Notes under the pieces: generated by a model | Database searches by the model: none | Seen by the model: the letters and a program-made list of their open reading frames with translations, nothing else | Told to the model about the DNA's origin: nothing | In this document: positions 1-64,000 of the stretch, one piece after another | Layout: the number at the start of each line of letters is the position of its first letter | Numbering within the stretch: position 1 is the stretch's first letter | Translations under genes and position numbers: made by a program | From: Skermanella mucosa | Lineage (GTDB): Bacteria > Pseudomonadota > Alphaproteobacteria > Azospirillales > Azospirillaceae | Reading direction: 5' to 3' | DNA: 64,000 bases | Assembly (NCBI RefSeq): GCF_016765655.2 | Contig: NZ_CP086106.1 | Location: forward strand, 3,895,001-3,959,000

Positions 1-3000
1 GGGCGCTGGCGAACCAGCGTGGAACTGGTAGCCGCAGCGGTCGCCGAAACCAGATCAGCCGCGAGGCCGCGCTTCGGATTAAGCGTCGTCGCGGTGGCCG
101 AAGACGTTGCCGAACCAGTTTCGGCGACCAGTTCGTGGATGACAGCCGGTGCGGCGAAGCTCAGCGCCTCCAGCGGGTTGGCGTCGTAATCAGAGACATC
201 CTGGGCCGACCAAGCAACCCCGGAAACCGTCCCCACCTCGTAGATTTTGCCGTGCCAAGCATGTTTGTTTTCCAACGAGGCCGCGCCGTACGTAAACCTG
301 CCAAGCTGGAGCGACGAGCCGCCGCCCGCGTCGAGCGCGATGGTCTGGCTGACCCGGCGCACGCCGTTGTAATAGAAATGAAGCTGCGTGCCGTCGTAGG
401 TCAGCGCGAAGGTCGAGACCGCATCACGCGGCACCTCGCCCTGGACCAGCGACATCTCGGCCTGACCGTTATCGACCAGGAACCGGTCATCGAAGCTGCG
501 GATCGAGAGGTTCCGCGCCGCCGCGCCGGAACCGTACGAAAAGATACCGCCCTGATCCTGCGCCGCCGATGGATTGACGCGGGCGAAGATTGTGAACGGC
601 TGGCTGCCGCCGATGCCAAGCTGGTCGCCGGTCAGGCCGGTCGCGAAGTAGTTCGCGTAGGTCGCGGTGCCGAGCAGGTGTCGGCCAACCTCGTCGCTTG
701 CGGTGGTGATTCCACCCATCGGCACTGCATCACCCGTGCCGGGGTTCGCGATGTTCGGCGACAAACCAGATTGTTCGTTGAAAATCCAGTAGCCGGTCGT
801 GCCCGCATACTTCCCGGATTTGGTAAACGAAACTTCGGTAGTCGGCTTTTCAACGGTCCGATTGCCCGGCTTGCGCACCGTCATCGACGCCGGGTTTGCT
901 GTGGCCGCAGCAGCGACCGGAGCGGCTGCGAGCAGGCGCGTCCGGACCAGATCGGCCGGGGCGACTGACGAGGATTCGGAAGCCTCGGCAGTGATCAAGC
1001 GTGTCCTGGTCAGCGTGGTTGCGGAGGATGTCGCGGCTGCCGAGACGGCATTGCCGCTAAGCGGACGGTGGCGCACCAGCGAGGCCGGAGAGACCGTGGC
1101 CGCAGCACTGATCGTCGCGACAAGCTGGATCGCCGCCTTGTTGACGCCCATCTCGGTAGTGACCGTCGAAGCCGCCGACACTGCATTGGCTGCCAGCGAG
1201 CGGGTGCGCGCCAGCAAGGCGGGGCCGACCGTCGCCGCAGCCGGGATCGTGTTGGGCGCGATCCGGCGCGAGCGGCGCATTGTGGCGCTGGGCACCGTGG
1301 ACACCGCAGCGAGCGCGTTACCGGCAAGCTGGTGCGTGGTGCCGCCCGGCTGCTGGACGTAGGCCGCGTTGTACTCGCGGTAGGTGGCTGCCATCGACAT
1401 CATGTTAACGTAGGCGGTCGTCGTCGAGGTCGTCGTGTTGCGGACCATGAGACCGACGCCGAGAGTCGCGAGATCGCTCACCAGGATCGAGGGCAGCCCC
1501 CACAGATCGCTGCTGCCGCCGTAAACTGCGGCGCTTTCTCCGCCCGTGGTCGGCCACAGGGTAGCTGTGTCGGCCTTGTCGTCGGCGGAATATTGCGCCT
1601 GGGGCACGGAGCCCCCGGTCAAGACCACCGCCTCGTCGCGCAGGCGGCTGGAGGCACTGGCGGAGCGGACGATCCGCACCTCGATACCGGTGACTTCGGC
1701 ATCGGCCGGGACGTTGAAACCGAACGCCCGGCCGATGCCGACGCGGGTCCGGGTGGACGACGAGACCGACGAGGAGGCTCGGCTAGACGAGGCATTGACG
1801 TTGCTATTGATACGCGCCACCGTCCAGTTGCTCCATGTCGTGCCGGTATTGCCATCGATGGGGGCACTGTTGCTGTGGACGGTCGTCGGAGTCATGAAGG
1901 CGGTCGTCACCGGAGCCGTGTAGCCCTGCGCGTCGTAAGCTTTGAGTTCCGCGCTGGACACCGTGGCCGTGGCGCTCGCCGAGCCGTCTAGCTGGTGCGT
2001 GACGGGTCCGGTCGGCTCCTGCGGCGTGTTGCCCCCGGTGATCCCGACGACCGCGAGCGGAGCATTATCGTACGCAGTGGCCTCGGACGCCGACCATGCT
2101 GCGGCGACGACACCAAATTCGTAAATCTTTGATTCGAACGGGACTGCACTGCCGTCGCCGCCGACATAGGGGGCCATGCTGGTGTTGATGGAGTAGTTCC
2201 CGCTTGCCGACCCGATCAGCGCACCATTGGCATAGACGGCCACCGTCGTGGTCGTACCCACGAGGGTGATAGTGGACACGCCGGACGGCATCGGACCCGA
2301 CACGGCGACCGTGCCGTTACGGATAACCTGCCACGTGTTGTTGAGCGTGCGTAGCTGGATTGTCCCGAAATCATCCGAAAAATAGATCAGCAGGCAGCGC
2401 GCGGTCGAGGCGGAGCCGGGAAAGCTCGTGTTAACCCGCGAAAAGAAGGTCCACGGGCCAGCGCCATATCCATAGGTGGTCGGACTGCTGAAAGGCTGCA
2501 CGGAGAAGTCGGGGTCGGAGGGCGAGTTGGGCGTCCAGTGCGAGCCGATGGCGTCAGTCGCCAGCGTCGCCGTGCCGTTAATAAAATCGAAGACATCCGC
2601 ATTAACGTCGGTCACCACGTCAGCGTAGTCCTGGAACGATGGACCCGCGTAGGAGGACTGGAAAACGCCGTCGCAGGTCACGAAATGCTTCAGGGCCGCG
2701 TACTGACCGGTCTTCGAAACGGTCAGCGTCCCGGACGGTTTGGCAACTTCGCGCGGCGGCGGCGGCGGCGGCTGGACGACGAACGCGCCGGACGTGACAC
2801 CCGCCGCCGAGCCCCCGTAAGTGTGCGACACCGCGCCCGGCGTCGCTACGGTCTGGCGGGCCTCATGGAAGTAGCTCATGAAACCGGCGGACACGACGGA
2901 GAAGAGAGTCGATCCCGCTGGAGCAGATAGCGTCGAACCACTCGTGATCCAGGACTGGTAGATCGAGTCCGGTCTGGTCGTGGTCAGGCTGCCCGTCGTC

Positions 3001-3350
3001 ATCGTGTTCCCCGGCGTCGCGATGGGGGAGACCGGGTTGGTTGGGTCAACGCCGGAGTAGGCGCAGATATGCGCCGAGGCGAAAAACGCACCGCTGGAAG
3101 CGGTCACCGTGTAGGTCGTCGGCTCGGAAGACCCGGCGAGTTTCCAGAATACGGCGGTCCTTTTCCCCGGATCACTCGCCTCGTGTAAGGTTGTCCAGCC
3201 GCTCGGTGTCGGGATCGTCGCATCCATGTCGCAACCGACGTACAGTATCAGCAGGTCGCCCGCTGCCACGGTCGGCCTACCTGCCTCGAACGTAGTGGGC
3301 AGCATCCCGCTGTCTGTTGTCACGCCCGTGATGTAAGTCGGTGCCGCCAT
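1..3350 (-). CDS. Large phage tail/fibre-like protein with LamG domains and repeats (C-terminus outside window)
   Basis: The frame is open from the ATG at 3350 to the left edge, at least 1116 residues with no stop. A GGGGGA ribosome site lies about 7 nt upstream of the ATG. Residues 1-190 form a Ser/Thr/Gly-rich N-terminal domain, followed by a proline run (PPPPPP). Two laminin-G/concanavalin-like jelly-roll modules are recognisable at about residues 225-440 and 830-1050, the second with a typical W-F-N-E-x-S-G opening and a K-I-Y-E-x-G strand. Between them are degenerate short repeats rich in Ala, Ser and Thr. The protein is probably a virion tail or receptor-binding protein that recognises cell-surface sugars. 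The assignment rests on domain pattern and the adjacent tail-fibre gene. Confidence 0.75.
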   Translation of the reverse strand, partial: MAAPTYITGVTTDSGMLPTTFEAGRPTVAAGDLLILYVGCDMDATIPTPSGWTTLHEASDPGKRTAVFWKLAGSSEPTTYTVTASSGAFFASAHICAYSGVDPTNPVSPIATPGNTMTTGSLTTTRPDSIYQSWITSGSTLSAPAGSTLFSVVSAGFMSYFHEARQTVATPGAVSHTYGGSAAGVTSGAFVVQPPPPPPREVAKPSGTLTVSKTGQYAALKHFVTCDGVFQSSYAGPSFQDYADVVTDVNADVFDFINGTATLATDAIGSHWTPNSPSDPDFSVQPFSSPTTYGYGAGPWTFFSRVNTSFPGSASTARCLLIYFSDDFGTIQLRTLNNTWQVIRNGTVAVSGPMPSGVSTITLVGTTTTVAVYANGALIGSASGNYSINTSMAPYVGGDGSAVPFESKIYEFGVVAAAWSASEATAYDNAPLAVVGITGGNTPQEPTGPVTHQLDGSASATATVSSAELKAYDAQGYTAPVTTAFMTPTTVHSNSAPIDGNTGTTWSNWTVARINSNVNASSSRASSSVSSSTRTRVGIGRAFGFNVPADAEVTGIEVRIVRSASASSRLRDEAVVLTGGSVPQAQYSADDKADTATLWPTTGGESAAVYGGSSDLWGLPSILVSDLATLGVGLMVRNTTTSTTTAYVNMMSMAATYREYNAAYVQQPGGTTHQLAGNALAAVSTVPSATMRRSRRIAPNTIPAAATVGPALLARTRSLAANAVSAASTVTTEMGVNKAAIQLVATISAAATVSPASLVRHRPLSGNAVSAAATSSATTLTRTRLITAEASESSSVAPADLVRTRLLAAAPVAAAATANPASMTVRKPGNRTVEKPTTEVSFTKSGKYAGTTGYWIFNEQSGLSPNIANPGTGDAVPMGGITTASDEVGRHLLGTATYANYFATGLTGDQLGIGGSQPFTIFARVNPSAAQDQGGIFSYGSGAAARNLSIRSFDDRFLVDNGQAEMSLVQGEVPRDAVSTFALTYDGTQLHFYYNGVRRVSQTIALDAGGGSSLQLGRFTYGAASLENKHAWHGKIYEVGTVSGVAWSAQDVSDYDANPLEALSFAAPAVIHELVAETGSATSSATATTLNPKRGLAADLVSATAAATSSTLVRQR
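866..1341 (-). repeat. Seven degenerate 22-24-residue repeats inside the tail gene
   Basis: Read on the minus strand, the protein here repeats a unit of the form (H)QLAGNAxxAAxTVxxAxLxRxR about seven times in a row. Units start with IAPNT, LAANA, LVATI, LSGNA, ITAEA and LAAAP. A partial further set begins at about position 134 and runs off the left edge, and a single copy sits near 2003-1929. The units are degenerate at DNA level, so this is old duplication rather than recent slippage. They probably form a rod or spacer between the LamG modules. Confidence 0.7.
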
Positions 3351-3381
3351 CTCAAATCCCCCAAACCAATTTTCGTATACC

Positions 3382-3407
3382 AAAAAGGCGGGACAGGTTT
3401 CCCCGCC
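3382..3407 (-). terminator. Rho-independent terminator after the small tail gene
   Basis: On the minus strand, GGCGGG (3407-3402) and CCCGCC (3392-3387) form a stem, followed by five T residues (3386-3382). It lies between the end of the small tail gene at 3443 and the start of the large tail gene at 3350, so it may separate or attenuate transcription between the two. Confidence 0.6.
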
Positions 3408-3442
3408 CCGCCCAGGATCGTTCCCTAAACTAAGGGATTACC

Positions 3443-3826
3443 TTAATCGATGGAGAAATTCAGGCTCGACGCGGCGAACACGGCGGTATCGCCCGAGGCG
3501 ACCTGCTTGCTGGTGCCCAGCGTGCCGTGGAAAATCAGGGTCGCGCCGTTGAACAGGCCGAAACCGGCCACGGTGCCCCAATCGGCGGAGGCGGTGGTGA
3601 ACGCGATCTCGGCATTGTTGGTCGCGCTGTTGCCGGTCACGGTCCAGGACGCCGAGGGGACGGCCTTGCGGGCGTAGCTGCCACCCGTCACCTCGGTGCC
3701 GCCGCCAGTTTCGCCCGGCGCGGTGGTGTACAGCGCCAGATCGAGCGAGTTCGGCATGGTGCCGAGGGTGGTCTTGCCAAAAATGTGGTTGAGAATAGCG
3801 GTCTCGTAAGTATTCGAGAAAGACAT
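3443..3826 (-). CDS. Small phage tail-fibre-family protein
   Basis: This 127-residue protein opens with MSFSNTYETAILNHIFG and contains LALYTTAPGETGGGTEV and a GGSYAR-type motif. That arrangement is typical of a small structural protein family common in tailed phages, often annotated as tail fibre protein. The body is beta-rich with many Thr, Ser and Gly residues and no membrane segment. The start is supported by an AGAGGA ribosome site about 11 nt upstream. It lies just upstream of the large LamG tail gene on the same strand. A virion surface role is inferred from family and context. Confidence 0.8.
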   Translation of the reverse strand: MSFSNTYETAILNHIFGKTTLGTMPNSLDLALYTTAPGETGGGTEVTGGSYARKAVPSASWTVTGNSATNNAEIAFTTASADWGTVAGFGLFNGATLIFHGTLGTSKQVASGDTAVFAASSLNFSID

Positions 3827-3888
3827 CGGGGAAATTTCCTCTAATAAAATGGTAAATTGCTTTTGCGCAAAGCGGTGAATTCTACGGA

Positions 3889-4104
3889 CTATTTAGCCTT
3901 TGTTTTGCGCAGCAGTTCGGGGCGCAGGCAGGTCACGGTGACGATTTCTGAATACGGCCGGGCGAGGCTGGCGAGGACTTCCGGTGTCATCTGACGGGCG
4001 AGGCGGTCGCGGGTGGCGAGGCGGGAGGATGCGCGGTCGCCGTGCATTTCGACAAGCTGGCTGCTGGACAGCGGCGGGACGGTGATGGTCGAAGGGCGGG
4101 GCAT
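3889..4104 (-). CDS. Small phage-element protein of unknown function
   Basis: The gene encodes 71 residues, basic and probably helical, opening MPRPSTITVPPLSSSQL and ending in LLRKTKAK. An AGAAGAGA ribosome site lies 5 nt upstream of the ATG at 4104. It is 62 bp upstream of the tail-fibre gene on the same strand and divergent from the endonuclease I gene, so it probably heads the tail transcription unit. I recognise no family. The central A-T-R-D-R-L-A-R-Q-M segment may be a DNA- or protein-binding helix, but that is a guess. Confidence 0.6.
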   Translation of the reverse strand: MPRPSTITVPPLSSSQLVEMHGDRASSRLATRDRLARQMTPEVLASLARPYSEIVTVTCLRPELLRKTKAK

Positions 4105-4154
4105 GTAAATCTCTTCTAAATATCAGCGGTTATTATAGGATATTTAGGACCCCC

Positions 4155-4532
4155 GTGACGATAAAGTTCCGCTCCAAGTTCGAGGCCAGTATCGCGAAGA
4201 AACTGAAGGACTCCGGGGCCGATTTCCGGTACGAACCGGAAAAGCTCAAGTTCATCGAACCGGCGAAGACGCGCAGCTACCTGCCCGACCTGATCCTGGG
4301 CAACGGCATCGTGGTCGAGATCAAGGGGCGGCTGACCGCTGCCGACCGCAAGAAGATGGTGCTGGTGCGCGACCAGCATCCTGGCAGGGATATCCGGATC
4401 ATCTTCCAGCGGGCGGCGAACCCGATCAACAAGGGCTCGAAAACCAGTTATGCGGACTGGGCAGAGGCGGCGGGGTTCAAGTGGGCCGAGGGCTCGGTGC
4501 CGCAGGCGTGGATTGACGAACCGGGGCGCTAG
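4155..4532 (+). CDS. T7 endonuclease I-type Holliday junction resolvase
   Basis: This 125-residue protein is collinear with phage T7 gene 3 endonuclease I. It has FRSKFEASIAKKL, then SYLPDLILGNGIVVEIKG, then DRKKMVLVRDQHPGRDIRIIF and a KGSKTSYADW tail. The four catalytic residues of the family can be placed: Glu10, Asp45, Glu55 and Lys57. The T7 enzyme resolves branched DNA and helps degrade host DNA; the same activity on replication or recombination intermediates is expected here. It is slightly shorter than T7 gp3 (149 residues), lacking the basic C-terminal tail. It is transcribed alone, divergent from the tail genes, with an AT-rich upstream region. Confidence 0.92.
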   Translation: MTIKFRSKFEASIAKKLKDSGADFRYEPEKLKFIEPAKTRSYLPDLILGNGIVVEIKGRLTAADRKKMVLVRDQHPGRDIRIIFQRAANPINKGSKTSYADWAEAAGFKWAEGSVPQAWIDEPGR

Positions 4533-4541
4533 AGCCGGAAA

Positions 4542-4580
4542 CGAAAAGGGCGAGCCGCCGAAGCTGCCCGCCCTCTCGCC
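4542..4580 (-). terminator. Rho-independent terminator on the minus strand
   Basis: On the minus strand, GGCGAG (4580-4575) pairs with CTCGCC (4554-4549), and a CTTTTCGTTT stretch follows. It begins directly after the stop codon of the small minus-strand gene at 4581-4727, which supports that gene being real. It sits head-to-head with the end of the endonuclease I gene. Confidence 0.5.
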
Positions 4581-4727
4581 TTAACCGAACTGTCCAGCCA
4601 TCAGGTAGACAATCCCCATTACAGCTAACAACCCGAGGAAGTTGCCATCCAGCTTGATTTCGGTCTTGCTGATGGTAACGACCTGACGGGTGGTCAGTAC
4701 CTTTAGTATCGCACGGAAACTGTTCAA
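4581..4727 (-). CDS. Possible 48-residue single-span membrane protein (TTG start)
   Basis: The minus-strand frame ends in TAA at 4583-4581, directly ahead of a terminator. The best start is a TTG at 4727 with GGAG five nt upstream. The product begins LNSFRAILKV, has a short charged part, and ends in one hydrophobic helix (FLGLLAVMGIVYLMAG) at about residues 30-45. No family is recognised. Small single-span proteins are common in phage accessory regions as holin-like or exclusion proteins, but nothing here shows which. The non-ATG start makes the call tentative. Confidence 0.4.
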   Translation of the reverse strand: MNSFRAILKVLTTRQVVTISKTEIKLDGNFLGLLAVMGIVYLMAGQFG

Positions 4728-4801
4728 GGTTTCTCCGGCGTTCGCTGACCAAACCAAGATAGCGACGATCCGGATGGTTTACCAGAGGTTGGTTAACCGA
4801 A

Positions 4802-5020
4802 CTAAATCAATGCCGACCGGATGCGGCTGTCCTCCGGATCGTCGGCAAAACGCAGCTTGGTCAGGACCCGATCCCGGTCGCTCAGATCGGCCAACCAGAT
4901 CATCGGCTGGGTAGCGATGGCATCGGGATCGACGTAAGCGCAGTCCCGCTCGATCAGGTGGAGGAACAGGCCCTCGTGCCGGGCGTGGAGCAGCCCCCGG
5001 AATTCGTAATAGTGCGTCAT
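4802..5020 (-). CDS. Small acidic protein of unknown function
   Basis: The gene encodes 72 residues, MTHYYEFRGLLHARHEG at the start and a D-D-P-E-D-S-R-I-R-S end, rich in charged residues and without membrane segments or cysteine motifs. It ends just before the palindromic TGGTTWACCA sequences at 4775-4800, which may control it or its neighbour. The ribosome site is weak (AAAGG about 14 nt upstream). Codon use matches the surrounding element. No family is recognised. Confidence 0.5.
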   Translation of the reverse strand: MTHYYEFRGLLHARHEGLFLHLIERDCAYVDPDAIATQPMIWLADLSDRDRVLTKLRFADDPEDSRIRSALI

Positions 5021-5111
5021 GTAAAGGTCGCTAACCTTTGGCTGGTTTACAGAAAAGAAAGGAATTTAAGATACAATTCAAACGGTGTTGCATTTCTAAT
5101 TAGGTGCCGAG

Positions 5112-5333
5112 ATGAGCGACAGAGTATTCTTTCAGCGCAAGCTGCAAGATATCATGAAAGGAAATATAAAAGAGTGGTACGTATGCGATGTAGTAGAGGG
5201 TAGCAAATCGTCTGGATACATTGCTGCTTATTGCGAGTTTCGTTACTGGGGTGAAAAATCCAGGGCCATGCAAAATATGTGCTCACAAGTCGCTATCAAA
5301 GAAGGTTTCTTCGGCTGGAAGCTATCGTCGTAA
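5112..5333 (+). CDS. Small AT-rich gene, unknown function
   Basis: The gene encodes 73 residues, opening MSDRVFFQRKLQDIMKGNIKEWYVCDVVEG. It is distinctly AT-richer than its neighbours, as are the 100 bp before it, which suggests a separate acquisition. It carries aromatic residues and two cysteines with no motif I recognise. AGGTG lies 5-9 nt upstream of the ATG. It is convergent with the next minus-strand gene, with an inverted repeat between their ends. Confidence 0.5.
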   Translation: MSDRVFFQRKLQDIMKGNIKEWYVCDVVEGSKSSGYIAAYCEFRYWGEKSRAMQNMCSQVAIKEGFFGWKLSS

Positions 5334-5353
5334 CAAGCTTGACTGGATATTAT

Positions 5354-5387
5354 CTAGGGAGGGCATCCAGATGATTGTCCTCCCTAG
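5354..5387. terminator. Inverted repeat between convergent genes
   Basis: CTAGGGAGG (5354-5362) and CCTCCCTAG (5379-5387) form a perfect 9-bp stem with a 16-nt loop, between the end of the gene at 5333 and that of the minus-strand gene at 5454. There is no clear T-run on either side, so termination is likely but not certain. Confidence 0.4.
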
Positions 5388-5453
5388 CAATCGAAGGCAT
5401 CAGCAGACCCGGAATTCGCAATAGGATTTTGATACAAACGTCCTTAAGCGAGT

Positions 5454-5804
5454 TTACCCGAAACGCCTCCGGAACAGTTCGGCGCGCATGGTGGCCCGGA
5501 TGATGGTCGCGGTGCGGTCGAAGGCGTCGTCCCACTCTTCGCCCATCCGACGCCGGATCAGCCCCTCCAGGCACTTGCCCCATATCCGGACTTCGGCCTC
5601 GACCGGATCGGGGTGCAGTTCCCGCGTCACCGGGTCGTGGATCAGGGCCTCGACCTCGGTTTGTCGGTGGTCCACCAGCCACGCGACCAGTTCGCCGGTC
5701 GCGGCCTCGCGGCGGCGGTTGCTCTCGTGGCAGCGCCGCCTGATCTCCCGGAGAACGTCGCTGGGGGTCGGGGGCGTGGTCGGAGCGTAGGAAGTGTCGT
5801 GCAT
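5454..5804 (-). CDS. Phage-element protein of unknown function, charged and helical
   Basis: This 116-residue protein is rich in Arg and Glu and predicted almost fully helical: DVLREIRRRCHESNRRREA, VEALIHDPVTRELHPDPVEAEVRIW, then EEWDDAFDRTATIIRATM. No membrane segment, signal peptide or catalytic motif is seen. It is followed downstream by nothing on the same strand for 430 bp and preceded by two minus-strand genes, so it is the last gene of a three-gene minus-strand run (6455 to 5454). No family is recognised. Confidence 0.6.
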   Translation of the reverse strand: MHDTSYAPTTPPTPSDVLREIRRRCHESNRRREAATGELVAWLVDHRQTEVEALIHDPVTRELHPDPVEAEVRIWGKCLEGLIRRRMGEEWDDAFDRTATIIRATMRAELFRRRFG

Positions 5805-5835
5805 CGTATAAAATCCTTTGGAATTCAGTTGGGGC

Positions 5836-6207
5836 TTAAAGGGCGGTCGGGCGGTAGCTGGCGACCTTGGTCAGCAGCTTGGCGTAGCGGTTCAGGTAGT
5901 CTTTGCGGCTCTCGGCGCTGTCGTCGTAGAGGTGCAAGAAGCATTCTCCGGAGTTCCACCAGATACCGGTGAAGGTCGTCGGGTCGCGGCGGAACACCCA
6001 CGCCTGGGACAAGTAGTCGTAGATATCATCGAGGCCCGCCCCGAACTGGCGCGGACAGCCGAGCGGGCGATAGTTCCGGTTCAGTGGCAGGTAGACGTGA
6101 CGGTGCACAGGGTGCTCCAGGCCGATGAAGGCGTAGGGCATGACGAGGCGAAAATGCCCGTCATGGTGGGTCAGCGCATAGGCTTCCTGGTCGGTCATCA
6201 TCGTCAT
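5836..6207 (-). CDS. Element protein of unknown function, second gene of a coupled pair
   Basis: This 123-residue soluble protein is rich in aromatic residues (WWNSGECFLHLYDD, YDYLSQAWVFRRD). Its start codon overlaps the stop of the upstream gene by 4 bp (ATGA at 6204-6207), so the two are translationally coupled. It has His- and Tyr-rich stretches (LTHHDGHFRLVMPYAFIGLEHPVHRHVYLPLN) but no catalytic signature I can name. It is 31 bp ahead of the gene at 5804. Confidence 0.6.
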   Translation of the reverse strand: MTMMTDQEAYALTHHDGHFRLVMPYAFIGLEHPVHRHVYLPLNRNYRPLGCPRQFGAGLDDIYDYLSQAWVFRRDPTTFTGIWWNSGECFLHLYDDSAESRKDYLNRYAKLLTKVASYRPTAL

Positions 6208-6455
6208 GCCGCACCGTCCAGCCCGGACTCAGTCGCCCGGTACATCAGGGCGTAGACTTCGCGGGCAAGGTCGTCGGCGTCAGGCAGGCGGCGCAGCAGG
6301 ACAAACAACCGAAACAGTCTGCTGACAGTCGGCAAATTGTCGCACGACGCGAGATAGGCGTTGTCGCGGGCACCCAGCCAGTGGCGGCAGAACTCGGACT
6401 TATTGGCGCACAGGCCACGGGCGCGCATCTTTTCGAAGATTGGTAAAATCGTCAT
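6204..6455 (-). CDS. Small helical protein with possible DNA-binding fold
   Basis: The gene encodes 83 residues, MTILPIFEKMRARGLCANKSEFCRHWLG followed by further helices. The pattern of a short helix, K-S-E-F-C-R-x-W-L-G and a third helix resembles small winged or helix-turn-helix proteins used by mobile elements to choose between states (DUF6626-like), but similarity is only by eye. It starts divergent from the primase gene, facing the long inverted repeat at 6511-6555, so it could control that intergenic region. It overlaps the next gene by 4 bp. Confidence 0.6.
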   Translation of the reverse strand: MTILPIFEKMRARGLCANKSEFCRHWLGARDNAYLASCDNLPTVSRLFRLFVLLRRLPDADDLAREVYALMYRATESGLDGAA

Positions 6456-6510
6456 CTGGTAATCGCTCTCGTCTGAATATGTCCGGATCGTACCGGGCGG
6501 GATCGTCGCC

Positions 6511-6555
6511 CGTCATTATTTATTTCGCGGTTCGGTGCAGAAATAAATAATGACG
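6511..6555. repeat. Perfect 16-bp AT-rich inverted repeat in the divergent control region
   Basis: CGTCATTATTTATTTC (6511-6526) and its exact complement GAAATAAATAATGACG (6540-6555) flank a 13-nt loop. The AT-rich stem stands out in GC-rich DNA and lies 56 bp from the start of the minus-strand gene at 6455 and about 90 bp before the promoter of the primase gene. It could be a regulator binding site, a replication structure or a terminator for transcription entering from either side. Confidence 0.7.
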
Positions 6556-6644
6556 CCGGGAACGCGGGGTCGGTATAACAGGGGCACGTTCCAACTAAGG
6601 GACGGACGGCCGTGGGCCGGGGAGCATGTTTCCGAGCATATATA

Positions 6645-6673
6645 TTGACGATGGCGCGACGAGCTATTATTAT
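6645..6673 (+). promoter_or_regulatory. Sigma-70-type promoter of the primase-helicase operon
   Basis: TTGACG (6645-6650) and TATTAT (6668-6673) are separated by exactly 17 bp, within a local AT-rich stretch. Transcription would start near 6680, leaving a leader of about 80 nt that contains the terminator at 6718-6750 before the primase ATG at 6763. This is the best housekeeping-type promoter I see in the element. Confidence 0.65.
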
Positions 6674-6717
6674 TCGTCTTGTCCATTTGGTTCATATGTG
6701 TCCTCGACTTTGTTCCA

Positions 6718-6750
6718 CCCCCACGGCTCACCCCGTGGGGGTATTTTTAT
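6718..6750 (+). terminator. Leader terminator/attenuator ahead of the primase gene
   Basis: CCCCCACGG (6718-6726) and CCGTGGGGG (6733-6741) form a perfect 9-bp stem with a 6-nt loop, followed by TATTTTTATT. It lies between the promoter at 6645-6673 and the primase start codon at 6763. Most transcripts should stop here unless antitermination occurs, so replication genes may be held off in the integrated state. Confidence 0.75.
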
Positions 6751-6762
6751 TACAAGGACATT

Positions 6763-7836
6763 ATGGACAGAACCATTCACTTCACCCTGTTCCAGAGCGA
6801 GATGGACAACCGGGTGACCGATCAGCACCAGCTTGGCTGGGACGACCTGTGCACCTTCCTGGGCAGCCACGACATCTCGGCCAAGAAGGAAGTCACGATG
6901 ATCTGCCCCACCCAGTTCCTAACCGGCGACCCGGACGAACTGGTGGCCTACGATCCCGCGCCGAAGAAGGTCTACCAGAAGGACGCCAGCGGGCGGTTCG
7001 TGCTGGACGAGCACGGCGAGAAGGTGGTCGGGCGGATCGATTTCCCGGTCGATCCGGACACTGACCGGCCGTATGTCCGGCGCTGCCGGGACAACGCCCT
7101 CGGCATCCACTTCCTGGCCGTCGATTATGACGACGGCCTGACCCTGGACGAGGCGATTGCCCGGTTCACTGGGCTGGGGCTGGCGTTCTGCTACTACACC
7201 TCGTTCAACCATCTGAAGTCGGCCGGTGTCGAGAAGTTCAGGATATTCCTGCCGTTCTCCGACATGTGCCCGACCGACGAGTTCCTGGCCCGGCGCAACG
7301 CCATCTGCGAGTGGCTGGGCAGCGCCGATCGGGTTTCGGTCAGCGTCAGCCAGGGCTACTACGTCCCGACCTGCCCCCAGGAAAGGGCTAACCACGCCCG
7401 TGCGGGGGCCGTCCAGGGCGGTTGGCTGGACTGGCGGCAGTTCTCCGCCGTCGTCTTCGAAGCCCCTCCAGCGCCTCCTGTGAACCCCATAGAGGGCGAT
7501 GCGCTGTCGGCCTACGTCCGGGCGGCAATCGGCAAGGAATGTGAGCGGATGGCGTCGTGCACGCCGGGTGACCGGCACACCACCCTCGTCGCTGCGGCGA
7601 CCAGCCTGGGCCAGCTTGTCGCGGCCGGAGCCTGCCAGCTTTCCGACTACGAGAGCGACCTGATGAACGCCGCCCTGGTCGCCGGGATGTCCGGCCGGAT
7701 GCAGGAAGTCAGGAAGACGATCCGGGACGGGCTGACCTACGGCAGGCGCAACCCGCGTGCCCTGCCCGAGCAGAAACCCGCACGGGAGCAGAGCACGCGC
7801 GCCCTGATGGCGAAACTGCGTAAATTCAAGAAGTAA
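6763..7836 (+). CDS. AEP-like primase of a phage/satellite replication module
   Basis: The protein has 357 residues from the ATG at 6763, chosen over an upstream in-frame start because AAGGA lies 4 nt before it and the upstream start would be inside the promoter region. Residues 113-165 show an archaeo-eukaryotic-type primase core: FLAVDYDDG with Asp121, Asp123 and Asp124, YYTSFNH with His150, and KFRIFLPF with Arg160. The C-terminal 130 residues are helical, as in PriCT-type domains. The next gene is a helicase 22 bp downstream, so the pair probably primes and unwinds the element origin. Exact primase subfamily is inferred. Confidence 0.75.
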   Translation: MDRTIHFTLFQSEMDNRVTDQHQLGWDDLCTFLGSHDISAKKEVTMICPTQFLTGDPDELVAYDPAPKKVYQKDASGRFVLDEHGEKVVGRIDFPVDPDTDRPYVRRCRDNALGIHFLAVDYDDGLTLDEAIARFTGLGLAFCYYTSFNHLKSAGVEKFRIFLPFSDMCPTDEFLARRNAICEWLGSADRVSVSVSQGYYVPTCPQERANHARAGAVQGGWLDWRQFSAVVFEAPPAPPVNPIEGDALSAYVRAAIGKECERMASCTPGDRHTTLVAAATSLGQLVAAGACQLSDYESDLMNAALVAGMSGRMQEVRKTIRDGLTYGRRNPRALPEQKPAREQSTRALMAKLRKFKK

Positions 7837-7858
7837 TATCAAAGCTGAGGATAATTTT

Positions 7859-9544
7859 ATGGATATTGTGGACCTTGCTGCCCACCGGCAGACAAAAGAG
7901 ATTGAAGACCTGAAGAACACCCTCGACCTGCTCGACAAGCAGATCGCCACGCTCAACGCCGAGCCGCAGAGCAGCGCCACCACCGGCCTGCTGATCAAGG
8001 TGCTCCAGGAAAAGACCAAGATGCAGCGGGCGCTCCAGAAGGCTCAGAAGGATGCCGGGCTCGACACGCCGCTGTCCGACGAGGACCGGGCCGAGCGCGA
8101 TGCCGTGTACGACGAACTGAAGGACAAGCTGCGCACCTTCATCAAGGAGCAAGACCTGCACTACGTCGCCGCGACCGAGTGCTGGTTCGTGCGCAACGGC
8201 TACACCGATCCCGACCTGCCGCCCTGGATGCCGCAGAGCGAGAACGGCCTGAAACGCCTGAACAACGACTTGCGCGACAAGCTGATCTGGACCCTTTTTG
8301 ACGATATCATGATGGGAAATGATGCGGGCGACACCAAGCGCAAGTTCCGCGCCTGCACGTACTCGTTCCGGCCGACCAGCCCGGACGTGCTCAACATGCT
8401 GGAGGCCGAGTTCTGCCTGCCAATTGAGCCCGAGCCCGGTTGGGCCAACGGCTGGCTGTTCGAGGCCCTGCTGTGGAACCTGTCCGGCGAGGACCCAGCG
8501 GGCCAGGAGCATCTGGAAAAAGTCTTCCTGAGCAAGTGGCAGCACCCGGAAAACTACATGTTGCCGTGCATCAGCTTCCACGACCCGGACGGCGGATCGG
8601 GCAAGAGCCTGCTGGTCGCCCGCCTGCTCAGCACCCTGTTCGGCGAGCATCTGGTCGCCGACAACCTGTCCTTTGACGACCTGACCAATCGGTTCAACGA
8701 GCATCTGGTCGGCAAGGCGCTGCTGTTCGTCAACGAGGCGGTCGAGGAGAAATCCGACGACAACGCTCTCAAGCGGCAGCTTCACTCCAAGACGGTGTGG
8801 TGCGAGCCCAAAGGCGTCAAGAAGTTCAGGGTGGACAACACCGCCCTGCTGATCGTCAGCGGCAACGGCGACACCGGCAGCGTGCGGATCGCCAACGCCA
8901 GCACCGACCGCCGCTTCTCCATTCTCAAGCCGAAACGCCCGCTCAACGATCTGGTCGGCGAGATCATGGGGATCAGCCCGGCCGAGGCGCGCGAGTGGAT
9001 GATCGCGACCGGCCAGTACATCCTGTCCAACCCCCAGGAAGTCGGCAAGTGGCTGCACAGCCTGATCCTGAAGCACGGTGATGTGCCGACCGTGGCGGCC
9101 TATCACGGCCAAGCCTACCAGACCCTCGTACAGTCCCAGCAGCCATTCTACGAGCAGGTGTTCGAGGCCGTGTTCAAGGACGACCTGATAAGCGACCCGC
9201 TGATCGTGACCGGCTCCCTGCCCCTCCAGGGCTACATCAAGCAGAGCACGCTCTTCGAGTTTTACATCGAGATGAACCGCAAGATCAATCACGCCCACGG
9301 GGCCATGAAGAACCGGACCTTCTACGCCAAGCTCGATAGCTGGCTGGCCCGCGAGGGTCTGCCTATCAGGGCGGTCAAGAAGGTCAAGATGCGCGACGGC
9401 GAGACCGGCAGCGTGACGACGGCCGACATCTACATCCTCGACAGCGTGGACGCCCTGCGCAAAGGGGCCATGATCGGCAACGACCACCTCTGGTACACCG
9501 AGGACAGCCACGGACGGCGGACCTGGGCGGTCAACGTCATCTAA
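7859..9544 (+). CDS. Superfamily 3/D5-like replicative helicase (DUF5906 type)
   Basis: The protein has 561 residues. Residues 10-66 form a coiled coil. The ATPase core starts near residue 230: Walker A GGSGKS at 245-250, Walker B-like ALLFVNEA at 287-294 followed by Glu pairs, then LIVSGNGDTG and DRRFSIL (sensor and arginine-finger region) near 330-355. This order is that of the virus/phage helicases that accompany AEP primases. A GAGG ribosome site lies 9 nt before the ATG. With the primase at 6763 it forms the replication operon. The GGATACGGAAG repeats follow directly downstream and may be its binding sites. Confidence 0.85.
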   Translation: MDIVDLAAHRQTKEIEDLKNTLDLLDKQIATLNAEPQSSATTGLLIKVLQEKTKMQRALQKAQKDAGLDTPLSDEDRAERDAVYDELKDKLRTFIKEQDLHYVAATECWFVRNGYTDPDLPPWMPQSENGLKRLNNDLRDKLIWTLFDDIMMGNDAGDTKRKFRACTYSFRPTSPDVLNMLEAEFCLPIEPEPGWANGWLFEALLWNLSGEDPAGQEHLEKVFLSKWQHPENYMLPCISFHDPDGGSGKSLLVARLLSTLFGEHLVADNLSFDDLTNRFNEHLVGKALLFVNEAVEEKSDDNALKRQLHSKTVWCEPKGVKKFRVDNTALLIVSGNGDTGSVRIANASTDRRFSILKPKRPLNDLVGEIMGISPAEAREWMIATGQYILSNPQEVGKWLHSLILKHGDVPTVAAYHGQAYQTLVQSQQPFYEQVFEAVFKDDLISDPLIVTGSLPLQGYIKQSTLFEFYIEMNRKINHAHGAMKNRTFYAKLDSWLAREGLPIRAVKKVKMRDGETGSVTTADIYILDSVDALRKGAMIGNDHLWYTEDSHGRRTWAVNVI

Positions 9545-9577
9545 CCCGTCGCAAGCCCATCGTCAGCGCCCGGTGGC

Positions 9578-9784
9578 GGATACCGAGGATACGGAAAGAG
9601 CCATTTTGGATACGGAAGAAAATGCTTCCGTATCCGCAAAAAAACCAGTAACTACAAGGGTTTAAGAGCGTTTGGATACGGAAGATATACTTTTTTAGAA
9701 AATTAATATTATAAGGAAAAAGAAAAAAATATCCTTCTGGAAAACTATAAACGAAGTTTTTTCCTTCCGTATCTCAGTATCCGA
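9578..9784. other. Candidate replication origin: GGATACGGAAG iterons beside an AT-rich tract
   Basis: GGATACGGAAG occurs at 9608-9618 and 9674-9684, with a near copy at 9587-9598. Inverted copies lie at 9625-9635 (CTTCCGTATCC, perfect) and 9764-9773. The 9608/9625 pair is a perfect 11-bp palindrome with a 6-nt loop. Between 9685 and 9763 the DNA is almost entirely A and T. Iterons plus an easily melted tract directly after the helicase gene are the usual layout of a phage or plasmid origin. Function is inferred. Confidence 0.65.
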
Positions 9785-9845
9785 ACAGGCTCCGCCCCGC
9801 CCACCGGGCCTCAGCAACAAGCCATTTACTTGAAAGATTTGAACC

Positions 9846-10295
9846 ATGATTGAACCACTTATCCTTGCCACCCGTGCCCCGGCCCTGGAAACCACCATGA
9901 GGGCACTGGGCCGCATGATCACCCGCTTCTCGGCGGGCGAGGCCCACGCCGACGAGAACCCGGTGTCCCGCGCCCACGAGTCGCGCGGCTATGCGTTCCA
10001 TACCCTGCCCGACAGCCCGGACGACTGGGCCATCATGCAGACCCGGCCGATCTTCCACCAGCCGCGTCCCGAGGAGGTGCCGTTGGATCGCTCGGCCCCG
10101 AACCATCAGGACTGGTGCGAGTGCGATGTCGTGCTCAAGCACCCGGTCCACGGCACCCTCGTCGTGACGGTGCGGGAGTTCTCCCTGATCGAACCCTACC
10201 CCGTCGTGGTCGAGCCGAGATCGGGGTATGTCGAGGCCGCCGCAGCGGCCTCGCTGGAAGTGTGGATGACCAAAGTCAAGCTAATGTTCGGGTGA
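9846..10295 (+). CDS. Element protein of unknown function downstream of the origin-like region
   Basis: This 149-residue soluble protein has no membrane segment or known catalytic motif. It has a helical N-terminus (ALETTMRALGRMITRF), a beta-rich middle (DWCECDVVLKHPVHGTLVVTVREFSLIEPYPVVVE) and a short C-terminal helix. It is followed by the next small gene at once (TGA at 10293-10295, next ATG at 10301). Base composition is GC-rich, unlike the AT-rich tract before it. No family is recognised. Confidence 0.6.
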   Translation: MIEPLILATRAPALETTMRALGRMITRFSAGEAHADENPVSRAHESRGYAFHTLPDSPDDWAIMQTRPIFHQPRPEEVPLDRSAPNHQDWCECDVVLKHPVHGTLVVTVREFSLIEPYPVVVEPRSGYVEAAAAASLEVWMTKVKLMFG

Positions 10296-10300
10296 ACCGG

Positions 10301-10525
10301 ATGTACGACTACGTAGTGACCCTGCGGCCCGACGCCGACGTGCGACTGATTATCGACCAGGACGATCTCGCCCTGATCAGCGCCGCCAGCAAATGGTGCC
10401 ACAACAATCTCGGGATGATCGGAACCACCTGGGACATGGCCGACACCAGCACGACCTTCATCAAGGGGACCTTCTGGTTCCAGAACGTCAAGGACGCGGT
10501 GGAGTTCAAGCTGAGATTTTGTTGA
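10301..10525 (+). CDS. Small protein of unknown function
   Basis: The gene encodes 74 residues, MYDYVVTLRPDADVRLIIDQDDLALISAASKW and so on, with aromatic and acidic residues suggesting a small alpha/beta fold. A GTG at 10292 overlapping the previous stop codon is an alternative start; the ATG at 10301 has GGGTGA just before it and is preferred. It is coupled or nearly so to the gene at 9846 and is followed by a terminator at 10678. Function unknown. Confidence 0.55.
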   Translation: MYDYVVTLRPDADVRLIIDQDDLALISAASKWCHNNLGMIGTTWDMADTSTTFIKGTFWFQNVKDAVEFKLRFC

Positions 10526-10677
10526 AGACTATCAGGAAAGGATTGGTCGGAGTTTCGCCGGGAATACGCCAATAAGATATTACGTCGGCTCAGGCCAACT
10601 AGCATAAATACCCTTGTGAAACGGCGCGGTTATTCGCCGTATCATCTCCGATCTTTGATGTTTTTCTTCGTGTGAAG

Positions 10678-10713
10678 CGCCCTCGACCCAGTGTCGGGGG
10701 CGTTTTCGTTTTC
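10678..10713 (+). terminator. Rho-independent terminator
   Basis: CGCCCTCGAC (10678-10687) pairs with GTCGGGGGCG (10693-10702) with one wobble pair, followed by TTTTCGTTTTC. It lies about 150 bp after the small gene ending at 10525 and closes the replication-region transcript. I see no gene between 10526 and 10900. Confidence 0.7.
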
Positions 10714-10900
10714 TGGTGCGCCACCATCGCTCGAAGTCAGCCGGACCACGCACCGGCTCCTCGATCTTTCCACGAACTGTCGCTAACTGAAGCGCCACGG
10801 ACGAACTTGCAACGAGAGCGAACGAACATATGAAAGCCCGCTCGCCTTCTCCAAGAGGCATACCCCTACCCATCGGGTCAGTTGACCACTAGCTATTGGC

Positions 10901-11737
10901 GTGTCTGACCAACTGATCGATTATAGTCCAGCGTTCCCTCTGCGGAGAATGGCCGTGAAAGATGTTCTTACGATCAGCTTCGTCTTGTTGTTCCTGGCGC
11001 TCCTCTATCTCTTGGTGAGAGTGCTATTAAGGACGGGATTCCCAAATTTCTATGCAGCCCGCCCAGTAGCAGTTGTGGTTATTTGTTGGCTGTCAATCTT
11101 TTTTGCAATGATGCTGAGTGCGTTGTATTTCATGTTGAAGGCGGAGAGGAATCTAGCGCCCATAGTTTTCGTCGCTCCATCGGAAATGGAGAAGGAAGAA
11201 TCACAACCCGTAAGAGTGACTGTGAGCGCCCGTGCGCCTGCGTTTGAAATCGAAAGGCGTCTACTAGATGAGGGACAATCCGGAATTGATGTGGAAACAT
11301 TGATAGACCGAGTTCAAACAGAAATGGTTATGGCCGCTGAACTCGCTGGTGGACAGAATTTTGATGTAGAACCGAAAGGCGTGCAGCATCGCGAATTCGG
11401 TGTTGTCGGAGAGGCTGAATGGCATTGGCGCATCACCGCTCTGAAACAGGGCGAACATTGGTTGACGCTCAGGGTGTACTCGTTGGCTCCCAATAGCCCA
11501 GGCACTCTTCCCAGGTATCAAAAGGTGCTTGAACGGCAGATATCGGTTAAGGTCACAGGTTTCGAACGTGTGATTTCGTTCATCAACGAGGCGACCGGTC
11601 CGGTACAGAACATCCAAGCTCTGTACACCGTTCTTATAGTTCCGGTATTAGGGGCCATTTACGCGGGTTATCGCTGGTTTACTCGGCCCGTGCGGAGATC
11701 GACCAGAAGAAACCGTCGTAGAGGCGACCGCGCCTGA
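10901..11737 (+). CDS. Membrane protein with three spans and a soluble middle domain, unknown function
   Basis: The protein has 278 residues from a GTG; an ATG at 10949 (MAVKDVLTISF) is an alternative, and neither has a strong ribosome site. Two membrane helices lie near the N-terminus (VLTISFVLLFLALLYLLV and VAVVVICWLSIFFAMML), a soluble domain of about 150 residues follows, then a third helix near residue 250 and a very basic tail ending in RRSTRRNRRRGDRA. Codon use and base composition are AT-richer than the neighbours, so it looks like a separately acquired accessory gene. A defence or superinfection role would fit its position but is a guess. Confidence 0.65.
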   Translation: MSDQLIDYSPAFPLRRMAVKDVLTISFVLLFLALLYLLVRVLLRTGFPNFYAARPVAVVVICWLSIFFAMMLSALYFMLKAERNLAPIVFVAPSEMEKEESQPVRVTVSARAPAFEIERRLLDEGQSGIDVETLIDRVQTEMVMAAELAGGQNFDVEPKGVQHREFGVVGEAEWHWRITALKQGEHWLTLRVYSLAPNSPGTLPRYQKVLERQISVKVTGFERVISFINEATGPVQNIQALYTVLIVPVLGAIYAGYRWFTRPVRRSTRRNRRRGDRA

Positions 11738-11757
11738 ACTAGGGTTTCAGAACGAAC

Positions 11758-12045
11758 TCACCGGGTGACCTTCTCGCCACCGGTCAGCTTGTAGACCTCG
11801 AACCGGGTGGTCTTGAACAGCTTGTTCAGGCGCTCGGCCAACCGGTGGGCATGGGCCGAGTTGGGGAAAACGACCTTCTTGTATTTCGGTCCAGGGTAAT
11901 CAACCAGTGAGTGCAGGTTGCGCAGATTGATCGGCTTCCCATCGAAAAAGACGGCGTAAACGGCCTCGGCTTGCAAGACCTGCTCGCTTCTGTACGTCTT
12001 ATGATCGGTGTGGTCCAGCAGGACGCGGGGCTTCGGTCGGCTCAT
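11758..12045 (-). CDS. Small basic protein of unknown function
   Basis: The protein has 95 residues, MSRPKPRVLLDHTDHKTYRSEQVLQAEAVYAVFFDGKPINLR and a C-terminal helix-strand (AERLNKLFKTTRFEVYKL). It looks like a compact alpha/beta phage protein with a basic surface, possibly nucleic-acid binding. It converges on the membrane-protein gene ending at 11737, with 20 bp between them. No family is recognised. Confidence 0.6.
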   Translation of the reverse strand: MSRPKPRVLLDHTDHKTYRSEQVLQAEAVYAVFFDGKPINLRNLHSLVDYPGPKYKKVVFPNSAHAHRLAERLNKLFKTTRFEVYKLTGGEKVTR

Positions 12046-12112
12046 CTCGGGTCGCTCCCTCTAAAAAGGGTTGTCCCGATATTTAGAGCAACGGCGGCGC
12101 ATCGGCTGCGGC

Positions 12113-12520
12113 TCAGTCCTCGACCCGCTCGGGACGGCTGCCGAGGTCGATCAGGGCGACCGTCATCCACAGTACCGCAACGGCCGAGCCGACAAGGAAG
12201 CTAGCAGCCAGTACCTTCTCCTGCGAACCGAAGCACTCCCAGCACCGGACGATGGCCTTCGACATGTCAAAGCCGACCCACGTCGCAAGAGCCGCAACCG
12301 GGTAAACCACCGACGCCGTGACCAGCATCATGACCGTGCGCGGTTTGCCGGACCCGATCATGAACGCCCCGATGCTGGCGGCGGCGAGACCCGCGCCGAT
12401 CTTCTTCGTCTCGGCACCGATGCAGTCCCAGCAGGCCAACACATCCCGCCCAATGTCGAGGGCCAGCAAGGCCAGCAGGACACCCACAGGGAAGAAGATG
12501 ATCGCGGCCAACGTCCTCAT
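12113..12520 (-). CDS. Four-span membrane protein with duplicated CWxC halves
   Basis: The protein has 135 residues from the ATG at 12520 (MRTLAAIIFFPVG), chosen because AAGGA lies about 9 nt upstream; a longer frame reaches 12577. It is built from two similar halves. Each has a hydrophobic helix, then D-x-(G/S)-(R/K)-x-(V/I)-x-x-CWxC (CWDC and CWEC), an amphipathic loop with Glu and Lys, and a second helix. The paired CxxC motifs on the same side of the membrane could bind metal or form disulfides. I recognise no family. It stands alone on the minus strand. Confidence 0.6.
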   Translation of the reverse strand: MRTLAAIIFFPVGVLLALLALDIGRDVLACWDCIGAETKKIGAGLAAASIGAFMIGSGKPRTVMMLVTASVVYPVAALATWVGFDMSKAIVRCWECFGSQEKVLAASFLVGSAVAVLWMTVALIDLGSRPERVED

Positions 12521-12692
12521 GGTTTCGATCCTTCGTTGTGGCGGTTCAGCATAAGGCCGACCATCGGCATCCGGCAAACTGGTTAACCAAGCGTTAACCG
12601 CTGTTCTGTTCGAGAGTCGGGCGACGCCTCTCGTAGAAGATCGGGAGACGACGGGCCGCTAAATACCTGATCCAACTGCTTCCAGGGGACAC

Positions 12693-13202
12693 ATGGACGA
12701 CGAGATGAACGAGGCAGCACCGGATCAGCCGGAGCGGGCTGACTACCGCACGCGGTTCCAGCCTGGACAGCCGCGCCCGCCTGGGGCTGGCCGTCCGCCA
12801 GGGGTCAAGAACAAGAAGACCCAGCTTCAGGAGAAGCTGTTCGAGGAGCAGCAGGACGAGATCGAGCGCCTGACCGCTGAGGTGGACGGCATGTCCGTGG
12901 CCGAGACACTGCGGCACCTCAAGTTCAACCCCATCGTGATGAGCGTGATGCTTGCCAAAAGCCCGCACACGTCCGAGAAAGTGCGGGCAGATGTCCTGAA
13001 AGACTTGAACGCGAAGTTCGCAGCCAACTTGAAGGCCAGCGAGCATAAGGTGACCGAGGTGAAGCGCCACGAGATCGTCTTCCTCAGCCCGGAGACCGAC
13101 GCGCCGCTGAGCATCACCGCCGACGTGACGCCGCTCGACGCCGAGCCGTTCATTCCGTCGCTGGATGAGCCGGAGCCGGTCAGGCGGCGCAAGGACGATT
13201 AG
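12693..13202 (+). CDS. DUF5681-like phage protein (possible small terminase-type)
   Basis: The protein has 169 residues. Near the N-terminus it carries RTRFQPGQPRPPGAGRPPGVKNK, the motif of the DUF5681 family, which is found in many phages and mobile elements and is sometimes linked to DNA packaging. A coiled coil follows (LQEKLFEEQQDEIERLTAEVDG), then helices and an acidic C-terminus rich in Pro and Asp. It stands alone, 172 bp after the divergent membrane-protein gene. Packaging is inference; the motif itself is clear. Confidence 0.7.
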   Translation: MDDEMNEAAPDQPERADYRTRFQPGQPRPPGAGRPPGVKNKKTQLQEKLFEEQQDEIERLTAEVDGMSVAETLRHLKFNPIVMSVMLAKSPHTSEKVRADVLKDLNAKFAANLKASEHKVTEVKRHEIVFLSPETDAPLSITADVTPLDAEPFIPSLDEPEPVRRRKDD

Positions 13203-13813
13203 CCTACCGCTGGACTATGGTCAGGCCCGTATCGATGGTGGTTTTTCAACCTGAGATCAGCCGGATAGGACGCTAACCGGTGTCAACAGGCGGGTCTGCC
13301 CATGGTCCTGAATCCAGTCCGCTTCCCGCTACGGTAGCGCCCCGCTAAGCCCATGATATTGCTCGATCTTGGTCATAATCAAGGTTGCCGAACGGCTATT
13401 ATGTAAAATGCCTTGGAATGGGTAGAGGACAGGCGTCAGGATAAGACCTCGGCGTCACGGTGACGGGGCCGGGGCACCCCCTTTTGGGTACTACCAATGC
13501 GCGACCCCCTCATCACAGCCGCAAGACATCTCCATAGGCGAATACCGGGGCTCTCTCCACAAAAAACGTCGCTCATGGAGAAACAGTGGGCCGAACAGTC
13601 CGGGTTCGCATTGTCGTACCCCTGCCGCCCCGACCCTCCCCTTCTATCCTGCGACAACCCTGCCCGCAATCCCGGCTAAATACCGTCGCCGGTTCACCTC
13701 CAGTGAAGGCAAAAACCGGATCGCCACTCGGACCCACGGTGCTGCACCACCGCCGACGACACGATCCAACCTACCTGCCCCCGGCTGGGTCGCTACGGTC
13801 GGGGGGCTTTTTC
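13203..13813. other. Non-coding stretch of about 610 bp
   Basis: I see no convincing gene. A short plus-strand frame at 13497-13679 has poor codon use and no ribosome site. The stretch has several small GC-rich dyads and ends in the terminator at 13777-13812, directly before the next start codon. It may hold a promoter or small RNA, but nothing can be named. Confidence 0.4.
13777..13812 (+). terminator. Terminator immediately before a start codon
   Basis: GCCCCC (13777-13782) pairs with GGGGGC (13802-13807) around a 19-nt loop, followed by TTTTT (13808-13812). The ATG of the frameshifted gene follows one base later, so the gene has its start essentially inside the terminator tail. Confidence 0.65.
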
Positions 13814-14177
13814 ATGCCCACAACCCTCGGAGACACCCTGTTGACCCACTCTGTCGCGATCCTGCTCCACCACACCTCGAACTACGACCCGCGCGCGGAA
13901 GACCCACGACACCAGCCTGGACCGGTTCTACGACCCGCTGGACGCGATTTTCGAGTCCGAACCGGAGCCCGGCCACCCGGTCCCGCCCGCCGAACTGCGC
14001 GCCGTTCTGGCCCACTGTGAAGCCCGAGGCTGGACGCTGCTCGATTACCGGATATTCGACCGCCAGCCGGTGGCGGGTCGGTTTGCCACTTCGCGCTGGG
14101 TCGAATTGACCTTCGCCGATCAGGCCCACGCCGCCCTGCTCAAGCTGTTCAGCTTGGATACCGGCGCGCTGGCCTAG
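13814..14177 (+). pseudogene. Frameshifted small gene (two frames needed)
   Basis: The first 30 codons from the ATG at 13814 (MPTTLGDTLLTHSVAILLHHTSNYDPRAED) use one frame. From about 13905 the coding signal moves to another frame: HDTSLDRFYDPLDAIFES, then PAELRAVLAHCEARGWTLLDYRIFDR and RWVELTFADQAHAALLKLFSLDTGALA, ending at TAG 14175-14177. The second frame has no start codon of its own after its upstream stop at 13842. Together the parts make a sensible protein of about 120 residues. It is a broken gene, a sequencing error, or a programmed frameshift. No family is recognised. Confidence 0.6.
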
Positions 14178-14494
14178 CTACCCTCTCAGAAGCCCCGCTG
14201 GAGCCCGTCAGGGCCTCCGTGGTGAGTCCTGGCGACCTGGACACCCCCAAACACCACCGCATCTCGGACTCACCAGCGACGCTCCCAGCGGCCTCAGTTC
14301 ACGCTGCCACGGGGTTCGGCGACAGCCCTCTGATCGGTGCACCGACCGAGGGCCTGAACGCCGCCCATTTCGGGATCACCTGCACGGTCAGCGGGAGGGG
14401 CCTGGGAGCGTCAATGCCGTAGAGCTACGAATACCGTCGCAATACCCCCTCCCCGTCTATATAAACGTCGCCCCGCCTGGAAGGAGGAGAAGGC

Positions 14495-15451
14495 ATGGGC
14501 ACGACCACCGGCACAGCGCAGGAGCCGACCGACCCCGATCCGCTTGGTCAACAGGAGGAAAGCGCCACCAGAGCGCGCCCGCCGATCCTCTACAAATACA
14601 TGGGCGTTGAGTACGGGATTGAGGTCTTCACGAAAGCGCGGATCAAATACACCCAACCGGGCGAGTTGAACGACCCGTTCGAATGCAAGCCGTTTCTGCT
14701 CGGTCCTGTTGATCCCGAGCACAGGAATGAATCGATGGCATCGCAACATGTCAAAGACAACATAGAGAAAATCGCACAAGCAGCAGCCAATAAAGGCAAC
14801 CGCCAGCAGCGACGACAGAAGAACAGTCGCCGCACCTATAAAGTGATAAGAAGTAAAGCACTTACACTTTTCCATCAGTCAATGGACAACCTAGATCAGA
14901 AACACACCCACTACATCAATAGGGAGGTCGCCACTTATCGAGATAGGATCGCAATGGTCTGCCTGACAGAGTCGCGCACCAATCTCCTGATGTGGTCACA
15001 CTACGCCGATCAGCACGCCGGGTTCGTCATCGGCGTTCACACAGCACATCCCTGCTTCAACCGGCAGAGAAGCGAGGCCGACGACCACAACTATTTCCGG
15101 CCAGTGATCTACTCGGATGTTCGACCGAATTTCTACATGAACCAAATCAGGTCGCGCGAGCCGATCATCCTGACGAAGAGCAGAGAATGGAAAGACGAGA
15201 AAGAGTGGCGGATCGTGGCCCCGCTGGAACTCCTGACGAAGGACCCGAAGAACGGAAAATACTTTTACGACCTGCCAATTGAAGCAATCAAGGAAGTCTA
15301 CATGGGGGTGCGAATTTCACCCGCCCTTCGGAACCGGATCATCGAAGAACTGGTCAAACGTCAGGATCAACACACCATCAAACTATTCCAGATGGAACAA
15401 AGCGAGCGCCACTACGCATTGGTCGAGAAAGAGGTGCATTACCGAACTTGA
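14495..15451 (+). CDS. DUF2971 family protein
   Basis: The protein has 318 residues with the order of motifs of the DUF2971 family: LYKYMG and IKYTQPGELNDPFEC near residues 30-60, MVCLTESRTNLLMWSHYADQHAGFVIG near 150-175, then FRPVIYSDVRP, SREWKDEKEWRIV and PIEAIKEVYMG. These proteins are common in mobile and defence-associated regions; their activity is unknown. A very good ribosome site (GGAAGGAGGAG) precedes the ATG. The gene is AT-richer in its middle than the neighbours. It stands alone and may serve in exclusion of other phages, which is inference from context only. Confidence 0.85.
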   Translation: MGTTTGTAQEPTDPDPLGQQEESATRARPPILYKYMGVEYGIEVFTKARIKYTQPGELNDPFECKPFLLGPVDPEHRNESMASQHVKDNIEKIAQAAANKGNRQQRRQKNSRRTYKVIRSKALTLFHQSMDNLDQKHTHYINREVATYRDRIAMVCLTESRTNLLMWSHYADQHAGFVIGVHTAHPCFNRQRSEADDHNYFRPVIYSDVRPNFYMNQIRSREPIILTKSREWKDEKEWRIVAPLELLTKDPKNGKYFYDLPIEAIKEVYMGVRISPALRNRIIEELVKRQDQHTIKLFQMEQSERHYALVEKEVHYRT

Positions 15452-15565
15452 CGCTCAGGAATGAACCTAGCGGCCCTGGCGGAGCTTCGCATCGACCGTG
15501 ATGTTCCCTTTTCGTTCCTGTTGGTGTAGACTGCCGTCCAGCCTCTCAGCCAGGGAGTCAACATC

Positions 15566-15850
15566 ATGCCAGAGCGCCGTTATCACGCATCGTCGTCCGG
15601 CCTACCGCCGTCGTTGGCTTTCCTCGTCCAAGGGGGCGTCACCGATCTCCTGGCGGTTTGCCGTGACTGTCACAATACGGCGTATCTCCCGGTCGAGACG
15701 GTGATCCAGCGGCTCGGCCCGGACCGGCTGGTGCCCCAGGTCAAGGCCCGCTGCTCGATCTGCGGCTCCCGCGACTGCGACATCCGGCCGGACTTCAGCG
15801 GAAGCTGTCCGGGGGTGATCACCCGCCACGGAGCCGCCCCGCTGCGGTGA
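15566..15850 (+). CDS. Small zinc-ribbon-like protein
   Basis: The protein has 94 residues. Two cysteine pairs are seen: CRDCHN near residue 32 and CSICGSRDC near residue 67, spaced as in a zinc ribbon. GGGAG lies 8 nt before the ATG. Such proteins often bind DNA or RNA. It is followed by a strong hairpin between convergent genes. No specific family is recognised. Confidence 0.6.
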   Translation: MPERRYHASSSGLPPSLAFLVQGGVTDLLAVCRDCHNTAYLPVETVIQRLGPDRLVPQVKARCSICGSRDCDIRPDFSGSCPGVITRHGAAPLR

Positions 15851-15867
15851 CATGCCGGTGGTTGAGA

Positions 15868-15902
15868 GGCGGAGAGGTGAAGCACTGCCCCACCTCTCCG
15901 CC
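15868..15902. terminator. Perfect 12-bp hairpin between convergent genes
   Basis: GGCGGAGAGGTG (15868-15879) and CACCTCTCCGCC (15891-15902) form a perfect 12-bp stem with an 11-nt loop. It sits between the end of the zinc-ribbon gene (15850) and the end of the minus-strand gene (15915). There is no T-run, but the position suggests a bidirectional stop. Confidence 0.55.
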
Positions 15903-15914
15903 ACGCCTGCTTGA

Positions 15915-16163
15915 TCAGACGGCCTCGCCCAGCAGAGCGTTTACTGCGGCGAGCAGAGTGTCCCTCGCGGCGATGGTCTCCAGCAGGATTCTGGCCCCCG
16001 TCAGGGCCATGCTGACGGCGGGCGGCAACAGTGCCGCACGTTGTCCCCTGGCTTGCCGGTGCCGCTCCAGCGCGCGCAGACCAAGATCAAGCACGCACAG
16101 CCCATACCTCAGAAGATCGACTCCGGCCATAAACTCCGGGGTGAATACGTCTTGAAGCCACAT
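15915..16163 (-). CDS. Small helical protein of unknown function
   Basis: The protein has 82 residues, almost entirely helical and Leu/Ala-rich: MWLQDVFTPEFMAGVDLLRYGLCVLDLGLRALERHRQARG, then an amphipathic pair of helices. GAGG lies 9 nt before the start. Its 5' end overlaps by 55 bp the 3' end of the minus-strand frame at 16109-16714, in a different frame. No family is recognised. Confidence 0.55.
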   Translation of the reverse strand: MWLQDVFTPEFMAGVDLLRYGLCVLDLGLRALERHRQARGQRAALLPPAVSMALTGARILLETIAARDTLLAAVNALLGEAV

Positions 16164-16714
16164 CTATCATGCCTCGATACGAGGTTTTCAATGGCCGAGC
16201 CGCGCGGGGCGGCTGACCGTTCAACTACGTTATCGAGGGCATGGGGTGGTGGGCAGGCGGGTCGGTGGTATCCGACACCGCTTCGACAAAGCTGGCGGAA
16301 CGCACTGCCACTACATCGTCCAAGAAGGAGGATCGGCAGATTGTTCCCAACGTGACCTTGCGCGACCTGTGCGGCGGCGCGGCGGCTCAGTGCCTCGCTC
16401 TGAGCCTTTATGCCTTCAAGGCCGGTGATGATTGGGGAATGGACCCGCCAACCAGTTAACAGTATCGGTGGGCGGTACGACACCAACGGATTGAGGTGCG
16501 CAAGCGCCACCTCGGCCATCCCTTTGATCTCGTATATAAGGTTGTCCAAACTCCCGAGATCGATGTCGAGATTGATCGAACCAGAGCCTTGGATATAGAG
16601 ACCCTGCCTCGGTGTCTCCGGGTCGTCCGCCTCACACCTCATCTCGTCCGGGGGTATGGAAAACCCGGCGTAGTCTTCGGCGTCAGACAGGGCGAATGGT
16701 GCGACCATCGCCAT
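16109..16714 (-). CDS. Protein of unknown function; C-terminal half doubtful
   Basis: The frame encodes 201 residues. The first 115 look like a real soluble protein (acidic N-terminus, DLGSLDNLIYEIKGMAEVALAHLNPL, then EGIKAQSEALSRRAAAQVAQG). The last 80 residues have an atypical composition and overlap the next gene by 55 bp, so the gene may have suffered a frameshift or stop loss. It is divergent from the small membrane-protein gene at 16830. No family is recognised. Confidence 0.45.
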   Translation of the reverse strand: MAMVAPFALSDAEDYAGFSIPPDEMRCEADDPETPRQGLYIQGSGSINLDIDLGSLDNLIYEIKGMAEVALAHLNPLVSYRPPILLTGWRVHSPIITGLEGIKAQSEALSRRAAAQVAQGHVGNNLPILLLGRCSGSAFRQLCRSGVGYHRPACPPPHALDNVVERSAAPRGSAIENLVSRHDRCGFKTYSPRSLWPESIF

Positions 16715-16829
16715 CAGATCAGGACGGCTGCCAGAACTTTCAACCAGCGGTTCGAACTAAATATTCCCGGCAGGCGCAAGCTGCTGAGAGCAGCCGGTGG
16801 CCGAGGCTGCGAGGCCGGTAAATACAGGC

Positions 16830-17153
16830 ATGATCCTCACCGCCGTCCTGACCTACTGCTACCTCGTCGCGGGCATCGTCCTCGCCGTCTTCGACGCCGA
16901 ACCGGGCTGGCGCAGGCGCATCGCGGTCACCGTCCTGTGGATCGCGCTGCTTCCGGCCGAGGCGATCTGGCGCGCCCTGGCGGCGCGGATGGCCTGGGTT
17001 CCCACCGCCCGCAAGCTGTTCGCCCGCAAGCGCCGCATCGTCGCGGTCACCGCCCAGCTTCTCGCCGCCGACGTGCCCGCTGTTCACGGCAAGAGCTACG
17101 ACGACCCGCCCGCCCTGGTCATCCACAATGCCAGCTACGAAGAATTGCTTTGA
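16830..17153 (+). CDS. Small membrane protein of unknown function
   Basis: The protein has 107 residues from the ATG at 16830; a GTG 33 bp upstream is less likely. The N-terminus is a membrane helix (MILTAVLTYCYLVAGIVLAVF). A second hydrophobic segment (RIAVTVLWIALLPAEAIWRALA) follows, then a basic loop and a soluble tail of about 40 residues ending HNASYEELL. It ends 63 bp before the next gene on the same strand. Function is unknown. Confidence 0.6.
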   Translation: MILTAVLTYCYLVAGIVLAVFDAEPGWRRRIAVTVLWIALLPAEAIWRALAARMAWVPTARKLFARKRRIVAVTAQLLAADVPAVHGKSYDDPPALVIHNASYEELL

Positions 17154-17215
17154 TCTGCAAGCTGCACCACCGCTACCACTGGCGTTTGGTTTACCAGATG
17201 GGGGGACGGTGCGTG

Positions 17216-17899
17216 ATGAGATGGAGCGGGACCGGGTATCGTTATCTGAAGATCGCGGCCGACGCCTACACGGACTATCTGCCGCTGGCGTCGGAGATGG
17301 CTGAACTGAGGCGGCGCTACGAGGGTGGGCCGGTGCCGGTCCACGCCGACGAGCGGTATCCCGAACTCGATCACGAGATGATGCGCAGCGCCGTCGAGAC
17401 CATCGTGTTTTCGGCCCTGTACCTTGAGTCCCGCCTGTACGATTTCGCCGCGCATCACCTGGGCGACGACTACGTGGAAAAGCATATCGACAGGCTTCCC
17501 CTGGCTTTGAAGTTCGTGCGCGTGCCGAAGCAGGTGACCGGCCGGGAGATCGACCAGGAAGGCTTGGCTTACAAGGCCCTGGCGAACTTGATCAAGGCGC
17601 GGAACGACTTGGTTCACCCCAAGTCGTCGCCCGCGACGGTCCTGGACCCGGTGGCGTTCGGGCAGGAGAAGGCTGCCAACGAGGCCAAGTATCGCAAAAT
17701 CCATGACGATGCCCACGGCGCTCTGCGGGCCGTGATCCTGATGTCGTTCGAGATGGCCCGGCTGGTCGCGCCGCACTACTGCCAGATCACCGACCTTTCC
17801 ATCGAGCCGAACACCTTCGATCTGCGGCACCCGCAGCAGGTCCACGCCCTGGCGATCCGGATCAAGGCAGAGTACGAGCAGTCCGTCGCCGGGGACTAA
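17216..17899 (+). CDS. HEPN-like protein with an RNDLVH motif
   Basis: The protein has 227 residues from the ATG at 17216, chosen because a GGGGGGA ribosome site lies 10 nt upstream; the open frame reaches further back but has poor coding character. It is nearly all helical. Residues 55-90 and 110-140 form the core, with R129-N-D-L-V-H134, which fits the R-x4-6-H signature of HEPN ribonuclease domains. HEPN proteins often serve as toxins or antiphage effectors, but some are inactive scaffolds. No partner antitoxin gene is evident. HEPN assignment is by motif and helical pattern only. Confidence 0.6.
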   Translation: MRWSGTGYRYLKIAADAYTDYLPLASEMAELRRRYEGGPVPVHADERYPELDHEMMRSAVETIVFSALYLESRLYDFAAHHLGDDYVEKHIDRLPLALKFVRVPKQVTGREIDQEGLAYKALANLIKARNDLVHPKSSPATVLDPVAFGQEKAANEAKYRKIHDDAHGALRAVILMSFEMARLVAPHYCQITDLSIEPNTFDLRHPQQVHALAIRIKAEYEQSVAGD

Positions 17900-17990
17900 A
17901 TACTCCCGGACCAGCGACCGGTGTCCCGCGCCAGAGCGTCAAACAACCGTCGCCTCATTATAAAATCTCCGATTGATTGACGAACCAGGA

Positions 17991-18020
17991 GGCCGGAGGG
18001 AAACCCCCGGCCTTCACCTT
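17991..18020 (+). terminator. Hairpin in the leader of the small coupled gene pair
   Basis: GGCCGGAGGG (17991-18000) pairs with CCCCCGGCC (18004-18012) with one bulged A, followed by TTCACCTTATTT. The ATG at 18037 and its AGGA ribosome site follow within 17 nt of the T-rich tail. As at 6718 and 13777, a terminator is set just before a start codon. Confidence 0.6.
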
Positions 18021-18036
18021 ATTTCAGGACAACCAG

Positions 18037-18210
18037 ATGAACGAAAACCAATTCAAGACGCTGGGAGAGCGGATCGCCTATCGTCTCGGCCGGAGCATGG
18101 CGCTGCCGGTCTCCCTGGTCCTGCTGACCACGCTGGCCTACGTGCTCACCCTGCTGACCTGGAACGTGGTCGCCCTGCTGAACCGGCTGTTCGGCGGGAT
18201 GTGGCTGTGA
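18037..18210 (+). CDS. 57-residue single-span membrane protein
   Basis: The gene starts at the ATG 18037 with AGGA 7 nt upstream. The product has a basic N-terminus (NENQFKTLGERIAYRLGRSM) and one long hydrophobic helix (ALPVSLVLLTTLAYVLTLLTW), ending GGMWL. Its stop overlaps the GTG of the next small gene, so both are translated together. Function unknown; size and charge pattern would suit a holin-like or regulatory membrane peptide. Confidence 0.55.
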   Translation: MNENQFKTLGERIAYRLGRSMALPVSLVLLTTLAYVLTLLTWNVVALLNRLFGGMWL

Positions 18211-18314
18211 TCGCGGCGGTCGAAGTGCTGGTCACCCTGCTGATCGCCTACGGCATCGTGATCGCCCTGTTGTTTGGAACCGCCCTGCTCTCGGCGTGGC
18301 GTCAGGACGACTGA
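18207..18314 (+). CDS. 35-residue membrane peptide, translationally coupled
   Basis: The gene begins with GTG at 18207, overlapping the stop codon of the previous gene (GTGA). The product is almost all one hydrophobic helix (VEVLVTLLIAYGIVIALLFGTALL) ending SAWRQDD. Its size is below usual gene-finding limits, but coupling, the consistent frame and the hydrophobic pattern support it. With the previous peptide it may form a two-component membrane complex; the role is unknown. Confidence 0.5.
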   Translation: MIAAVEVLVTLLIAYGIVIALLFGTALLSAWRQDD

Positions 18315-18420
18315 ACGAATTGTCGTTCGCGCGCGGTTCGTTCGTTCGGAATTGAGTGCCCCCGGTCCGGAGTTGACCATCGTTCGAACGAAAATATTGG
18401 TTCAACAATTAGTTTAGCGA

Positions 18421-18456
18421 GACCGGTCGGATGCTGTCTGACCGGCCATTTTCGTT
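18421..18456 (+). terminator. Terminator-like hairpin
   Basis: GACCGGTC (18421-18428) can pair with GACCGGCC (18440-18447) at seven of eight positions, followed by ATTTTCGTTTC. It lies about 105 bp after the coupled membrane peptides. The 490 bp from here to the replication-protein gene at 18813 contain another hairpin (GAGCCCCG/CGGGGCTC at 18634-18656) but no gene I can support. Confidence 0.5.
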
Positions 18457-18812
18457 TCGGAAACCGGGATTGAAGGTCTCTGAGAACTATACACGCGAGA
18501 GTGGATTCTTGAGACGCGCGCGTGAAATCGGTTGCGAACCCACGGAATCTATGCAGGCTTTCAACGAGGTCCGCGAGTTCGAGGGGTATGCGATGCCGGG
18601 AAGCTAGACGATAGAAGGTGGTAGAGCGATGAGGAGCCCCGCTGGGAACGGGGCTCTCACCGATTCCGCTGCTGGGCAAAGAGCAACGGTCCTCTCCAAG
18701 GCTCGCTATGCAAACCCGAGCCTAGAGAGGACCACACGCGAGGTCAAGGACCAAATCCTTGGTCAACGCCGGAACTTTGCCCAGCGGCTAATCCACACGG
18801 ATTGGACGCAAA

Positions 18813-19652
18813 ATGAACAGCCCTTACGACACCATTCCACAAGTGCTCCGCGAGGCGGAGGGTTACGGTCCGAGCCATCACGCGGTCTACGCCGCGCTCC
18901 GGGACCATTGCGACCGGCACGGCATCTGCTACCCGAGCCAGAGGCGCATCGGCGAGGAAGCCGGGGGCCTGAGCCGGACCCGCGCCTGCGACCTGATCGG
19001 CGACCTGATCGACCTGGGCGTGGTCGAGCGCGTCGCCCACCCGCCCGAGCGGGCGCACTGGCGGACCCTGTGCTACCGGCTCCCGGCCGTGGCCGAGCAG
19101 CCCCACAAGGTGATCGACGACGACGGCGAGCCCCCTGTCCGGACTGCGGACCCCCCTGTGCGCGGAGACCGCATCGGGGTGACTTCCGAGTGTCGGCGGG
19201 CCGACACCACCTGTCGGCAGGCCGACACAAACTCCAACAACCCTAACTTAGATACACAACCAACAACAGCCCACACTCACTGGCAGAGCACCCCTTTTGA
19301 TGGTGGTATATTGCCCGATGACTGGCGACCGAAGCCTCAGACCGTCAAGGATGCTCGGCGGCTGTTCCCGTATGTTGACCCGGATGCCTTGGCGCTGAAG
19401 CTGATTGCCTGGAGCCAGGATCACGGGAAGGTGTACGACGACCCGGACAGCGCCCTGCTGCACTGGGCGAAGCGGGAGTGGTCGCCGCAGAATCCGGGCC
19501 GGGGGCGGATGCCGTGGGAGGCACCGCCGCAGGGAAGGGCTGCCCCATCGCAGGCAGCCCGCCAGCAGGAGGACTTGGCAGCCCGGAACGACGCGGCGGC
19601 GCAGAGCGCGCTGGAGCGTATCCTGGCGCGGCGCGCATCGCCCCCGGCGTAA
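18813..19652 (+). CDS. Winged-HTH phage replication protein (O/DnaT-like) with internal iterons
   Basis: The protein has 279 residues. Residues 1-90 are a winged helix domain (HAVYAALRDHCDRHGICYPSQRRIGEEAGGLSRTRACDLIGDLIDLGVVERV) typical of phage replication initiators. A flexible linker of about 70 residues follows and is encoded by the palindromic repeats at 19191-19227. The C-terminus (LPDDWRPKPQTVKDARRLFPYVDPDALALKLIAWSQDHG) resembles the DNA-binding part of DnaT-like helicase loaders. The order initiator domain, iterons, AT-rich stretch resembles lambda gene O. It converges on the integrase gene with only 3 bp between stops. Confidence 0.7.
   Translation: MNSPYDTIPQVLREAEGYGPSHHAVYAALRDHCDRHGICYPSQRRIGEEAGGLSRTRACDLIGDLIDLGVVERVAHPPERAHWRTLCYRLPAVAEQPHKVIDDDGEPPVRTADPPVRGDRIGVTSECRRADTTCRQADTNSNNPNLDTQPTTAHTHWQSTPFDGGILPDDWRPKPQTVKDARRLFPYVDPDALALKLIAWSQDHGKVYDDPDSALLHWAKREWSPQNPGRGRMPWEAPPQGRAAPSQAARQQEDLAARNDAAAQSALERILARRASPPA
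19191..19227. repeat. Two 16-bp palindromic iterons inside the replication gene
   Basis: TGTCGGCGGGCCGACA (19191-19206) and TGTCGGCAGGCCGACA (19212-19227) differ at one base and lie 21 bp apart, two turns of the helix. They encode the peptide repeat CRRADT / CRQADT. An AT-rich run (about 19228-19290) follows. Same-face palindromes next to a meltable tract inside an initiator gene suggest an origin or autorepression site. Confidence 0.7.
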
Positions 19653-19655
19653 CAG

Positions 19656-21038
19656 CTACGCGGAGCGCCTGCGCGTTATCCTGGATGGCCTCTTCGGCTC
19701 CCGCACGGTCTCCTGCCGGGGCTTCAGCCCCGCCGCCGCCATCACCGCCTGAGCGACCTCCCGTGCCGCCCGCTGTCCCTCCGGGGTCATCAGGTAGGCG
19801 TCCGCGTTCTCCCGCGTATTGGCGGTCAGTACATCGACCATGCTGACGACGTTCACGTGGCTCAAATAGTGGGTAGCCATCATCTCCGGGGAAGTCCCCA
19901 TGTTCTCGGCCACGTAGGTCAGGTTCAAGCCCGGCTCCATGATCCGCCTCATGGCGTAGCTGTGCCTGAGCGAGTAGGCCGAGCGGGCGCGCCCGGCCGA
20001 ATCGAAGCGCAGCTTGGTCTCGACCAGGAGCTTGCGGAACGCCACGGTGAAATCGTACTCGCCGCCGCCCGGCCCCAGGAAGATCAGGTCGTCCGGCCCG
20101 GCCGCGCGGGCGATCCGACGCAACTCCCGAACCCAGGCGACCGCCTCGGGCTGACTCATGGATTCGCGTTCCATCCCCTTGCCCCGGCACCACAGGCGCA
20201 GCACCAAGGTGCCGTCCCCCCGCGCCATCTCCCGCACATCGCGCCACTGCATGATTCGGGCGTCGTTGGTTCGCACCCCGCTATGCAGCAGAAACATGAC
20301 GTAGCACAGCAGCATTCGGTTGTTCCACTTGGTCTCGCTGTTCCGTGCGCCGTCGATCTGGCGGTTGATCCGGTCGAGCAGGATGGCGATCTCGCCGTCG
20401 CTGAAGCTGGCCCGGCTGACCATCTTCTTGCGCACCCCGAGTCGCGGCAGCGCCATCTCCGGCAGTGCGGCGATCAGCTTCCGCTCAAGGGCCAGCCGCA
20501 GGATTGCCCGCAGCGTGTCACGCTCCTGCTCCAGGGTGCCGCGCGACAGTCGGCGCGGCTGGCCGTACTTGTCCACGTCACCCAGCTTCGGTTTGCCGGT
20601 GCCCAGCCGGTGCAGCACGTAGTCATCCCAAACCTTCGCCGTGATCTGCGACGGCTGGAGCTTGCCGAGCACCGGCAGCAGTACGTTCAGTTTCGTTCGG
20701 TAGGTCCGCAGCACGTGGCTGCCGCGACCGGTCGCGGCGACCCGTCTGGCCTTCTCCGCCAGCATGTCCTCGGCGAGGCTGGCGACAGTCGCCCTGGAGA
20801 GCTTCAGGCCGAGCTTGGCGACCCCGGATTGTTCGTAGAACATCCTGAGTGCTGCCTGTCTGGCGGCGTCGCGGTCGCGCTTCCTGGTGCTGAGCCGCTG
20901 ATAGGTCTTGCCGCCGTCGTAGGTGATCCGCGCGTACCAGATCGTGTCGCGCAGGAACAGAACCGCTTCGCGCACCGGTCCCTGATCCGGCTCCTCGCGC
21001 ACCACTTCGATGTACTCGGTTTCCCTGACGCGCGGCAT
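19656..21038 (-). CDS. Tyrosine-type site-specific integrase
   Basis: The protein has 460 residues. An N-terminal arm-binding and SAM-like part reaches residue 190. The catalytic domain holds Arg256 (HSGVR), Lys287 (GKG), the box Y-S-L-R358-H359, and the nucleophile Tyr391 in ATHYLSH. The first box residue, usually His, is Tyr355. The gene lies 150 bp from the point where nifS is broken, pointing away from it, as expected for the integrase of an element inserted there. An inverted repeat (TGCTGGTTT/AAACCAGCA, 21041-21095) spans its promoter region. The enzyme should insert and, with an excisionase, remove the element. Confidence 0.92.
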   Translation of the reverse strand: MPRVRETEYIEVVREEPDQGPVREAVLFLRDTIWYARITYDGGKTYQRLSTRKRDRDAARQAALRMFYEQSGVAKLGLKLSRATVASLAEDMLAEKARRVAATGRGSHVLRTYRTKLNVLLPVLGKLQPSQITAKVWDDYVLHRLGTGKPKLGDVDKYGQPRRLSRGTLEQERDTLRAILRLALERKLIAALPEMALPRLGVRKKMVSRASFSDGEIAILLDRINRQIDGARNSETKWNNRMLLCYVMFLLHSGVRTNDARIMQWRDVREMARGDGTLVLRLWCRGKGMERESMSQPEAVAWVRELRRIARAAGPDDLIFLGPGGGEYDFTVAFRKLLVETKLRFDSAGRARSAYSLRHSYAMRRIMEPGLNLTYVAENMGTSPEMMATHYLSHVNVVSMVDVLTANTRENADAYLMTPEGQRAAREVAQAVMAAAGLKPRQETVREPKRPSRITRRRSA

Positions 21039-21062
21039 CGTGCTGGTTTCCCCACTGGGTTT

Positions 21063-21629
21063 TCACTGTGCATTCCGGATTCCAGAAAACCAGCATTTGC
21101 GCGGGTTTGCAAGGACTGGGCAATGGTGTGTTTTACGTCGTTCACCAAATATATTGTTATCAAACAATAAGTTAGTTTGATATGCGTTGTTGGCCCACAT
21201 CACCGAAACCAGCGCCGTGTCGCTCGATACCACGGAGGCCAGCTCGTGCCGGCGCAGCCGGCCGGAGGCGTCCACCGGCAGGACGGTGACGTGGTAGCCC
21301 TGGCTCCGCAGGTCCTCGAACAGCATCAGGTTGGCCGGATGCTCGACCGCCGTGGTCACCACGTGGCGCCGGTCGGGCCGGGAGCGCAGCGTGCCGAGGA
21401 TCGCCAGATGGTTCGCCTCGGTGGCGCTCGACGTGAACACGATCTCCGACGCCTTGGCGCTGATCAGGCCGGCGACGGCACTGCGGGCCTGGCCGACCGC
21501 CTGCTTGACCGCCATCGCCGAGCCGTGGGCGCTGGAAGGGTTGGCGTAAATCTCGCCGAGATAGGGAAGCATGGCGGCCACGACCTCGGGAGCAGGCATG
21601 GTCGTGGCGTTGTTGTCCAGATAGATCAC
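21063..21629 (-). pseudogene. nifS: NifS cysteine desulfurase, 5' part only, interrupted by the element
   Basis: The GTG start at 21629 has GAGG six nt upstream. Residues 1-148 are clearly NifS: MIYLDNNATTMPAPEVV, NPSSAHGSAM, EIVFTSSATEANHLAI, VTTAVEHPAN with the PLP-stacking His, and ALVSVMWANN. After Asn148 the frame runs into element DNA for 40 foreign residues (AYQTNLLFDNN and on) to a stop at 21063. The PLP-binding Lys and catalytic Cys of the family lie in the missing part. As written the gene cannot make an active enzyme; the 3' part is expected left of the window. It is last in the visible nif operon. Confidence 0.92.
21158..21188. other. Right element end with inverted arms, next to the nifS break
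   Basis: TATCAAAC (21158-21165) and GTTTGATA (21175-21182) are perfect inverted arms around a 9-bp spacer, in an AT-rich stretch. The nifS reading frame ends its homology at 21185-21186, directly adjacent. Tyrosine recombinase sites commonly have such arms. The exact crossover bases need the other end of the element, which is outside the window; they may lie in the GGGCCAACAACG part of nifS. Confidence 0.55.
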
Positions 21630-21675
21630 GGCACACCTCGCATCAGTCGGTCGCGGCGCCCGCCGGCGACGCGGA

Positions 21676-22056
21676 TCAGTCCATCCGTCCGGGAACCATG
21701 GCGCGGGCCCCCAGCACCGGGGCGATCTCCTCCTCCAGGCAGCCGACCAGCTTGCCGCCGGGGAATTCGACCAGGTAGACCGGCACGTTGTTGGCTTCCG
21801 GGGCGTACCCGACCCGGATGATCTCGCCGACCGTGTCCTTGACCACCAGCAGGCTTCCGGCCGGGCTGTCGGGATGGCTGCCGTCGTTCAGCAGGTCGGC
21901 CGTCGCCTTGACGGCGATGCCCCACTCGTACTTGGGCTCGCGCGGCGGCGTGAAGCCGGTGCCGCCGCCTTCCGGCCCGGCGACGAGGATGTCTGCGGGG
22001 AGGCTGTCGGAGGAGAGATCCGGGCCGTTGTCCTCGGGGGTCTTCTGATCGGTCAT
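21676..22056 (-). CDS. nifZ: NifZ-domain protein, second copy
   Basis: The protein has 126 residues. After an acidic, Pro/Gly-rich N-terminus of about 40 residues comes the NifZ domain: WGIAVKATADLLNDGSHPDSPAGSLLVVKDTVGEIIRVGYAPEANNVPVYLVEFPGGKLVGCLEEE. NifZ acts in P-cluster maturation of the MoFe protein in Azotobacter. CGGAG lies 8 nt before the ATG. It sits between the first nifZ gene and nifS on the same strand, 46 bp from the nifS start. The N-terminal extension is unusual for the short NifZ forms. Confidence 0.85.
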   Translation of the reverse strand: MTDQKTPEDNGPDLSSDSLPADILVAGPEGGGTGFTPPREPKYEWGIAVKATADLLNDGSHPDSPAGSLLVVKDTVGEIIRVGYAPEANNVPVYLVEFPGGKLVGCLEEEIAPVLGARAMVPGRMD

Positions 22057-22107
22057 GGCTGCGCTCCGGGGAAAGGGTTCGGGGGCGTCATTCGGTCCGC
22101 GCGGGGT

Positions 22108-22416
22108 TCAGCCGGCGCGGACGAAGTCCTGGGGAGCGTTCGCGAGGGCGTCGACCATCTCCAGCTCCTTCGCGCGCATGCCGATCACCCGGCGCTGCTC
22201 GTAAAAATCGACGCTGTAGATGTGATACATCTGAAGGTAAGAGCCGATGCTGATCACGTAGCCGACGGACCCGGCCGGGATCAGCACGTCGCCGACCGGC
22301 GCGCCGGGATATGTCCCGTCGTTGCGGACGTTGGCGAGGCTGCGGACCTTCTGGCCGACCTCGTACACGGGCGGGCCTTCCAGTTCGTTGGCGTCCTGCG
22401 GATTACGGTTGGCCAT
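22108..22416 (-). CDS. nifZ: NifZ-domain protein, first copy
   Basis: The protein has 102 residues from the ATG at 22416 (MANRNPQDANELEG), which has CGGAG 9 nt upstream; a longer frame to 22482 lacks support. It has the NifZ core: EVGQKVRSLANVRNDGTYPGAPVGDVLIPAGSVGYVISIGSYLQMYHIYSVDF. It shares NDG-x-x-P-x-x-P-x-G with the next gene. Its role is expected in MoFe protein P-cluster assembly. Two adjacent nifZ-domain genes suggest duplication with divergence; which one carries the main function is not clear. Confidence 0.85.
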   Translation of the reverse strand: MANRNPQDANELEGPPVYEVGQKVRSLANVRNDGTYPGAPVGDVLIPAGSVGYVISIGSYLQMYHIYSVDFYEQRRVIGMRAKELEMVDALANAPQDFVRAG

Positions 22417-22488
22417 GGCGGGGGCTCCGGCTCGGGGTGAAGCGTGGCGGCGCACCGGAGGAGAGCCCCCGGGGGATGTCATGGAATG

Positions 22489-23259
22489 TCATGGAACGTC
22501 GTCCTGGAGCACGAGGCCGGCGCGGCGGCGCCTCGCGATCTCGCGCACCTCGTCGACCGGATCATCGGTCAGGGGATCCAGGTACTCGTCCGCGATGCGG
22601 CTCGCGACGACGTAGCGGACGCACCAGTCGGAATCGTTGACCATGGCGGCGAGCTTATCGGGACACAGCCGCTGGGCGACGTGCAGGCGGACGCGCTGGC
22701 TGTCGTCCCAGGCCATGCTGGCGAGCCATTCGAGGCCGATCCGCCGGGCGACCTCCAACCGCACCTCGGCGTCCTCGTCGCGCATCATGGCCGGAAGCAT
22801 GCCTTCCGGGACGCGGCGGGCCACGCGCAGGCGGACCGAATAGTCCGGGTCGCGCATCATCGGCGCCAGATCCCCCTCCTCCAGCCGGCTGGCGACGGAG
22901 ATCCGCACCTCCCGGTCGGGGTCGCCCCGCATCTTGAGCAACAGACGGCGGGGAAGTCGGCGGGCGACGCTGGCGCGCACCGTCTCGTCCAGGTCGTCCA
23001 TCAGGCGCGGCACATGGAACAGCGGGGCGTGGCGCACCGCGATGGCGCGCACTTCGAAATAGGGATGGTCCAGATGCTCGACCGCCAGATCCTCGTTCCA
23101 CTGGAAGAATCTCTGGACGCGCTTGGCGTAGCGGTCATGGACGCAGGCCTTGAGCGGCTGGCACCGGCCGTCCGCCTTGCGGTCGGCGAAGCGGCAGCCC
23201 GCGCAATCGACCGGGCGCCCGAGCCAGTCCAGTGCCTCGTCCATGTCATGGAACGTCAT
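22489..23259 (-). CDS. LRV (leucine-rich variant) repeat iron-sulfur protein of the nif region
   Basis: The protein has 256 residues. The N-terminus carries a four-cysteine cluster site, Cys19, Cys22, Cys33 and Cys39 (DCAGCRFADRKADGRC then KAC), for one [4Fe-4S]. About eight LRV repeats of 24 residues follow (VRASVARRLPRRLLLKMRGDPDREV, VRISVASRLEEGDLAPMMRDPDYS and so on). An Azotobacter vinelandii LRV protein with this layout is encoded in its nif region. The start overlaps the previous gene by 4 bp and has GAGGG 9 nt upstream. Its role in nitrogenase maturation is unproven. Confidence 0.9.
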   Translation of the reverse strand: MTFHDMDEALDWLGRPVDCAGCRFADRKADGRCQPLKACVHDRYAKRVQRFFQWNEDLAVEHLDHPYFEVRAIAVRHAPLFHVPRLMDDLDETVRASVARRLPRRLLLKMRGDPDREVRISVASRLEEGDLAPMMRDPDYSVRLRVARRVPEGMLPAMMRDEDAEVRLEVARRIGLEWLASMAWDDSQRVRLHVAQRLCPDKLAAMVNDSDWCVRYVVASRIADEYLDPLTDDPVDEVREIARRRRAGLVLQDDVP

Positions 23260-23813
23260 GATTCGTCACCCTCGCGGTCGTGCTCGCGCCGGTCGAGGAC
23301 CGCCAGGAGGGGCCGGGAGCCGATCCGGTCCGCCGGGTCCAGTTCGGCCACCTTCTCCAGCATCGCCCGCCCTTCCCCAAGCCGGCCGGCCCGGACATGC
23401 AGGTAGCCCAGCGCCTTGACCGTGAAGAGGTAGAACCGCGGCGCCAGTTCGAGCGCGTCGAAATCGGCATGGCGGCGCGTCACCTGCCGCCAGTCGGAAT
23501 GGTTGAGGCCGATGCCGGCGCTCGCGTGGTCGAGCATCCGGTGGGCATAGGCCAGCGCCTCGGCCAGGCGCGCCTTGTAGAGGAAGTACTTGTAGTGCCC
23601 CAGATCTACAGCCCGGTGTCCCGGCGCGACCGCCGCGGCGCGCGCCAGGTGGGACTCCGCCAGCGCATCGTCGCAGTAGTGGCGGCCCGCCAGATGAAGC
23701 TGCCGCTCCGCCTCCGCCGGCAGGTCGCCGCCATAGTAGCGGCGCGACAGCCAGGCATCGTCGTCCGGACCGGCCGTCATCAGATCCAAGGGCGCCGTGT
23801 CTGGCGGTGTCAC
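23256..23813 (-). CDS. TPR-type nif-associated protein
   Basis: The protein has 185 residues, helical throughout, with paired helices typical of TPR units: RQLHLAGRHYCDDALAESHLARAAAVAPGHRAVDLGHYKYFLYKARLAEALAYAHRML, and YLFTVKALGYLHVRAGRLGEGRAMLEKVAELDPADR. No catalytic motif is seen. Genes of this kind follow nifB and fdxN in several alphaproteobacterial nif clusters, but the function is unknown. It lies about 120 bp after the ferredoxin gene and overlaps the LRV gene by 4 bp, so those two are coupled. Confidence 0.8.
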   Translation of the reverse strand: MTPPDTAPLDLMTAGPDDDAWLSRRYYGGDLPAEAERQLHLAGRHYCDDALAESHLARAAAVAPGHRAVDLGHYKYFLYKARLAEALAYAHRMLDHASAGIGLNHSDWRQVTRRHADFDALELAPRFYLFTVKALGYLHVRAGRLGEGRAMLEKVAELDPADRIGSRPLLAVLDRREHDREGDES

Positions 23814-23931
23814 TCGCGCGCTCCCGTCAACGCTGGGCGGAAAAGGGGATGGGCGTGGCGGAGGGTGCCGCGGTCGGGAAGACGCCTGGACCGGCGCCTT
23901 CCCGTACTCCCGAGGCTCCGGATTCGGGGCG

Positions 23932-24123
23932 TCAGGCCGGCACGCAGCAGTCGGCCGGGCAGACGGCCGCGCACTGCGGGGCGTCGAAGCTGCCCTGGCA
24001 CTCGGTGCACTTGGACGGGTCGATCACGTAGGTGCCCTTCTTGAAGCTGATCGCCTCGTTCGGGCATTCGGCTTCGCAGGCGCCGCAGACGGTGCAATCG
24101 CTCGCTTTGATCTTGTAGGCCAT
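23932..24123 (-). CDS. fdxN: FdxN-type 2[4Fe-4S] ferredoxin
   Basis: The protein has 63 residues from the ATG at 24123, with AGGAG 8 nt upstream. Two cluster motifs are complete: Cys10-x2-Cys13-x2-Cys16-x3-Cys20-Pro, and Cys39-x2-Cys42-x8-Cys51-x3-Cys55-Pro. The longer spacing in the second motif is the signature of nif-associated FdxN ferredoxins. It follows nifB by about 130 bp on the same strand. Such proteins supply electrons for nitrogenase or for NifB and cofactor assembly. Confidence 0.93.
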
Positions 24124-24254
24124 CGGTTTTCTCCTGTTGTATCCGGCCTCGCCGCCGGAATTCCGCTCGCATCGTTCATTCTCGGACCACACGGCATTCC
24201 CGCCAAGGTGGTCAATCAGCGCACCATGCGCCGCAAGGGGCCGCTCAGCCCCGG

Positions 24255-25799
24255 TCAGGCACGCCGCGCGGTATAGGCGCCCTGGCGGATCACCGCGTCG
24301 GCGCCGATCTTCTCGCGGATCGCACCCGTGCCGAGCCGCTCGGTATAGGCGGCGTAATAGGCCAGGGCCGATTCCTCGATGTATTCGAAGGCGAAGCGGT
24401 CCACCGGCTCGATCCCGGCCGCTTCCAGGGACTTGCTCGGGCAGCCGCCGATCTTGGCGACCAGCACGGCGACGCAGTCGTTGATCGCCTGGATGATGGT
24501 TTCCAGCCCGTCCTCGTCGCCGGAGCCACCCTCGCAATAGAGATCGACGCGGCGGTGGCCGACGAACTTGGCGCCCCGGGCATCGACCTCGTAGATCTGG
24601 AATTCCTTGGCGTGGCCGAAATGCTCGTTGATCCGCTCGCCGCCCTTGGTCGCCACGGCGATCAGGATCGGCTTCTCGCCGGCGATGTGGGCGACCTCGG
24701 CGATGGCGGCGGCCTTGGACTGGTGGCGCTGGGCCCGCTCGGCCTCGACATGCTCGCGGTAGGTCTCGCGCTTGGTGAAGCCGCCGCCGTCGATGTCGAT
24801 GTCCATCTCCATCACCTTCTCGGCGGTGAACTCCGAGCCCCGGTCCTCGCCCAGCAGGCCGACGGCGTCGGCGCGGCACTGGCGGCAATGGCGCATCAGC
24901 TTCATGTCGCCTTCGCACTTGTCCTGGAGCGCCTTCAGTTCCTGCGCGGTCGGTCCCCGCTGGCCGGTCAGGCCGAAATGGGTGCCGTGCGCCGCGTCGG
25001 AGATCAGCGGCATGATGTTGTGCAGGAACGCGCCGCGGGCCTTGACCTCGCGGTTGACGTCCATCAGGTGCTCGTCGTTGATGCCGGGGATCATCACCGA
25101 GTTGATCTTGGCGAGGATGCCGGCGTCGCGCAGCATCTCCAGCCCCAGCATCTGGCGCTCGTGGAGGATCTTCGACGCCTCGATCCCGGTCCAGCGCTTA
25201 TGGTCGTAGAAGATCCAGGGGTAGATGTGCTGGCCGACCTCGGGATCGACCATGTTGATGGTGATCGTGACGTGGTCGATGTTCAGGTCCTTGATGCGGT
25301 CCACATAGTCCGGCAGGGCCAGCCCGTTGGTGGACAGGCACAGCTTGATGTCCGGCGCCAGCTTTGAGAGCTGCTCGAAGGTCTCGATCGTCTGCTTGGC
25401 GCCGGCCGCGAGGCTGTCGCCCGGCCCGGCGATGCCGACCACGGAGAGCTGCGGGATTTCGGCGGCAACGGCCAGCACCTTGCGGACGGCCTGCTCGGCG
25501 GTCAGCTTCTCGCTGACGACGCCGGGGCGGCTCTCGTTGGCGCAGTCGTACTTGCGGTTGCAGTAGTTGCATTGGATGTTGCAGGCCGGAGCCACGGCGA
25601 CATGCATGCGCGCATAGTAGTGGTGGGCCTCTTCGCTGTAGCAGGGATGGTTCTTGACCTTCTCCCATACTTCCGGCGTCATGTCCGAAGGACCGTCCGA
25701 AGAGCCGCAACTGGATGTCGTGCAGCCCGAAGCGGCCGGTGCCGGCTGGGACTTCAACTCCCCCACGCCGAGGATGCTGTCCAACGAGATTACATTCAT
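24255..25799 (-). CDS. nifB: Nitrogenase cofactor biosynthesis radical SAM protein NifB
   Basis: The protein has 514 residues from the ATG at 25799, with GGAAGGA 8 nt upstream. The radical SAM domain has Cys73-x3-Cys77-x2-Cys80 ([15 protein letters not shown]) that binds the [4Fe-4S]-SAM cluster, plus further cysteines including the C-R-Q-C pair near residue 310 that belong to accessory clusters. The C-terminal 130 residues are a NifX-like domain ([29 protein letters not shown]). NifB makes NifB-co, the 8Fe-9S-C core of FeMo-co. Promoter and NifA site upstream show nitrogen-dependent control. It is the first gene of the visible operon. Confidence 0.97.
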
Positions 25800-25854
25800 G
25801 GTCCAATCCTTCCCTTGCAGCCGAAGGGCGCCTAGACGCTCTGCCGGAGGACTG

Positions 25855-25870
25855 AGCAAGAACGGGGCCA
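25855..25870 (-). promoter_or_regulatory. Sigma-54 (-24/-12) promoter of nifB
   Basis: Read on the minus strand, TGGCCCCGTTCTTGCT matches the RpoN pattern TGGCACG-N4-TTGCW, with GG and GC exactly 12 bp apart. Transcription would start near 25844, about 45 nt before the nifB start. A NifA site stands about 110-125 bp further upstream. Confidence 0.85.
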
Positions 25871-25978
25871 GTCATGATGTCTTGAGAAAATCCTTTTTAG
25901 AACAAAGACTTGCCCACCCAGGCGGGACCCCGCAGTGTCATGTCTGCAACGCGACGCTCCGGTCCGCTGTCGGGATCA

Positions 25979-25994
25979 TGTCGGGTATCCGACA
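25979..25994. promoter_or_regulatory. NifA upstream activator site
   Basis: TGT-CGGGTATCCG-ACA fits the NifA consensus TGT-N10-ACA exactly, and the inner ten bases are also nearly palindromic. It lies about 110-125 bp upstream of the -24/-12 promoter, the usual distance for NifA-sigma-54 activation by DNA looping. Confidence 0.85.
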
Positions 25995-26318
25995 TGGTTC
26001 GGGGACGGTTTCCGGTCATTGTCATACCCGGAGGAGGTGGCGCTGAGCTTCGCGAGGCCGCCGGGAGCGGCAAGACAGCGAGGCGGGTTCGGAAAGCTCA
26101 ATTCCGAACGGGACGGAAAGCGATCTCGACACCCCAAGTGCAACGTGATACCCAAACCAATCGGATGGCAGACTTACGGTGTAGATACAGGCTATAAGGG
26201 TTGGCCGTGCGGCGCGATCATTCTGTCTTAGGGATCAGTCTCATCAGAGAGGATTGTTGTATTTGCCTCCCAATCCAACTTGACCTGCATATCTTGATTT
26301 ATACGGTTAGGATCGGCG

Positions 26319-26714
26319 ATGATAATGAACAATAGTTGCCGAGTTACGTGTTGCGCGCTTCTGTTCGCTTTTCCAACGGCGGCTGGGGCTTACGAGACTC
26401 TGGCTCCCGACCGCCAGGAAAGTCTTCAGAAGGTCAACCTGTGCATCGACCTGTCGAGAAGCCTCGTTCCTCCGGGCGGCTCGCTGATCTACTCGCACCC
26501 GTATCTGGAGCAGGATGAGGACAGGACCCTCGTGACCATCTATGTGAAATGGAAGAATGCGAGCTCCGTGGAAGCCGGTCCCGGGAAGCCTGGGGGAGGC
26601 CAAGTCCTGTCGCCGGAGACGCCTTACCATTGCATCTGGAACGGTGAAGAGCTTCTGATGCATGGCGACCTGAAGTCCCTGGAGGAGACCGTCCAAGCCG
26701 GTTCGATGACCTGA
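26319..26714 (+). CDS. Small secreted protein of unknown function
   Basis: The protein has 131 residues. The N-terminus is a signal peptide (MIMNNSCRVTCCALLFAFPTAAGA, cleavage after the AGA). The mature part has two cysteines far apart (near residues 42 and 104) that could form a disulfide, and is beta-rich (YSHPYLEQDEDRTLVTIYVKWKN). AGGA lies 6 nt before the ATG. It stands alone, divergent from nifB across a 520-bp region. No family is recognised. Confidence 0.65.
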   Translation: MIMNNSCRVTCCALLFAFPTAAGAYETLAPDRQESLQKVNLCIDLSRSLVPPGGSLIYSHPYLEQDEDRTLVTIYVKWKNASSVEAGPGKPGGGQVLSPETPYHCIWNGEELLMHGDLKSLEETVQAGSMT

Positions 26715-27056
26715 CCTGCAGTTGCTCCCCAATTTTTCATGAGTAAGCATTCAGCGTGCCGGACAGTCGTGACTCCACCCTAAACGGGGCAGCGTGGAGT
26801 TGACCGATGCGGCAGAAGGCGGGGCTGCCGTCCGGACTGGCTCCTATACCGCGTATCCGCTCCATAAGAATCAGCCGAACGGATAGTACGAGGAACTATT
26901 ATTCAGCGGAGTTACTTGTAATTTTATTTTCCGTCACCACATCCAGTTATCCGAAAACTGCGCTCGCCTCTCATGGTCCTGTATCTGGAAGCCGGGGATT
27001 CAGCGCCGGGATCTGCAAGGCCGCTTCGTTCTCGCCGCCACATCAGGGGAATCGCC
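26715..27056. other. Intergenic stretch of about 340 bp, no gene seen
   Basis: An AT-richer stretch near 26880-26950 could hold the promoter for the genes that follow at 27057 and 27220. A plus-strand frame at 26807-27082 has poor codon use and no ribosome site, so I do not call it. Confidence 0.4.
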
Positions 27057-27203
27057 ATGGCCAAGGGTCAGAAAAAGAGTAATCGCGAAGCGAAGAAACC
27101 GAAGAAGGAGAAAGCCGCTCCGGCGGTGAAATCCTCCATCATGCCGCCGTCGGGCCGGTCGGTCCCGCCGAAGACCGCCGCCGCGCTACGGATGCCGATG
27201 TGA
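27057..27203 (+). CDS. Small Lys-rich conserved protein
   Basis: The gene encodes 48 residues, opening MAKGQKKSNREAKKPKKEK, with AGGGGA 8 nt before the ATG. Very similar short basic proteins occur in many alphaproteobacteria, annotated hypothetical. The product is probably unstructured and could bind nucleic acid or ribosomes; nothing more is known. It ends 17 bp before the transglutaminase-like gene. Confidence 0.65.
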   Translation: MAKGQKKSNREAKKPKKEKAAPAVKSSIMPPSGRSVPPKTAAALRMPM

Positions 27204-27219
27204 TCGTGGTGCCGTTCAC

Positions 27220-28185
27220 TTGGCGTTCCCAGAGACCGTATCCAGGGGGGCGATCCACCTGACGGACCAGCAAACGGTTGTCCTGCCCCTCGGCTCCCCC
27301 GCGGCTTCGCCCCGGCTTCTGACCGTGCGCCACGTGACGGCATACCGCTATGCCTGCCCGGTCAGGCTGGGCGATCACCAGATGATGTTCCGGCCGCGGG
27401 AAAGCCATGACCTCCGGCTGGTCAGGACGCGGCTGAGCATCTCTCCGGAACCGCGGAGCCTGCGCTGGCTCCACGACGTTTTCGACAACTCGCTGGCGAT
27501 CGCGAGCTTCGACACCGAGACGGCCGAACTTGTGTTCGACAGCGAGGTGACGCTGGAGCATATCGAGGCGCCGCACCCCGATTACGCTTTGGCCGACGAT
27601 GCGCAGGATTTTCCGTTCGCCTATTCGCGCGAGGAACGCCTCGACCTCGTCCGGGCGCTGGAGCGTCATAATCCGGCCGGCGAAGTGGACCGCTGGGCCG
27701 CCGGGTTCCTCCCCGCGGGCGGCAGGATCGGCACCATGGCACTGCTTCGCAAGATCACCCTGGGCATCCGCGAACAGCTGACATACTCGCGGCGGCACGA
27801 GCGCGGTGTCCAGACGCCGGCCGAGACCCTGGCGAAGGGCACGGGCACCTGCCGCGACTATGCGTTCCTGATGATGGAAGGGGTCCGGGCACTCGGCCTG
27901 GCCGCCCGTTTCGTCAGCGGCTACATCTTCGTGCCCGGCGCAGAGTCCGTTCCGGTCATCGGCGGCGGAGCGACCCATGCCTGGCTTCAGGTCTATCTGC
28001 CCGGGGCCGGATGGGTGGATTTCGATCCGACCAACAGCATCATCGGAAACCGCAACCTGATCCGCGTCGCAGTCGCCTGGGCGCCCGCGCAGGCGCTGCC
28101 GCTGTGGGGAACCTATACGGGAACACGGTCCAGTTTCCTGGGGATGGACGTCAGCGTGAGCGTGCTGGACGAGGGTGCCGCCTGA
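27220..28185 (+). CDS. Transglutaminase-like cysteine peptidase-fold protein
   Basis: The frame has 321 residues from a TTG at 27220; a GTG at 27325 (VRHVTAYRYACPV) begins at the usual family N-terminus and may be the true start. It has the bacterial transglutaminase-like N-terminal domain (HVTAYRYACPVRLGDHQMMFRPR) and a core with Cys in GTGTCRDYAF, His in THAWLQVYLPGAGWVDFDP and Asp in FDPTN. Such proteins act as peptidases or cross-linkers; the substrate is unknown. It stands beside a second, diverged family member. Confidence 0.82.
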   Translation: MAFPETVSRGAIHLTDQQTVVLPLGSPAASPRLLTVRHVTAYRYACPVRLGDHQMMFRPRESHDLRLVRTRLSISPEPRSLRWLHDVFDNSLAIASFDTETAELVFDSEVTLEHIEAPHPDYALADDAQDFPFAYSREERLDLVRALERHNPAGEVDRWAAGFLPAGGRIGTMALLRKITLGIREQLTYSRRHERGVQTPAETLAKGTGTCRDYAFLMMEGVRALGLAARFVSGYIFVPGAESVPVIGGGATHAWLQVYLPGAGWVDFDPTNSIIGNRNLIRVAVAWAPAQALPLWGTYTGTRSSFLGMDVSVSVLDEGAA

Positions 28186-28288
28186 ACGCGCCGGCTACCC
28201 CTGCCGTCAGCCGACACCGACTGGCCCATGTCATGCAGGAGCAAGATCGCCATCGACATGCCCGGCATCAACACGAAGGAGCCCAACC

Positions 28289-29155
28289 ATGAAAATCAAG
28301 GTCGGATACGAGCTGGTCTACGAGTGTCCCCAGCCGACACCGATGCTCCTGATGCTCAACATCCACTATACCCGCGCCTCCGACATCGTGGTGCCCGACC
28401 ACCTCGTCACCGAACCGCCGGTGCCGATCACGGCCTATCGCGACGGGTTCGGAAACTGGTGCAGCCGGATCACGGCGCCCAAGGGCGTGACGCGGATCAG
28501 CACGACCGCGGTCGTCCGCGACAGCGGCAAGCCCGATCTGGTCGTTCCGGAGGCCCGGCAGCACACGCTGGAGGAACTGCCGGAGGAGGCGCTGGTTTTC
28601 CTGCTGGCCAGCCGCTATTGCGAGACCGAGCTTCTCAGCGACACCGCCTGGAAACTGTTCAGCGGGACCAAGCCCGGATGGGACCGGGTGCAGGCGATCT
28701 GCGATTTCGTCCACGAGCACATCAAGTTCGACTACATGCAGGCCCGGGCAACCCGGACGGCCTTCGAGGCCTATAACGAGGGCGTGGGGGTCTGCCGCGA
28801 CTATGCCCATCTCGCGATCACTTTCTGCCGCTGCATGAACATTCCGGCGCGCTATTGCACCGGTTATCTCGGCGACATCGGAGTGCCGCCGCCTTACGGC
28901 GTGATGGATTTCGCCGGCTGGTTCGAAGCCTATCTGGGCGGCCAGTGGTACACCTTCGACGCCCGCAACAACACGCCGCGCATCGGCAGGGTCCTGATCG
29001 CCCGTGGGCGCGATGCCGTCGACGTCGCCATCAGCACGACCTTCGGCCCCAATACGCTGACAGGCTTCACCGTATGGACCGACGAGATCACCTCTGACGG
29101 CAAGCCTGTTCCTTTGGCCAGTCCCCCTGGCCGGCACCTGGGAGAACAACAATGA
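28289..29155 (+). CDS. Transglutaminase-like protein, catalytic His apparently replaced
   Basis: The protein has 288 residues from the ATG at 28289, with AAGGAG 8 nt upstream. The core is recognisable: GVGVCRDYAHLAITFCRCMNIPARYCTGYLG, with the Cys, then MDFAGWFEAYLGGQWYTFDARNN with the Asp. Where the neighbour has THAW, this protein has AGWF, so the usual His of the triad is not at its place; another residue may serve or the protein may bind rather than cleave. A four-bp overlap links it to the next small gene. Substrate unknown. Confidence 0.8.
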   Translation: MKIKVGYELVYECPQPTPMLLMLNIHYTRASDIVVPDHLVTEPPVPITAYRDGFGNWCSRITAPKGVTRISTTAVVRDSGKPDLVVPEARQHTLEELPEEALVFLLASRYCETELLSDTAWKLFSGTKPGWDRVQAICDFVHEHIKFDYMQARATRTAFEAYNEGVGVCRDYAHLAITFCRCMNIPARYCTGYLGDIGVPPPYGVMDFAGWFEAYLGGQWYTFDARNNTPRIGRVLIARGRDAVDVAISTTFGPNTLTGFTVWTDEITSDGKPVPLASPPGRHLGEQQ

Positions 29156-29385
29156 CGAACCGCCGCAGCACCACGCCCGCACGGGTCATGTCCGAAGTCG
29201 GCCACCACAAGTACGAGGTCGGACAGCTTGTCGACTTCACGCCGGCCGCATCGCCCCGCGAGAAATCGGTGGGCCGCTATGAAATCGTCCGCCACCTTCC
29301 GCCGGAAGGCGCCGACAACCAGTATCGGGTCAAGAGCGTTCAGAACAGCCAGGAGCGGGTCGTTCGGGAGAGTCAGCTTGGCTGA
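29152..29385 (+). CDS. Small protein coupled to the transglutaminase-like gene
   Basis: The protein has 77 residues and starts at 29152, overlapping the previous stop by 4 bp (ATGA). It reads HHKYEVGQLVDFTPAASPREKSVGRYEIVRHLPPEGADNQYRVKSVQNSQERVVRESQLG, a small beta-barrel-like pattern seen in conserved alphaproteobacterial hypothetical proteins. It overlaps the TTG of the next gene by 8 bp. Its function is unknown; coupling suggests it works with the enzyme before it. Confidence 0.7.
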   Translation: MTNRRSTTPARVMSEVGHHKYEVGQLVDFTPAASPREKSVGRYEIVRHLPPEGADNQYRVKSVQNSQERVVRESQLG

Positions 29386-29542
29386 GTTGAGACGGCACGA
29401 CGTGGAAGCGCTCGCCCAGAAGCTTTACGAGGCGAGCGCTCCCGACGGGGTTCCATGGGCGGAGCGCAGCCTCGTGGTGAGGGACCCCTGGCTGGCGACC
29501 GCCCGGAAAAGGCTGCTTCTGGACGGCCCGGCGGGCACCTGA
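29378..29542 (+). CDS. 54-residue protein of unknown function (TTG start)
   Basis: The gene starts at the TTG 29378, overlapping the previous gene, with GGGAG about 8 nt upstream. The product, LAELRRHDVEALAQKLYEASAPDGVPWAERSLVVRDPWLATARKRLL, is a helical pair ending in a basic stretch. It is the last of a run of linked genes from 27220. No family is recognised. Confidence 0.5.
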   Translation: MAELRRHDVEALAQKLYEASAPDGVPWAERSLVVRDPWLATARKRLLLDGPAGT

Positions 29543-29559
29543 CCGGACTTCCGCCGGGA

Positions 29560-29892
29560 TCAGGTCCCGCTGCCGCCCGGCGGCTCCCCTTCCGCCCGAG
29601 GATCGCCGGACAGGCGCCGGATGTCCTCCAGGGCGCTGGCGATGAGTTGCCTATGCCGCGGGTCGTGGCCCTCCGCAGTCCCGGCGAAGAGGGTGATGAG
29701 ATACAGGGCCTTCTTGCCGGCCTCCTCCCATGTCGTCGCGGGACCGGCGCACAACGCCTCTTCCATTTCGTCCTGGTGCTGGCGAAGCATCGCCCGATCC
29801 GCCTCGACCTCGGCGGTGTGCCGCCGGTCTTCGGTGGCCTTTTGTGCAGCCATGCCCCTGCGAGCGTCGAGTTCGACGGGGTCCGTCGTCAT
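29560..29892 (-). CDS. Helical protein of unknown function
   Basis: The protein has 110 residues, mainly charged helices (RRGMAAQKATEDRRHTAEVEADRAMLRQHQDEMEEALC) with a coiled-coil tendency, then a hydrophobic helix (KALYLITLFAG) and a Pro/Gly-rich tail. It is convergent with the small gene ending at 29542, 17 bp away. It lies 58 bp downstream of another minus-strand gene. No family is recognised. Confidence 0.6.
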   Translation of the reverse strand: MTTDPVELDARRGMAAQKATEDRRHTAEVEADRAMLRQHQDEMEEALCAGPATTWEEAGKKALYLITLFAGTAEGHDPRHRQLIASALEDIRRLSGDPRAEGEPPGGSGT

Positions 29893-29950
29893 GCCGATCC
29901 TTTCGATTGATTTTCAAGTATCTGGCGAACCCGGGCCGAAGAGGGTGAAA

Positions 29951-30217
29951 TCAGCCTTTGCCCGCTTCGTCCCGTTGCCGGGCTTCCTCCAGTTCGACGG
30001 GATCGATCACGGCGACCTGGGTCAGGTTCGGCTCGCCGGGCGGCGGGGGCAGGAACATCAGAGTCTCGGTCCGCCGGTAGGCGGGAAATGAGAGCCCTTC
30101 GATGAGTTCCTCATAGGTCTCGACCTTGTAGGTTCCCGCCGGCAAGGGTTCATCGAAGCCGCTCAGTCGGAACGGATTGACGAAAGTGATGGTGCTGTGC
30201 ACCGTGCGCTGAGTCAT
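29951..30217 (-). CDS. Small conserved-looking protein with FxLxGFDEPLPAGTY-type motif
   Basis: The protein has 88 residues from the ATG at 30217 (MTQRTVHSTITFVNPFRLSGFDEPLPAGTYKVETYEELIEGLSFPAYRR). The motif F-x-L-x-G-x-D-x-x-x-P-A-G-x-Y-x-V-x-x-x-x-E-x-I is common in alphaproteobacterial hypothetical proteins of this size. The body is beta-rich and soluble. A longer frame to 30319 has no ribosome site. It probably forms a transcription unit with the gene at 29560. Confidence 0.65.
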   Translation of the reverse strand: MTQRTVHSTITFVNPFRLSGFDEPLPAGTYKVETYEELIEGLSFPAYRRTETLMFLPPPPGEPNLTQVAVIDPVELEEARQRDEAGKG

Positions 30218-30600
30218 GGTCCGCCTTCCGCAGCGCCAATCCCGGCATGCTCCGGACTGGAGCCGCATCGGGAGCGTTATCCCTTCGCGATATGTGGGCA
30301 CTGCCCGGGCGTTTTTCATCCATACAATTGCCCTCGGGATCTGACCGGGGCCTGCGTGGTCCGGTCGGGAAGTCTTCGCAAGCCATTTAGGTGTTAAGCA
30401 CCTAGAGATGGTAGAAATCTGCTCACAGAAAATGCATTGTAGTCTTACGGATCGGGAGTGGATTGTAAGTTAATCCAGAAGAGAAGCGCGCACCATGAGG
30501 AGAAATCCGGCGCCGAGCGATCCTGATATTATCATTTTGCGGAATGTTTCTGGATTGATCAAACGCGCTCAGCATTTGGCATGGAATAATGCTGTTGCAC

Positions 30601-30726
30601 GTAGGTCGGGTATAGCGAAGCGGCACCCGACAAACAGGAGTTTTGGATTCAGGACAGGGTGAGTCATTCATCACCCGTAAAGCGGGAGCACAGATGTCGG
30701 GTGTCGCTTCTCTATACCTTACCTAC
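30601..30726. repeat. REPIN-like pair of inverted 32-bp repeats
   Basis: Arms at 30601-30632 and 30695-30726 are inverted copies matching at 27 or so of 32 positions, separated by 62 bp. Each arm also contains its own dyad (GTCGGGT and ACCCGAC). The arm begins GTAGGTCGGGTATAGCGAAG, which closely resembles repetitive extragenic palindromes widespread in proteobacteria. Two REPs in opposite orientation form a REPIN, a non-autonomous mobile unit. The whole stretch 30218-30847 shows no other gene. Confidence 0.75.
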
Positions 30727-30847
30727 GGTTTCCAATAAACGCTTTGTTTTTATGACTGGAAGTGAATTACTTCACATAAAAGCGTCGCAGACTGAGCGAT
30801 TATTTTCTTCTGGGATATGTCACGACGACTTCCTGAGGAGATACATC

Positions 30848-32158
30848 ATGCCAAGTCAGCTTACCGGATCGGTGGCATTGCCCAGCGATGAGTGCCTGCT
30901 GTTCTCGGATAATGTCTACCACGTCCTCGACGCTGTCTCCGGCACGGTTGGCGACGGGCCGCTGCCGGTGACGGACCGTTTCGCCGGGCTCTGGCCCATG
31001 GGGAAGGTCGTTCCCGTGTACTGGGGCTGCGGCAAGGCGTTCTTCTTCAACGGTCCCGAGTTCGTGCGCTTCGATTTGCGCACGCAGCAGGTCGATTATC
31101 CCGAACCGCGCATCGTCGCCCATGGCTGGCCGGGCTTGTGGCCGTCGGGGATCGATGCCGCCTTCAACGCCGGCAACGGCAAGATCTATTTCTTCAGGGG
31201 CGAATCCTACATCCGCTACGACATGGCGCTGGACCGCGCCGATCCGGGATATCCCCGCAGCATCGCCGAGAACTGGCCGGGCGTCTGGACCGACGGGGTG
31301 GACGCCGCCCTTTGTCCCGACGGAATGACCGTCGTGTTCTTCCGGGGCACCGAGCACGTCATCTATGATCTGCCGAGCGACGCTGTCGTCGCCGGGCCGC
31401 TGCCCAACGACCGATTGGCGATCGATCCCCTGCCCTCCGGCTTCATGCGGCCCGCCCGGGAGCTGACGCCGGAACAGGCCAACGGCATCGTGGCGCATCT
31501 GGCACAGCGTGGACAGCTGACGCTCAAGGAGGGGCAGAACCCGCTGAAGCTCGGCGACGATGGCCGGATCCTGTCGCCGACGCCCCGGCAGCGCATCGCG
31601 CTGGCGCCGGCCGTGGTCGCGGGCGTGCGCTATGCCAACAAGCTGAACCGCGCCGCCGACGCCATCGACAACGTGGATCAGCGGATGGCGGTGGCGCTGT
31701 GGCGGCTCGCCCGCTGGGCCAACGCATCCGGCCCCGACGTCGAGGTGATCACGCATCTGGGCATCGGCCATGGCGGGCCGAATCTGGACGATTGCCACAA
31801 TCTCGGACGCGCGATCGACTTCGCCGGGATCGAAGGCTCGCTTTCCGGCCGGCCCTTCGCCCTGGACGTGCTGCGCGACTGGGGCAGCCGGCCGGCATCC
31901 GACCCCGCCAGCTACCGGCTGAGCGAGGACGACGAGCCCGCGTGGGAGCTTTTCAAAAGGGTCTACGCCTTCGGCACTTTCGAGTGCGAGTGCCGAGGCG
32001 CGGGCAAGGACCCCTGGCCGCCGACCGAGATCGGCGAAGGGGGCTACGTGATCTGCCCCGACTATCACGGCGCCGGCACGCCCGACGACCTTCGCCTGCG
32101 CCGGCAGCACTCCGACCACATCCACATGCAGATCGGCCCCACCCGCGGCGCCTGGTGA
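30848..32158 (+). CDS. Hemopexin-repeat protein with M15-like C-terminal domain
   Basis: The protein has 436 residues from the ATG at 30848, with GAGGAG 7 nt upstream. Residues 20-190 hold about four hemopexin-type blades, for instance WPSGIDAAFNAGNGKIYFFRGESYIRYD and WTDGVDAALCPDGMTVVFFRGTEHVIYD. After a helical linker, the last 130 residues have CHNLGRAIDFAG near 317 and HSDHIHMQIG near 421, the His/Asp/His pattern of M15-type zinc peptidases. Bacterial hemopexin proteins such as photopexins bind ligands or act with toxins. No signal peptide is seen. It is first in a five-gene plus-strand cassette. Confidence 0.75.
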   Translation: MPSQLTGSVALPSDECLLFSDNVYHVLDAVSGTVGDGPLPVTDRFAGLWPMGKVVPVYWGCGKAFFFNGPEFVRFDLRTQQVDYPEPRIVAHGWPGLWPSGIDAAFNAGNGKIYFFRGESYIRYDMALDRADPGYPRSIAENWPGVWTDGVDAALCPDGMTVVFFRGTEHVIYDLPSDAVVAGPLPNDRLAIDPLPSGFMRPARELTPEQANGIVAHLAQRGQLTLKEGQNPLKLGDDGRILSPTPRQRIALAPAVVAGVRYANKLNRAADAIDNVDQRMAVALWRLARWANASGPDVEVITHLGIGHGGPNLDDCHNLGRAIDFAGIEGSLSGRPFALDVLRDWGSRPASDPASYRLSEDDEPAWELFKRVYAFGTFECECRGAGKDPWPPTEIGEGGYVICPDYHGAGTPDDLRLRRQHSDHIHMQIGPTRGAW

Positions 32159-32193
32159 GGCGCCCGCGTCACCCCGCACAACGGAGCATTTCA

Positions 32194-33654
32194 ATGGCAT
32201 ACACCCTGAACGAGCTTGGCCGGACGCTGCGCGCCCAACTTGCCGAGATCGTCACCGGCGGCGACGCCGCGACGACCGCGGCCGCCGACAGCTTCATCAC
32301 TTGGTGCACCCCCGGCATGCCCATGGAGGAGTCGGATTTCGATTTCGCGGCCAAGGGGCTGGGCACCGGCGCCACCGCCGAGGAGGAGAAGCGGCTGCTC
32401 CAGCAGGCCTATGTCTTCTCGACCCTGGTCGATTTCATCCCCGACGTCTCGGGCCTGCTGACGCTCGATAAGCAGGTGGCGGTGTTCCGCACGTCGCAGG
32501 CACGCCTGTCGCACATGTACGGCGAGATCCTGCGGCTGTCGAAGGTGGTCGACCAGGAGCTGTCGCCCGAGAACCTGGCGAAGCTGGAGCGGTGGCGCGG
32601 CAAGCTGAAGACGACCCGCACGATCAAGGACTTCATCACCGACGAGGAAAAGCAGGTCACCGAGGATTCCCCGGCGGTCGCGGCATATAACAAATACTTC
32701 GCGGACTTCCTGGCCGCGCGTTTGGAATACAACAACAAGCGCATCCAGGCGGCGGTCGCCACCGGCGCCGAGGGCAAGGCGGCCGTGATGGACTGGTCGT
32801 CGAACCAGCCGCTCTACCGCATGAAGGTGAGCCAGGCCGAAGGCAACTGGGCGGCCATGGGATACCGGAACGAGGTGGAGCAGCTCTGGGCGGCGATCGG
32901 CCAGATGACGGCCCGCAGCATGAAGATGTGGAAGCAGCGCCTGCTGGAATCCCTGGACGATTCGAAGGTCGCGGCGGTCGGCCCGGGCCAGACTTTCCTG
33001 TACGCGATGCCGATCCCGGGCAACTTCGCGAACGCCAAGGGCTGGACCGAGTACAAGGTCTATTCCAACAAGCTGACCTCCGAGATGGAGCAGAAGTCCC
33101 GGTCGTGGAGCGCCGGGGGATCGGCCGGCTGGGGCCTGTGGCACGCCAGCGCCGGGGTGCAGAGCCAGAGCTCGCAATATTCCAGCGACTTTTCGGTCTC
33201 CAACTTCGAACTGGGATTCGAGCTGGCGCAGATCCCGATCACCCGGGCCTGGTTCTATCCCGAGTTCTTCATGAACCGGGGCTGGACGCTGGACCGGGGC
33301 CGCGGGTGGAACTACGACGAGTTCCCATCCGACGGCGCGAACCCGCCCAAGGGCAACTTCGTGGGATATCCGACCTCCATCATCTTCGCGCGCAAGATCA
33401 ACATCAAGTCGTCCGAGTTCGCGTCGGCCTACCGCGCGCATACCAGCAGCCTGTCCACCAGCGCCAGCGCAGGATGGGGACCGTTCACGCTGCGCGGCAA
33501 CTATTCGTCATCCGAGAGCGGCCGCAGCTACGAGAGCAACGCTTCGGGCGAGTCGATCACGGTACCGGGCATGCAGATCATCGGCTTCGTGAACCGGCTG
33601 GTGCCGAAGAGCCCCAATCCGTTCCCCGACATTCCGGCCGAAGCCTTCGAGTAA
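32194..33654 (+). CDS. Unknown-family protein A of the hemopexin cassette
   Basis: The protein has 486 residues from the ATG at 32194, with GGAG 8 nt upstream. The N-terminal 280 residues are helical and charged; the C-terminal 200 are Ser/Gly-rich beta structure (SWSAGGSAGWGLWHASAGVQ, SLSTSASAGWGPFTLRGNYSSSES). It has RAWFYPEFFMNRGW and SDGANPPKGNFVGYPTSIIFAR, which also occur, altered, in the next gene, so the two are paralogues. There is no signal peptide. I recognise no family. The glycine- and serine-rich strands resemble pore-forming or membrane-binding proteins, but that is only a resemblance. Confidence 0.75.
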   Translation: MAYTLNELGRTLRAQLAEIVTGGDAATTAAADSFITWCTPGMPMEESDFDFAAKGLGTGATAEEEKRLLQQAYVFSTLVDFIPDVSGLLTLDKQVAVFRTSQARLSHMYGEILRLSKVVDQELSPENLAKLERWRGKLKTTRTIKDFITDEEKQVTEDSPAVAAYNKYFADFLAARLEYNNKRIQAAVATGAEGKAAVMDWSSNQPLYRMKVSQAEGNWAAMGYRNEVEQLWAAIGQMTARSMKMWKQRLLESLDDSKVAAVGPGQTFLYAMPIPGNFANAKGWTEYKVYSNKLTSEMEQKSRSWSAGGSAGWGLWHASAGVQSQSSQYSSDFSVSNFELGFELAQIPITRAWFYPEFFMNRGWTLDRGRGWNYDEFPSDGANPPKGNFVGYPTSIIFARKINIKSSEFASAYRAHTSSLSTSASAGWGPFTLRGNYSSSESGRSYESNASGESITVPGMQIIGFVNRLVPKSPNPFPDIPAEAFE

Positions 33655-33735
33655 CGCCGGCGGTATCCGGCAGGGCAAGCCCCTGCTTCAGGACGCCAGG
33701 TTCCGGCGAAGCTTTCGTCAATCGAGGACAGGATC

Positions 33736-35319
33736 ATGGACGCAGCGGTACAGCTTGCCCTGATGGAGAAACTGAAGGCCGTTCTGGCCGAGCCGGGGAC
33801 CTTCATCTCGTTTCCAACCGTGCCGCTCTCGTTCACGAGCGACGGTCTGGCGTCGATCATCGACGGCGCGCAGACGCCGGGGGAACTTCAGATCCAGACC
33901 TCGTGGCTCGGCGCCGTCAACCAGGTGCCGAGCGGCGAGATGCTGATGAGCCTCAGCGACCGCTATCTTTGGAATGCGTTCGCCAGCGTCGTCCACGGCC
34001 CGGTGAAGCTGGCGCAGGGCACCTTTTCGGCCGAGGACCAGGCGGCGCTGGCCGCGGCCGAGGCGACGCTCTACCGCGCCGACCCCGCCACCGGCCAGCG
34101 CGTGCCCTCCGACAAGCTTAAAGCCTACGACCAGCATCGGGACGTCTGGTTCGGCTGGAACCAGACGCTCCGCAAGAGGGAGATCGAGGTCGCGGATTCG
34201 GCCGATCCGGACGAGCGGAAATACTGGGACGAGGTCGAGCGACCGACCTATCTCGGCAAGATCCGCGAGGCGGAAGATCTGTGGCGCGTCGCCGGCTTCC
34301 GCCAGGAGATCGACGCCGCCTACGCCACCGTCAAGGCGTTCGCGGCGCGCGGCCCCAGCCAGTCCTGGACGCAATGGGGAAGCCGGCTGTCGCTCGACAT
34401 CGATGCGCAAAGCGACCTCAACAGCGTGAAGTCGGTGCCGACCGGCTTCAGCCCGGTCGACTTCATGCATGCGGGCACCTGGCCGTCCTTCACGCTCGGC
34501 AACGCCGAGGTCGGGGCGCTGCTGGCCCGGGCGCCCGCGGACCTGCTGCAACGCTTCGCCGTGACAGGGGTGTCGCCGGACATCGTCAGCGTCTCCTTCG
34601 AGTACACGTCGGTGACGATCCTGCGGGACTGGTTCGCGCCGGAGGTCTTCCAGGCCCGCTTCTGGCGCTTCAACGACGACGGACGGCTGCTGTCCGACGG
34701 CGCCAACCCGCCCCGGGGCGAGTTGCCGGGCTATATCGCCGCCGTGGTGTTCCTGCGCAACCTGGTCGTCGAACGCCGCGCCGGCAGCCAGCCGGAGCCG
34801 GTCCGGCCCGGCTTGGTCCTCAGCCCGTTCATCGGGCTCCGCAAGGACAGCATCCCCGTCTCTCCGGGGCCGATGGCCCCTCGGCCGATTCCGCAACAGG
34901 CGGTGCGCGTGCGGGACCATCGGGTGGCGTCACCGCTCCAAGCCGCCGGCGGAGTGATGACGGCCCGGGCCGCCTCGGTCCGGCCGGCGGCCACCATGCG
35001 CGTCGCCAACGTCGCCGCGGTGGAGCGCGGCGCCGGGGTGGCCGTGGCGCCCGCCGCGCAGCCAGGCGCCGCGACGCTGAAGGCCATGACCTTCAACCGG
35101 CTCGACGCGAAGTACGCCGACATCGCCTCCGTGGAGAAGGAATTGGCGGTCCAGCGGCCGGGCATCCGGCCGCTGCCCTTCCCCCGGCCGCAGCCGGCGC
35201 CTTCGCCGCAGGTCACGCGGCAGACCGCCTTCAGCGGCGGCGAATTGGGCGTGCTGGCCTTCGTCTGCCGGTCCCTGCCCCGCTGCCCCGACCCCGATCC
35301 GACACTGACGTGGACCTGA
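33736..35319 (+). CDS. Unknown-family protein B, paralogue of protein A
   Basis: The protein has 527 residues. It shares with protein A the motifs RDWFAPEVFQARFWRF and LSDGANPPRGELPGY followed by a hydrophobic strand (IAAVVFLRNLVV), in the same order. It lacks the Ser/Gly beta-rich part in that form and has instead a Pro/Ala-rich, poorly structured C-terminus of about 150 residues (RPIPQQAVRVRDH, LPFPRPQPAPSPQ). Such a tail could be a linker for attachment or delivery. It lies 81 bp after protein A. The family is not recognised. Confidence 0.75.
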   Translation: MDAAVQLALMEKLKAVLAEPGTFISFPTVPLSFTSDGLASIIDGAQTPGELQIQTSWLGAVNQVPSGEMLMSLSDRYLWNAFASVVHGPVKLAQGTFSAEDQAALAAAEATLYRADPATGQRVPSDKLKAYDQHRDVWFGWNQTLRKREIEVADSADPDERKYWDEVERPTYLGKIREAEDLWRVAGFRQEIDAAYATVKAFAARGPSQSWTQWGSRLSLDIDAQSDLNSVKSVPTGFSPVDFMHAGTWPSFTLGNAEVGALLARAPADLLQRFAVTGVSPDIVSVSFEYTSVTILRDWFAPEVFQARFWRFNDDGRLLSDGANPPRGELPGYIAAVVFLRNLVVERRAGSQPEPVRPGLVLSPFIGLRKDSIPVSPGPMAPRPIPQQAVRVRDHRVASPLQAAGGVMTARAASVRPAATMRVANVAAVERGAGVAVAPAAQPGAATLKAMTFNRLDAKYADIASVEKELAVQRPGIRPLPFPRPQPAPSPQVTRQTAFSGGELGVLAFVCRSLPRCPDPDPTLTWT

Positions 35320-35403
35320 CGGCCCGCGCCGGCCCGGTCTTCACCGTCGCCCGACCCAGGAAGCATTCCGTCCAGCATTCCCGCAAACCCGAGAGGTCGT
35401 CCC

Positions 35404-36168
35404 ATGTCCTTCACCGAGCTTGTCAACATTCCGGCCGGCATCAACCCCAACGTCAGCAGCGCCAAGCAGGCGACCATGCTGTCCCTGCTCGGGAATCCGC
35501 GGCAATCCTATGACCAGGAATGCCGGGAGGTGACGGATATCAGGCTGGCCTCCCTGATCACGTTCCGGACGGTGGGCCGCCTGAGGGTCCGGGGTCTTGA
35601 GCCTGCGGTCGATTCCCTGGAAAGGGTGCTGGCCGACATCGAGAGCGACGAGCCCGACATATACGCCGTGATGGGCCATGCGGGCATGCTGTGCGCCCGC
35701 AATGTCCGGGGCTCCAATACCTCGATCAGCAATCATTCCTGGGGAACGGCCATCGACCTCACGCTGGAAGGAGTCCTCGACCGGCGCGGCGACGGCAGGG
35801 TCCAGATCGGCCTGACGCGCATCGCACCGATCTTCAATGCCCACGGATGGTACTGGGGAGCCGGGTTCCGTACCGAGGACGCCATGCATTTCGAATGCAG
35901 CGACGAACTCATCCGGCAATGGCACGGGGAAGGATTGCTGGACGGATTGGCTCCGGCCACCGTGCCGGACCCGGTACTGAGCCTTGGCGACCGCGGCCCG
36001 GAGGTGCTGGAGCTTCAGAGGAAACTGAACGAAGCCGGCGCCCAGCTGGTCGAGGACGGAATCTTCGGGCGCGGCACCCACGCCGCCGTCATGGCCTTCC
36101 AGGCACGGAACGGACTTTCCGCCGACGGTGTTGTAGGCCCCATGACGCGCGAGGCTCTGGGTCTTTGA
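35404..36168 (+). CDS. M15-family peptidase with peptidoglycan-binding domain
   Basis: The protein has 254 residues. The catalytic part shows His111-x6-Asp118 in SNHSWGTAIDLT and His162 in EDAMHFE, the zinc ligands of M15 D-Ala-D-Ala or L-Ala-D-Glu peptidases. Residues 190-250 are a PG_binding_1 domain (LSLGDRGPEVLELQRKLNEAG, EDGIFGRGTHAAVMAFQARNGL, VVGPMTREAL). It resembles phage endolysins and eCIS or T6SS lytic effectors. It has no signal peptide, so it needs an export route or lysis. The next gene overlaps its stop. Confidence 0.85.
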   Translation: MSFTELVNIPAGINPNVSSAKQATMLSLLGNPRQSYDQECREVTDIRLASLITFRTVGRLRVRGLEPAVDSLERVLADIESDEPDIYAVMGHAGMLCARNVRGSNTSISNHSWGTAIDLTLEGVLDRRGDGRVQIGLTRIAPIFNAHGWYWGAGFRTEDAMHFECSDELIRQWHGEGLLDGLAPATVPDPVLSLGDRGPEVLELQRKLNEAGAQLVEDGIFGRGTHAAVMAFQARNGLSADGVVGPMTREALGL

Positions 36169-36731
36169 TGGCGATGCGAGAACTGCGAGGCAAGGCGGCT
36201 TGGGTGGCCGGGGTGGTGGGCATGTTGATCGCCGCCCTGCCCGCCGGGGCGCAGGTCAGCGAGTATACCTCCGTGGCGGCGGGCGGATGCCGGCAGCCCC
36301 CACCGGAGACGACGGAGATCTACCAGGCGCTCGACCTGGGCGTGGAACTGTGCGCGACGCGGCAGGGCATCGACCTGCTGCTGGTTTCGTCCGACCGCAG
36401 TTCATGGCTCGACGTCGCCCGGGGCGGCCGGATCTGGACGACCGAGGACGCGGTCGTCTACGACGCGCCGGTCGGCGATTTCCCCAATCTGGGAGCCGAT
36501 CAGGTCGAGTGGCGGCTCTTCCCCGGCGGGCGGCCCGGAGCGCTGATCTTCCGCGTTGCGGGCCAATCGGAGGACGCCCGGCGGACCCGGCTGTACGTCG
36601 TCCGGCTGGAGGAGGACGCGGCCTGCCTGCTCGGCCGCGCGGTCACCAACGAGGAAGCCAGGGCCCTGGCCGATGGGCCGCGAACCTGCGACGAGGAGAA
36701 CCAGCTGCCTCTCCGGCTAGGGCCGCCTTAG
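36168..36731 (+). CDS. Secreted protein overlapping the M15 gene
   Basis: The protein has 187 residues from the ATG at 36168, which overlaps the previous stop (TGATG). The N-terminus is a signal peptide (AAWVAGVVGMLIAALPAGAQ, cleavage after AGA). The mature part has cysteines near residues 41, 62, 153 and 172, so disulfides are likely. Coupling to a peptidoglycan hydrolase and export to the periplasm make it a candidate immunity protein or accessory factor; this is inference. No family is recognised. Confidence 0.65.
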   Translation: MAMRELRGKAAWVAGVVGMLIAALPAGAQVSEYTSVAAGGCRQPPPETTEIYQALDLGVELCATRQGIDLLLVSSDRSSWLDVARGGRIWTTEDAVVYDAPVGDFPNLGADQVEWRLFPGGRPGALIFRVAGQSEDARRTRLYVVRLEEDAACLLGRAVTNEEARALADGPRTCDEENQLPLRLGPP

Positions 36732-36773
36732 AGCGGTACCCGATCAGGTCGATCCGCCCGGGACAGCCGGACC

Positions 36774-36865
36774 GATGCGTCGGGCCATGGCCCAACCGAC
36801 GATCGACGGCCCGCATCACCTCCGCCCTGCATCAGACCACAGGTTGGGCCGTGGCCCGACGCATC
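36774..36865. repeat. 23-bp inverted repeat between convergent genes
   Basis: Arms at 36774-36796 and 36843-36865 are complementary at 22 of 23 positions, with a 46-bp loop. Each arm itself has a GGGCC-x-x-GGCCC dyad. It lies between the ends of the secreted-protein gene (36731) and the dehydrogenase gene (36905), so it may act as a bidirectional terminator or be another REPIN-type unit of a different family from that at 30601. Confidence 0.65.
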
Positions 36866-36904
36866 GCGACGAGTGGAACGGCAGGCTGCATGGACCGGAG
36901 CGGT

Positions 36905-38005
36905 TCAACTTGGTCGGAAGCCGCTCCAGGGTGCTTGCCCGCCGTCAAGGGCACGCATGGCCCGGACCAGGTCCTCCGCGGCGAGTTCGCGTTCGAAGTT
37001 GCGGGCGTGCGGGGCCTGGAGGGTCAGCGCGGCGATGACGGCATAGTCGTCGTCGGTCGGGGCGGCGAGCCCCAGGTCGGCGAGCCCGCAGGGGAGGCCG
37101 AGCGCGCGGTAGAAGGCCAGATGGTCCTCCATGAAGGCGGGATCGCGTCCTTCGAGCAGGAACTGGACCAGCAGCGCGTAGGCGACCTGAAGGCCGTGCA
37201 ACGCCCCGGCCACGGCCGGCACGGCGGACAGGCCGCGCGTCATGGAATGGACGATGGACAGTCCGCCATTCTCGAAGGCAAGGCCGCTCCACAGGACGGT
37301 CGCCTCCACCACGCGCTCCACAGCCTCGTCGGTTTCATTACGGTCCACCGCCGCGAGCGCCGCGGCGGCGTGGTCGCGCAGGCAGCGGTAGCAGGCGTCG
37401 GCCAGGACGAGGCCCGCCTGGGGCGGCCGGCCCCCAAAGATGTTCCTCCCGCCGCCGCGGGCGCATTGGGCTGCCTCGAAGGACTTGACCAGCGCGTCCC
37501 CGATGCCGGCGAGGAAGAGGACGCGGGGCGCCCGGACGATGACCGCCGTATCGACCAGCACCAGCGCGGGATTGCGCGGCAGCTTGTCGACCCGCAGCAG
37601 GCGGTGATCCTCGTCGTAGAGCACATAGACGTGGCTGGTCGGCGCGTCGTTGGAGGCGATGGTGGGCAGGCTCGCCACCTCGGCACCGAGCCTGGCCGCC
37701 AGCCCCTTGCCGGCATCGATGCACTTCCCGCCGCCGGCCGCGATGACCACATCAGGGCGTTCGCCGCCGAGCGCTCCGAAGAGCCGGTCGATCTCCCCGG
37801 GCGTGATCTCGCCGCCGAAGGTCAGCCTGCCAAGGGCGACGCCCGCGGCATCGCAGCTCGCAGCGACCCTCCCTCCGACGATCCCGTCGACCACGTCGTC
37901 GGCGACCAGCACGGCGCTTTTGCCGAGCCGCCCGATCTCCTCGCCGATCCTGTCGAGTGTTCCCGGACCCTGGATGTAACGGCCGGGAGAGCCGAAGATG
38001 ATCAT
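36905..38005 (-). CDS. Glycerol dehydrogenase-like metal-dependent alcohol dehydrogenase
   Basis: The protein has 366 residues with the GldA layout: an NAD domain with IAAGGGKCIDAGKGLA near residues 88-103 and ASNDAPTS near 117-124, and a metal site of Asp170 (GIGDALVK), His253 (SIVHSMTRG) and His270 (GALHGLQVA). The family oxidises glycerol or similar diols to hydroxyketones. It is divergent from a LysR-type gene across 114 bp holding a 15-bp palindrome, so it is probably controlled by that regulator. The context of acid-sugar genes suggests a C3-C4 polyol or hydroxy acid substrate. Confidence 0.88.
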   Translation of the reverse strand: MIIFGSPGRYIQGPGTLDRIGEEIGRLGKSAVLVADDVVDGIVGGRVAASCDAAGVALGRLTFGGEITPGEIDRLFGALGGERPDVVIAAGGGKCIDAGKGLAARLGAEVASLPTIASNDAPTSHVYVLYDEDHRLLRVDKLPRNPALVLVDTAVIVRAPRVLFLAGIGDALVKSFEAAQCARGGGRNIFGGRPPQAGLVLADACYRCLRDHAAAALAAVDRNETDEAVERVVEATVLWSGLAFENGGLSIVHSMTRGLSAVPAVAGALHGLQVAYALLVQFLLEGRDPAFMEDHLAFYRALGLPCGLADLGLAAPTDDDYAVIAALTLQAPHARNFERELAAEDLVRAMRALDGGQAPWSGFRPS

Positions 38006-38045
38006 ACCTGTCCTTCCATCCGCCAGCGCGCGGCCCCTGGGCCAC

Positions 38046-38060
38046 GTTTGGTGACCAAAC
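38046..38060. promoter_or_regulatory. Palindromic operator between dehydrogenase and LysR genes
   Basis: GTTTGGT-G-ACCAAAC is a perfect 15-bp palindrome lying 41 bp from the dehydrogenase start and 60 bp from the LysR start. LysR proteins bind such dyads in divergent promoters. A related sequence (GTTTAGCTGACCTAAC, 39035-39050) lies after the LysR gene, before the oxidoreductase operon. Confidence 0.6.
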
Positions 38061-38119
38061 TATCAGCGGTCCGGCGAAACGGATAAGCTGATTCCGGGTA
38101 AACCGGGGATGGGTCACGA

Positions 38120-39022
38120 ATGATTCCGATGCGCGCCATCAGCATGTTCCACGCGACAGTCAAGGCGGGCAGCATATCGAGCGCCGCGCAGGAACTCGGG
38201 GTCACGCCGTCGGCGATCAGCCAGCAGATCCACTCCCTGGAGCTGTTCCTCGGGACCTCCCTGATGGTCAAGGTCGGGCGCCAGGTCAAGTTGACCGAGG
38301 CCGGCGAGCGCTATTTCGAGATGATCTCCAACGGGGTCGACCAGATCGCCGAGGCGACGCACCGGCTGCGCGGCTATCGGGCCGCGACGGTGCTGACGGT
38401 CCGCGCGGCGCCCACCCTCTCGACCAAGTGGCTGCTTCCCCGGCTCGGCTCGTTCATCGGCAGGTATCCCCAGATCGACGTCCGGATCGACGGAACCAAC
38501 GAGCCCACGAACTTCGACCGGGAGGACGTCGACGTGGACCTCCGCCACGGCGAGGGCCGCTGGCCCGGGCTTTTCGTCGAGGGGCTGGCCGAGGAGCGTT
38601 TCTTCCCCGTCTGCTCGCCGAGCATCGCCGCGGCCGGAAGCCTGCAGCCGGCGGATTTCTTCCGGCATCGCCTGATCCATTCGGTCAAATCAGCGGTCCA
38701 ATGGACCCACTGGTTCGCGACGGTCGGCATTTCCCCGGAGCAGCGCTGGCAGCGGGTCCTGTTCGACCGGTCGCACATGGTGGTGGATGCGGCGGCCGGC
38801 GGCCTCGGCATCGCGCTCGAGAGCAACATGATGATGTGGGACGAGCTGCGCGACGGACGGCTGGTCTGCCCCGTGCCCAATCCGCCGCCGATCACGGCGG
38901 TCACGCAGTGGATCGTCTGTCCCCCCGATCGCCTGCGCCTGTCCAAGGTCCGCTCCTTCATCGAGTGGCTCCGGGCGGAGCGTGACACGTGGCTGGCCGA
39001 GGTCGCCGCGACCAACCGCTGA
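38120..39022 (+). CDS. LysR-family transcriptional regulator (GcvA-like)
   Basis: The protein has 300 residues. The N-terminal HTH is clear: ISMFHATVKAGSISSAAQELGVTPSAISQQIHSLELFLGTSLM. The remainder is the substrate-binding domain with the typical RAAPTLSTKWLLPRLGSFIGRYPQIDVRI and DVDVDLRHGEGRWPGL parts of the GcvA/AmpR group. It is divergent from the GldA-like gene and upstream of the oxidoreductase-TRAP genes on the same strand, so it likely controls one or both in response to an acid-sugar metabolite. The effector is unknown. Confidence 0.9.
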   Translation: MIPMRAISMFHATVKAGSISSAAQELGVTPSAISQQIHSLELFLGTSLMVKVGRQVKLTEAGERYFEMISNGVDQIAEATHRLRGYRAATVLTVRAAPTLSTKWLLPRLGSFIGRYPQIDVRIDGTNEPTNFDREDVDVDLRHGEGRWPGLFVEGLAEERFFPVCSPSIAAAGSLQPADFFRHRLIHSVKSAVQWTHWFATVGISPEQRWQRVLFDRSHMVVDAAAGGLGIALESNMMMWDELRDGRLVCPVPNPPPITAVTQWIVCPPDRLRLSKVRSFIEWLRAERDTWLAEVAATNR

Positions 39023-39034
39023 CCGGCTTCCATC

Positions 39035-39050
39035 GTTTAGCTGACCTAAC
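39035..39050. promoter_or_regulatory. Second candidate LysR site, upstream of the oxidoreductase-TRAP genes
   Basis: GTTTAGCTGACCTAAC resembles the 38046-38060 palindrome with one extra base. It lies 13 bp after the LysR stop and about 330 bp before the next gene, so a leader or promoter further downstream must lie between. The stretch 39051-39376 shows no gene. Confidence 0.4.
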
Positions 39051-39376
39051 AAACGGTCCTGGACATCTAAATTGTGGTGCCATCGCGGACCCGCGTAGCA
39101 TGATCGGCAAGAAGTGAGGTCCCACGGAGGACCCCCGCAGAACAAAACGATCCGCGAGCGCGGGCACGGTGAGGAAACGAGACAGAAACCATGCAGAATC
39201 CGGAAGTCCGGGAACCGTCTTGACGGGCGCGCCGTCCGCGCGCCGCCGGTTCCCCTAGCCACCCCTGACCATACCGGTTTGAAATCCGGACAGCCGCCGG
39301 CCGCGTCGCGCGCAGGCGGCATGGGGAGACGCGTCTCCTCCCCGCACCCTCGATCAGCATTCTGGAAGGATTCAAG

Positions 39377-40735
39377 ATGAACCTCGCGTCCAAGCTTCTC
39401 GAACGGGCCTCGGCCACCGGGCCGGTTCGGGTCGGCATCATCGGAGCCGGCAAGTTCGGCTCGATGGTGCTTTCCCAGGCCCAGAGGATCCCAGGGTTCC
39501 ATGTGGTCGGCGTCGTCGATCTCGACGTCGCCAAGGCCCGGGAGTCGATGAAGCGGGTCGGCTGGCCGCAAGAGCGCTGCGGCGCCGCGAGCATGGGCGA
39601 GGCGATCCGGAAGGGAACCACCTGCGTGACCGACGACGTCGCCGCCCTGATGGGATGCGAAGAGGTGGAGTGCGTCATCGAGGCGACCGGACACCCGATC
39701 GCCGGCGTCCGCCACGCCATGGCGGCGATCGACCACGGCAAGCACATCGTCATGGTCAACGTCGAGGCCGACGTGCTCTGCGGGCCGCTGCTCGCCGAGC
39801 GCGCCCGGGCCAGGGGCCTGGTCTATTCCATGGCCTACGGGGACCAGCCGGCGCTGATCTGCGAGCTGGTCGACTGGGTCCATGCCTGCGGGTTCGAACT
39901 GACGAGCGCCGGCAAGGGCATGAACTTCGAGCCGCGCTACCGCTACTCGACGCCCGATACCGTCTGGAGCTTCTTCGGGTGGACGGAAGAGGAGGTGGCG
40001 AAGGGCGACTTCAATCCGAAAATGTACAATTCCTTCACCGACGGCACCAAGGCGGCGATCGAGATGGCGGCCGTCGCGAACGGCACCGGCCTCGATTGCC
40101 CCGACGACGGCCTCGCCTTCCCGCCCGCCGGTCTCCACGACCTGGCGCGCGTCTTCCGCCCGGCATCCGACGGCGGACGCCTGGCCCGCAGCGGCCTCGT
40201 GGACATCGCCGCGAGCCAGGAGCCGGACGGCAGGGAGGTCATGAACAACATCCGCTACGGCGTCTTCGTGACGTTCAAGGCGCACAACGAATATTCCCGC
40301 GCCTGCTTCAAGCAGTACGGGCTGCTGACCGATCCGTCCGGCTGGTACGCCTCGATGTGGCGGCCCTTCCACATCATCGGCCTGGAAACCTCCGTCAGCG
40401 TCCTGTCCGCAGTCCTGCGCGGCGAGGCGACCGGCACGTCCAAGGAGTTCCGCGGCGACGCCGTGGCGACCGCCAAGCGCGACCTGAAGGCCGGCGAAAT
40501 GCTCGACGGCGAGGGCGGATACGCGGTGTGGGCGAATGCCATTCCGGCCACGCGCAGCCTCGAGGCATCGGCGCTCCCGATCGGCCTCGCGCACAATGTC
40601 AAGCTGAAGCGGCCGGTGGCGCAGGACGCCGTCGTCAGCTTCGACGACGTGGAACTGGTCAACGACCTTGATGTGGTCGATCTCCGCCGGACCATGGAGC
40701 GGCAGTTCGGCAGGACGAAAAGCGAGGCGGCATAG
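39377..40735 (+). CDS. NAD(P)-dependent oxidoreductase with C-terminal SAF domain
   Basis: The protein has 452 residues, with AAGGA 6 nt before the ATG. The Rossmann domain starts VRVGIIGAGKFGSMVLSQ near residue 17, and its order (VVGVVDLDVAKAR, CVIEATGHPIAGVRHAMAAIDHGKHIVMVNVEAD) is that of homoserine dehydrogenase-like oxidoreductases. The C-terminal 110 residues form an SAF domain (RDLKAGEMLDGEGGYAVW), as in several acid-sugar catabolic enzymes. A TRAP transporter follows 73 bp later. It probably oxidises or rearranges a sugar acid imported by that transporter; the exact reaction is unknown. Confidence 0.82.
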   Translation: MNLASKLLERASATGPVRVGIIGAGKFGSMVLSQAQRIPGFHVVGVVDLDVAKARESMKRVGWPQERCGAASMGEAIRKGTTCVTDDVAALMGCEEVECVIEATGHPIAGVRHAMAAIDHGKHIVMVNVEADVLCGPLLAERARARGLVYSMAYGDQPALICELVDWVHACGFELTSAGKGMNFEPRYRYSTPDTVWSFFGWTEEEVAKGDFNPKMYNSFTDGTKAAIEMAAVANGTGLDCPDDGLAFPPAGLHDLARVFRPASDGGRLARSGLVDIAASQEPDGREVMNNIRYGVFVTFKAHNEYSRACFKQYGLLTDPSGWYASMWRPFHIIGLETSVSVLSAVLRGEATGTSKEFRGDAVATAKRDLKAGEMLDGEGGYAVWANAIPATRSLEASALPIGLAHNVKLKRPVAQDAVVSFDDVELVNDLDVVDLRRTMERQFGRTKSEAA

Positions 40736-40808
40736 GCTTCCACGAGCACGCGAACCCAGGCCGAGCGGCCAAGACAAAACAGGCCAAGACAAAACAGGGA
40801 GGAAAGCA

Positions 40809-41834
40809 ATGAACAAGTCTGCCGAAGGATTGAACCGCCGATCGGTTCTGGCGTTCGGCGCCGCGGCCGCGGCGCTCACGGTGATCCGGCCGGGTTCCGC
40901 CCGGGCCGCGGCCACGATCAGGCTGGCGGTCGCGGACCCCGCGGGCTCGTCTGTCGGCAAGGCTGCGGCGCGGTTCGCGGAGCTGGTCCGGGAATCGACC
41001 GGCGGCGCCGTGCAGATCATGGTCTTTCCCGACGGCGTCCTGTTCGGCAACGACCAGAACGCGGCGGTCAATCAGCTCGGCGGCGGCGCGCTCGACGGGC
41101 TGATCCTGGCGAGCAGCGTCTACGCGTCGTTCGAGCCGCGCATGAACGCGGTCAGCCTGCCCTACCTGTTCTCCGACTACGACCAGCTCAGGGGCTATCT
41201 CCGCGGCGCGCCAGGACAGGAACTGCTCGGTTCGCTCGACCGCTTCAAGATCGTCGGCCTGGGCATGATGCTGCGGACCTTCCGCAACACGACGACGCGG
41301 GACAGGGCGATCACCCGGGTGGAGGACTTCCAGGGCCTCAAGGTGCGCGTTCCGAACAACCAGCTCTTCGTCCGGCTGTTCAGGGCGCTCAACGCCAATC
41401 CGACGCCCATGGCCTTCTCGGAAGTCTACACCGCGCTCCAGCTCGGCGCGATCGACGGCCAGGAGAATCCCGTCGAGGTGCCGCTCAACAACCGGTTCTA
41501 CGAGGTCCAGAAGCACCTGAACCTGACCCGGCACGTGGCGGACTCCTACCTGCTCGGCCTCAGCCGCCCCGCCTGGCAGCGCATTCCCGAGGACCAGCGG
41601 GAGAACGTGCGTGCCGCCGCGGCGAAGATGGCCGAGGAGCACAATGAAAACGAGATCCGGCAGGAGGCTTCGATCATCGCCGCGCTCCGCGAGAAGGGCA
41701 TGACGGTGAACGAGCTCGGAGCCGGAGAACCCCAGAAGCTCCAGCAGATCGCGGCCGGCCTCTATCCCGAGTTCTCCGAAAGCATCGGGAAGGAGTTCCT
41801 GGACAAGAGCCTTGCCTTCGTGGGCAAGTCGTGA
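40809..41834 (+). CDS. dctP: TRAP transporter solute-binding protein DctP (system 1)
   Basis: The protein has 341 residues from the ATG at 40809. A twin-arginine-like signal (NRRSVLAFGAAAAALTVIRPGSARA) sends it to the periplasm. The DctP fold follows, with DGLILASSVYASFEPRMNAVSLPYLF, then LKVRVPNNQLFVRLFRALNANPTPMAFSEVYTALQLGAIDGQENP, which carries the conserved Arg that binds the substrate carboxylate. Its stop overlaps the GTG of the DctQ gene. With the SAF oxidoreductase upstream it probably serves a sugar acid. Confidence 0.93.
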   Translation: MNKSAEGLNRRSVLAFGAAAAALTVIRPGSARAAATIRLAVADPAGSSVGKAAARFAELVRESTGGAVQIMVFPDGVLFGNDQNAAVNQLGGGALDGLILASSVYASFEPRMNAVSLPYLFSDYDQLRGYLRGAPGQELLGSLDRFKIVGLGMMLRTFRNTTTRDRAITRVEDFQGLKVRVPNNQLFVRLFRALNANPTPMAFSEVYTALQLGAIDGQENPVEVPLNNRFYEVQKHLNLTRHVADSYLLGLSRPAWQRIPEDQRENVRAAAAKMAEEHNENEIRQEASIIAALREKGMTVNELGAGEPQKLQQIAAGLYPEFSESIGKEFLDKSLAFVGKS

Positions 41835-42379
41835 CCAGCGTCGGCTATCAGCAGATGCGGCGGCAACGGGCGAACCTAGACCACCTGATCTGGAGAGCGG
41901 TCGATGCCCTGCTCTTCGTGATCGTGCTGGGCCTGGTGGTCACGGTCTCGTGCCAGGCGTTGAGCCGCCTGACCGGTGCTTCCGTCCCCTGGACCGAGGA
42001 GCTGTCGCGCTTCCTGTTCATCTGGACGGCGTTCCTCGGCATGGCGACGGGCTTCCGCCGAGGGGAGCACCCCAGCATCACCTTCCTGATCGACGCCCTG
42101 CCGGGTTGGGCTCGGGTGGTCTCGCGTTACCTGACCGCCGTCTCGACCACCGTCCTGTTCGCCATCATCGGCTGGCACGCCGTCGGGCTGCTGATGCAGC
42201 AGATGGATTTCGGCGAGACATCCCCCGTGCTCGGCATCGGCATGTGGATCGCGACCGTGCCGGTGATCCTGGGATCGGTCCTCGCCACGGCGGGCTGCCT
42301 GATCGAGGTCCTCGGCAAGACCGAGGCCCGTCAGGGCGGCACCGGCGTCGCCAGCCTCAACCGGGAGAGCGGTCCATGA
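41831..42379 (+). CDS. dctQ: TRAP transporter small permease DctQ (system 1)
   Basis: The protein has 182 residues from a GTG that overlaps the DctP stop (GTGA). Four hydrophobic helices are seen, with the DctQ mark VPWTEELSRFLFIWTAFLGMATGFRRGEH between helices one and two. It ends SGP and overlaps the DctM start by 4 bp. The small subunit stabilises the DctM channel in the inner membrane. Confidence 0.93.
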   Translation: MTSVGYQQMRRQRANLDHLIWRAVDALLFVIVLGLVVTVSCQALSRLTGASVPWTEELSRFLFIWTAFLGMATGFRRGEHPSITFLIDALPGWARVVSRYLTAVSTTVLFAIIGWHAVGLLMQQMDFGETSPVLGIGMWIATVPVILGSVLATAGCLIEVLGKTEARQGGTGVASLNRESGP

Positions 42380-43647
42380 GCCTCATCCTGCTGACGATCT
42401 TCCTCGGGCTTTCGCTTCTCGGCGTGCCGCTGGCCGTGGCGCTCGGCCTCGGGGCGGCGGCCACGCTCTGGTACCACGACCTGCCGCTGTCCATGGTGAC
42501 GCAGTCGATGGCGACCTCGATCAACTCCTTCCTGCTGATCGCGGTGCCCCTGTTCGTCCTGGCCGGCCACATCATGGAACGGGGCGGACTTTCGGAGCGC
42601 ATCTTCAGCGCCGCCGAGGCCTGCGTCGGGCGCTTCAGGGGCGGGCTCGGCCATGTCAACATCCTGTCCAGCTTCGTCTTCGGCGGGATTTCGGGTTCGT
42701 CGGTGGCCGACATCGCCAGCATCGGGCGGATCACCATCGGCGCGATGACGGCCCGGAACTATCCCCGACCCTACTCCGCCGCCCTGACCCTGATCACCTC
42801 GACGCTCGCGACGCTGGTGCCGCCGAGCATCCTGATGATCGTCGCGGCCGCGGCGGCGGGACAGTCCGTCGGCCAGGCGCTGGCGGGGGGCCTCGGGCCC
42901 GGCATCCTGCTGGTCACGGCGCTGCTCGTCTACAATGCCCTGGTATCGAAGGCGAAGGGCTACGGGACGCTCCTCCCGTTCGACCCCAGGGCCAACCTGA
43001 AGGCCATCGCGCGGGCCCTGCCCTCGCTCGGCGCGCCGGTCATCATCCTGACCGCGATGTTCACCGGGATCGTCACCCCGACCGAGGCCGCGGCCCTCGC
43101 CGTCCTGTACACGCTGGCCGTCGGGTTCCTGGTGCATCGCGAGATCGCCTTGGCCGACCTGCCCGAGCTGCTCATCGGTGCCGGCCGGACCGCCGGGACG
43201 GTCCTCCTGATCCTGATGGTCGCCAGCACGGCCACATATGTCTTCACCATCGACATGCTGCCGTCGAAGGCGTCGTCGTCGATCATGGCCCTGACCACCG
43301 ACCCGAGGCTGGTGCTCCTGCTGATGGGCCTGATCTTCCTCGCCGTCGGCATGCTGATGGACATCGTGGCGGCGGCCCTGATGCTGATCCCGATCCTGAT
43401 GCCGGCCGCCCTGCAGGTGGGCGTCGATCCGCTGCACTTCATCGTCTTCATGGTGGCGGCCCTGGCGATGGGGTTGGCGACTCCGCCCGTGGGGACCTGC
43501 CTGTTCGCGACGGCCCAGGTCTCGGGAGTTCCCATCGAACGCCTGGCGCTGGCGACAATGCCGTTCTATGTGGTCAACGTGGTCGTGCTGACGCTGATCG
43601 CCCTCCTTCCCCAGGTGGTCCTGTGGCCGGCTCGGTTTCTCACATGA
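42376..43647 (+). CDS. dctM: TRAP transporter large permease DctM (system 1)
   Basis: The protein has 423 residues from the ATG at 42376 and about 12 membrane spans. Family motifs include SFLLIAVPLFVLAGHIMERGGLS, GGLGHVNILSSFVFGGISGSSVADIASIG, PPSILMIV and FTGIVTPTEAAALAV, and GMLMDIVAAALMLIPILMPA. It is the Na+-driven channel subunit of the P-Q-M set formed by 40809-43647. The order P-Q-M with overlapping starts shows one operon. Confidence 0.95.
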   Translation: MSLILLTIFLGLSLLGVPLAVALGLGAAATLWYHDLPLSMVTQSMATSINSFLLIAVPLFVLAGHIMERGGLSERIFSAAEACVGRFRGGLGHVNILSSFVFGGISGSSVADIASIGRITIGAMTARNYPRPYSAALTLITSTLATLVPPSILMIVAAAAAGQSVGQALAGGLGPGILLVTALLVYNALVSKAKGYGTLLPFDPRANLKAIARALPSLGAPVIILTAMFTGIVTPTEAAALAVLYTLAVGFLVHREIALADLPELLIGAGRTAGTVLLILMVASTATYVFTIDMLPSKASSSIMALTTDPRLVLLLMGLIFLAVGMLMDIVAAALMLIPILMPAALQVGVDPLHFIVFMVAALAMGLATPPVGTCLFATAQVSGVPIERLALATMPFYVVNVVVLTLIALLPQVVLWPARFLT

Positions 43648-43773
43648 GCACACCCCGGAGAGCCGGCCATGCGCCCGCCGCGACGCATGGCTGGTTTCTC
43701 CGGTCTCGCCCAGAGGCATCGGCATAGGCTATCGAGGAGGCGTTGCTCCGTTGCTCCAAGGAATGATGCCGCC

Positions 43774-44667
43774 GTGCCGTCCAAAAACCGCCTCTTCGAC
43801 CAGGTGTGGCTTCTGCTGATGCTGCCGCCCCTGTTCTGGGCCAGCAACGCCATCGTCGGCCGGGCCGTGGCCGGGGCGGTGCCGCCGGTGGGTCTGGCGT
43901 TCTGGCGATGGACGCTGGGCGCGCTGCTGATCCTCCCCTTCGCGTGGCGGCACCTGGGGGCCGACGCGGATGTGCTGAAGCGGCACTGGGCGGTGATCGG
44001 AACGCTGGCCCTGACAGGCATCGCCGTCTTCAACACCCTGGTCTATCTCGGCCTGAACACCACGTCGGTGCTGAACGCGGTCATGATGCAGACCGGCATT
44101 CCGCCGCTGATCGTGCTGATGAGTTTCCTGATGTTCCGGGACCGCGTTTCCGCGGTGCAGGGAGCGGGAATCGCGCTGTCGCTGGCGGGGGCGCTGACGC
44201 TGATCTCCAAGGGCGACCTCGGCGCGCTGGTCCGGCTGGACCTCAATCCCGGCGATCTCTGGATCTTCCTGGCGGTCATCAGCTACGCGGGCTACACGGC
44301 CCTGCTGCGGCGGCGCCCGGCGGTGCATGCCTTCAGCTTCCTGTTCGTCACCTTCGCGGCCGGCGCCGCCATGATCCTGCCCCTCTACCTGGTGGAGACG
44401 CTCGGAGGGCGCCCCTACGAGGTGACGGCGCTGGCGGTCGGCGCCACCGTCTACGTGGCGCTGTTCCCGTCGATCCTGGCCTATCTCTGCTTCAACCGGC
44501 TGGTGGCGGTGGCGGGGCCGAACCGCGCCGGGATGTGCATCCATCTGGTGCCGGTGTTCGGAACGGTGCTGGCGATCCTGTTCCTGGGAGAAACGCTCCA
44601 CGTCTTCCATGTCGCAGGCATCGCGCTGATCGCGGTCGGGATCATGCTGGCGACGCGCCGCCGATGA
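43774..44667 (+). CDS. EamA/DMT-family transporter
   Basis: The protein has 297 residues from a GTG at 43774; the open frame begins further upstream but that part is not membrane-like. Ten hydrophobic helices in two EamA repeats are seen: LPPLFWASNAIVGRAVAG, then VYLGLNTTSVLNAVMMQTGIPPLIVLMSFL, and in the second half GDLWIFLAVISYAGYTALLRRRP and PVFGTVLAILFLGETLHVFHVAGIALI. The family exports amino acids, nucleosides or other metabolites. It stands apart from the TRAP operon by 126 bp. Substrate unknown. Confidence 0.88.
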   Translation: MPSKNRLFDQVWLLLMLPPLFWASNAIVGRAVAGAVPPVGLAFWRWTLGALLILPFAWRHLGADADVLKRHWAVIGTLALTGIAVFNTLVYLGLNTTSVLNAVMMQTGIPPLIVLMSFLMFRDRVSAVQGAGIALSLAGALTLISKGDLGALVRLDLNPGDLWIFLAVISYAGYTALLRRRPAVHAFSFLFVTFAAGAAMILPLYLVETLGGRPYEVTALAVGATVYVALFPSILAYLCFNRLVAVAGPNRAGMCIHLVPVFGTVLAILFLGETLHVFHVAGIALIAVGIMLATRRR

Positions 44668-44850
44668 AATCGGCCGTTGCTCCAAGAAATTCTTGCGTTA
44701 TACCAAAGCAATACTGCCGTTCATGGTACCCGGATCGACGGAAGAGTTTCCCACGAAACATGGACGGCACATGAGAACAGTTCCTACAATCGCCCGCAGG
44801 TATCGTAACGCCAAGCGGGACCCGGCGGACAACATCAGGACCAGATCACG

Positions 44851-46592
<1,742 letters not shown>

Positions 46593-46708
46593 TCGGCACG
46601 GCCGGTCGAAGCCCGTAAAGCCATAACGACGTCCCGGCCCCCGGCCGGGGCGTCGGGCGATTCGGCCGCCAGCAACACCCTTCCAATCAATCAGCCGGTA
46701 CCAGCACC

Positions 46709-47842
46709 ATGTCGATGATCTCCTACCTGACGACGATCCGATTCGAATTCGGCGCCATCAACGGCATCCAGCAGGACCTGACCGATCTGGGAATCCGCAA
46801 GCCCCTGATCATCGCCGACGAGGGGGTGGTGAAAGCCGGGCTCGTCGGCAGGATCACCGCCCTGCTGGAAGACGGCGGCGGGCTGCCGGTCTTCACCGGC
46901 ACGCCGACCAATCCCACCCAGGAAGCCGTCGAAGCGGCGCTGGCGATGTATCGCGAGCAGGGCTGCGACGGCCTGATCGCGGTGGGCGGCGGCTCCCCGA
47001 TCGACCTTGCCAAGGGCGTCGCGCTGCTGGCGTCCCACGACGGTCCGCTCGAACACTACGCCGCCATCCTCGGCGGCATTCCCCGGATCACGTCGGCCGT
47101 CGTTCCGGTCATCGCGGTCCCGACCACGGCCGGCACCGGAAGCGAGGTCGGCCGGGCCTCGCTGATCACGCTGAAGGACGGCCGCAAGCTGGGCTTCATC
47201 TCGCCGTACCTGATCCCGAAGCGGGCGGTCTGCGACCCCGAACTGACGCTCGGCCTGCCGGCCTGGCTGACCGCGGCGACCGGCATGGATGCCGTCACCC
47301 ACTGCATCGAGACCTATCTCAGCCCGCGCGACAACCCTCCCGCCGAGGCGATCGCCCTGGACGGGCTGAAGCGGGCGGTCGACAACATCGAGAAGGCGAC
47401 CGCCGACGGCTCCGACCGCGACGCGCGGTACCAGATGATGATGGCGGCCCTTGAGGGCGGCCTCACCTTCCAGAAGGGCCTGGGCGCGGTGCATGCCCTG
47501 TCGCATCCCCTGGGCGGGCTCAAGGACATCTCCCTCCACCATGGCACCCTGAACGCGGTGATCCTGCCGGCGACCCTGCGGTTCAACCAAAGCCATGCGG
47601 AGGCGAAGTACGCGGCCATACGCTCCACCCTCGGCCTGGCGGCCGACGCCGACCTGGCCGACTACTTCGCCGGGCTCAGCGGCCGGCTCGGCCTGCCGAA
47701 GACCTTGAAGGAAATGGGCGTTTCCACCACCATCGTGCCGGGGATCGCGCGCGCCGCCGTCGAGGATCATTCCCACGCGACCAATGCCCGCCCCGCGACG
47801 GTCGAGGACTACGAGCGGATGCTGACCGAGGCGATCGGCTGA
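46709..47842 (+). CDS. Iron-containing alcohol dehydrogenase
   Basis: The protein has 377 residues. The NAD domain carries GLIAVGGGSPIDLAKGVALLAS near residues 88-108 and PTTAGTGSEVGRAS near 138-151. Fe ligands are Asp194 and His198 (GMDAVTHCIE), His262 (AVHALSHPLGG) and His278 (LHHGTLNAV). Such enzymes interconvert short alcohols and aldehydes, or in catabolic clusters hydroxy acid semialdehydes. It lies between an orphan DctP and a DHDPS-family gene; an aldehyde made by that lyase is a plausible substrate. Confidence 0.9.
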   Translation: MSMISYLTTIRFEFGAINGIQQDLTDLGIRKPLIIADEGVVKAGLVGRITALLEDGGGLPVFTGTPTNPTQEAVEAALAMYREQGCDGLIAVGGGSPIDLAKGVALLASHDGPLEHYAAILGGIPRITSAVVPVIAVPTTAGTGSEVGRASLITLKDGRKLGFISPYLIPKRAVCDPELTLGLPAWLTAATGMDAVTHCIETYLSPRDNPPAEAIALDGLKRAVDNIEKATADGSDRDARYQMMMAALEGGLTFQKGLGAVHALSHPLGGLKDISLHHGTLNAVILPATLRFNQSHAEAKYAAIRSTLGLAADADLADYFAGLSGRLGLPKTLKEMGVSTTIVPGIARAAVEDHSHATNARPATVEDYERMLTEAIG

Positions 47843-47895
47843 CGCCCGCCGGCGCTTCACCGGCTCCCTCATTCTCTCGCGGACAGGAGAACGTG

Positions 47896-48897
47896 ATGTC
47901 GATTTCCCAGCACGATGCCCGGGCCGACCGGCTCTGGGTCCCCCTGCTCACCCAGTACCGGCGGCAGGGCGGCGCGGTCGAGATAGATCCGGACCGTACC
48001 GCCGCGCACCTGTCGTTCATCCGGCCCTGGGTCGGCCAGTTCCTGCTCGCCGGCTCCACCGGGGACGGCTGGGAGATGAGCCTGGAGCAGCTTCTGGTGC
48101 TCGTCCGTCTCACCGGCCGGCACGACCTCTTCGACGGCAGCCGGTTCCTCGTCGGGGCGCTTCGGCCGACCACCGAGGGTGTCATCGAGTGGGCGCGGGC
48201 GATCGAGAGCACGCTGGACGGGATGAAGACCACCGCCGGCGAGTTCCGCGGACTGGCGGTCTGCCCGCCGGTCGATGCCGGGGCCAGCCAGTCGGACATC
48301 GTCAGGCACTACGAGCGGGTCCTGGCGGAGACACGCAGCGACATCGCGGTCTACCAGCTGCCGCAGATCACCCACTGCTCGATCGAGCCGGAAACCATGC
48401 GGTCGCTCGCGGCCAACCCGCGGGTCACCATGTTCAAGGACACCAGCGGCGCCGACGCGGTGGCCCTGTCCGGCTTCACCGGCCCCCTGATGGTGCGGGG
48501 GGCGGAAGGCGGTTATGTCGATAACCTGAAGCCGACCGGGCTGTACGACGGGTGGCTGCTGAGCACCGGCAACGCCTTCGGATCCCAGCTCCGCCGCATG
48601 ATCGACCTGCTGGACTCCGGGCGGGACGAGGAAGCCAAGGCGGTCTCCCGCGTCCTGACCGTCGTGGTGAACGAGATGTTCGCGGCGGCGGGGAAACTGC
48701 CCTTCGGCAATCCCTTCTCCAACGCGAACCGGGCGGTGGACCATCTCTGGGCCCATGGCGCGGGGTGGGTCGACGCCCCGGCCCCGCTGACCATTTCCGG
48801 CAACGAGATCCCGAGGGAACTGCTGGAAACCGCGTCGGACATCGTCGGCCGTTTCCCCACCCTGCCGGAACGGGGGTATCTGGGCAGCGGTCGCTGA
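47896..48897 (+). CDS. DHDPS/NAL-family lyase (class I aldolase type)
   Basis: The protein has 333 residues from the ATG at 47896, with AGGAG 6 nt upstream; a GTG one codon earlier is an alternative. The (beta/alpha)8 family is recognised by QFLLAGSTGDGWEMSLEQ near residue 48 (the GxxGE-type part), VYQLPQITHCS near 150 and the Schiff-base Lys in TMFKDTSGADAV. Family members split or form 2-oxo acids with pyruvate. In this gene set it may cleave a 2-keto sugar acid derivative to pyruvate and an aldehyde. The precise substrate is unknown. Confidence 0.87.
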   Translation: MSISQHDARADRLWVPLLTQYRRQGGAVEIDPDRTAAHLSFIRPWVGQFLLAGSTGDGWEMSLEQLLVLVRLTGRHDLFDGSRFLVGALRPTTEGVIEWARAIESTLDGMKTTAGEFRGLAVCPPVDAGASQSDIVRHYERVLAETRSDIAVYQLPQITHCSIEPETMRSLAANPRVTMFKDTSGADAVALSGFTGPLMVRGAEGGYVDNLKPTGLYDGWLLSTGNAFGSQLRRMIDLLDSGRDEEAKAVSRVLTVVVNEMFAAAGKLPFGNPFSNANRAVDHLWAHGAGWVDAPAPLTISGNEIPRELLETASDIVGRFPTLPERGYLGSGR

Positions 48898-48975
48898 CGA
48901 AGACTATCCCCGGCTCCGGTCAAGACAATCAGAAACCAAAAACCCAGAATCCAAAAATAAGGAGGAAACAGTCCC

Positions 48976-50079
48976 ATGATGAAACGTCGCGACATGCTGG
49001 TCGGCGGTCTGGCGGGTGCTTCCGCCGCCGCCGCGGTGGTGGCAGGCGGTCCCGGTACGGCACAAGCGCAGAGCACCGAGATCAACTGGCGCATGACGTC
49101 CAGCTATCCCGCATCCCTGGACGCCGTCTACGGCGCCGGAGATACCTTCATCAAGGTGCTCGGCGAGATCTCCCAGGGGCGCATGCGGATACAGCACTTC
49201 GCCGCCGGAGAGATCGTCGGCGGGTTCCAGGCGCTGGACGCGGTCCAGAACGGAACGGTGGAGTGCTGCGACACGGCGCCCTTCTACTATGTCGGCAAGG
49301 ACCCCTCCTTCGCGTTCGGCGCCTCCGTGCCGTTCGGTCTCAGCACGCGCCAGCAGAACGCCTGGTTCTTCCAGGCCGGCGGGCTGGAGCTGCTGAACGA
49401 GCTGTTCAACCAGCACAATGTCGTCGGAATCCCGATCGGCAACACCAATGCCCAGATGGCCGGCTGGTTCCGCAAGGAGATCAAGTCGGTGGACGACCTG
49501 AAGGGCCTGAAGATGCGGATCGGCGGACTTGCCGGGCAGGTCATCGCCAAGCTGGGCGCGGTGCCGCAGCAGATCCCCGCGGGCGACATCTATCCGGCGC
49601 TCGAACGCGGGACGATCGATGCCGCCGAATGGGTCGGACCCTATGACGACGAACGGCTCGGCTTCGCCAAGGTGGCGCCCTATTACTACTATCCGGGCTG
49701 GTGGGAAGGCGCCTCCGCCATCTTCCTGTTCATCAACAAGGACAGGTGGGAAGCGCTCTCGCCGCTCGACCGCGCCCTGATCACCGCGGCGGCGCACCAG
49801 GCCAACACGCTGACCATCGCCAAGTACGACCAAGTCAATCCGGGCGCCATCCGCCGGCTCGTCGCCGGAGGCGCGCAGCTGAGGGCCTTCCCGCCCGAGG
49901 TGATGGAAGCCTGCCTGAAAGCCGCCAACGAAATGTTCGCCGAGATCAGCGCCCAGAACCCGCTGTTCAAGCGCCTGCATGAACACATGACGGCGTTCCG
50001 CAACGAGCAGTATCTCTGGCAGCAGATCGCGGAATACAGCTACGAGACGTTCATGATCCGGGCGCGCGGCCGCGGCTGA
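48976..50079 (+). CDS. dctP: TRAP solute-binding protein of the TakP type (system 2)
   Basis: The protein has 367 residues with GGAGGAAAC before the ATG. A signal (MKRRDMLVGGLAGASAAAAVVAGGPGTAQA) precedes NWRMTSSYPASLDAVYGAGDTF, GEIVGGFQALDAVQNGTVECCDTAPFYYVGKDP, AGWFRKEIKSVDDLKGLKMRIGGLAGQVIAKLG and [17 protein letters not shown], ending TFMIRARGRG. It is collinear with the protein at 45504, so the pair arose by duplication. DctQ and DctM follow at once. A monocarboxylate or oxo acid ligand is likely. Confidence 0.93.
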   Translation: MMKRRDMLVGGLAGASAAAAVVAGGPGTAQAQSTEINWRMTSSYPASLDAVYGAGDTFIKVLGEISQGRMRIQHFAAGEIVGGFQALDAVQNGTVECCDTAPFYYVGKDPSFAFGASVPFGLSTRQQNAWFFQAGGLELLNELFNQHNVVGIPIGNTNAQMAGWFRKEIKSVDDLKGLKMRIGGLAGQVIAKLGAVPQQIPAGDIYPALERGTIDAAEWVGPYDDERLGFAKVAPYYYYPGWWEGASAIFLFINKDRWEALSPLDRALITAAAHQANTLTIAKYDQVNPGAIRRLVAGGAQLRAFPPEVMEACLKAANEMFAEISAQNPLFKRLHEHMTAFRNEQYLWQQIAEYSYETFMIRARGRG

Positions 50080-50122
50080 CCGAACGTTTCTCGGAGCAGG
50101 ACAAAGTCTCGGGAGGAAACCT

Positions 50123-50776
50123 GTGCAAGCATTGTTGGGCGTCAGCCGCTCCATCGACACCATGAACACATGGATCGGGCGCATAGCCGCCTGGGCGATC
50201 GTGGTCGCCGTCCTGGTCTCAGCGATCAACGCCATCGTCCGCAAGGTCCTGGGCACCTCGTCGAACGCCTGGCTCGAACTCCAGTGGTACCTGTTCGGCG
50301 CGGTCTTCATGCTGTGCGCCGCCTGGACGTTCATCGCGAACGAGCACATCCGCATCGACATCGTCGCGAACAGGTTTCCGCGGAAGGTACGCAACTGGAT
50401 CGAGGTGATCGGCCATGTCTTCTTCCTCGGCGGCTTCTGCGCCGTCCTGATCTATACCTCGATCCCCTTCTTCCTGAACTCCTACGAATCGGGCGAGGTC
50501 TCGACGAACGCCGGCGGACTGATCATCTGGCCGGCGAAGCTCCTGATCCTGGCCGGCTTCGTCCTGCTCGCCCTCCAGGGCGTCAGCGAACTGATCAAGA
50601 GAATCGCGATCATGCGCGGCCTTATCCCCGAAACCGGGATGGGCGGACACCACGACATGGTGGAGAGCGAGGTGGAACGCCTGCTCTCCATCCAGAAAGA
50701 TGGCCCCGGTGAAGGCCTGGGAACCGGAAAGCCAGAAACCAGCGCAGGGCCGCAAGCTTCCAGGAACCACCCATGA
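50123..50776 (+). CDS. dctQ: TRAP transporter small permease DctQ (system 2)
   Basis: The protein has 217 residues from a GTG with GGGAGGAAA upstream. Four membrane helices are seen, with the mark ARNWLELQWYLFG-type part as SNAWLELQWYLFGAVFMLCAAWTFIANEHIRID. A soluble C-terminal tail of about 50 residues follows (ESEVERLLSIQKDGPGEG), longer than usual. Its stop overlaps the DctM start by 4 bp. Confidence 0.92.
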   Translation: MQALLGVSRSIDTMNTWIGRIAAWAIVVAVLVSAINAIVRKVLGTSSNAWLELQWYLFGAVFMLCAAWTFIANEHIRIDIVANRFPRKVRNWIEVIGHVFFLGGFCAVLIYTSIPFFLNSYESGEVSTNAGGLIIWPAKLLILAGFVLLALQGVSELIKRIAIMRGLIPETGMGGHHDMVESEVERLLSIQKDGPGEGLGTGKPETSAGPQASRNHP

Positions 50777-52659
50777 TCGAATTCATCGCGCAGAACATGG
50801 CGCCCATCATGTTCGTGGCGCTCGTGCTCTTCCTCCTGCTGGGCTATCCCGTGGCCTTCGCGCTCGCCGCGAACGGCCTGCTGTTCTTCATCATCGCGGT
50901 GGAACTGGCGCCTTTCTCCAATGGGGAAATCACGCTGTCCTGGCCGCTCCTCCAGGCCATGCCGGAACGCGTGTTCCAGACCATGGCCAACGAGACGCTC
51001 CTGGCGATCCCGTTCTTCACCTTCATGGGCCTCATCCTGGAACGCTCCGGGATGGCCGAGGATTTGCTGGACACGATCGGCCAGCTCTTCGGAACCATAC
51101 GCGGCGGCCTGGCTTTCGCGGTCGTCTTCGTGGGGGCCCTGCTGGCGGCTACCACGGGCGTCGTGGCGGCCTCGGTGATCTCCATGGGCCTGATCTCGCT
51201 GCCGATCATGATGCGCTACGGCTATGACAGCCGGCTGGCGACCGGCGTCATCGCGGCTTCGGGAACCCTGGCCCAGATCATCCCGCCGTCCCTGGTCCTG
51301 ATCGTGATGGCCGACCAGCTCGGCCGCTCGGTCGGCGACATGTACGAGGGGGCCTTCCTTCCGGGCCTGGTCCTCACGGGCCTCTATGTCGGCTACATCT
51401 TCCTCATCACGATGCTGAAGCCCCAGTCGGCTCCGGGACTGCCGCTGGACGCGATCGGCTACCATGAGCCCAACAGCTCGCGGGGAACCTGGCAGCTCGG
51501 CCTTCTCGCCGTGTTTTCCGGCCTGGTCGGCTACTATGTGATGGTCCAGACGGGCATCGCCGGCGGCGCCGACTTCGTCATCCTGCTGATCTCCGTCGCG
51601 GTCGTGGTGGCGCTGGCCTGCGCCGTGCTGAACCGGCTGTTCGGCGCGGAGCGGGTGCCGGCGACCGCCGCGGTGACGGCGGTGCTCGTCGCGGCCTGGT
51701 GGTACGCCGCCGGGACCGGCAATCTGGCATGGACCATCGCCGCCGAGATGGCGGTCGCGGCGGCAGGCTACGCGCTGCTGGTCGGCATCGTCGAGCGGAC
51801 GACGGGCCTGCGCCTGATGTCCAGGATCGCCGAGCAGGTCACCTTCGTCATGGTGCCGCCGCTTCTCCTGATCTTCCTCGTCCTCGGCACCATCTTCATC
51901 GGCCTGGCGACGCCGACCGAGGGCGGCGCCATGGGTGCGCTGGGCGCCGTCATCCTGGCGGGGATCAAGCGGATCCTGGACCGCAACCCGGACCGCCTCA
52001 ACCCCGCCATCATCCGGCAGGCCACGGAGTCCACCGCCAAGCTGTCGGCTTTCGTGCTGTTCATCCTGCTCGGCGCCCGCGTGTTCTCGCTCACCTTCTA
52101 CGGGGTGAACGGCCATGTCTGGGTCGAGCATCTGCTGACGTCGCTGCCGGGAGGCCAGACCGGCTTCCTGATCGTGGTCAACGTCATGGTGTTCCTGCTG
52201 GCTTTCTTCCTGGACTTCTTCGAACTGGCGTTCATCGTCATCCCGCTGCTGGCGCCGGCCGCCGACAAGCTGGGGATCGACCTGATCTGGTTCGGCGTGA
52301 TCCTGGGCGTCAACATGCAGACCAGCTTCATGCACCCGCCCTTCGGGTTCGCCCTCTTCTATCTCCGGTCCGTGGCGCCCAAGGTGTCCTACATCGACCG
52401 GGTCACCAAGAAGCGGATGGAGCCGATCGCGACCAGCCAGATCTACTGGGGCGCCGTGCCCTTCGTGATCATCCAGTGCATCATGGTCGGGATATTGATC
52501 CTGTTCCCGGACCTGGTGATGCACTACAAGGCGTCGGAGACGCGGCTGGACCCGACGGAAGTGCAGCGCCAGTTCGACAACCTCCAACTCCCCGGCACGG
52601 GCGACGGCGACATGCCCGGCCTGCCGCCCTTCGACCTGGAACCGCCCAAGATCGAGTAA
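50773..52659 (+). CDS. dctM: TRAP transporter large permease DctM, long form (system 2)
   Basis: The protein has 628 residues, about 200 more than the DctM of system 1. The core has ETLLAIPFFTFMGLILERSGMAEDLLDTIG, TTGVVAASVISMGLISLPIM and AQIIPPSLVLIVMADQLGRSVGDMYEGAFLPG, and later GLATPTEGGAMGALGAV and FFLDFFELAFIVIPLLAPAADKLG. Extra helices and loops lie in the middle (residues 235-370). Long DctM forms go with TakP-type binding proteins, which fits the neighbour at 48976. The C-terminus is Pro- and Asp-rich. Confidence 0.94.
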   Translation: MIEFIAQNMAPIMFVALVLFLLLGYPVAFALAANGLLFFIIAVELAPFSNGEITLSWPLLQAMPERVFQTMANETLLAIPFFTFMGLILERSGMAEDLLDTIGQLFGTIRGGLAFAVVFVGALLAATTGVVAASVISMGLISLPIMMRYGYDSRLATGVIAASGTLAQIIPPSLVLIVMADQLGRSVGDMYEGAFLPGLVLTGLYVGYIFLITMLKPQSAPGLPLDAIGYHEPNSSRGTWQLGLLAVFSGLVGYYVMVQTGIAGGADFVILLISVAVVVALACAVLNRLFGAERVPATAAVTAVLVAAWWYAAGTGNLAWTIAAEMAVAAAGYALLVGIVERTTGLRLMSRIAEQVTFVMVPPLLLIFLVLGTIFIGLATPTEGGAMGALGAVILAGIKRILDRNPDRLNPAIIRQATESTAKLSAFVLFILLGARVFSLTFYGVNGHVWVEHLLTSLPGGQTGFLIVVNVMVFLLAFFLDFFELAFIVIPLLAPAADKLGIDLIWFGVILGVNMQTSFMHPPFGFALFYLRSVAPKVSYIDRVTKKRMEPIATSQIYWGAVPFVIIQCIMVGILILFPDLVMHYKASETRLDPTEVQRQFDNLQLPGTGDGDMPGLPPFDLEPPKIE

Positions 52660-52724
52660 AGGGGCGACAAGGCGATAAAGTATCGGCCGGGTGATCACTT
52701 CGGAGCAGCGCTGTTCATCAAGGT

Positions 52725-54056
52725 ATGGGAAAAGCACCGAACCAGATCGACGGTCTTCCACCGGTGTCGTCCGGCGGCTCCTTTCGCGAGGGTCCGGCGA
52801 CGGCCCGGTGGCTTATCGTCGCCGACGACCTGACGGGTGCCGCGGACTGCGCGATCGGCTTCGCCAGGCGGGGCTTGGCGGCGGCCGTCGGCTGGGGCGG
52901 CACGGAGGAGAGGATCGGAGAGTTTCCCGTTTTCTCGTACGACACCAACAGCCGCGGCCTGCCCGCGGCCGAGGCTGCGGCGGTCCATCGCGCAGCCCTC
53001 GCCCGCTTCCTCGACGGGGACAGCATCCTCTTCAAGAAGATCGATTCCACGCTTCGCGGCCAGCCCGCCGCCGAGATCGCCGCGGCGATGGAAGCCGTGC
53101 GCGGCTTCGGGGGTTCGGCCTTCGGGATCTTCGCGCCGGCCTTCCCCGCGACCGGCAGGACCACCGAGGACGGCCGTGTCCGTGTCGGCGGCAAGCCGCT
53201 TGAAGAGGCCGAGGTTTGGCGGCGCGACCACAGCTACCCCAACGCCGATCTGGTGGAGATCCTGGCGACGGCGGGAGTGACGGGCGAGAGGGTTCCGCTC
53301 TCCATGGTCTGGAACGGTGTGGACATGCTCCGAGCGGCCTTCGCCGATCTGGCCGCCCGGGGAGACGTGGTCGCCGTCTGCGACGCCACGACCCGGGAGG
53401 ACCTGGACCGCATCGCCGAAGCGGGCCTGCGGACGGGTGCTCCGGTCTTCTTCATCGGGAGCGCTGGGCTTGCCCAGGCGCTGGCCGCCGCGGCTCCCGG
53501 GGAACGGTCCGATCCGGTAACCCTGGCCGCGGCCGAAGGCGGAGCGCTGGTGGTGGTCGGCTCGCTGGCCGGCGCGTCGCGGGCGGCGGCGCGCAGCCTT
53601 GCGGAACTCCCGGGCGTGCGGTACGTCCCGGCCGATCCCGCCGTCCTGCTGGACGCGGGTGCAGCCGGCGACCGCTCCGCCCTCGGACGGGCGGTGATGG
53701 ACGGCCTCGACGCCGGCGAGGATGTCCTGGTCGAAATCCTCATGGGCGGAGAGCCGGACCTGCGCATCGGCCCCGGGCTGGTCTCCGGGCTTGCGGACGC
53801 ATTGCATCCGGCCGCGTCCCATATGGGCGCCTTCGCCGCGACTGGAGGCGAGACGGCCGCGGCGCTCCTCTCGCGGTTCGGGGTGAGCGGCATCAGGCTG
53901 GCCGACGAAATCGAACCCGGGGTTTCCCTGGGATTGACGCTTGGCGACGTGGCGGTTCCGGTCGTCACCAAGGCAGGCGCGTTCGGCGACCAGGGCAGCC
54001 TGGTGCGGATCGTGCGGCGTCTGCGTTCCATAAGACAAAAGGGAGAACTGCCATGA
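52725..54056 (+). CDS. Four-carbon acid sugar kinase (DUF1537 family)
   Basis: The protein has 443 residues. The N-terminal domain opens LIVADDLTGAADCAIGFARRGLAAAV and carries FSYDTNSRGLPAAEAAA, KKIDSTLRGQPAAEIAA and APAFPATGRTT. The C-terminal nucleotide-binding part shows SLAGASRAAAR and ATGGETAAALLSRFGVSG. DUF1537 proteins phosphorylate threonate, erythronate and related acid sugars. The next gene (pdxA2 type) overlaps it by 4 bp, exactly the pairing of the D-threonate pathway: kinase, then 4-phosphate dehydrogenase with loss of CO2 to DHAP. Stereochemistry of the substrate cannot be told. Confidence 0.92.
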   Translation: MGKAPNQIDGLPPVSSGGSFREGPATARWLIVADDLTGAADCAIGFARRGLAAAVGWGGTEERIGEFPVFSYDTNSRGLPAAEAAAVHRAALARFLDGDSILFKKIDSTLRGQPAAEIAAAMEAVRGFGGSAFGIFAPAFPATGRTTEDGRVRVGGKPLEEAEVWRRDHSYPNADLVEILATAGVTGERVPLSMVWNGVDMLRAAFADLAARGDVVAVCDATTREDLDRIAEAGLRTGAPVFFIGSAGLAQALAAAAPGERSDPVTLAAAEGGALVVVGSLAGASRAAARSLAELPGVRYVPADPAVLLDAGAAGDRSALGRAVMDGLDAGEDVLVEILMGGEPDLRIGPGLVSGLADALHPAASHMGAFAATGGETAAALLSRFGVSGIRLADEIEPGVSLGLTLGDVAVPVVTKAGAFGDQGSLVRIVRRLRSIRQKGELP

Positions 54057-55054
54057 ACCGTCCGACCATAGCGATCACCATGGGCGACGCCTCGGGCATC
54101 GGCCCGGAAGTGATCATGAAGGCGCTGTCCCAGCCCGCCGTGCAGGAGATGTGCAATCCGCTGGTCGTCGGCGACGCGGAGCGCCTTCGGACGGCTGGCC
54201 GGATCGTCGGCTCCCCCCTGCGGGTCGAGAGCCTGGACGACGCGGCGAAGGTCCGCTTCGAGCCCGGTACCGTGAATTGCGTGGACCTGAAGCTGATCCC
54301 CAAGGACCATCCGTTCGGGCAGGTCTCGGCGATCTCCGGCGAGGGTTCGTTCCGCTACATCGAGCGCGCGGTGCGGATCGTCGAGGCCGGCGAGGCCGAC
54401 GCGATCTGCACGGCACCGCTCAGCAAGGAGGCGCTCCACGCCGCCGGGCACAAGTATCCGGGCCATACCGAGTTGCTGGCGATGCTGACCGGCACGCCCG
54501 AGGTCTCCATGATGCTGGTCTCGCCCAAGCTCCGCGTCATCCACGTGACGACGCATATGGGCCTGATCGACGCGGTCGAGCGCATCGAGCCCGGCCTGGT
54601 GGAACGCACGATCGCACGCGGCCACGACACCCTGGTCAAGGCCGGGATCGCCTCGCCGAAGATCGGCGTCTGCGCGATCAACCCCCATGCCGGCGAGAAC
54701 GGGCTGTTCGGCCGCGGCGAGGAGGCGGCCAAGATCACGCCGGCGGTCGAGGCCTGCAAGGCGAAGGGATGGGACGTCACGGGGCCGCTGCCGGCGGACA
54801 CGCTGTTCTTCCTCGCCGGGCGCGGCGACTACGACATGGTCGTGGCGATGTACCACGACCAGGGCCACGGCCCGATCAAGGTGCTCGGCCTGGAAGCGGG
54901 CGTGAACATCACGGTCGGCCTGCCGGTGATCCGTACGTCGGTGGACCATGGTACCGCGTTCGACATCGCCGGCAAGGGGATCGCCGACGAGCGCAGCCTG
55001 ATCGAGGCGCTGCGGCAGGCGGCCGACTTGGCGCCCAAGCGGGTCGCCGCCTGA
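54053..55054 (+). CDS. pdxA2: PdxA2-type 4-phospho-acid-sugar dehydrogenase
   Basis: The protein has 333 residues from the ATG at 54053, overlapping the kinase stop, with GGGAG 7 nt upstream. PdxA family marks are TMGDASGIGPEVIMKAL at the N-terminus, GHTELLAMLTG, INPHAGENGLFGRGE and VAMYHDQGHGPIKVLG, which hold the metal-binding His residues. Fused operon position with a DUF1537 kinase points to PdxA2, which oxidises and decarboxylates threonate-4-phosphate or erythronate-4-phosphate, rather than to vitamin B6 synthesis. Confidence 0.92.
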   Translation: MNRPTIAITMGDASGIGPEVIMKALSQPAVQEMCNPLVVGDAERLRTAGRIVGSPLRVESLDDAAKVRFEPGTVNCVDLKLIPKDHPFGQVSAISGEGSFRYIERAVRIVEAGEADAICTAPLSKEALHAAGHKYPGHTELLAMLTGTPEVSMMLVSPKLRVIHVTTHMGLIDAVERIEPGLVERTIARGHDTLVKAGIASPKIGVCAINPHAGENGLFGRGEEAAKITPAVEACKAKGWDVTGPLPADTLFFLAGRGDYDMVVAMYHDQGHGPIKVLGLEAGVNITVGLPVIRTSVDHGTAFDIAGKGIADERSLIEALRQAADLAPKRVAA

Positions 55055-55083
55055 GGCCGGGAGGATTGCCCGACCAGCCCGGC

Positions 55084-55323
55084 TCAGCCGGGCTCATCCC
55101 CCGCCAGGGGCGGGGCATTGGGCGCCTTGTCCAGCACGGCCAGGAAATCTGCCCGCCTTCCCTGCGCGGCCTCGTTGCGCAGATAGTCCAGAGTCATCAC
55201 GCTGGCCATCTTCTCGGCGGCGGCGCTGGCGATGAACTGATTGACCGACACGCCGTCGCGGGCAGCCAGTTCCTTGATCGCGCGGTGCACGGACTCCGGC
55301 AGGCGGATGGTCAGGGCGGTCAT
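55084..55323 (-). CDS. Ribbon-helix-helix antitoxin
   Basis: The protein has 79 residues. The N-terminal ribbon-helix-helix is clear: MTALTIRLPESVHRAIKELAARDGVSVNQFIASAAAEKMA. The C-terminus (FLAVLDKAPNAPPLAGDEPG) would bind the toxin. Its start overlaps the stop of the PIN-type toxin remnant by 4 bp, the usual coupling with toxin first here. Because the toxin has lost its N-terminus, the antitoxin is probably a relic. Confidence 0.8.
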   Translation of the reverse strand: MTALTIRLPESVHRAIKELAARDGVSVNQFIASAAAEKMASVMTLDYLRNEAAQGRRADFLAVLDKAPNAPPLAGDEPG

Positions 55324-55598
55324 GGGAGCGTCTCCTGATGGTGAAGGAAGGCGCCGGGCGAGATGGCCTCCACGCCCAGTTCGCTGCAACGCCGGAAGTC
55401 GTGAGTGACGATGAAACGGCTGCCGGAGGTTACCGCGCATTCGACCCCCATGTCGTCGTCGAAATCGCGCAGGAAGGGCCGCCAGAGATAATAGACATCC
55501 TGAAGGTGGGACAGCGACGCCAGATAGCGCAAAAAATCCCAGCATGTGTCCGACACCGACCGAGCGGTCACAAACTCCGCAAGAAGCCTGTCCGTCAA
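55320..55598 (-). pseudogene. PIN-domain toxin, N-terminally truncated by frameshift
   Basis: The frame of 92 residues has the central and C-terminal parts of a PIN_3 toxin: RLLAEFVTARSV, YYLWRPFLRDFDDDMGVECAVTSGSRFIVTHDFRRC and ISPGAFL. The first 40 or so residues of the family, with the first catalytic Asp (VxDTN), are absent. Related coding signal lies just upstream in another frame ([20 protein letters not shown]), so a frameshift or deletion removed the start. The region collides with the end of the cupin gene at 55656. The toxin is probably inactive. Confidence 0.65.
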
Positions 55599-55655
55599 AG
55601 GAAGTGAGAACGGACTCGAGTCTCTGGCGTGCCGTCGTCGATGGCAGCCCGGCCC

Positions 55656-56168
55656 TTATTGCCGCTTCCAAAGGTCGCACAGCGGCCCGTTCCGGCCGGT
55701 CACGGGGTCAGTATCGGGGAAGCCCAGCCCGGCCATCTTCTCCGCCTCCGCGTCGGTCGGCGCCTCCCGGCTGATGTCCCACTCCTGGCCGGGCGGATAG
55801 GCGCCGACCACCAGGAAGTCAGGGCTGGCGTCCAGCCGGCAATGGCCGGTGCCCGCGGGGAGGACGGCCACGTCGCCGGCCGTCACCGCGACCTCCTGCC
55901 CGTCCGGGCCGCCGAGCATCAGCCTCGCCGAGCCGGCGGCGAACCCGAGCACCTCGTGCGCCGCGGGATGATAGTGGTGATAGGGAAAGACGCCGTTCCG
56001 CCACTGCGCCGGCCAGCCGTTGCGCCCGAACAGCGCCTCGAAGCCGGATGCCGTTTCCTCGGCGGATTTGCCTGTGATCACGCCCCGATAGAGCAGCACG
56101 GGAAGGACCGGGTTGTTAGGCACCCAGTCGTTCCGGGTGAGCAGCAGGGTTTCAGGTTGTACGGGCAT
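55656..56168 (-). CDS. YjlB-like cupin protein
   Basis: The protein has 170 residues from the ATG at 56168 ([20 protein letters not shown]); the open frame reaches 56276 but that part is less credible. A cupin core is seen: [69 protein letters not shown], with three His and a Glu for metal. YjlB of Bacillus subtilis has the same pattern; its function is unknown. It is divergent from the UxaA-type gene across 176 bp. Confidence 0.82.
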
Positions 56169-56344
56169 GACTTCCGTCCCCTCGAAGTTCGTTGCGCCAG
56201 ATTTTGATAACACCGTCGCGCCGGTTTCGGTCACCGGTGCTGGACGGAAAGATTGATTTTTGGATGCAAAGTCCATATTTTACCGGCACACCAGATTTCA
56301 AACGGGGCGCACGGCCCCGCGCACAGTCAGAGGAAGCGCCCGCG

Positions 56345-57874
56345 ATGGTCCAGGTTTCTCCCGTCATCCATTTGAATCCGCTCGACAATGTCGCGGTCGC
56401 ACGGGTGAAGCTCACGCCCGGGACCGTGCTCGACGGGTTCGGGGTCACGGTCACGGACGCGGTGCCGCAGGGGCACAAAGTGGCCGTGACGGGCATCGCC
56501 GAGGGTGAGCCGGTGCGCAAATACGGCCAGATCATCGGCGTCGCCAGCGCCGCGATCCCGCCGGGTCAGCATGTCCATACCCAGAACCTGGAGATGCGAG
56601 ACGTCGAGCAGCACCATGATTTCGGCGTGGACGCACGGGAACCCGATTACATCCCCGAGGACCGGCGGGCGCGCTTCATGGGTTACCGGCGGGCGACCGG
56701 CAAGGTCGGGACGCGGAACTACATCGCGGTCATCTCCTCGGTGAACTGCTCGGCTACGGTGTCGAAGGCCGTGGCGGACCACTTCAACCGGATGGGCGGG
56801 CTGGAAGGTCGCCGCAACATCGACGGCGTCGTGGCCCTGACCCACGGCGGCGGCTGCGCGATGAACACCCAGGCGGAAGGGTACAGGTACCTGACCCGCA
56901 CCATCTGGGGATACGCGACCCACGCGAATTTCGGCGGCGTGGTCATGATCGGCCTTGGCTGCGAGACCAACCAGATCTCGCTGATCAAGGAAATGTACGG
57001 CATGACGGAATCGCCGAACTTCCAGACGATGAACATCCAGGGGGTCGGCGGCACCCGCAAGACCATCGCCAACGCGATCGACGTGATCGGCGGCATGCTG
57101 GACGAGGTCGATTCCGCGCGCCGCACCTCCGAGCCGGTGTCGGAGCTCACGCTCGCGCTGGAATGCGGCGGCTCCGACGGCTATTCCGGGATCTCCGCCA
57201 ACCCTGCCCTGGGGCACGCGTCCGACCTGCTGATCCGGCACGGCGGCACGACGATCCTCAGCGAGACGCCGGAGATCTACGGGGCCGAGCATCTGCTGAC
57301 CCGCCGCGCCGCGTCGCCGGAGGTGGCCCGCAAGCTGCTGGAGCGGATCGAGTGGTGGCGCGACTACGCCGAGCGCAACAAGGCCGAACTGAACAACAAC
57401 CCGTCCTACGGCAACAAGGCCGGCGGTCTAACCACGATCCTGGAGAAGTCGCTGGGCGCGGTCGCCAAGGGCGGCGGCTCGCGGCTCAACGCGGTGTACG
57501 AATATGCCGAGCCGGTCAAGGAGAAGGGATTCGTCTTCATGGACTCGCCGGGCTACGACCCGGTCGCCGTGACCGGCCAGGTCGCCAGCGGCGCCAACAT
57601 GATCTGCTTCACCACCGGCCGGGGCTCCACGTCGGGCTTCAAGCCGACGCCGTCGATCAAGCTGGCCACCAACAACACCATGTACGAGCACATGGCCGAG
57701 GACATGGACATCAACTGCGGCGGGATCGTCACCGGCGACGAGACCATCGAGCAGTCCGGTCAGAGGATCTTCGACAAGATCGTCGCCGTCGCGTCGGGCG
57801 AGCGGACCAAGAGCGAGGAGTACGACTATGGCAACAACGAGTTCGTGCCGTGGCAGGTCGGCGCGGTAATGTAA
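56345..57874 (+). CDS. UxaA-family altronate/galactarate-type dehydratase
   Basis: The protein has 509 residues from the ATG at 56345, with AGAGGAAG upstream. The small N-terminal SAF-like domain (NPLDNVAVARVKLTPGTVLDGFGVTV) covers residues 10-100. The large domain has GYRRATGKVGTRNYIAVISSVNCSATVSKAVADHF, THGGGCAMN, MIGLGCETNQIS and ECGGSDGYSGISANPALG, with cysteines that bind the metal. UxaA and GarD dehydrate sugar acids. In the divergent region, TGGATGCAAAGTCCA (56261-56275) is a partial dyad that could be an operator. Which sugar acid it uses is unknown. Confidence 0.92.
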   Translation: MVQVSPVIHLNPLDNVAVARVKLTPGTVLDGFGVTVTDAVPQGHKVAVTGIAEGEPVRKYGQIIGVASAAIPPGQHVHTQNLEMRDVEQHHDFGVDAREPDYIPEDRRARFMGYRRATGKVGTRNYIAVISSVNCSATVSKAVADHFNRMGGLEGRRNIDGVVALTHGGGCAMNTQAEGYRYLTRTIWGYATHANFGGVVMIGLGCETNQISLIKEMYGMTESPNFQTMNIQGVGGTRKTIANAIDVIGGMLDEVDSARRTSEPVSELTLALECGGSDGYSGISANPALGHASDLLIRHGGTTILSETPEIYGAEHLLTRRAASPEVARKLLERIEWWRDYAERNKAELNNNPSYGNKAGGLTTILEKSLGAVAKGGGSRLNAVYEYAEPVKEKGFVFMDSPGYDPVAVTGQVASGANMICFTTGRGSTSGFKPTPSIKLATNNTMYEHMAEDMDINCGGIVTGDETIEQSGQRIFDKIVAVASGERTKSEEYDYGNNEFVPWQVGAVM

Positions 57875-57893
57875 GACTAATGGTTGGAGCCGC

Positions 57894-59576
57894 TTACCAC
57901 GGCTCCAGGTCGAGGACCGATTGGATCACCGTCCGGCCGGCCTTGTCGGCGACGGGGATCGGGCGTCCCCGGTTGTCGCAGGCGGTGACGCCGATCCGGG
58001 CATTCGCCCTGTCCACCAGGACCTGGCAGAAGTTGTCCTCCTGCGTGAACCCCCAGGCTTGATAGTCCATGGTCATCCCCGGCGCGATCGTGAACGTGTC
58101 CGACTGTGCGGGTGCGCTGGAGTCATGCACGTAGTCGGACGGTGACCCGTCGGCGAAGGGAAATGGCCAGTAGAAGGCCGACGACGTTATCGCGAAAGCC
58201 TTGATCCCGCCCGCCGTTCCCGGGCCGGCGAAGGACAGGGCGGCGACGTTGGCGCAATGGATGTCACCCGACAGGAAGACCACGTTCTGGACGCCGTCAT
58301 CGACGATGCATCGGAGGATCGCGGCCCGGGTCGCCGGGAAAGCCGGCCAGGAATCGCTCCGGTCCAGGCTGGGGATGCCGGCACCGGTCCGCTCCGAGAT
58401 ATTGTTGGGCACGAAGACGCTGGGAGTGACGATGAACTTGGGAACGTTGCCCAACCTGGCCTGGCAATCCTTCATCCAGGCGAGCAGCCGGCTGAGCTGG
58501 GTCTCCTCGCCGGGCGCCAGGGCGGGGCGGCCGAGAAGATGGTTGTCGTCGATCGCGTTCGGCCTGTCATCCTTGTACCGCTGGGTCCGGGTATCGAGGG
58601 TGAAGAAGGGAAAGCCTGCGCAGTCGAACTTATAGTAGAGCAGCCGGTCCCATGTGCGCGGACCATGGCTCCACTGGTAGCTCATGTAGGCGCCGACGGC
58701 GAGGTTGAACAGGACGCGCTTGCGCCGGTCGCGGATACGATCCTGTGCCCAATTGTCCTCGATCTCGTGGTCGTCCAGGATCATGTAGGTCGGCATCGTG
58801 CGCAGCAGCCGGCGCATGTTCGGAGAGCCGAACGCGGTGGCGTACCGATCCTGGAACTCGACGTAATCGTCCGCCCGGCCGACCGGGACGACACGGTTGA
58901 ACATGTCGGCGTAGATCTGGTCCCCGGTCATGAGCGTGAACATGGGGGCGTCGGCACCGGCCTTGGCCAGGTCCGCCATCGGGCCAAAGATCCGATCCGA
59001 TCTCTTCACGCCCCACAGCAGGCCGGGATAACGGCAGGAGCCCATCAGGAAGTTCAGCGTGTCCGCGGACCCGGCGGGAAAGGTCCGGAACCGCGCTTCG
59101 GCGCTCTCTTCCGGCAGGTTGAGCAGATCGGGTATCCAGACCTCTGCCGGCGGCAACCGCCGGGCGACCTCCCTGTCCGCGACCATTTCGTCATCCGGAA
59201 ACGCATCGTCCAGGACGAGCGTCCCGAAGCGGACCTGGTAGAGGGTATCGGCCTTCAGGGGCAAGGGGGACTGGCCCGGCGCCGGGGTCCGGGACCCATC
59301 GTCGGCATATGTGTATTGGGTGATGCAGAGTTCGCGGCCCAGGAAGAATGTGCCGGTCCGGTCGAATTCGCGATGAAGCCTGAAGTAGAAGGCCTGCGCG
59401 GATTCCGGCGCCTTTCCGCCCTCGGAAATGACGGCGCCGACTCCGATCGTCCGTCCCGATGAGCTCAGGTCGGCGCCCCGGTCCACCGGATCGGCCCCCC
59501 GCATCCAAAGCCGGCAGGCGTCCTCGGTCGTATGCCCGACGATCGGACCCAGATCCGGCGGTCTCAATCCTGCCAT
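57894..59576 (-). CDS. PhoD-like phosphatase/phosphodiesterase, no signal peptide
   Basis: The protein has 560 residues from the ATG at 59576; a GTG five codons upstream is an alternative. The metallophosphatase core has FLMGSCRYPG, TLMTGDQIYADMFN, ILDDHEIEDNWAQDR and VVFLSGDIHCANVAALSF, the metal-binding motifs of the PhoD group. Unlike most PhoD enzymes there is no twin-arginine signal, so it would act in the cytoplasm. It converges on the UxaA gene with 19 bp between. Substrate unknown; phosphodiesters or phosphorylated intermediates are possible. Confidence 0.87.
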   Translation of the reverse strand: MAGLRPPDLGPIVGHTTEDACRLWMRGADPVDRGADLSSSGRTIGVGAVISEGGKAPESAQAFYFRLHREFDRTGTFFLGRELCITQYTYADDGSRTPAPGQSPLPLKADTLYQVRFGTLVLDDAFPDDEMVADREVARRLPPAEVWIPDLLNLPEESAEARFRTFPAGSADTLNFLMGSCRYPGLLWGVKRSDRIFGPMADLAKAGADAPMFTLMTGDQIYADMFNRVVPVGRADDYVEFQDRYATAFGSPNMRRLLRTMPTYMILDDHEIEDNWAQDRIRDRRKRVLFNLAVGAYMSYQWSHGPRTWDRLLYYKFDCAGFPFFTLDTRTQRYKDDRPNAIDDNHLLGRPALAPGEETQLSRLLAWMKDCQARLGNVPKFIVTPSVFVPNNISERTGAGIPSLDRSDSWPAFPATRAAILRCIVDDGVQNVVFLSGDIHCANVAALSFAGPGTAGGIKAFAITSSAFYWPFPFADGSPSDYVHDSSAPAQSDTFTIAPGMTMDYQAWGFTQEDNFCQVLVDRANARIGVTACDNRGRPIPVADKAGRTVIQSVLDLEPW

Positions 59577-59823
59577 TCGAAGCCCCGTCACATGATTTCC
59601 ATCAACGGCTTGCTGCCTCGATACCGCAGGCAGGAACCGGATGATGCCTCAGGAACGATACCGGCGAAACCTTCTCTCCCGGCCAGCGAGCACAGCCCGG
59701 AAGGACGGTGCCATACTCGACCTAATCGGTTTCGACAGCCTCTCGGGTGATCCGTACCATTGCAGGCCATCGATGCGCGAGACCGGCCCGGCGCGACATC
59801 TCGGCCCAAGCCGGTCTCGCCGC

Positions 59824-60831
59824 TCAAACCGCGAAGGCCGCTTCCTTGATGTAGGGAAGATCGAGCGGCACGCCCATAGACCGGGAGTGCCGGACCCGGT
59901 CCAGCACCTTCAGCCGCGCCTTGTCCAGGTGCGCCCTGGCTTCGCGCGCGACCGCCTCCCCGTCCCGCCGCGTCATGGCCTCGATGATGCGGCGGTGCTC
60001 GTGGAAGAAGGGTTCCTCGTGGGGCAGCGCTATCTCGCGGCCCAGCAGGTGTTTTCCGAAGATCAGGATGCAGCGCGTTCGCTTCAGCGCCTCGACCAGC
60101 TCCGGATTGGGGCAATGGCCGAGGCAGCGGACGTGCAGGTCCAGTTCCAGGTCGTCGAGTTCCTCGGTGGGCAGGTTCGGGTAGCGCGGCATGGCCTCGG
60201 CCAGCCGGCGGCCGACCCGCTCCAGCTCGCCCATGGGAATGACCCCGGCGGCCTTGGACAGGGCTATGGGTTCCAGGTGCTCGCGCAGTTCGTACAGGCA
60301 ATTGACCCGGTGCTCGTCCAGCGGGACGCTGTACCAGCGCGACCGCTCGTCCTTGACGACGAGGCCGTTGACCTGGGCGAGCATCAGGACGTCGTGCATT
60401 ACCGTCCGGCTGACGCCGTAGTGGTTGGCCAGTTCGTTCTCGTTGATGCGGAAACGCCCATGGAGCGAGCACCGTATCAGCTGGCTTTCCACCGGATCAT
60501 GGACGCTTTCCATCGCCCGTTCCTTCAGGCCGGTCGCCTCCTGGTCTTCCAGCCCCAGCGCCTTGGCGCTGATCGGGGTCCGGATAACGGTGCCCTGGTC
60601 GCTTCCCACGATGTAGCCCCGCCCCTCGAACCGGCTGATCATGCCGTCGGCGTGCAGCTGCGCGAAGGCCCGCTTGATCGGCCCGCGGCTCGACCCGACA
60701 AGGTTCGCCACATGGGTTTCAAGCAGCAATTGGCCTTTGGGAAGCAATCCGCAAAGGATCGCCTCCTGAAGCAGCGCCGTGATCTTCGTGGTCAGGCGGC
60801 TGTCCTGTTGCTGGATCTTGGCAGTCGTCAT
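59824..60831 (-). CDS. GntR/FadR-type regulator with two winged helices
   Basis: The protein has 335 residues from the ATG at 60831, with GGGAAAG just before it. An N-terminal wHTH (LTTKITALLQEAILCGLLPKGQLLLETHVANLVGSSRGPIKRAFAQLHADGMI) is followed near residues 110-165 by a second one (SLHGRFRINENELANHYGVSRTVMHDVLMLAQVNGLV), and then an FCD ligand-binding domain. Two HTH units in one GntR protein are unusual. It is divergent from the TRAP system at 61296, with a 15-bp palindrome between, so it likely controls that operon in response to the transported acid. Confidence 0.88.
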   Translation of the reverse strand: MTTAKIQQQDSRLTTKITALLQEAILCGLLPKGQLLLETHVANLVGSSRGPIKRAFAQLHADGMISRFEGRGYIVGSDQGTVIRTPISAKALGLEDQEATGLKERAMESVHDPVESQLIRCSLHGRFRINENELANHYGVSRTVMHDVLMLAQVNGLVVKDERSRWYSVPLDEHRVNCLYELREHLEPIALSKAAGVIPMGELERVGRRLAEAMPRYPNLPTEELDDLELDLHVRCLGHCPNPELVEALKRTRCILIFGKHLLGREIALPHEEPFFHEHRRIIEAMTRRDGEAVAREARAHLDKARLKVLDRVRHSRSMGVPLDLPYIKEAAFAV

Positions 60832-61026
60832 CTTTCCCGTGCAGACTTTCAAAGCCATGGTTGCGACGGCCGGACAAGGACTCGGCGTCGATGAATATGG
60901 CATGACGCGCGGAGCTTGCCATGACTTCGCGCTCGGACGGCCTTCTTGCCGCACCCGGAGGTGCCTCGGATTGGCCGTCGGCGGATTTGGCCGTTCTCAG
61001 AAATGGCTATTGTCGGCAAAAGCCAT

Positions 61027-61041
61027 TGATGCTAAGCATCA
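61027..61041. promoter_or_regulatory. Palindromic operator upstream of TRAP system 3
   Basis: TGATGC-TAA-GCATCA is a perfect 15-bp palindrome in the 464-bp region between the GntR gene (60831) and the TRAP operon (61296). GntR-family regulators bind dyads of this size. The region shows no gene I can support; a frame reading through it into DctQ is discounted because GGGGAGG sets the DctQ start. Confidence 0.65.
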
Positions 61042-61295
61042 CACAGAGCGGTTATCGATGACAAGCAAATTGGGGGAGAGACAGCGGGCCTTCGTAGCCA
61101 AAACGACGCCCAGATGCAACACCGTCATCGGACAACCGCACCGATGCGAAATGAAAAATCACCTGAAAACTGAACTTGCGATCACGGCACCAAAAAGCCG
61201 TTGGATTCGCACGATGCGATTACTTTGCGTTCCATCTGGAGTCGTGGCCTGAAAAAGCCTATGCCGACTTCAGGAAGCGGAACTTGGGGAGGCAA

Positions 61296-61850
61296 ATGTC
61301 AAAAATAGCTGACGCCTATTTCGGCCTCATAAAGATCCTGATCGCGACCTGCCTCGTCGTCATGGTCGTCCTGGTATTCGGCAACGTGGTCCTGCGATAC
61401 GGGTTCAACAGCGGCATCACGGAGTCGGAGGAACTGTCCCGGCTGCTGTTCGTCTGGCTGACCTTCCTCGGCGCGATCCTGGCGCTCCGCGACCACGGCC
61501 ATCTCGGCATGGACATGCTGGTCAATCGGCTGCCGAAGGCCGGCAAGCTGGTGTGCTTCGTCGGCAGCCACCTGATCATGCTCTACGTCACCTGGCTGCT
61601 GCTGGCGGGAAGCTGGGAACAGACGATCATCAACATCGACGTCGCGGCCCCCTCCACCGGGCTGTCCATGGGCCTGTTCTACGGCGTCGGCATCCTGTTC
61701 GGCGTGTCGGCCCTGACGATCCTGATCGTCAACCTCGCTCGCGCCTTGACGGGCCGCATGAGCGACCGGGACCTCGTCACCGTCACCGAATCCGAGGGGG
61801 AAGTCGAAATGTCGGGCCTCCGGAACGACCGCAGGAGCCCTCTCCCATGA
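61296..61850 (+). CDS. dctQ: TRAP transporter small permease DctQ (system 3)
   Basis: The protein has 184 residues from the ATG at 61296, with GGGGAGG 4 nt upstream. Four helices are seen, with GITESEELSRLLFVWLTFLGAILALRDHGHLGMDMLVNRLP as the family mark. The C-terminus is a charged tail (TVTESEGEVEMSGLRNDRR). Its stop overlaps the DctM start by 4 bp. Order Q-M-P differs from systems 1 and 2. Confidence 0.93.
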   Translation: MSKIADAYFGLIKILIATCLVVMVVLVFGNVVLRYGFNSGITESEELSRLLFVWLTFLGAILALRDHGHLGMDMLVNRLPKAGKLVCFVGSHLIMLYVTWLLLAGSWEQTIINIDVAAPSTGLSMGLFYGVGILFGVSALTILIVNLARALTGRMSDRDLVTVTESEGEVEMSGLRNDRRSPLP

Positions 61851-63127
61851 CCATCGCCATCTTCCTGGGCTCGCTGCTGGGCGCCATGGCCATCGGCACC
61901 CCGATCGCCTTCGCGCTGCTGCTGTGCGGCGTGATGCTGATGTTCCACCTCGACCTGTACGACGCCCAGATCGTGGCGCAGAACGTGATCAACGGCGCCG
62001 ACAGCTTTCCGCTGATGGCGGTCCCGTTCTTCATGCTGGCAGGCGAGATCATGAACGCCGGCGGCCTGTCGCGCCGCATCGTGACCATCGCCATGGCTCT
62101 GATCGGCCATGTCAAGGGCGGTCTCGGCTATGTCGCGATTCTTGCGTCCTGCATCATGGCCAGCCTGTCCGGCTCCGCCGTCGCCGACGCCGCGGCCCTG
62201 GGCGCGCTGCTGGTGCCCATGATGGTGCGGGCGGGCCATGACAGGGCGCGCTCGGCCGGCCTGATCGCGTCCGGCGGCATCATCGCCCCGATCATCCCGC
62301 CCAGCATCGGCTTCATCATCTTCGGCGTCGCCGCCAACGTCTCCATCACCAAGCTGTTCCTGGCCGGCATCGTGCCGGGCCTGCTGCTGGGCCTCGGCCT
62401 GGTGTTCACCTGGTGGCTGGTCGCGCGGAACGAGAACGTCGAACCGCCGCCGCGCGCTTCCCGCCGGGAACTCGCCCACGCCATCCTCGACGGCTTCTGG
62501 GCCCTGCTGCTGCCGGTGATCATCATCGTCGGCCTGAAGATGGGCGTCTTCACGCCGACCGAGGCGGCGGTCGTGGCGGCGGTCTACTCGCTGTTCGTGG
62601 CGACCGTGATCTACCGCGAATTGAAGCCGTCGCACCTGTTCGAGCTGTTCGTCAACTCGGCCAAGACGACCGCGGTGGTGATGTTCCTGGTCGCGGCGGC
62701 CATGGTGTCGGCCTGGATGATCACGGTCGCCGACCTGCCGGGCCAGGTGACCGAGCTGCTGGAGCCCTACATGGACAACCAGACGCTCCTGATGATCGCG
62801 ATCATGCTTCTGGTGGTGGTCGTCGGCACCGCGATGGACATGACGCCGACGATCCTGATCCTGACGCCGGTGCTGATGCCGGTGATCAAGGAAGCGGGCA
62901 TCGACCCGATCTATTTCGGCGTGCTGTTCATCATCAACAACGCGATCGGCCTGATCACCCCGCCGGTCGGCGTCGTGCTGAACGTCGTGGCCGGCGTGTC
63001 CAAGATCAGCATGGACGAGCTGATCAAGGGGGTTTGGCCCTTCATGATCACCCACCTGATCGTGCTGGCCCTGCTCATCCTGTTCCCCATCCTGGTCACG
63101 GGGCCGGCAAGCTGGTTCTACGGCTGA
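61847..63127 (+). CDS. dctM: TRAP transporter large permease DctM (system 3)
   Basis: The protein has 426 residues and about 12 membrane spans: DSFPLMAVPFFMLAGEIMNAGGLSRRI, GGLGYVAILASCIMASLSGSAVADAAALG, IIPPSIGFIIFGVAANVSI, GVFTPTEAAVVAAVY and NAIGLITPPVGVVLNVV. It resembles the DctM of the YiaMNO/SiaT group more than the long form at 50773. A DctP follows 55 bp later. Confidence 0.95.
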   Translation: MTIAIFLGSLLGAMAIGTPIAFALLLCGVMLMFHLDLYDAQIVAQNVINGADSFPLMAVPFFMLAGEIMNAGGLSRRIVTIAMALIGHVKGGLGYVAILASCIMASLSGSAVADAAALGALLVPMMVRAGHDRARSAGLIASGGIIAPIIPPSIGFIIFGVAANVSITKLFLAGIVPGLLLGLGLVFTWWLVARNENVEPPPRASRRELAHAILDGFWALLLPVIIIVGLKMGVFTPTEAAVVAAVYSLFVATVIYRELKPSHLFELFVNSAKTTAVVMFLVAAAMVSAWMITVADLPGQVTELLEPYMDNQTLLMIAIMLLVVVVGTAMDMTPTILILTPVLMPVIKEAGIDPIYFGVLFIINNAIGLITPPVGVVLNVVAGVSKISMDELIKGVWPFMITHLIVLALLILFPILVTGPASWFYG

Positions 63128-63182
63128 GCCCATTCCCGGACCGCAACGCTTCGATCCTATCCAAGACAAGAGGAAACGTCCG

Positions 63183-64000
63183 ATGAAACAGTCGATCAAG
63201 ACCGTGCTGGCCGGCTTCGCCCTGGCCGGCGCCCTGTTCACGGCCGGCGCCGCTTCGGCGCAGGACATCCAGTCGCGCAACTTCAAGGTCGCCTTCGTCC
63301 AGAACAACGACCACCCGCACGGCATCGGCGTGAAGAAGTTCGGCGAGCTGCTGGAGGAGAAGAGCGGCGGCAAGATGAAGGCGCGGGGCTTCGGCGGCGG
63401 CCAGCTGGGCGGCGACGCGCAGGTGATCTCCTCCCTCCAGGGCGGCGTGCTGGACATGACGCTGGTCAGCCCCGGCCTGCTCACCGGACTGGTCAAGGAA
63501 TTCTCGGTCTTCGACCTGCCGTTCTTCTTCAACGATTACCGCGAGGTCGACGCCGTCATGGACGGCCCGGTCGGTACCCGCCTGCTGGGAATGCTGCCGG
63601 AGAAGGGGCTGATCGGCCTTGGCTACTGGGACCACGGGTTCCGCAACCTCACCACCGCCAATACGCCGATCAACAAGATGGAGGACATCGCCGGGCTCAA
63701 GGTCCGAGTGATCCAGATCCCGATCTTCATCGACACCTTCGCGGCGCTGGGCGCCAACCCCGTCCCCCTGCCCTTCCCGGAGCTCTATACCGCGCTGGAG
63801 ACCGGCACCGTGGACGGCCAGGAGAACCCGTTCGCCTCGATCGAGACCAGCAAGTTCTACGAGGTGCAGAAGCACGCCGCGACCACCGGCCACGTCTATA
63901 ACCCGCTGGTCGCCATCTTCAGCAAGCGCGTCTGGGACAAGCTGTCCGAGGAAGAGCGCCGCATCGTCCAGGAGGCGGCGACCGAAGCCGGCCTGTATGA
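63183..64000 (+). CDS. dctP: TRAP solute-binding protein DctP (system 3), C-terminus outside window
   Basis: The first 272 residues are visible. A Sec signal (MKQSIKTVLAGFALAGALFTAGAASA) precedes the DctP body: FVQNNDHPHGIGVKKFGELLEEKSGGKMKARGFGGGQLGGDAQVISSLQGGVLDMTLVSP and LKVRVIQIPIFIDTFAALGANPVPLPFPELYTALETGTVDGQENP. Unlike systems 1 and 2 it has no twin-arginine-type signal. It belongs to the C4-dicarboxylate/sugar acid group of DctP proteins. GntR divergent control is likely. The frame is still open at the right edge. Confidence 0.93.
   Translation, partial: MKQSIKTVLAGFALAGALFTAGAASAQDIQSRNFKVAFVQNNDHPHGIGVKKFGELLEEKSGGKMKARGFGGGQLGGDAQVISSLQGGVLDMTLVSPGLLTGLVKEFSVFDLPFFFNDYREVDAVMDGPVGTRLLGMLPEKGLIGLGYWDHGFRNLTTANTPINKMEDIAGLKVRVIQIPIFIDTFAALGANPVPLPFPELYTALETGTVDGQENPFASIETSKFYEVQKHAATTGHVYNPLVAIFSKRVWDKLSEEERRIVQEAATEAGLY

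Follow-up and report, generated by a model that had tools for sequence, protein, structure and literature searches.

The window, i.e., the whole 64,000-nucleotide stretch of Skermanella mucosa DNA that was analyzed, corresponds to C1:3895001-3959000 in a genome of 7,840,710 bases in 5 contigs. On its minus strand a nifS gene starts at 21629, matches positions 1-148 of TIGR03402 in a profile search, and then passes into element DNA, where the truncated open frame runs on to a stop at 21063-21065. The gene part (21185-21629, minus strand, including the core described next) is the 5' half of a paralogue that we call nifS2. It ends in a 15-bp attachment core, TGTGGGCCAACAACG (21185-21199, minus strand), identified by repeat comparison of both element ends and placed on the codons for M-W-A-N-N-E in the motif MWANNETG, which is conserved in NifS. 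An AT-rich inverted repeat, TATCAAAC-N9-GTTTGATA, occupies 21158-21182 at the right end of the element, with arms at 21158-21165 and 21175-21182; this is possibly a binding site of the integrase or of a repressor.

The neighboring gene encodes a tyrosine integrase of 460 aa (19656-21038, minus strand; phrog_1 6.8e-28, phrog_216 1.9e-10; 24.8 bits against PF00589, under the cut-off of 27.1). Its start lies 147 bp from the core and 24 bp past the stop of the truncated nifS, and its direction is that of nifS. In an alignment with 7 distant relatives (25-29% identity), residues R256, K287, R358, H359 and Y391 are invariant; we take these R-K-R-H-Y positions to be the catalytic residues. Thus, an earlier note on this DNA was correct in describing a nifS intact to residue 148, a tyrosine integrase gene about 150 bp from the break and AT-rich inverted arms at the junction. 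The same note had looked to a left end with the rest of nifS and to a short direct repeat at both ends, and both were found. The left copy of the core, a perfect 15-bp match, is at C1:3870753-3870767, outside the window; the genome of 7.84 Mb holds exactly 2 exact copies, one per prophage end, and the control pattern, read backwards, gave 0 matches. The core is also the sole common string of 11 bases or more in the 0.7-0.8-kb stretches compared around the two ends. Left of the element and outside the window, C1:3870058-3870771 (minus strand) encodes the 3' part of a nifS, matching TIGR03402 positions 142-379.

From core to core the element measures 45,432 bases (C1:3870753-3916184), of which the right 21.2 kb are window positions 1-21184 and the left 24.2 kb lie outside; its GC content is 61.8% vs 66.3-66.5% in the flanks. 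Genes were called with a simple custom ORF scorer, and 40 proteins were scanned against PHROGs, leaving out several small ORFs and one split gene. All 18 scanned proteins from the part left of the window match phage families, including terminase, portal, head morphogenesis, scaffold, major capsid, head-tail connectors, tail terminator, tape measure, minor tail proteins, central tail fibre J and other virion parts. Genes for packaging, the head, the connectors and a long tail follow one another in order, as in siphovirus-type prophages, and the integrase and the direct-repeat attachment sites are those of a temperate prophage. The element is, therefore, a siphovirus-type prophage, and the prophage that the earlier note had suspected within nifS is real. 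Within the window, the plus strand carries a replication-initiation-like phage gene (18813-19652; phrog_270 3e-8), a primase/helicase-like phage gene (7859-9544; phrog_1156, DNA primase, 1.1e-10; DUF5906 9.3e-14) and a phage endonuclease (4155-4532; phrog_945 1.8e-40), and the minus strand a member of a phage head protein family (3443-3826; phrog_240 1.9e-17). No PHROG match was obtained for 5 of the 10 proteins of one scanned batch and 7 of the 10 of another, and no excisionase, repressor or lysis gene was recognized among the 40 proteins, one of which was scanned as a 1116-aa part.

Several other genes of the prophage deserve mention. A DUF2971 gene (14495-15451, plus strand; PF11185 6.5e-9; phrog_1762, unknown function, 2.3e-45) has a GC fraction of 0.53 vs 0.62 for the element and is possibly late-acquired cargo. 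A 249-aa protein (17150-17899) without a Pfam or PHROG match contains RNDLVH, which in our reading resembles a HEPN-type motif. A repetitive protein of 1557 aa, rich in Ala, Ser and Thr, is encoded from L010:13677 to window position 3350 on the minus strand, opposite in direction to the tail genes; 1116 aa of it were scanned and gave a weak virion-structural match only (0.0059).

The phage has few recognizable relatives. No near DNA relative of 9.2 kb of the element was found among 50,697 phage records. An 8.9-kb prophage stretch had one match in this genome (best 5 of 334 candidates) and none in 58 other genomes (best 5 candidates or fewer per genome). The portal protein found matches in 427 phage records, all with less than 60% identity, the best among the 15 matches listed being 37%. 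For the integrase, searches with a reach of close relatives only returned nothing from viral_contigs and, from genome_contigs, 8 stretches that fit the pattern, none of which encodes a relative; tblastn against the phage records found none either. Integrases with 27-31% identity are present in 6 of 98 other genomes. Since no relative known to use nifS was found, in a comparison that left out the insertion sites of the integrases at 27-31% identity, the preference of the phage for nifS rests on a single insertion. We also scanned genome_contigs for a nifS broken at the same base, with a pattern for the M-W-A-N-N spelling only and in a collection that may leave out the host genome itself; none of the 16 stretches retrieved is an interrupted nifS, as judged by translation (6 are ordinary proteins with NNV-type motifs and 10 have an unrelated reading frame).

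The two nifS halves at the ends of the prophage belong to different paralogues, the left (3') half to nifS1 and the right (5') half to nifS2. The protein part before the core has 42-49% identity to every one of 30 NifS proteins of relatives, and the part after the core reaches 90-98% with those of four congeners and 68-84% with the remaining 26. These congeners have two nifS genes each, one scoring over 600 bits (nifS1) and one scoring 468-482 bits (nifS2), on the same strand and approximately 21 kb apart in G001, G002 and G003 and on two contigs in G004. In ungapped comparisons of 300 bp with G001, identity to nifS2 is 95% on the N side of the core and 57% on the C side, and identity to nifS1 is 35% and 96%, respectively. 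Homology to G001 extends over C1:3863690-3870767, up to and including the final base of the left core, and starts again with the right core at 3916185, continuing to 3921714; the same two breaks at the core are seen against G002. From these breaks and ungapped identities, it follows that the prophage has the 3' half of nifS1 on one side and the 5' half of nifS2 on the other. The 15-bp core is identical in nifS1 and nifS2 of all four congeners and, these included, is identical between both nifS genes in 6 of 16 genomes compared.

If the flanks are joined at the core, they form one in-frame nifS of 395 codons with the motifs SGHKLH and SSGSACTSGS, presumably the functional lysine and cysteine motifs. 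Precise excision would, however, yield this nifS2/nifS1 chimera only, and not nitrogen fixation; the host gene that was originally interrupted is not restored by excision, as it would be in a prophage gene switch. The alternative in the earlier note is half right. A dead nifS agrees with the finding that none of the 9 NifS-type matches in the genome reaches the family cut-off (342 and 325 bits for the two best full-length matches vs 530.75). The accompanying suggestion, that another cysteine desulfurase must replace it, does not hold, because the nitrogenase genes are gone and no desulfurase is needed for nitrogenase.

The interval that separates the two nifS genes in the congeners is missing here. 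In G001 it is a nitrogenase block of 20,577 bases (20.6 kb; G001:3695145-3715721) without a counterpart at the prophage locus. The 22 gene calls between the two nifS genes of G001 include nifH, nifD, nifK, nifE, nifN, nifX, nifU, an IscA-type gene, nif ferredoxin III, a NifX-associated protein and draG. Eight of these genes (nifU, nifX, nifN, nifE, nifK, nifD, nifH and draG) are all present in the same interval of G002 (8/8) and G003 (8/8), and none (0/8) was found here in a local check of 97 kb around the locus. Genome-wide, DNA searches with three parts that jointly cover the block gave only weak matches, with the best 40 of 594, 515 and 691 candidates considered; the absence of nifU, nifX and draG rests on these best candidates. 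The first search returned 40 matches, mostly pieces of 65-93% identity in one non-nif gene, the remainder being one at 71% in another non-nif gene and four short ones of 69-73% in nifH; the second and third yielded one match and two matches, respectively, with identities of 67-76%, located in the nifS halves and in a further cysteine desulfurase.

A second nitrogenase elsewhere in the genome was considered and rejected. In family searches in which all candidates were scored, the NifH family had 5 hits in the whole genome, the two full-length ones being BchX and BchL and the other three short and weak (28-42 bits), and the NifD family had 4 hits, namely BchY, BchZ, BchB and BchN. All six full-length hits are thus Bch proteins of photosynthesis genes. 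The bacteriochlorophyll genes bchX, bchY, bchZ and bchL, bchB, bchN are located at C1:1964984-1968573 and 1983455-1990719.

These observations agree with the published phenotype of the species. Choi and others (PMC11767975) reported for strain 8-14-6T a genome of 7,840,710 bases, with a chromosome of 6,407,183 bases, and found nifDKH present in TT6T, S. rosea, S. pratensis, S. aerolata and S. stibiiresistens and absent from S. mucosa. In the same paper, S. mucosa did not grow without NH4Cl, and TT6T and S. rosea did. No stated cause for the absence of nifDKH was found there, and a search of the main text for words beginning with phage, prophage or nifS returned none; the paper mentions "bacteriophage immunity" with regard to CRISPR arrays (PMC11767975). 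A prophage at the scar of the nitrogenase deletion would explain why S. mucosa fails to grow without supplied nitrogen.

Other nif genes are retained. Upstream of the truncated nifS2 and on the same strand, nifB is intact (24255-25799, minus strand; TIGR01290 668.8 bits, cut-off 343.65) and is adjoined by a 4Fe-4S ferredoxin-type gene (23932-24123, minus strand; NF033683 73.6 bits, below the cut-off of 86). The nifA gene (625.8 bits, cut-off 528.85) and nifV (score above cut-off) are intact as well, and a nifW match is under its cut-off (103 vs 117 bits). Some 56 bp before nifB there is a sigma-54-type promoter-like site with 1 mismatch (25855-25870, minus strand), the only match in the window, with 1.5 expected by chance, and a motif search found a NifA-type upstream activator-like palindrome, TGTCGGGTATCCGACA, at 25979-25994, the only match in the 10-kb stretch searched, with 0.7 expected by chance. 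It should be noted that these counts are not above chance, and that the positions of the sites alone are suggestive. No terminator-like or sigma-70-like site was found in 20900-21700, and transcription of the integrase may be coupled to the nif promoter. The dN/dS values of 14 genes or gene parts around the scar, compared to G001, are 0.03-0.25, with 12 of the 14 below 0.13; values for G001 vs G002 were left out, as they were calculated on stop-to-stop frames and inflated in some genes. The low values give no sign of decay, suggesting that the loss is recent or that the genes are still used.

The core is present at both ends, homology to the congeners ends at the core, no trace of the block was found in the genome, and the prophage stretch tested is single-copy. 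We consider it probable, at roughly three chances in four, that the phage attaches via the nifS core and that phage-associated recombination between paralogous cores removed the nitrogenase block and left the strain irreversibly Nif-. Under this model, a temperate siphovirus-type phage would attach at the 15-bp core within the MWANNETG codons of nifS. The ancestral host lineage would have had two co-oriented nifS paralogues with the same core, about 21 kb apart and bracketing the nitrogenase block, as the congeners have now. Recombination associated with the phage would then have joined the two sites and removed the block, producing the order nifS1 3' half, prophage, nifS2 5' half. This could have happened in either of two ways: a prophage may have entered each nifS gene, after which the two 45-kb copies recombined, or the integrase may have acted on one end of a prophage together with the site in the other nifS. 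Either way, the outcome would be an irreversibly Nif- strain, in which excision yields the chimeric nifS and nothing else. The causal role of the phage and the route are what we infer from sequence comparison, and the loss of a nif block with a prophage at the scar has been seen in one strain.

A more specific form of the second route, which we regard as possible but unlikely, is that the integrase, sitting in nifS2 downstream of a putative NifA-type promoter and induced with the nif genes, recombines the prophage end with the core of nifS1, so that nifHDKEN is released as a circle. If so, nif induction itself would drive nif loss, and species with a nif block bracketed by two nifS genes would be at risk from such a phage.

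The strongest competing explanation puts the deletion first: the block was lost through ordinary homologous recombination of nifS1 with nifS2, which produced an intact chimera, and the phage integrated into this chimera later by chance. The two genes are direct repeats, and ordinary recombination could have preceded the phage because 17 (G001) or 20 (G002) identical base pairs span the core in nifS1 and nifS2, the longest shared stretch in G002 and the joint second in G001. However, the genes share six (G001) or seven (G002) stretches of at least 14 bp, and the switch from one paralogue to the other is exactly at the phage core; the deletion-first order needs a crossover there by chance. Nor do nifS1 and nifS2 sequences alternate within the 300 bp that were compared on each side. 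We therefore judge this order of events to be improbable.

It is much less probable still that the assembler collapsed two identical prophages, one in each nifS, and dropped an intact nif block between them. A 45-kb repeat is generally hard to span with reads, and the route through double insertion does pass through a state with prophage in both nifS genes. On the other hand, a unique block of 20 kb would be expected to remain as a contig, and none was found among the 5 contigs; moreover, the published assembly is a Unicycler hybrid of Nanopore and Illumina reads with 820-fold coverage and a circular chromosome and plasmids, and the S. mucosa strain does not grow without ammonium (PMC11767975).

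The least credible explanation is the switch envisaged by the earlier note, a programmed element whose excision, when nitrogen is limiting, would make nifS whole again and bring back nitrogen fixation: the in-frame product of precise excision with its lysine and cysteine motifs, an integrase that reads in the direction of nifS and follows a putative NifA-type promoter, the lack of any terminator-like site found in 20900-21700, and the intact nifA would suit it, but the halves derive from nifS1 and nifS2, no nifHDKEN genes were found in the genome, and the published strain showed no growth when NH4Cl was absent (PMC11767975). As a switch for nitrogen fixation in this strain we reject it, because the nitrogenase genes were not found. 

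The prophage of this host, which we take to be an alphaproteobacterium, resembles the nif elements of cyanobacteria (in nifD, fdxN, nifH and nifK, with xisA, xisC and xisF) in that it lies inside a nif gene, between direct repeats and with a recombinase at its end. Unlike those elements, it connects parts of two paralogous genes in a genome in which no nitrogenase genes were found, and its excision would rebuild neither the original gene nor nitrogen fixation. Among prophages, the comK phage of Listeria is a gene switch in a protein-coding gene. The nifS prophage is likewise a temperate phage within a protein-coding gene, as in the "active lysogeny" of phiSa3 in hlb (PMC6597384); in active lysogeny, however, excision restores the same gene, whereas here only a chimera is possible. 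As reported in a cyanobacterial survey, 23 xis genes are co-oriented with the interrupted gene and located at the start of the element (PMC4874684), an arrangement shared by the integrase described here; the 22 interrupted ortholog groups in Table 1 of that survey do not include nifS. For Paenibacillus, it has been proposed that transposable elements and prophage near nif genes may act in their transfer and loss; the account consulted gives no base-level junction (PMC3961195), whereas here both breakpoints coincide with the attachment core of the phage and the extent of the lost block is known. Searches by title and the start of the abstract, in a full-text literature without most subscription journals, returned no report of a prophage in nifS or of a prophage-associated nifHDK deletion. 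What is new in this otherwise known prophage behavior is that the phage occupies the scar left by a nitrogenase deletion and is bounded by attachment cores from two paralogues.

Nitrogen fixation is scattered across bacterial trees, and losses in individual lineages are usually inferred from absence alone. Here, the loss can be read base by base, from a core shared by two bracketing nifS paralogues and a prophage at the scar, which suggests how the Nif- phenotype reported for one species may have arisen. The two-core bracket is still intact in the congeners that keep the nitrogenase genes; thus, phage-driven nif loss is directly testable. The bracket of two nifS genes may extend beyond the host genus: at least 10 genomes of another genus in the same family (G028, G035, G044, G046, G048, G049, G052, G053, G055 and G056) have two nifS genes on one strand of one contig, approximately 21-26 kb apart.
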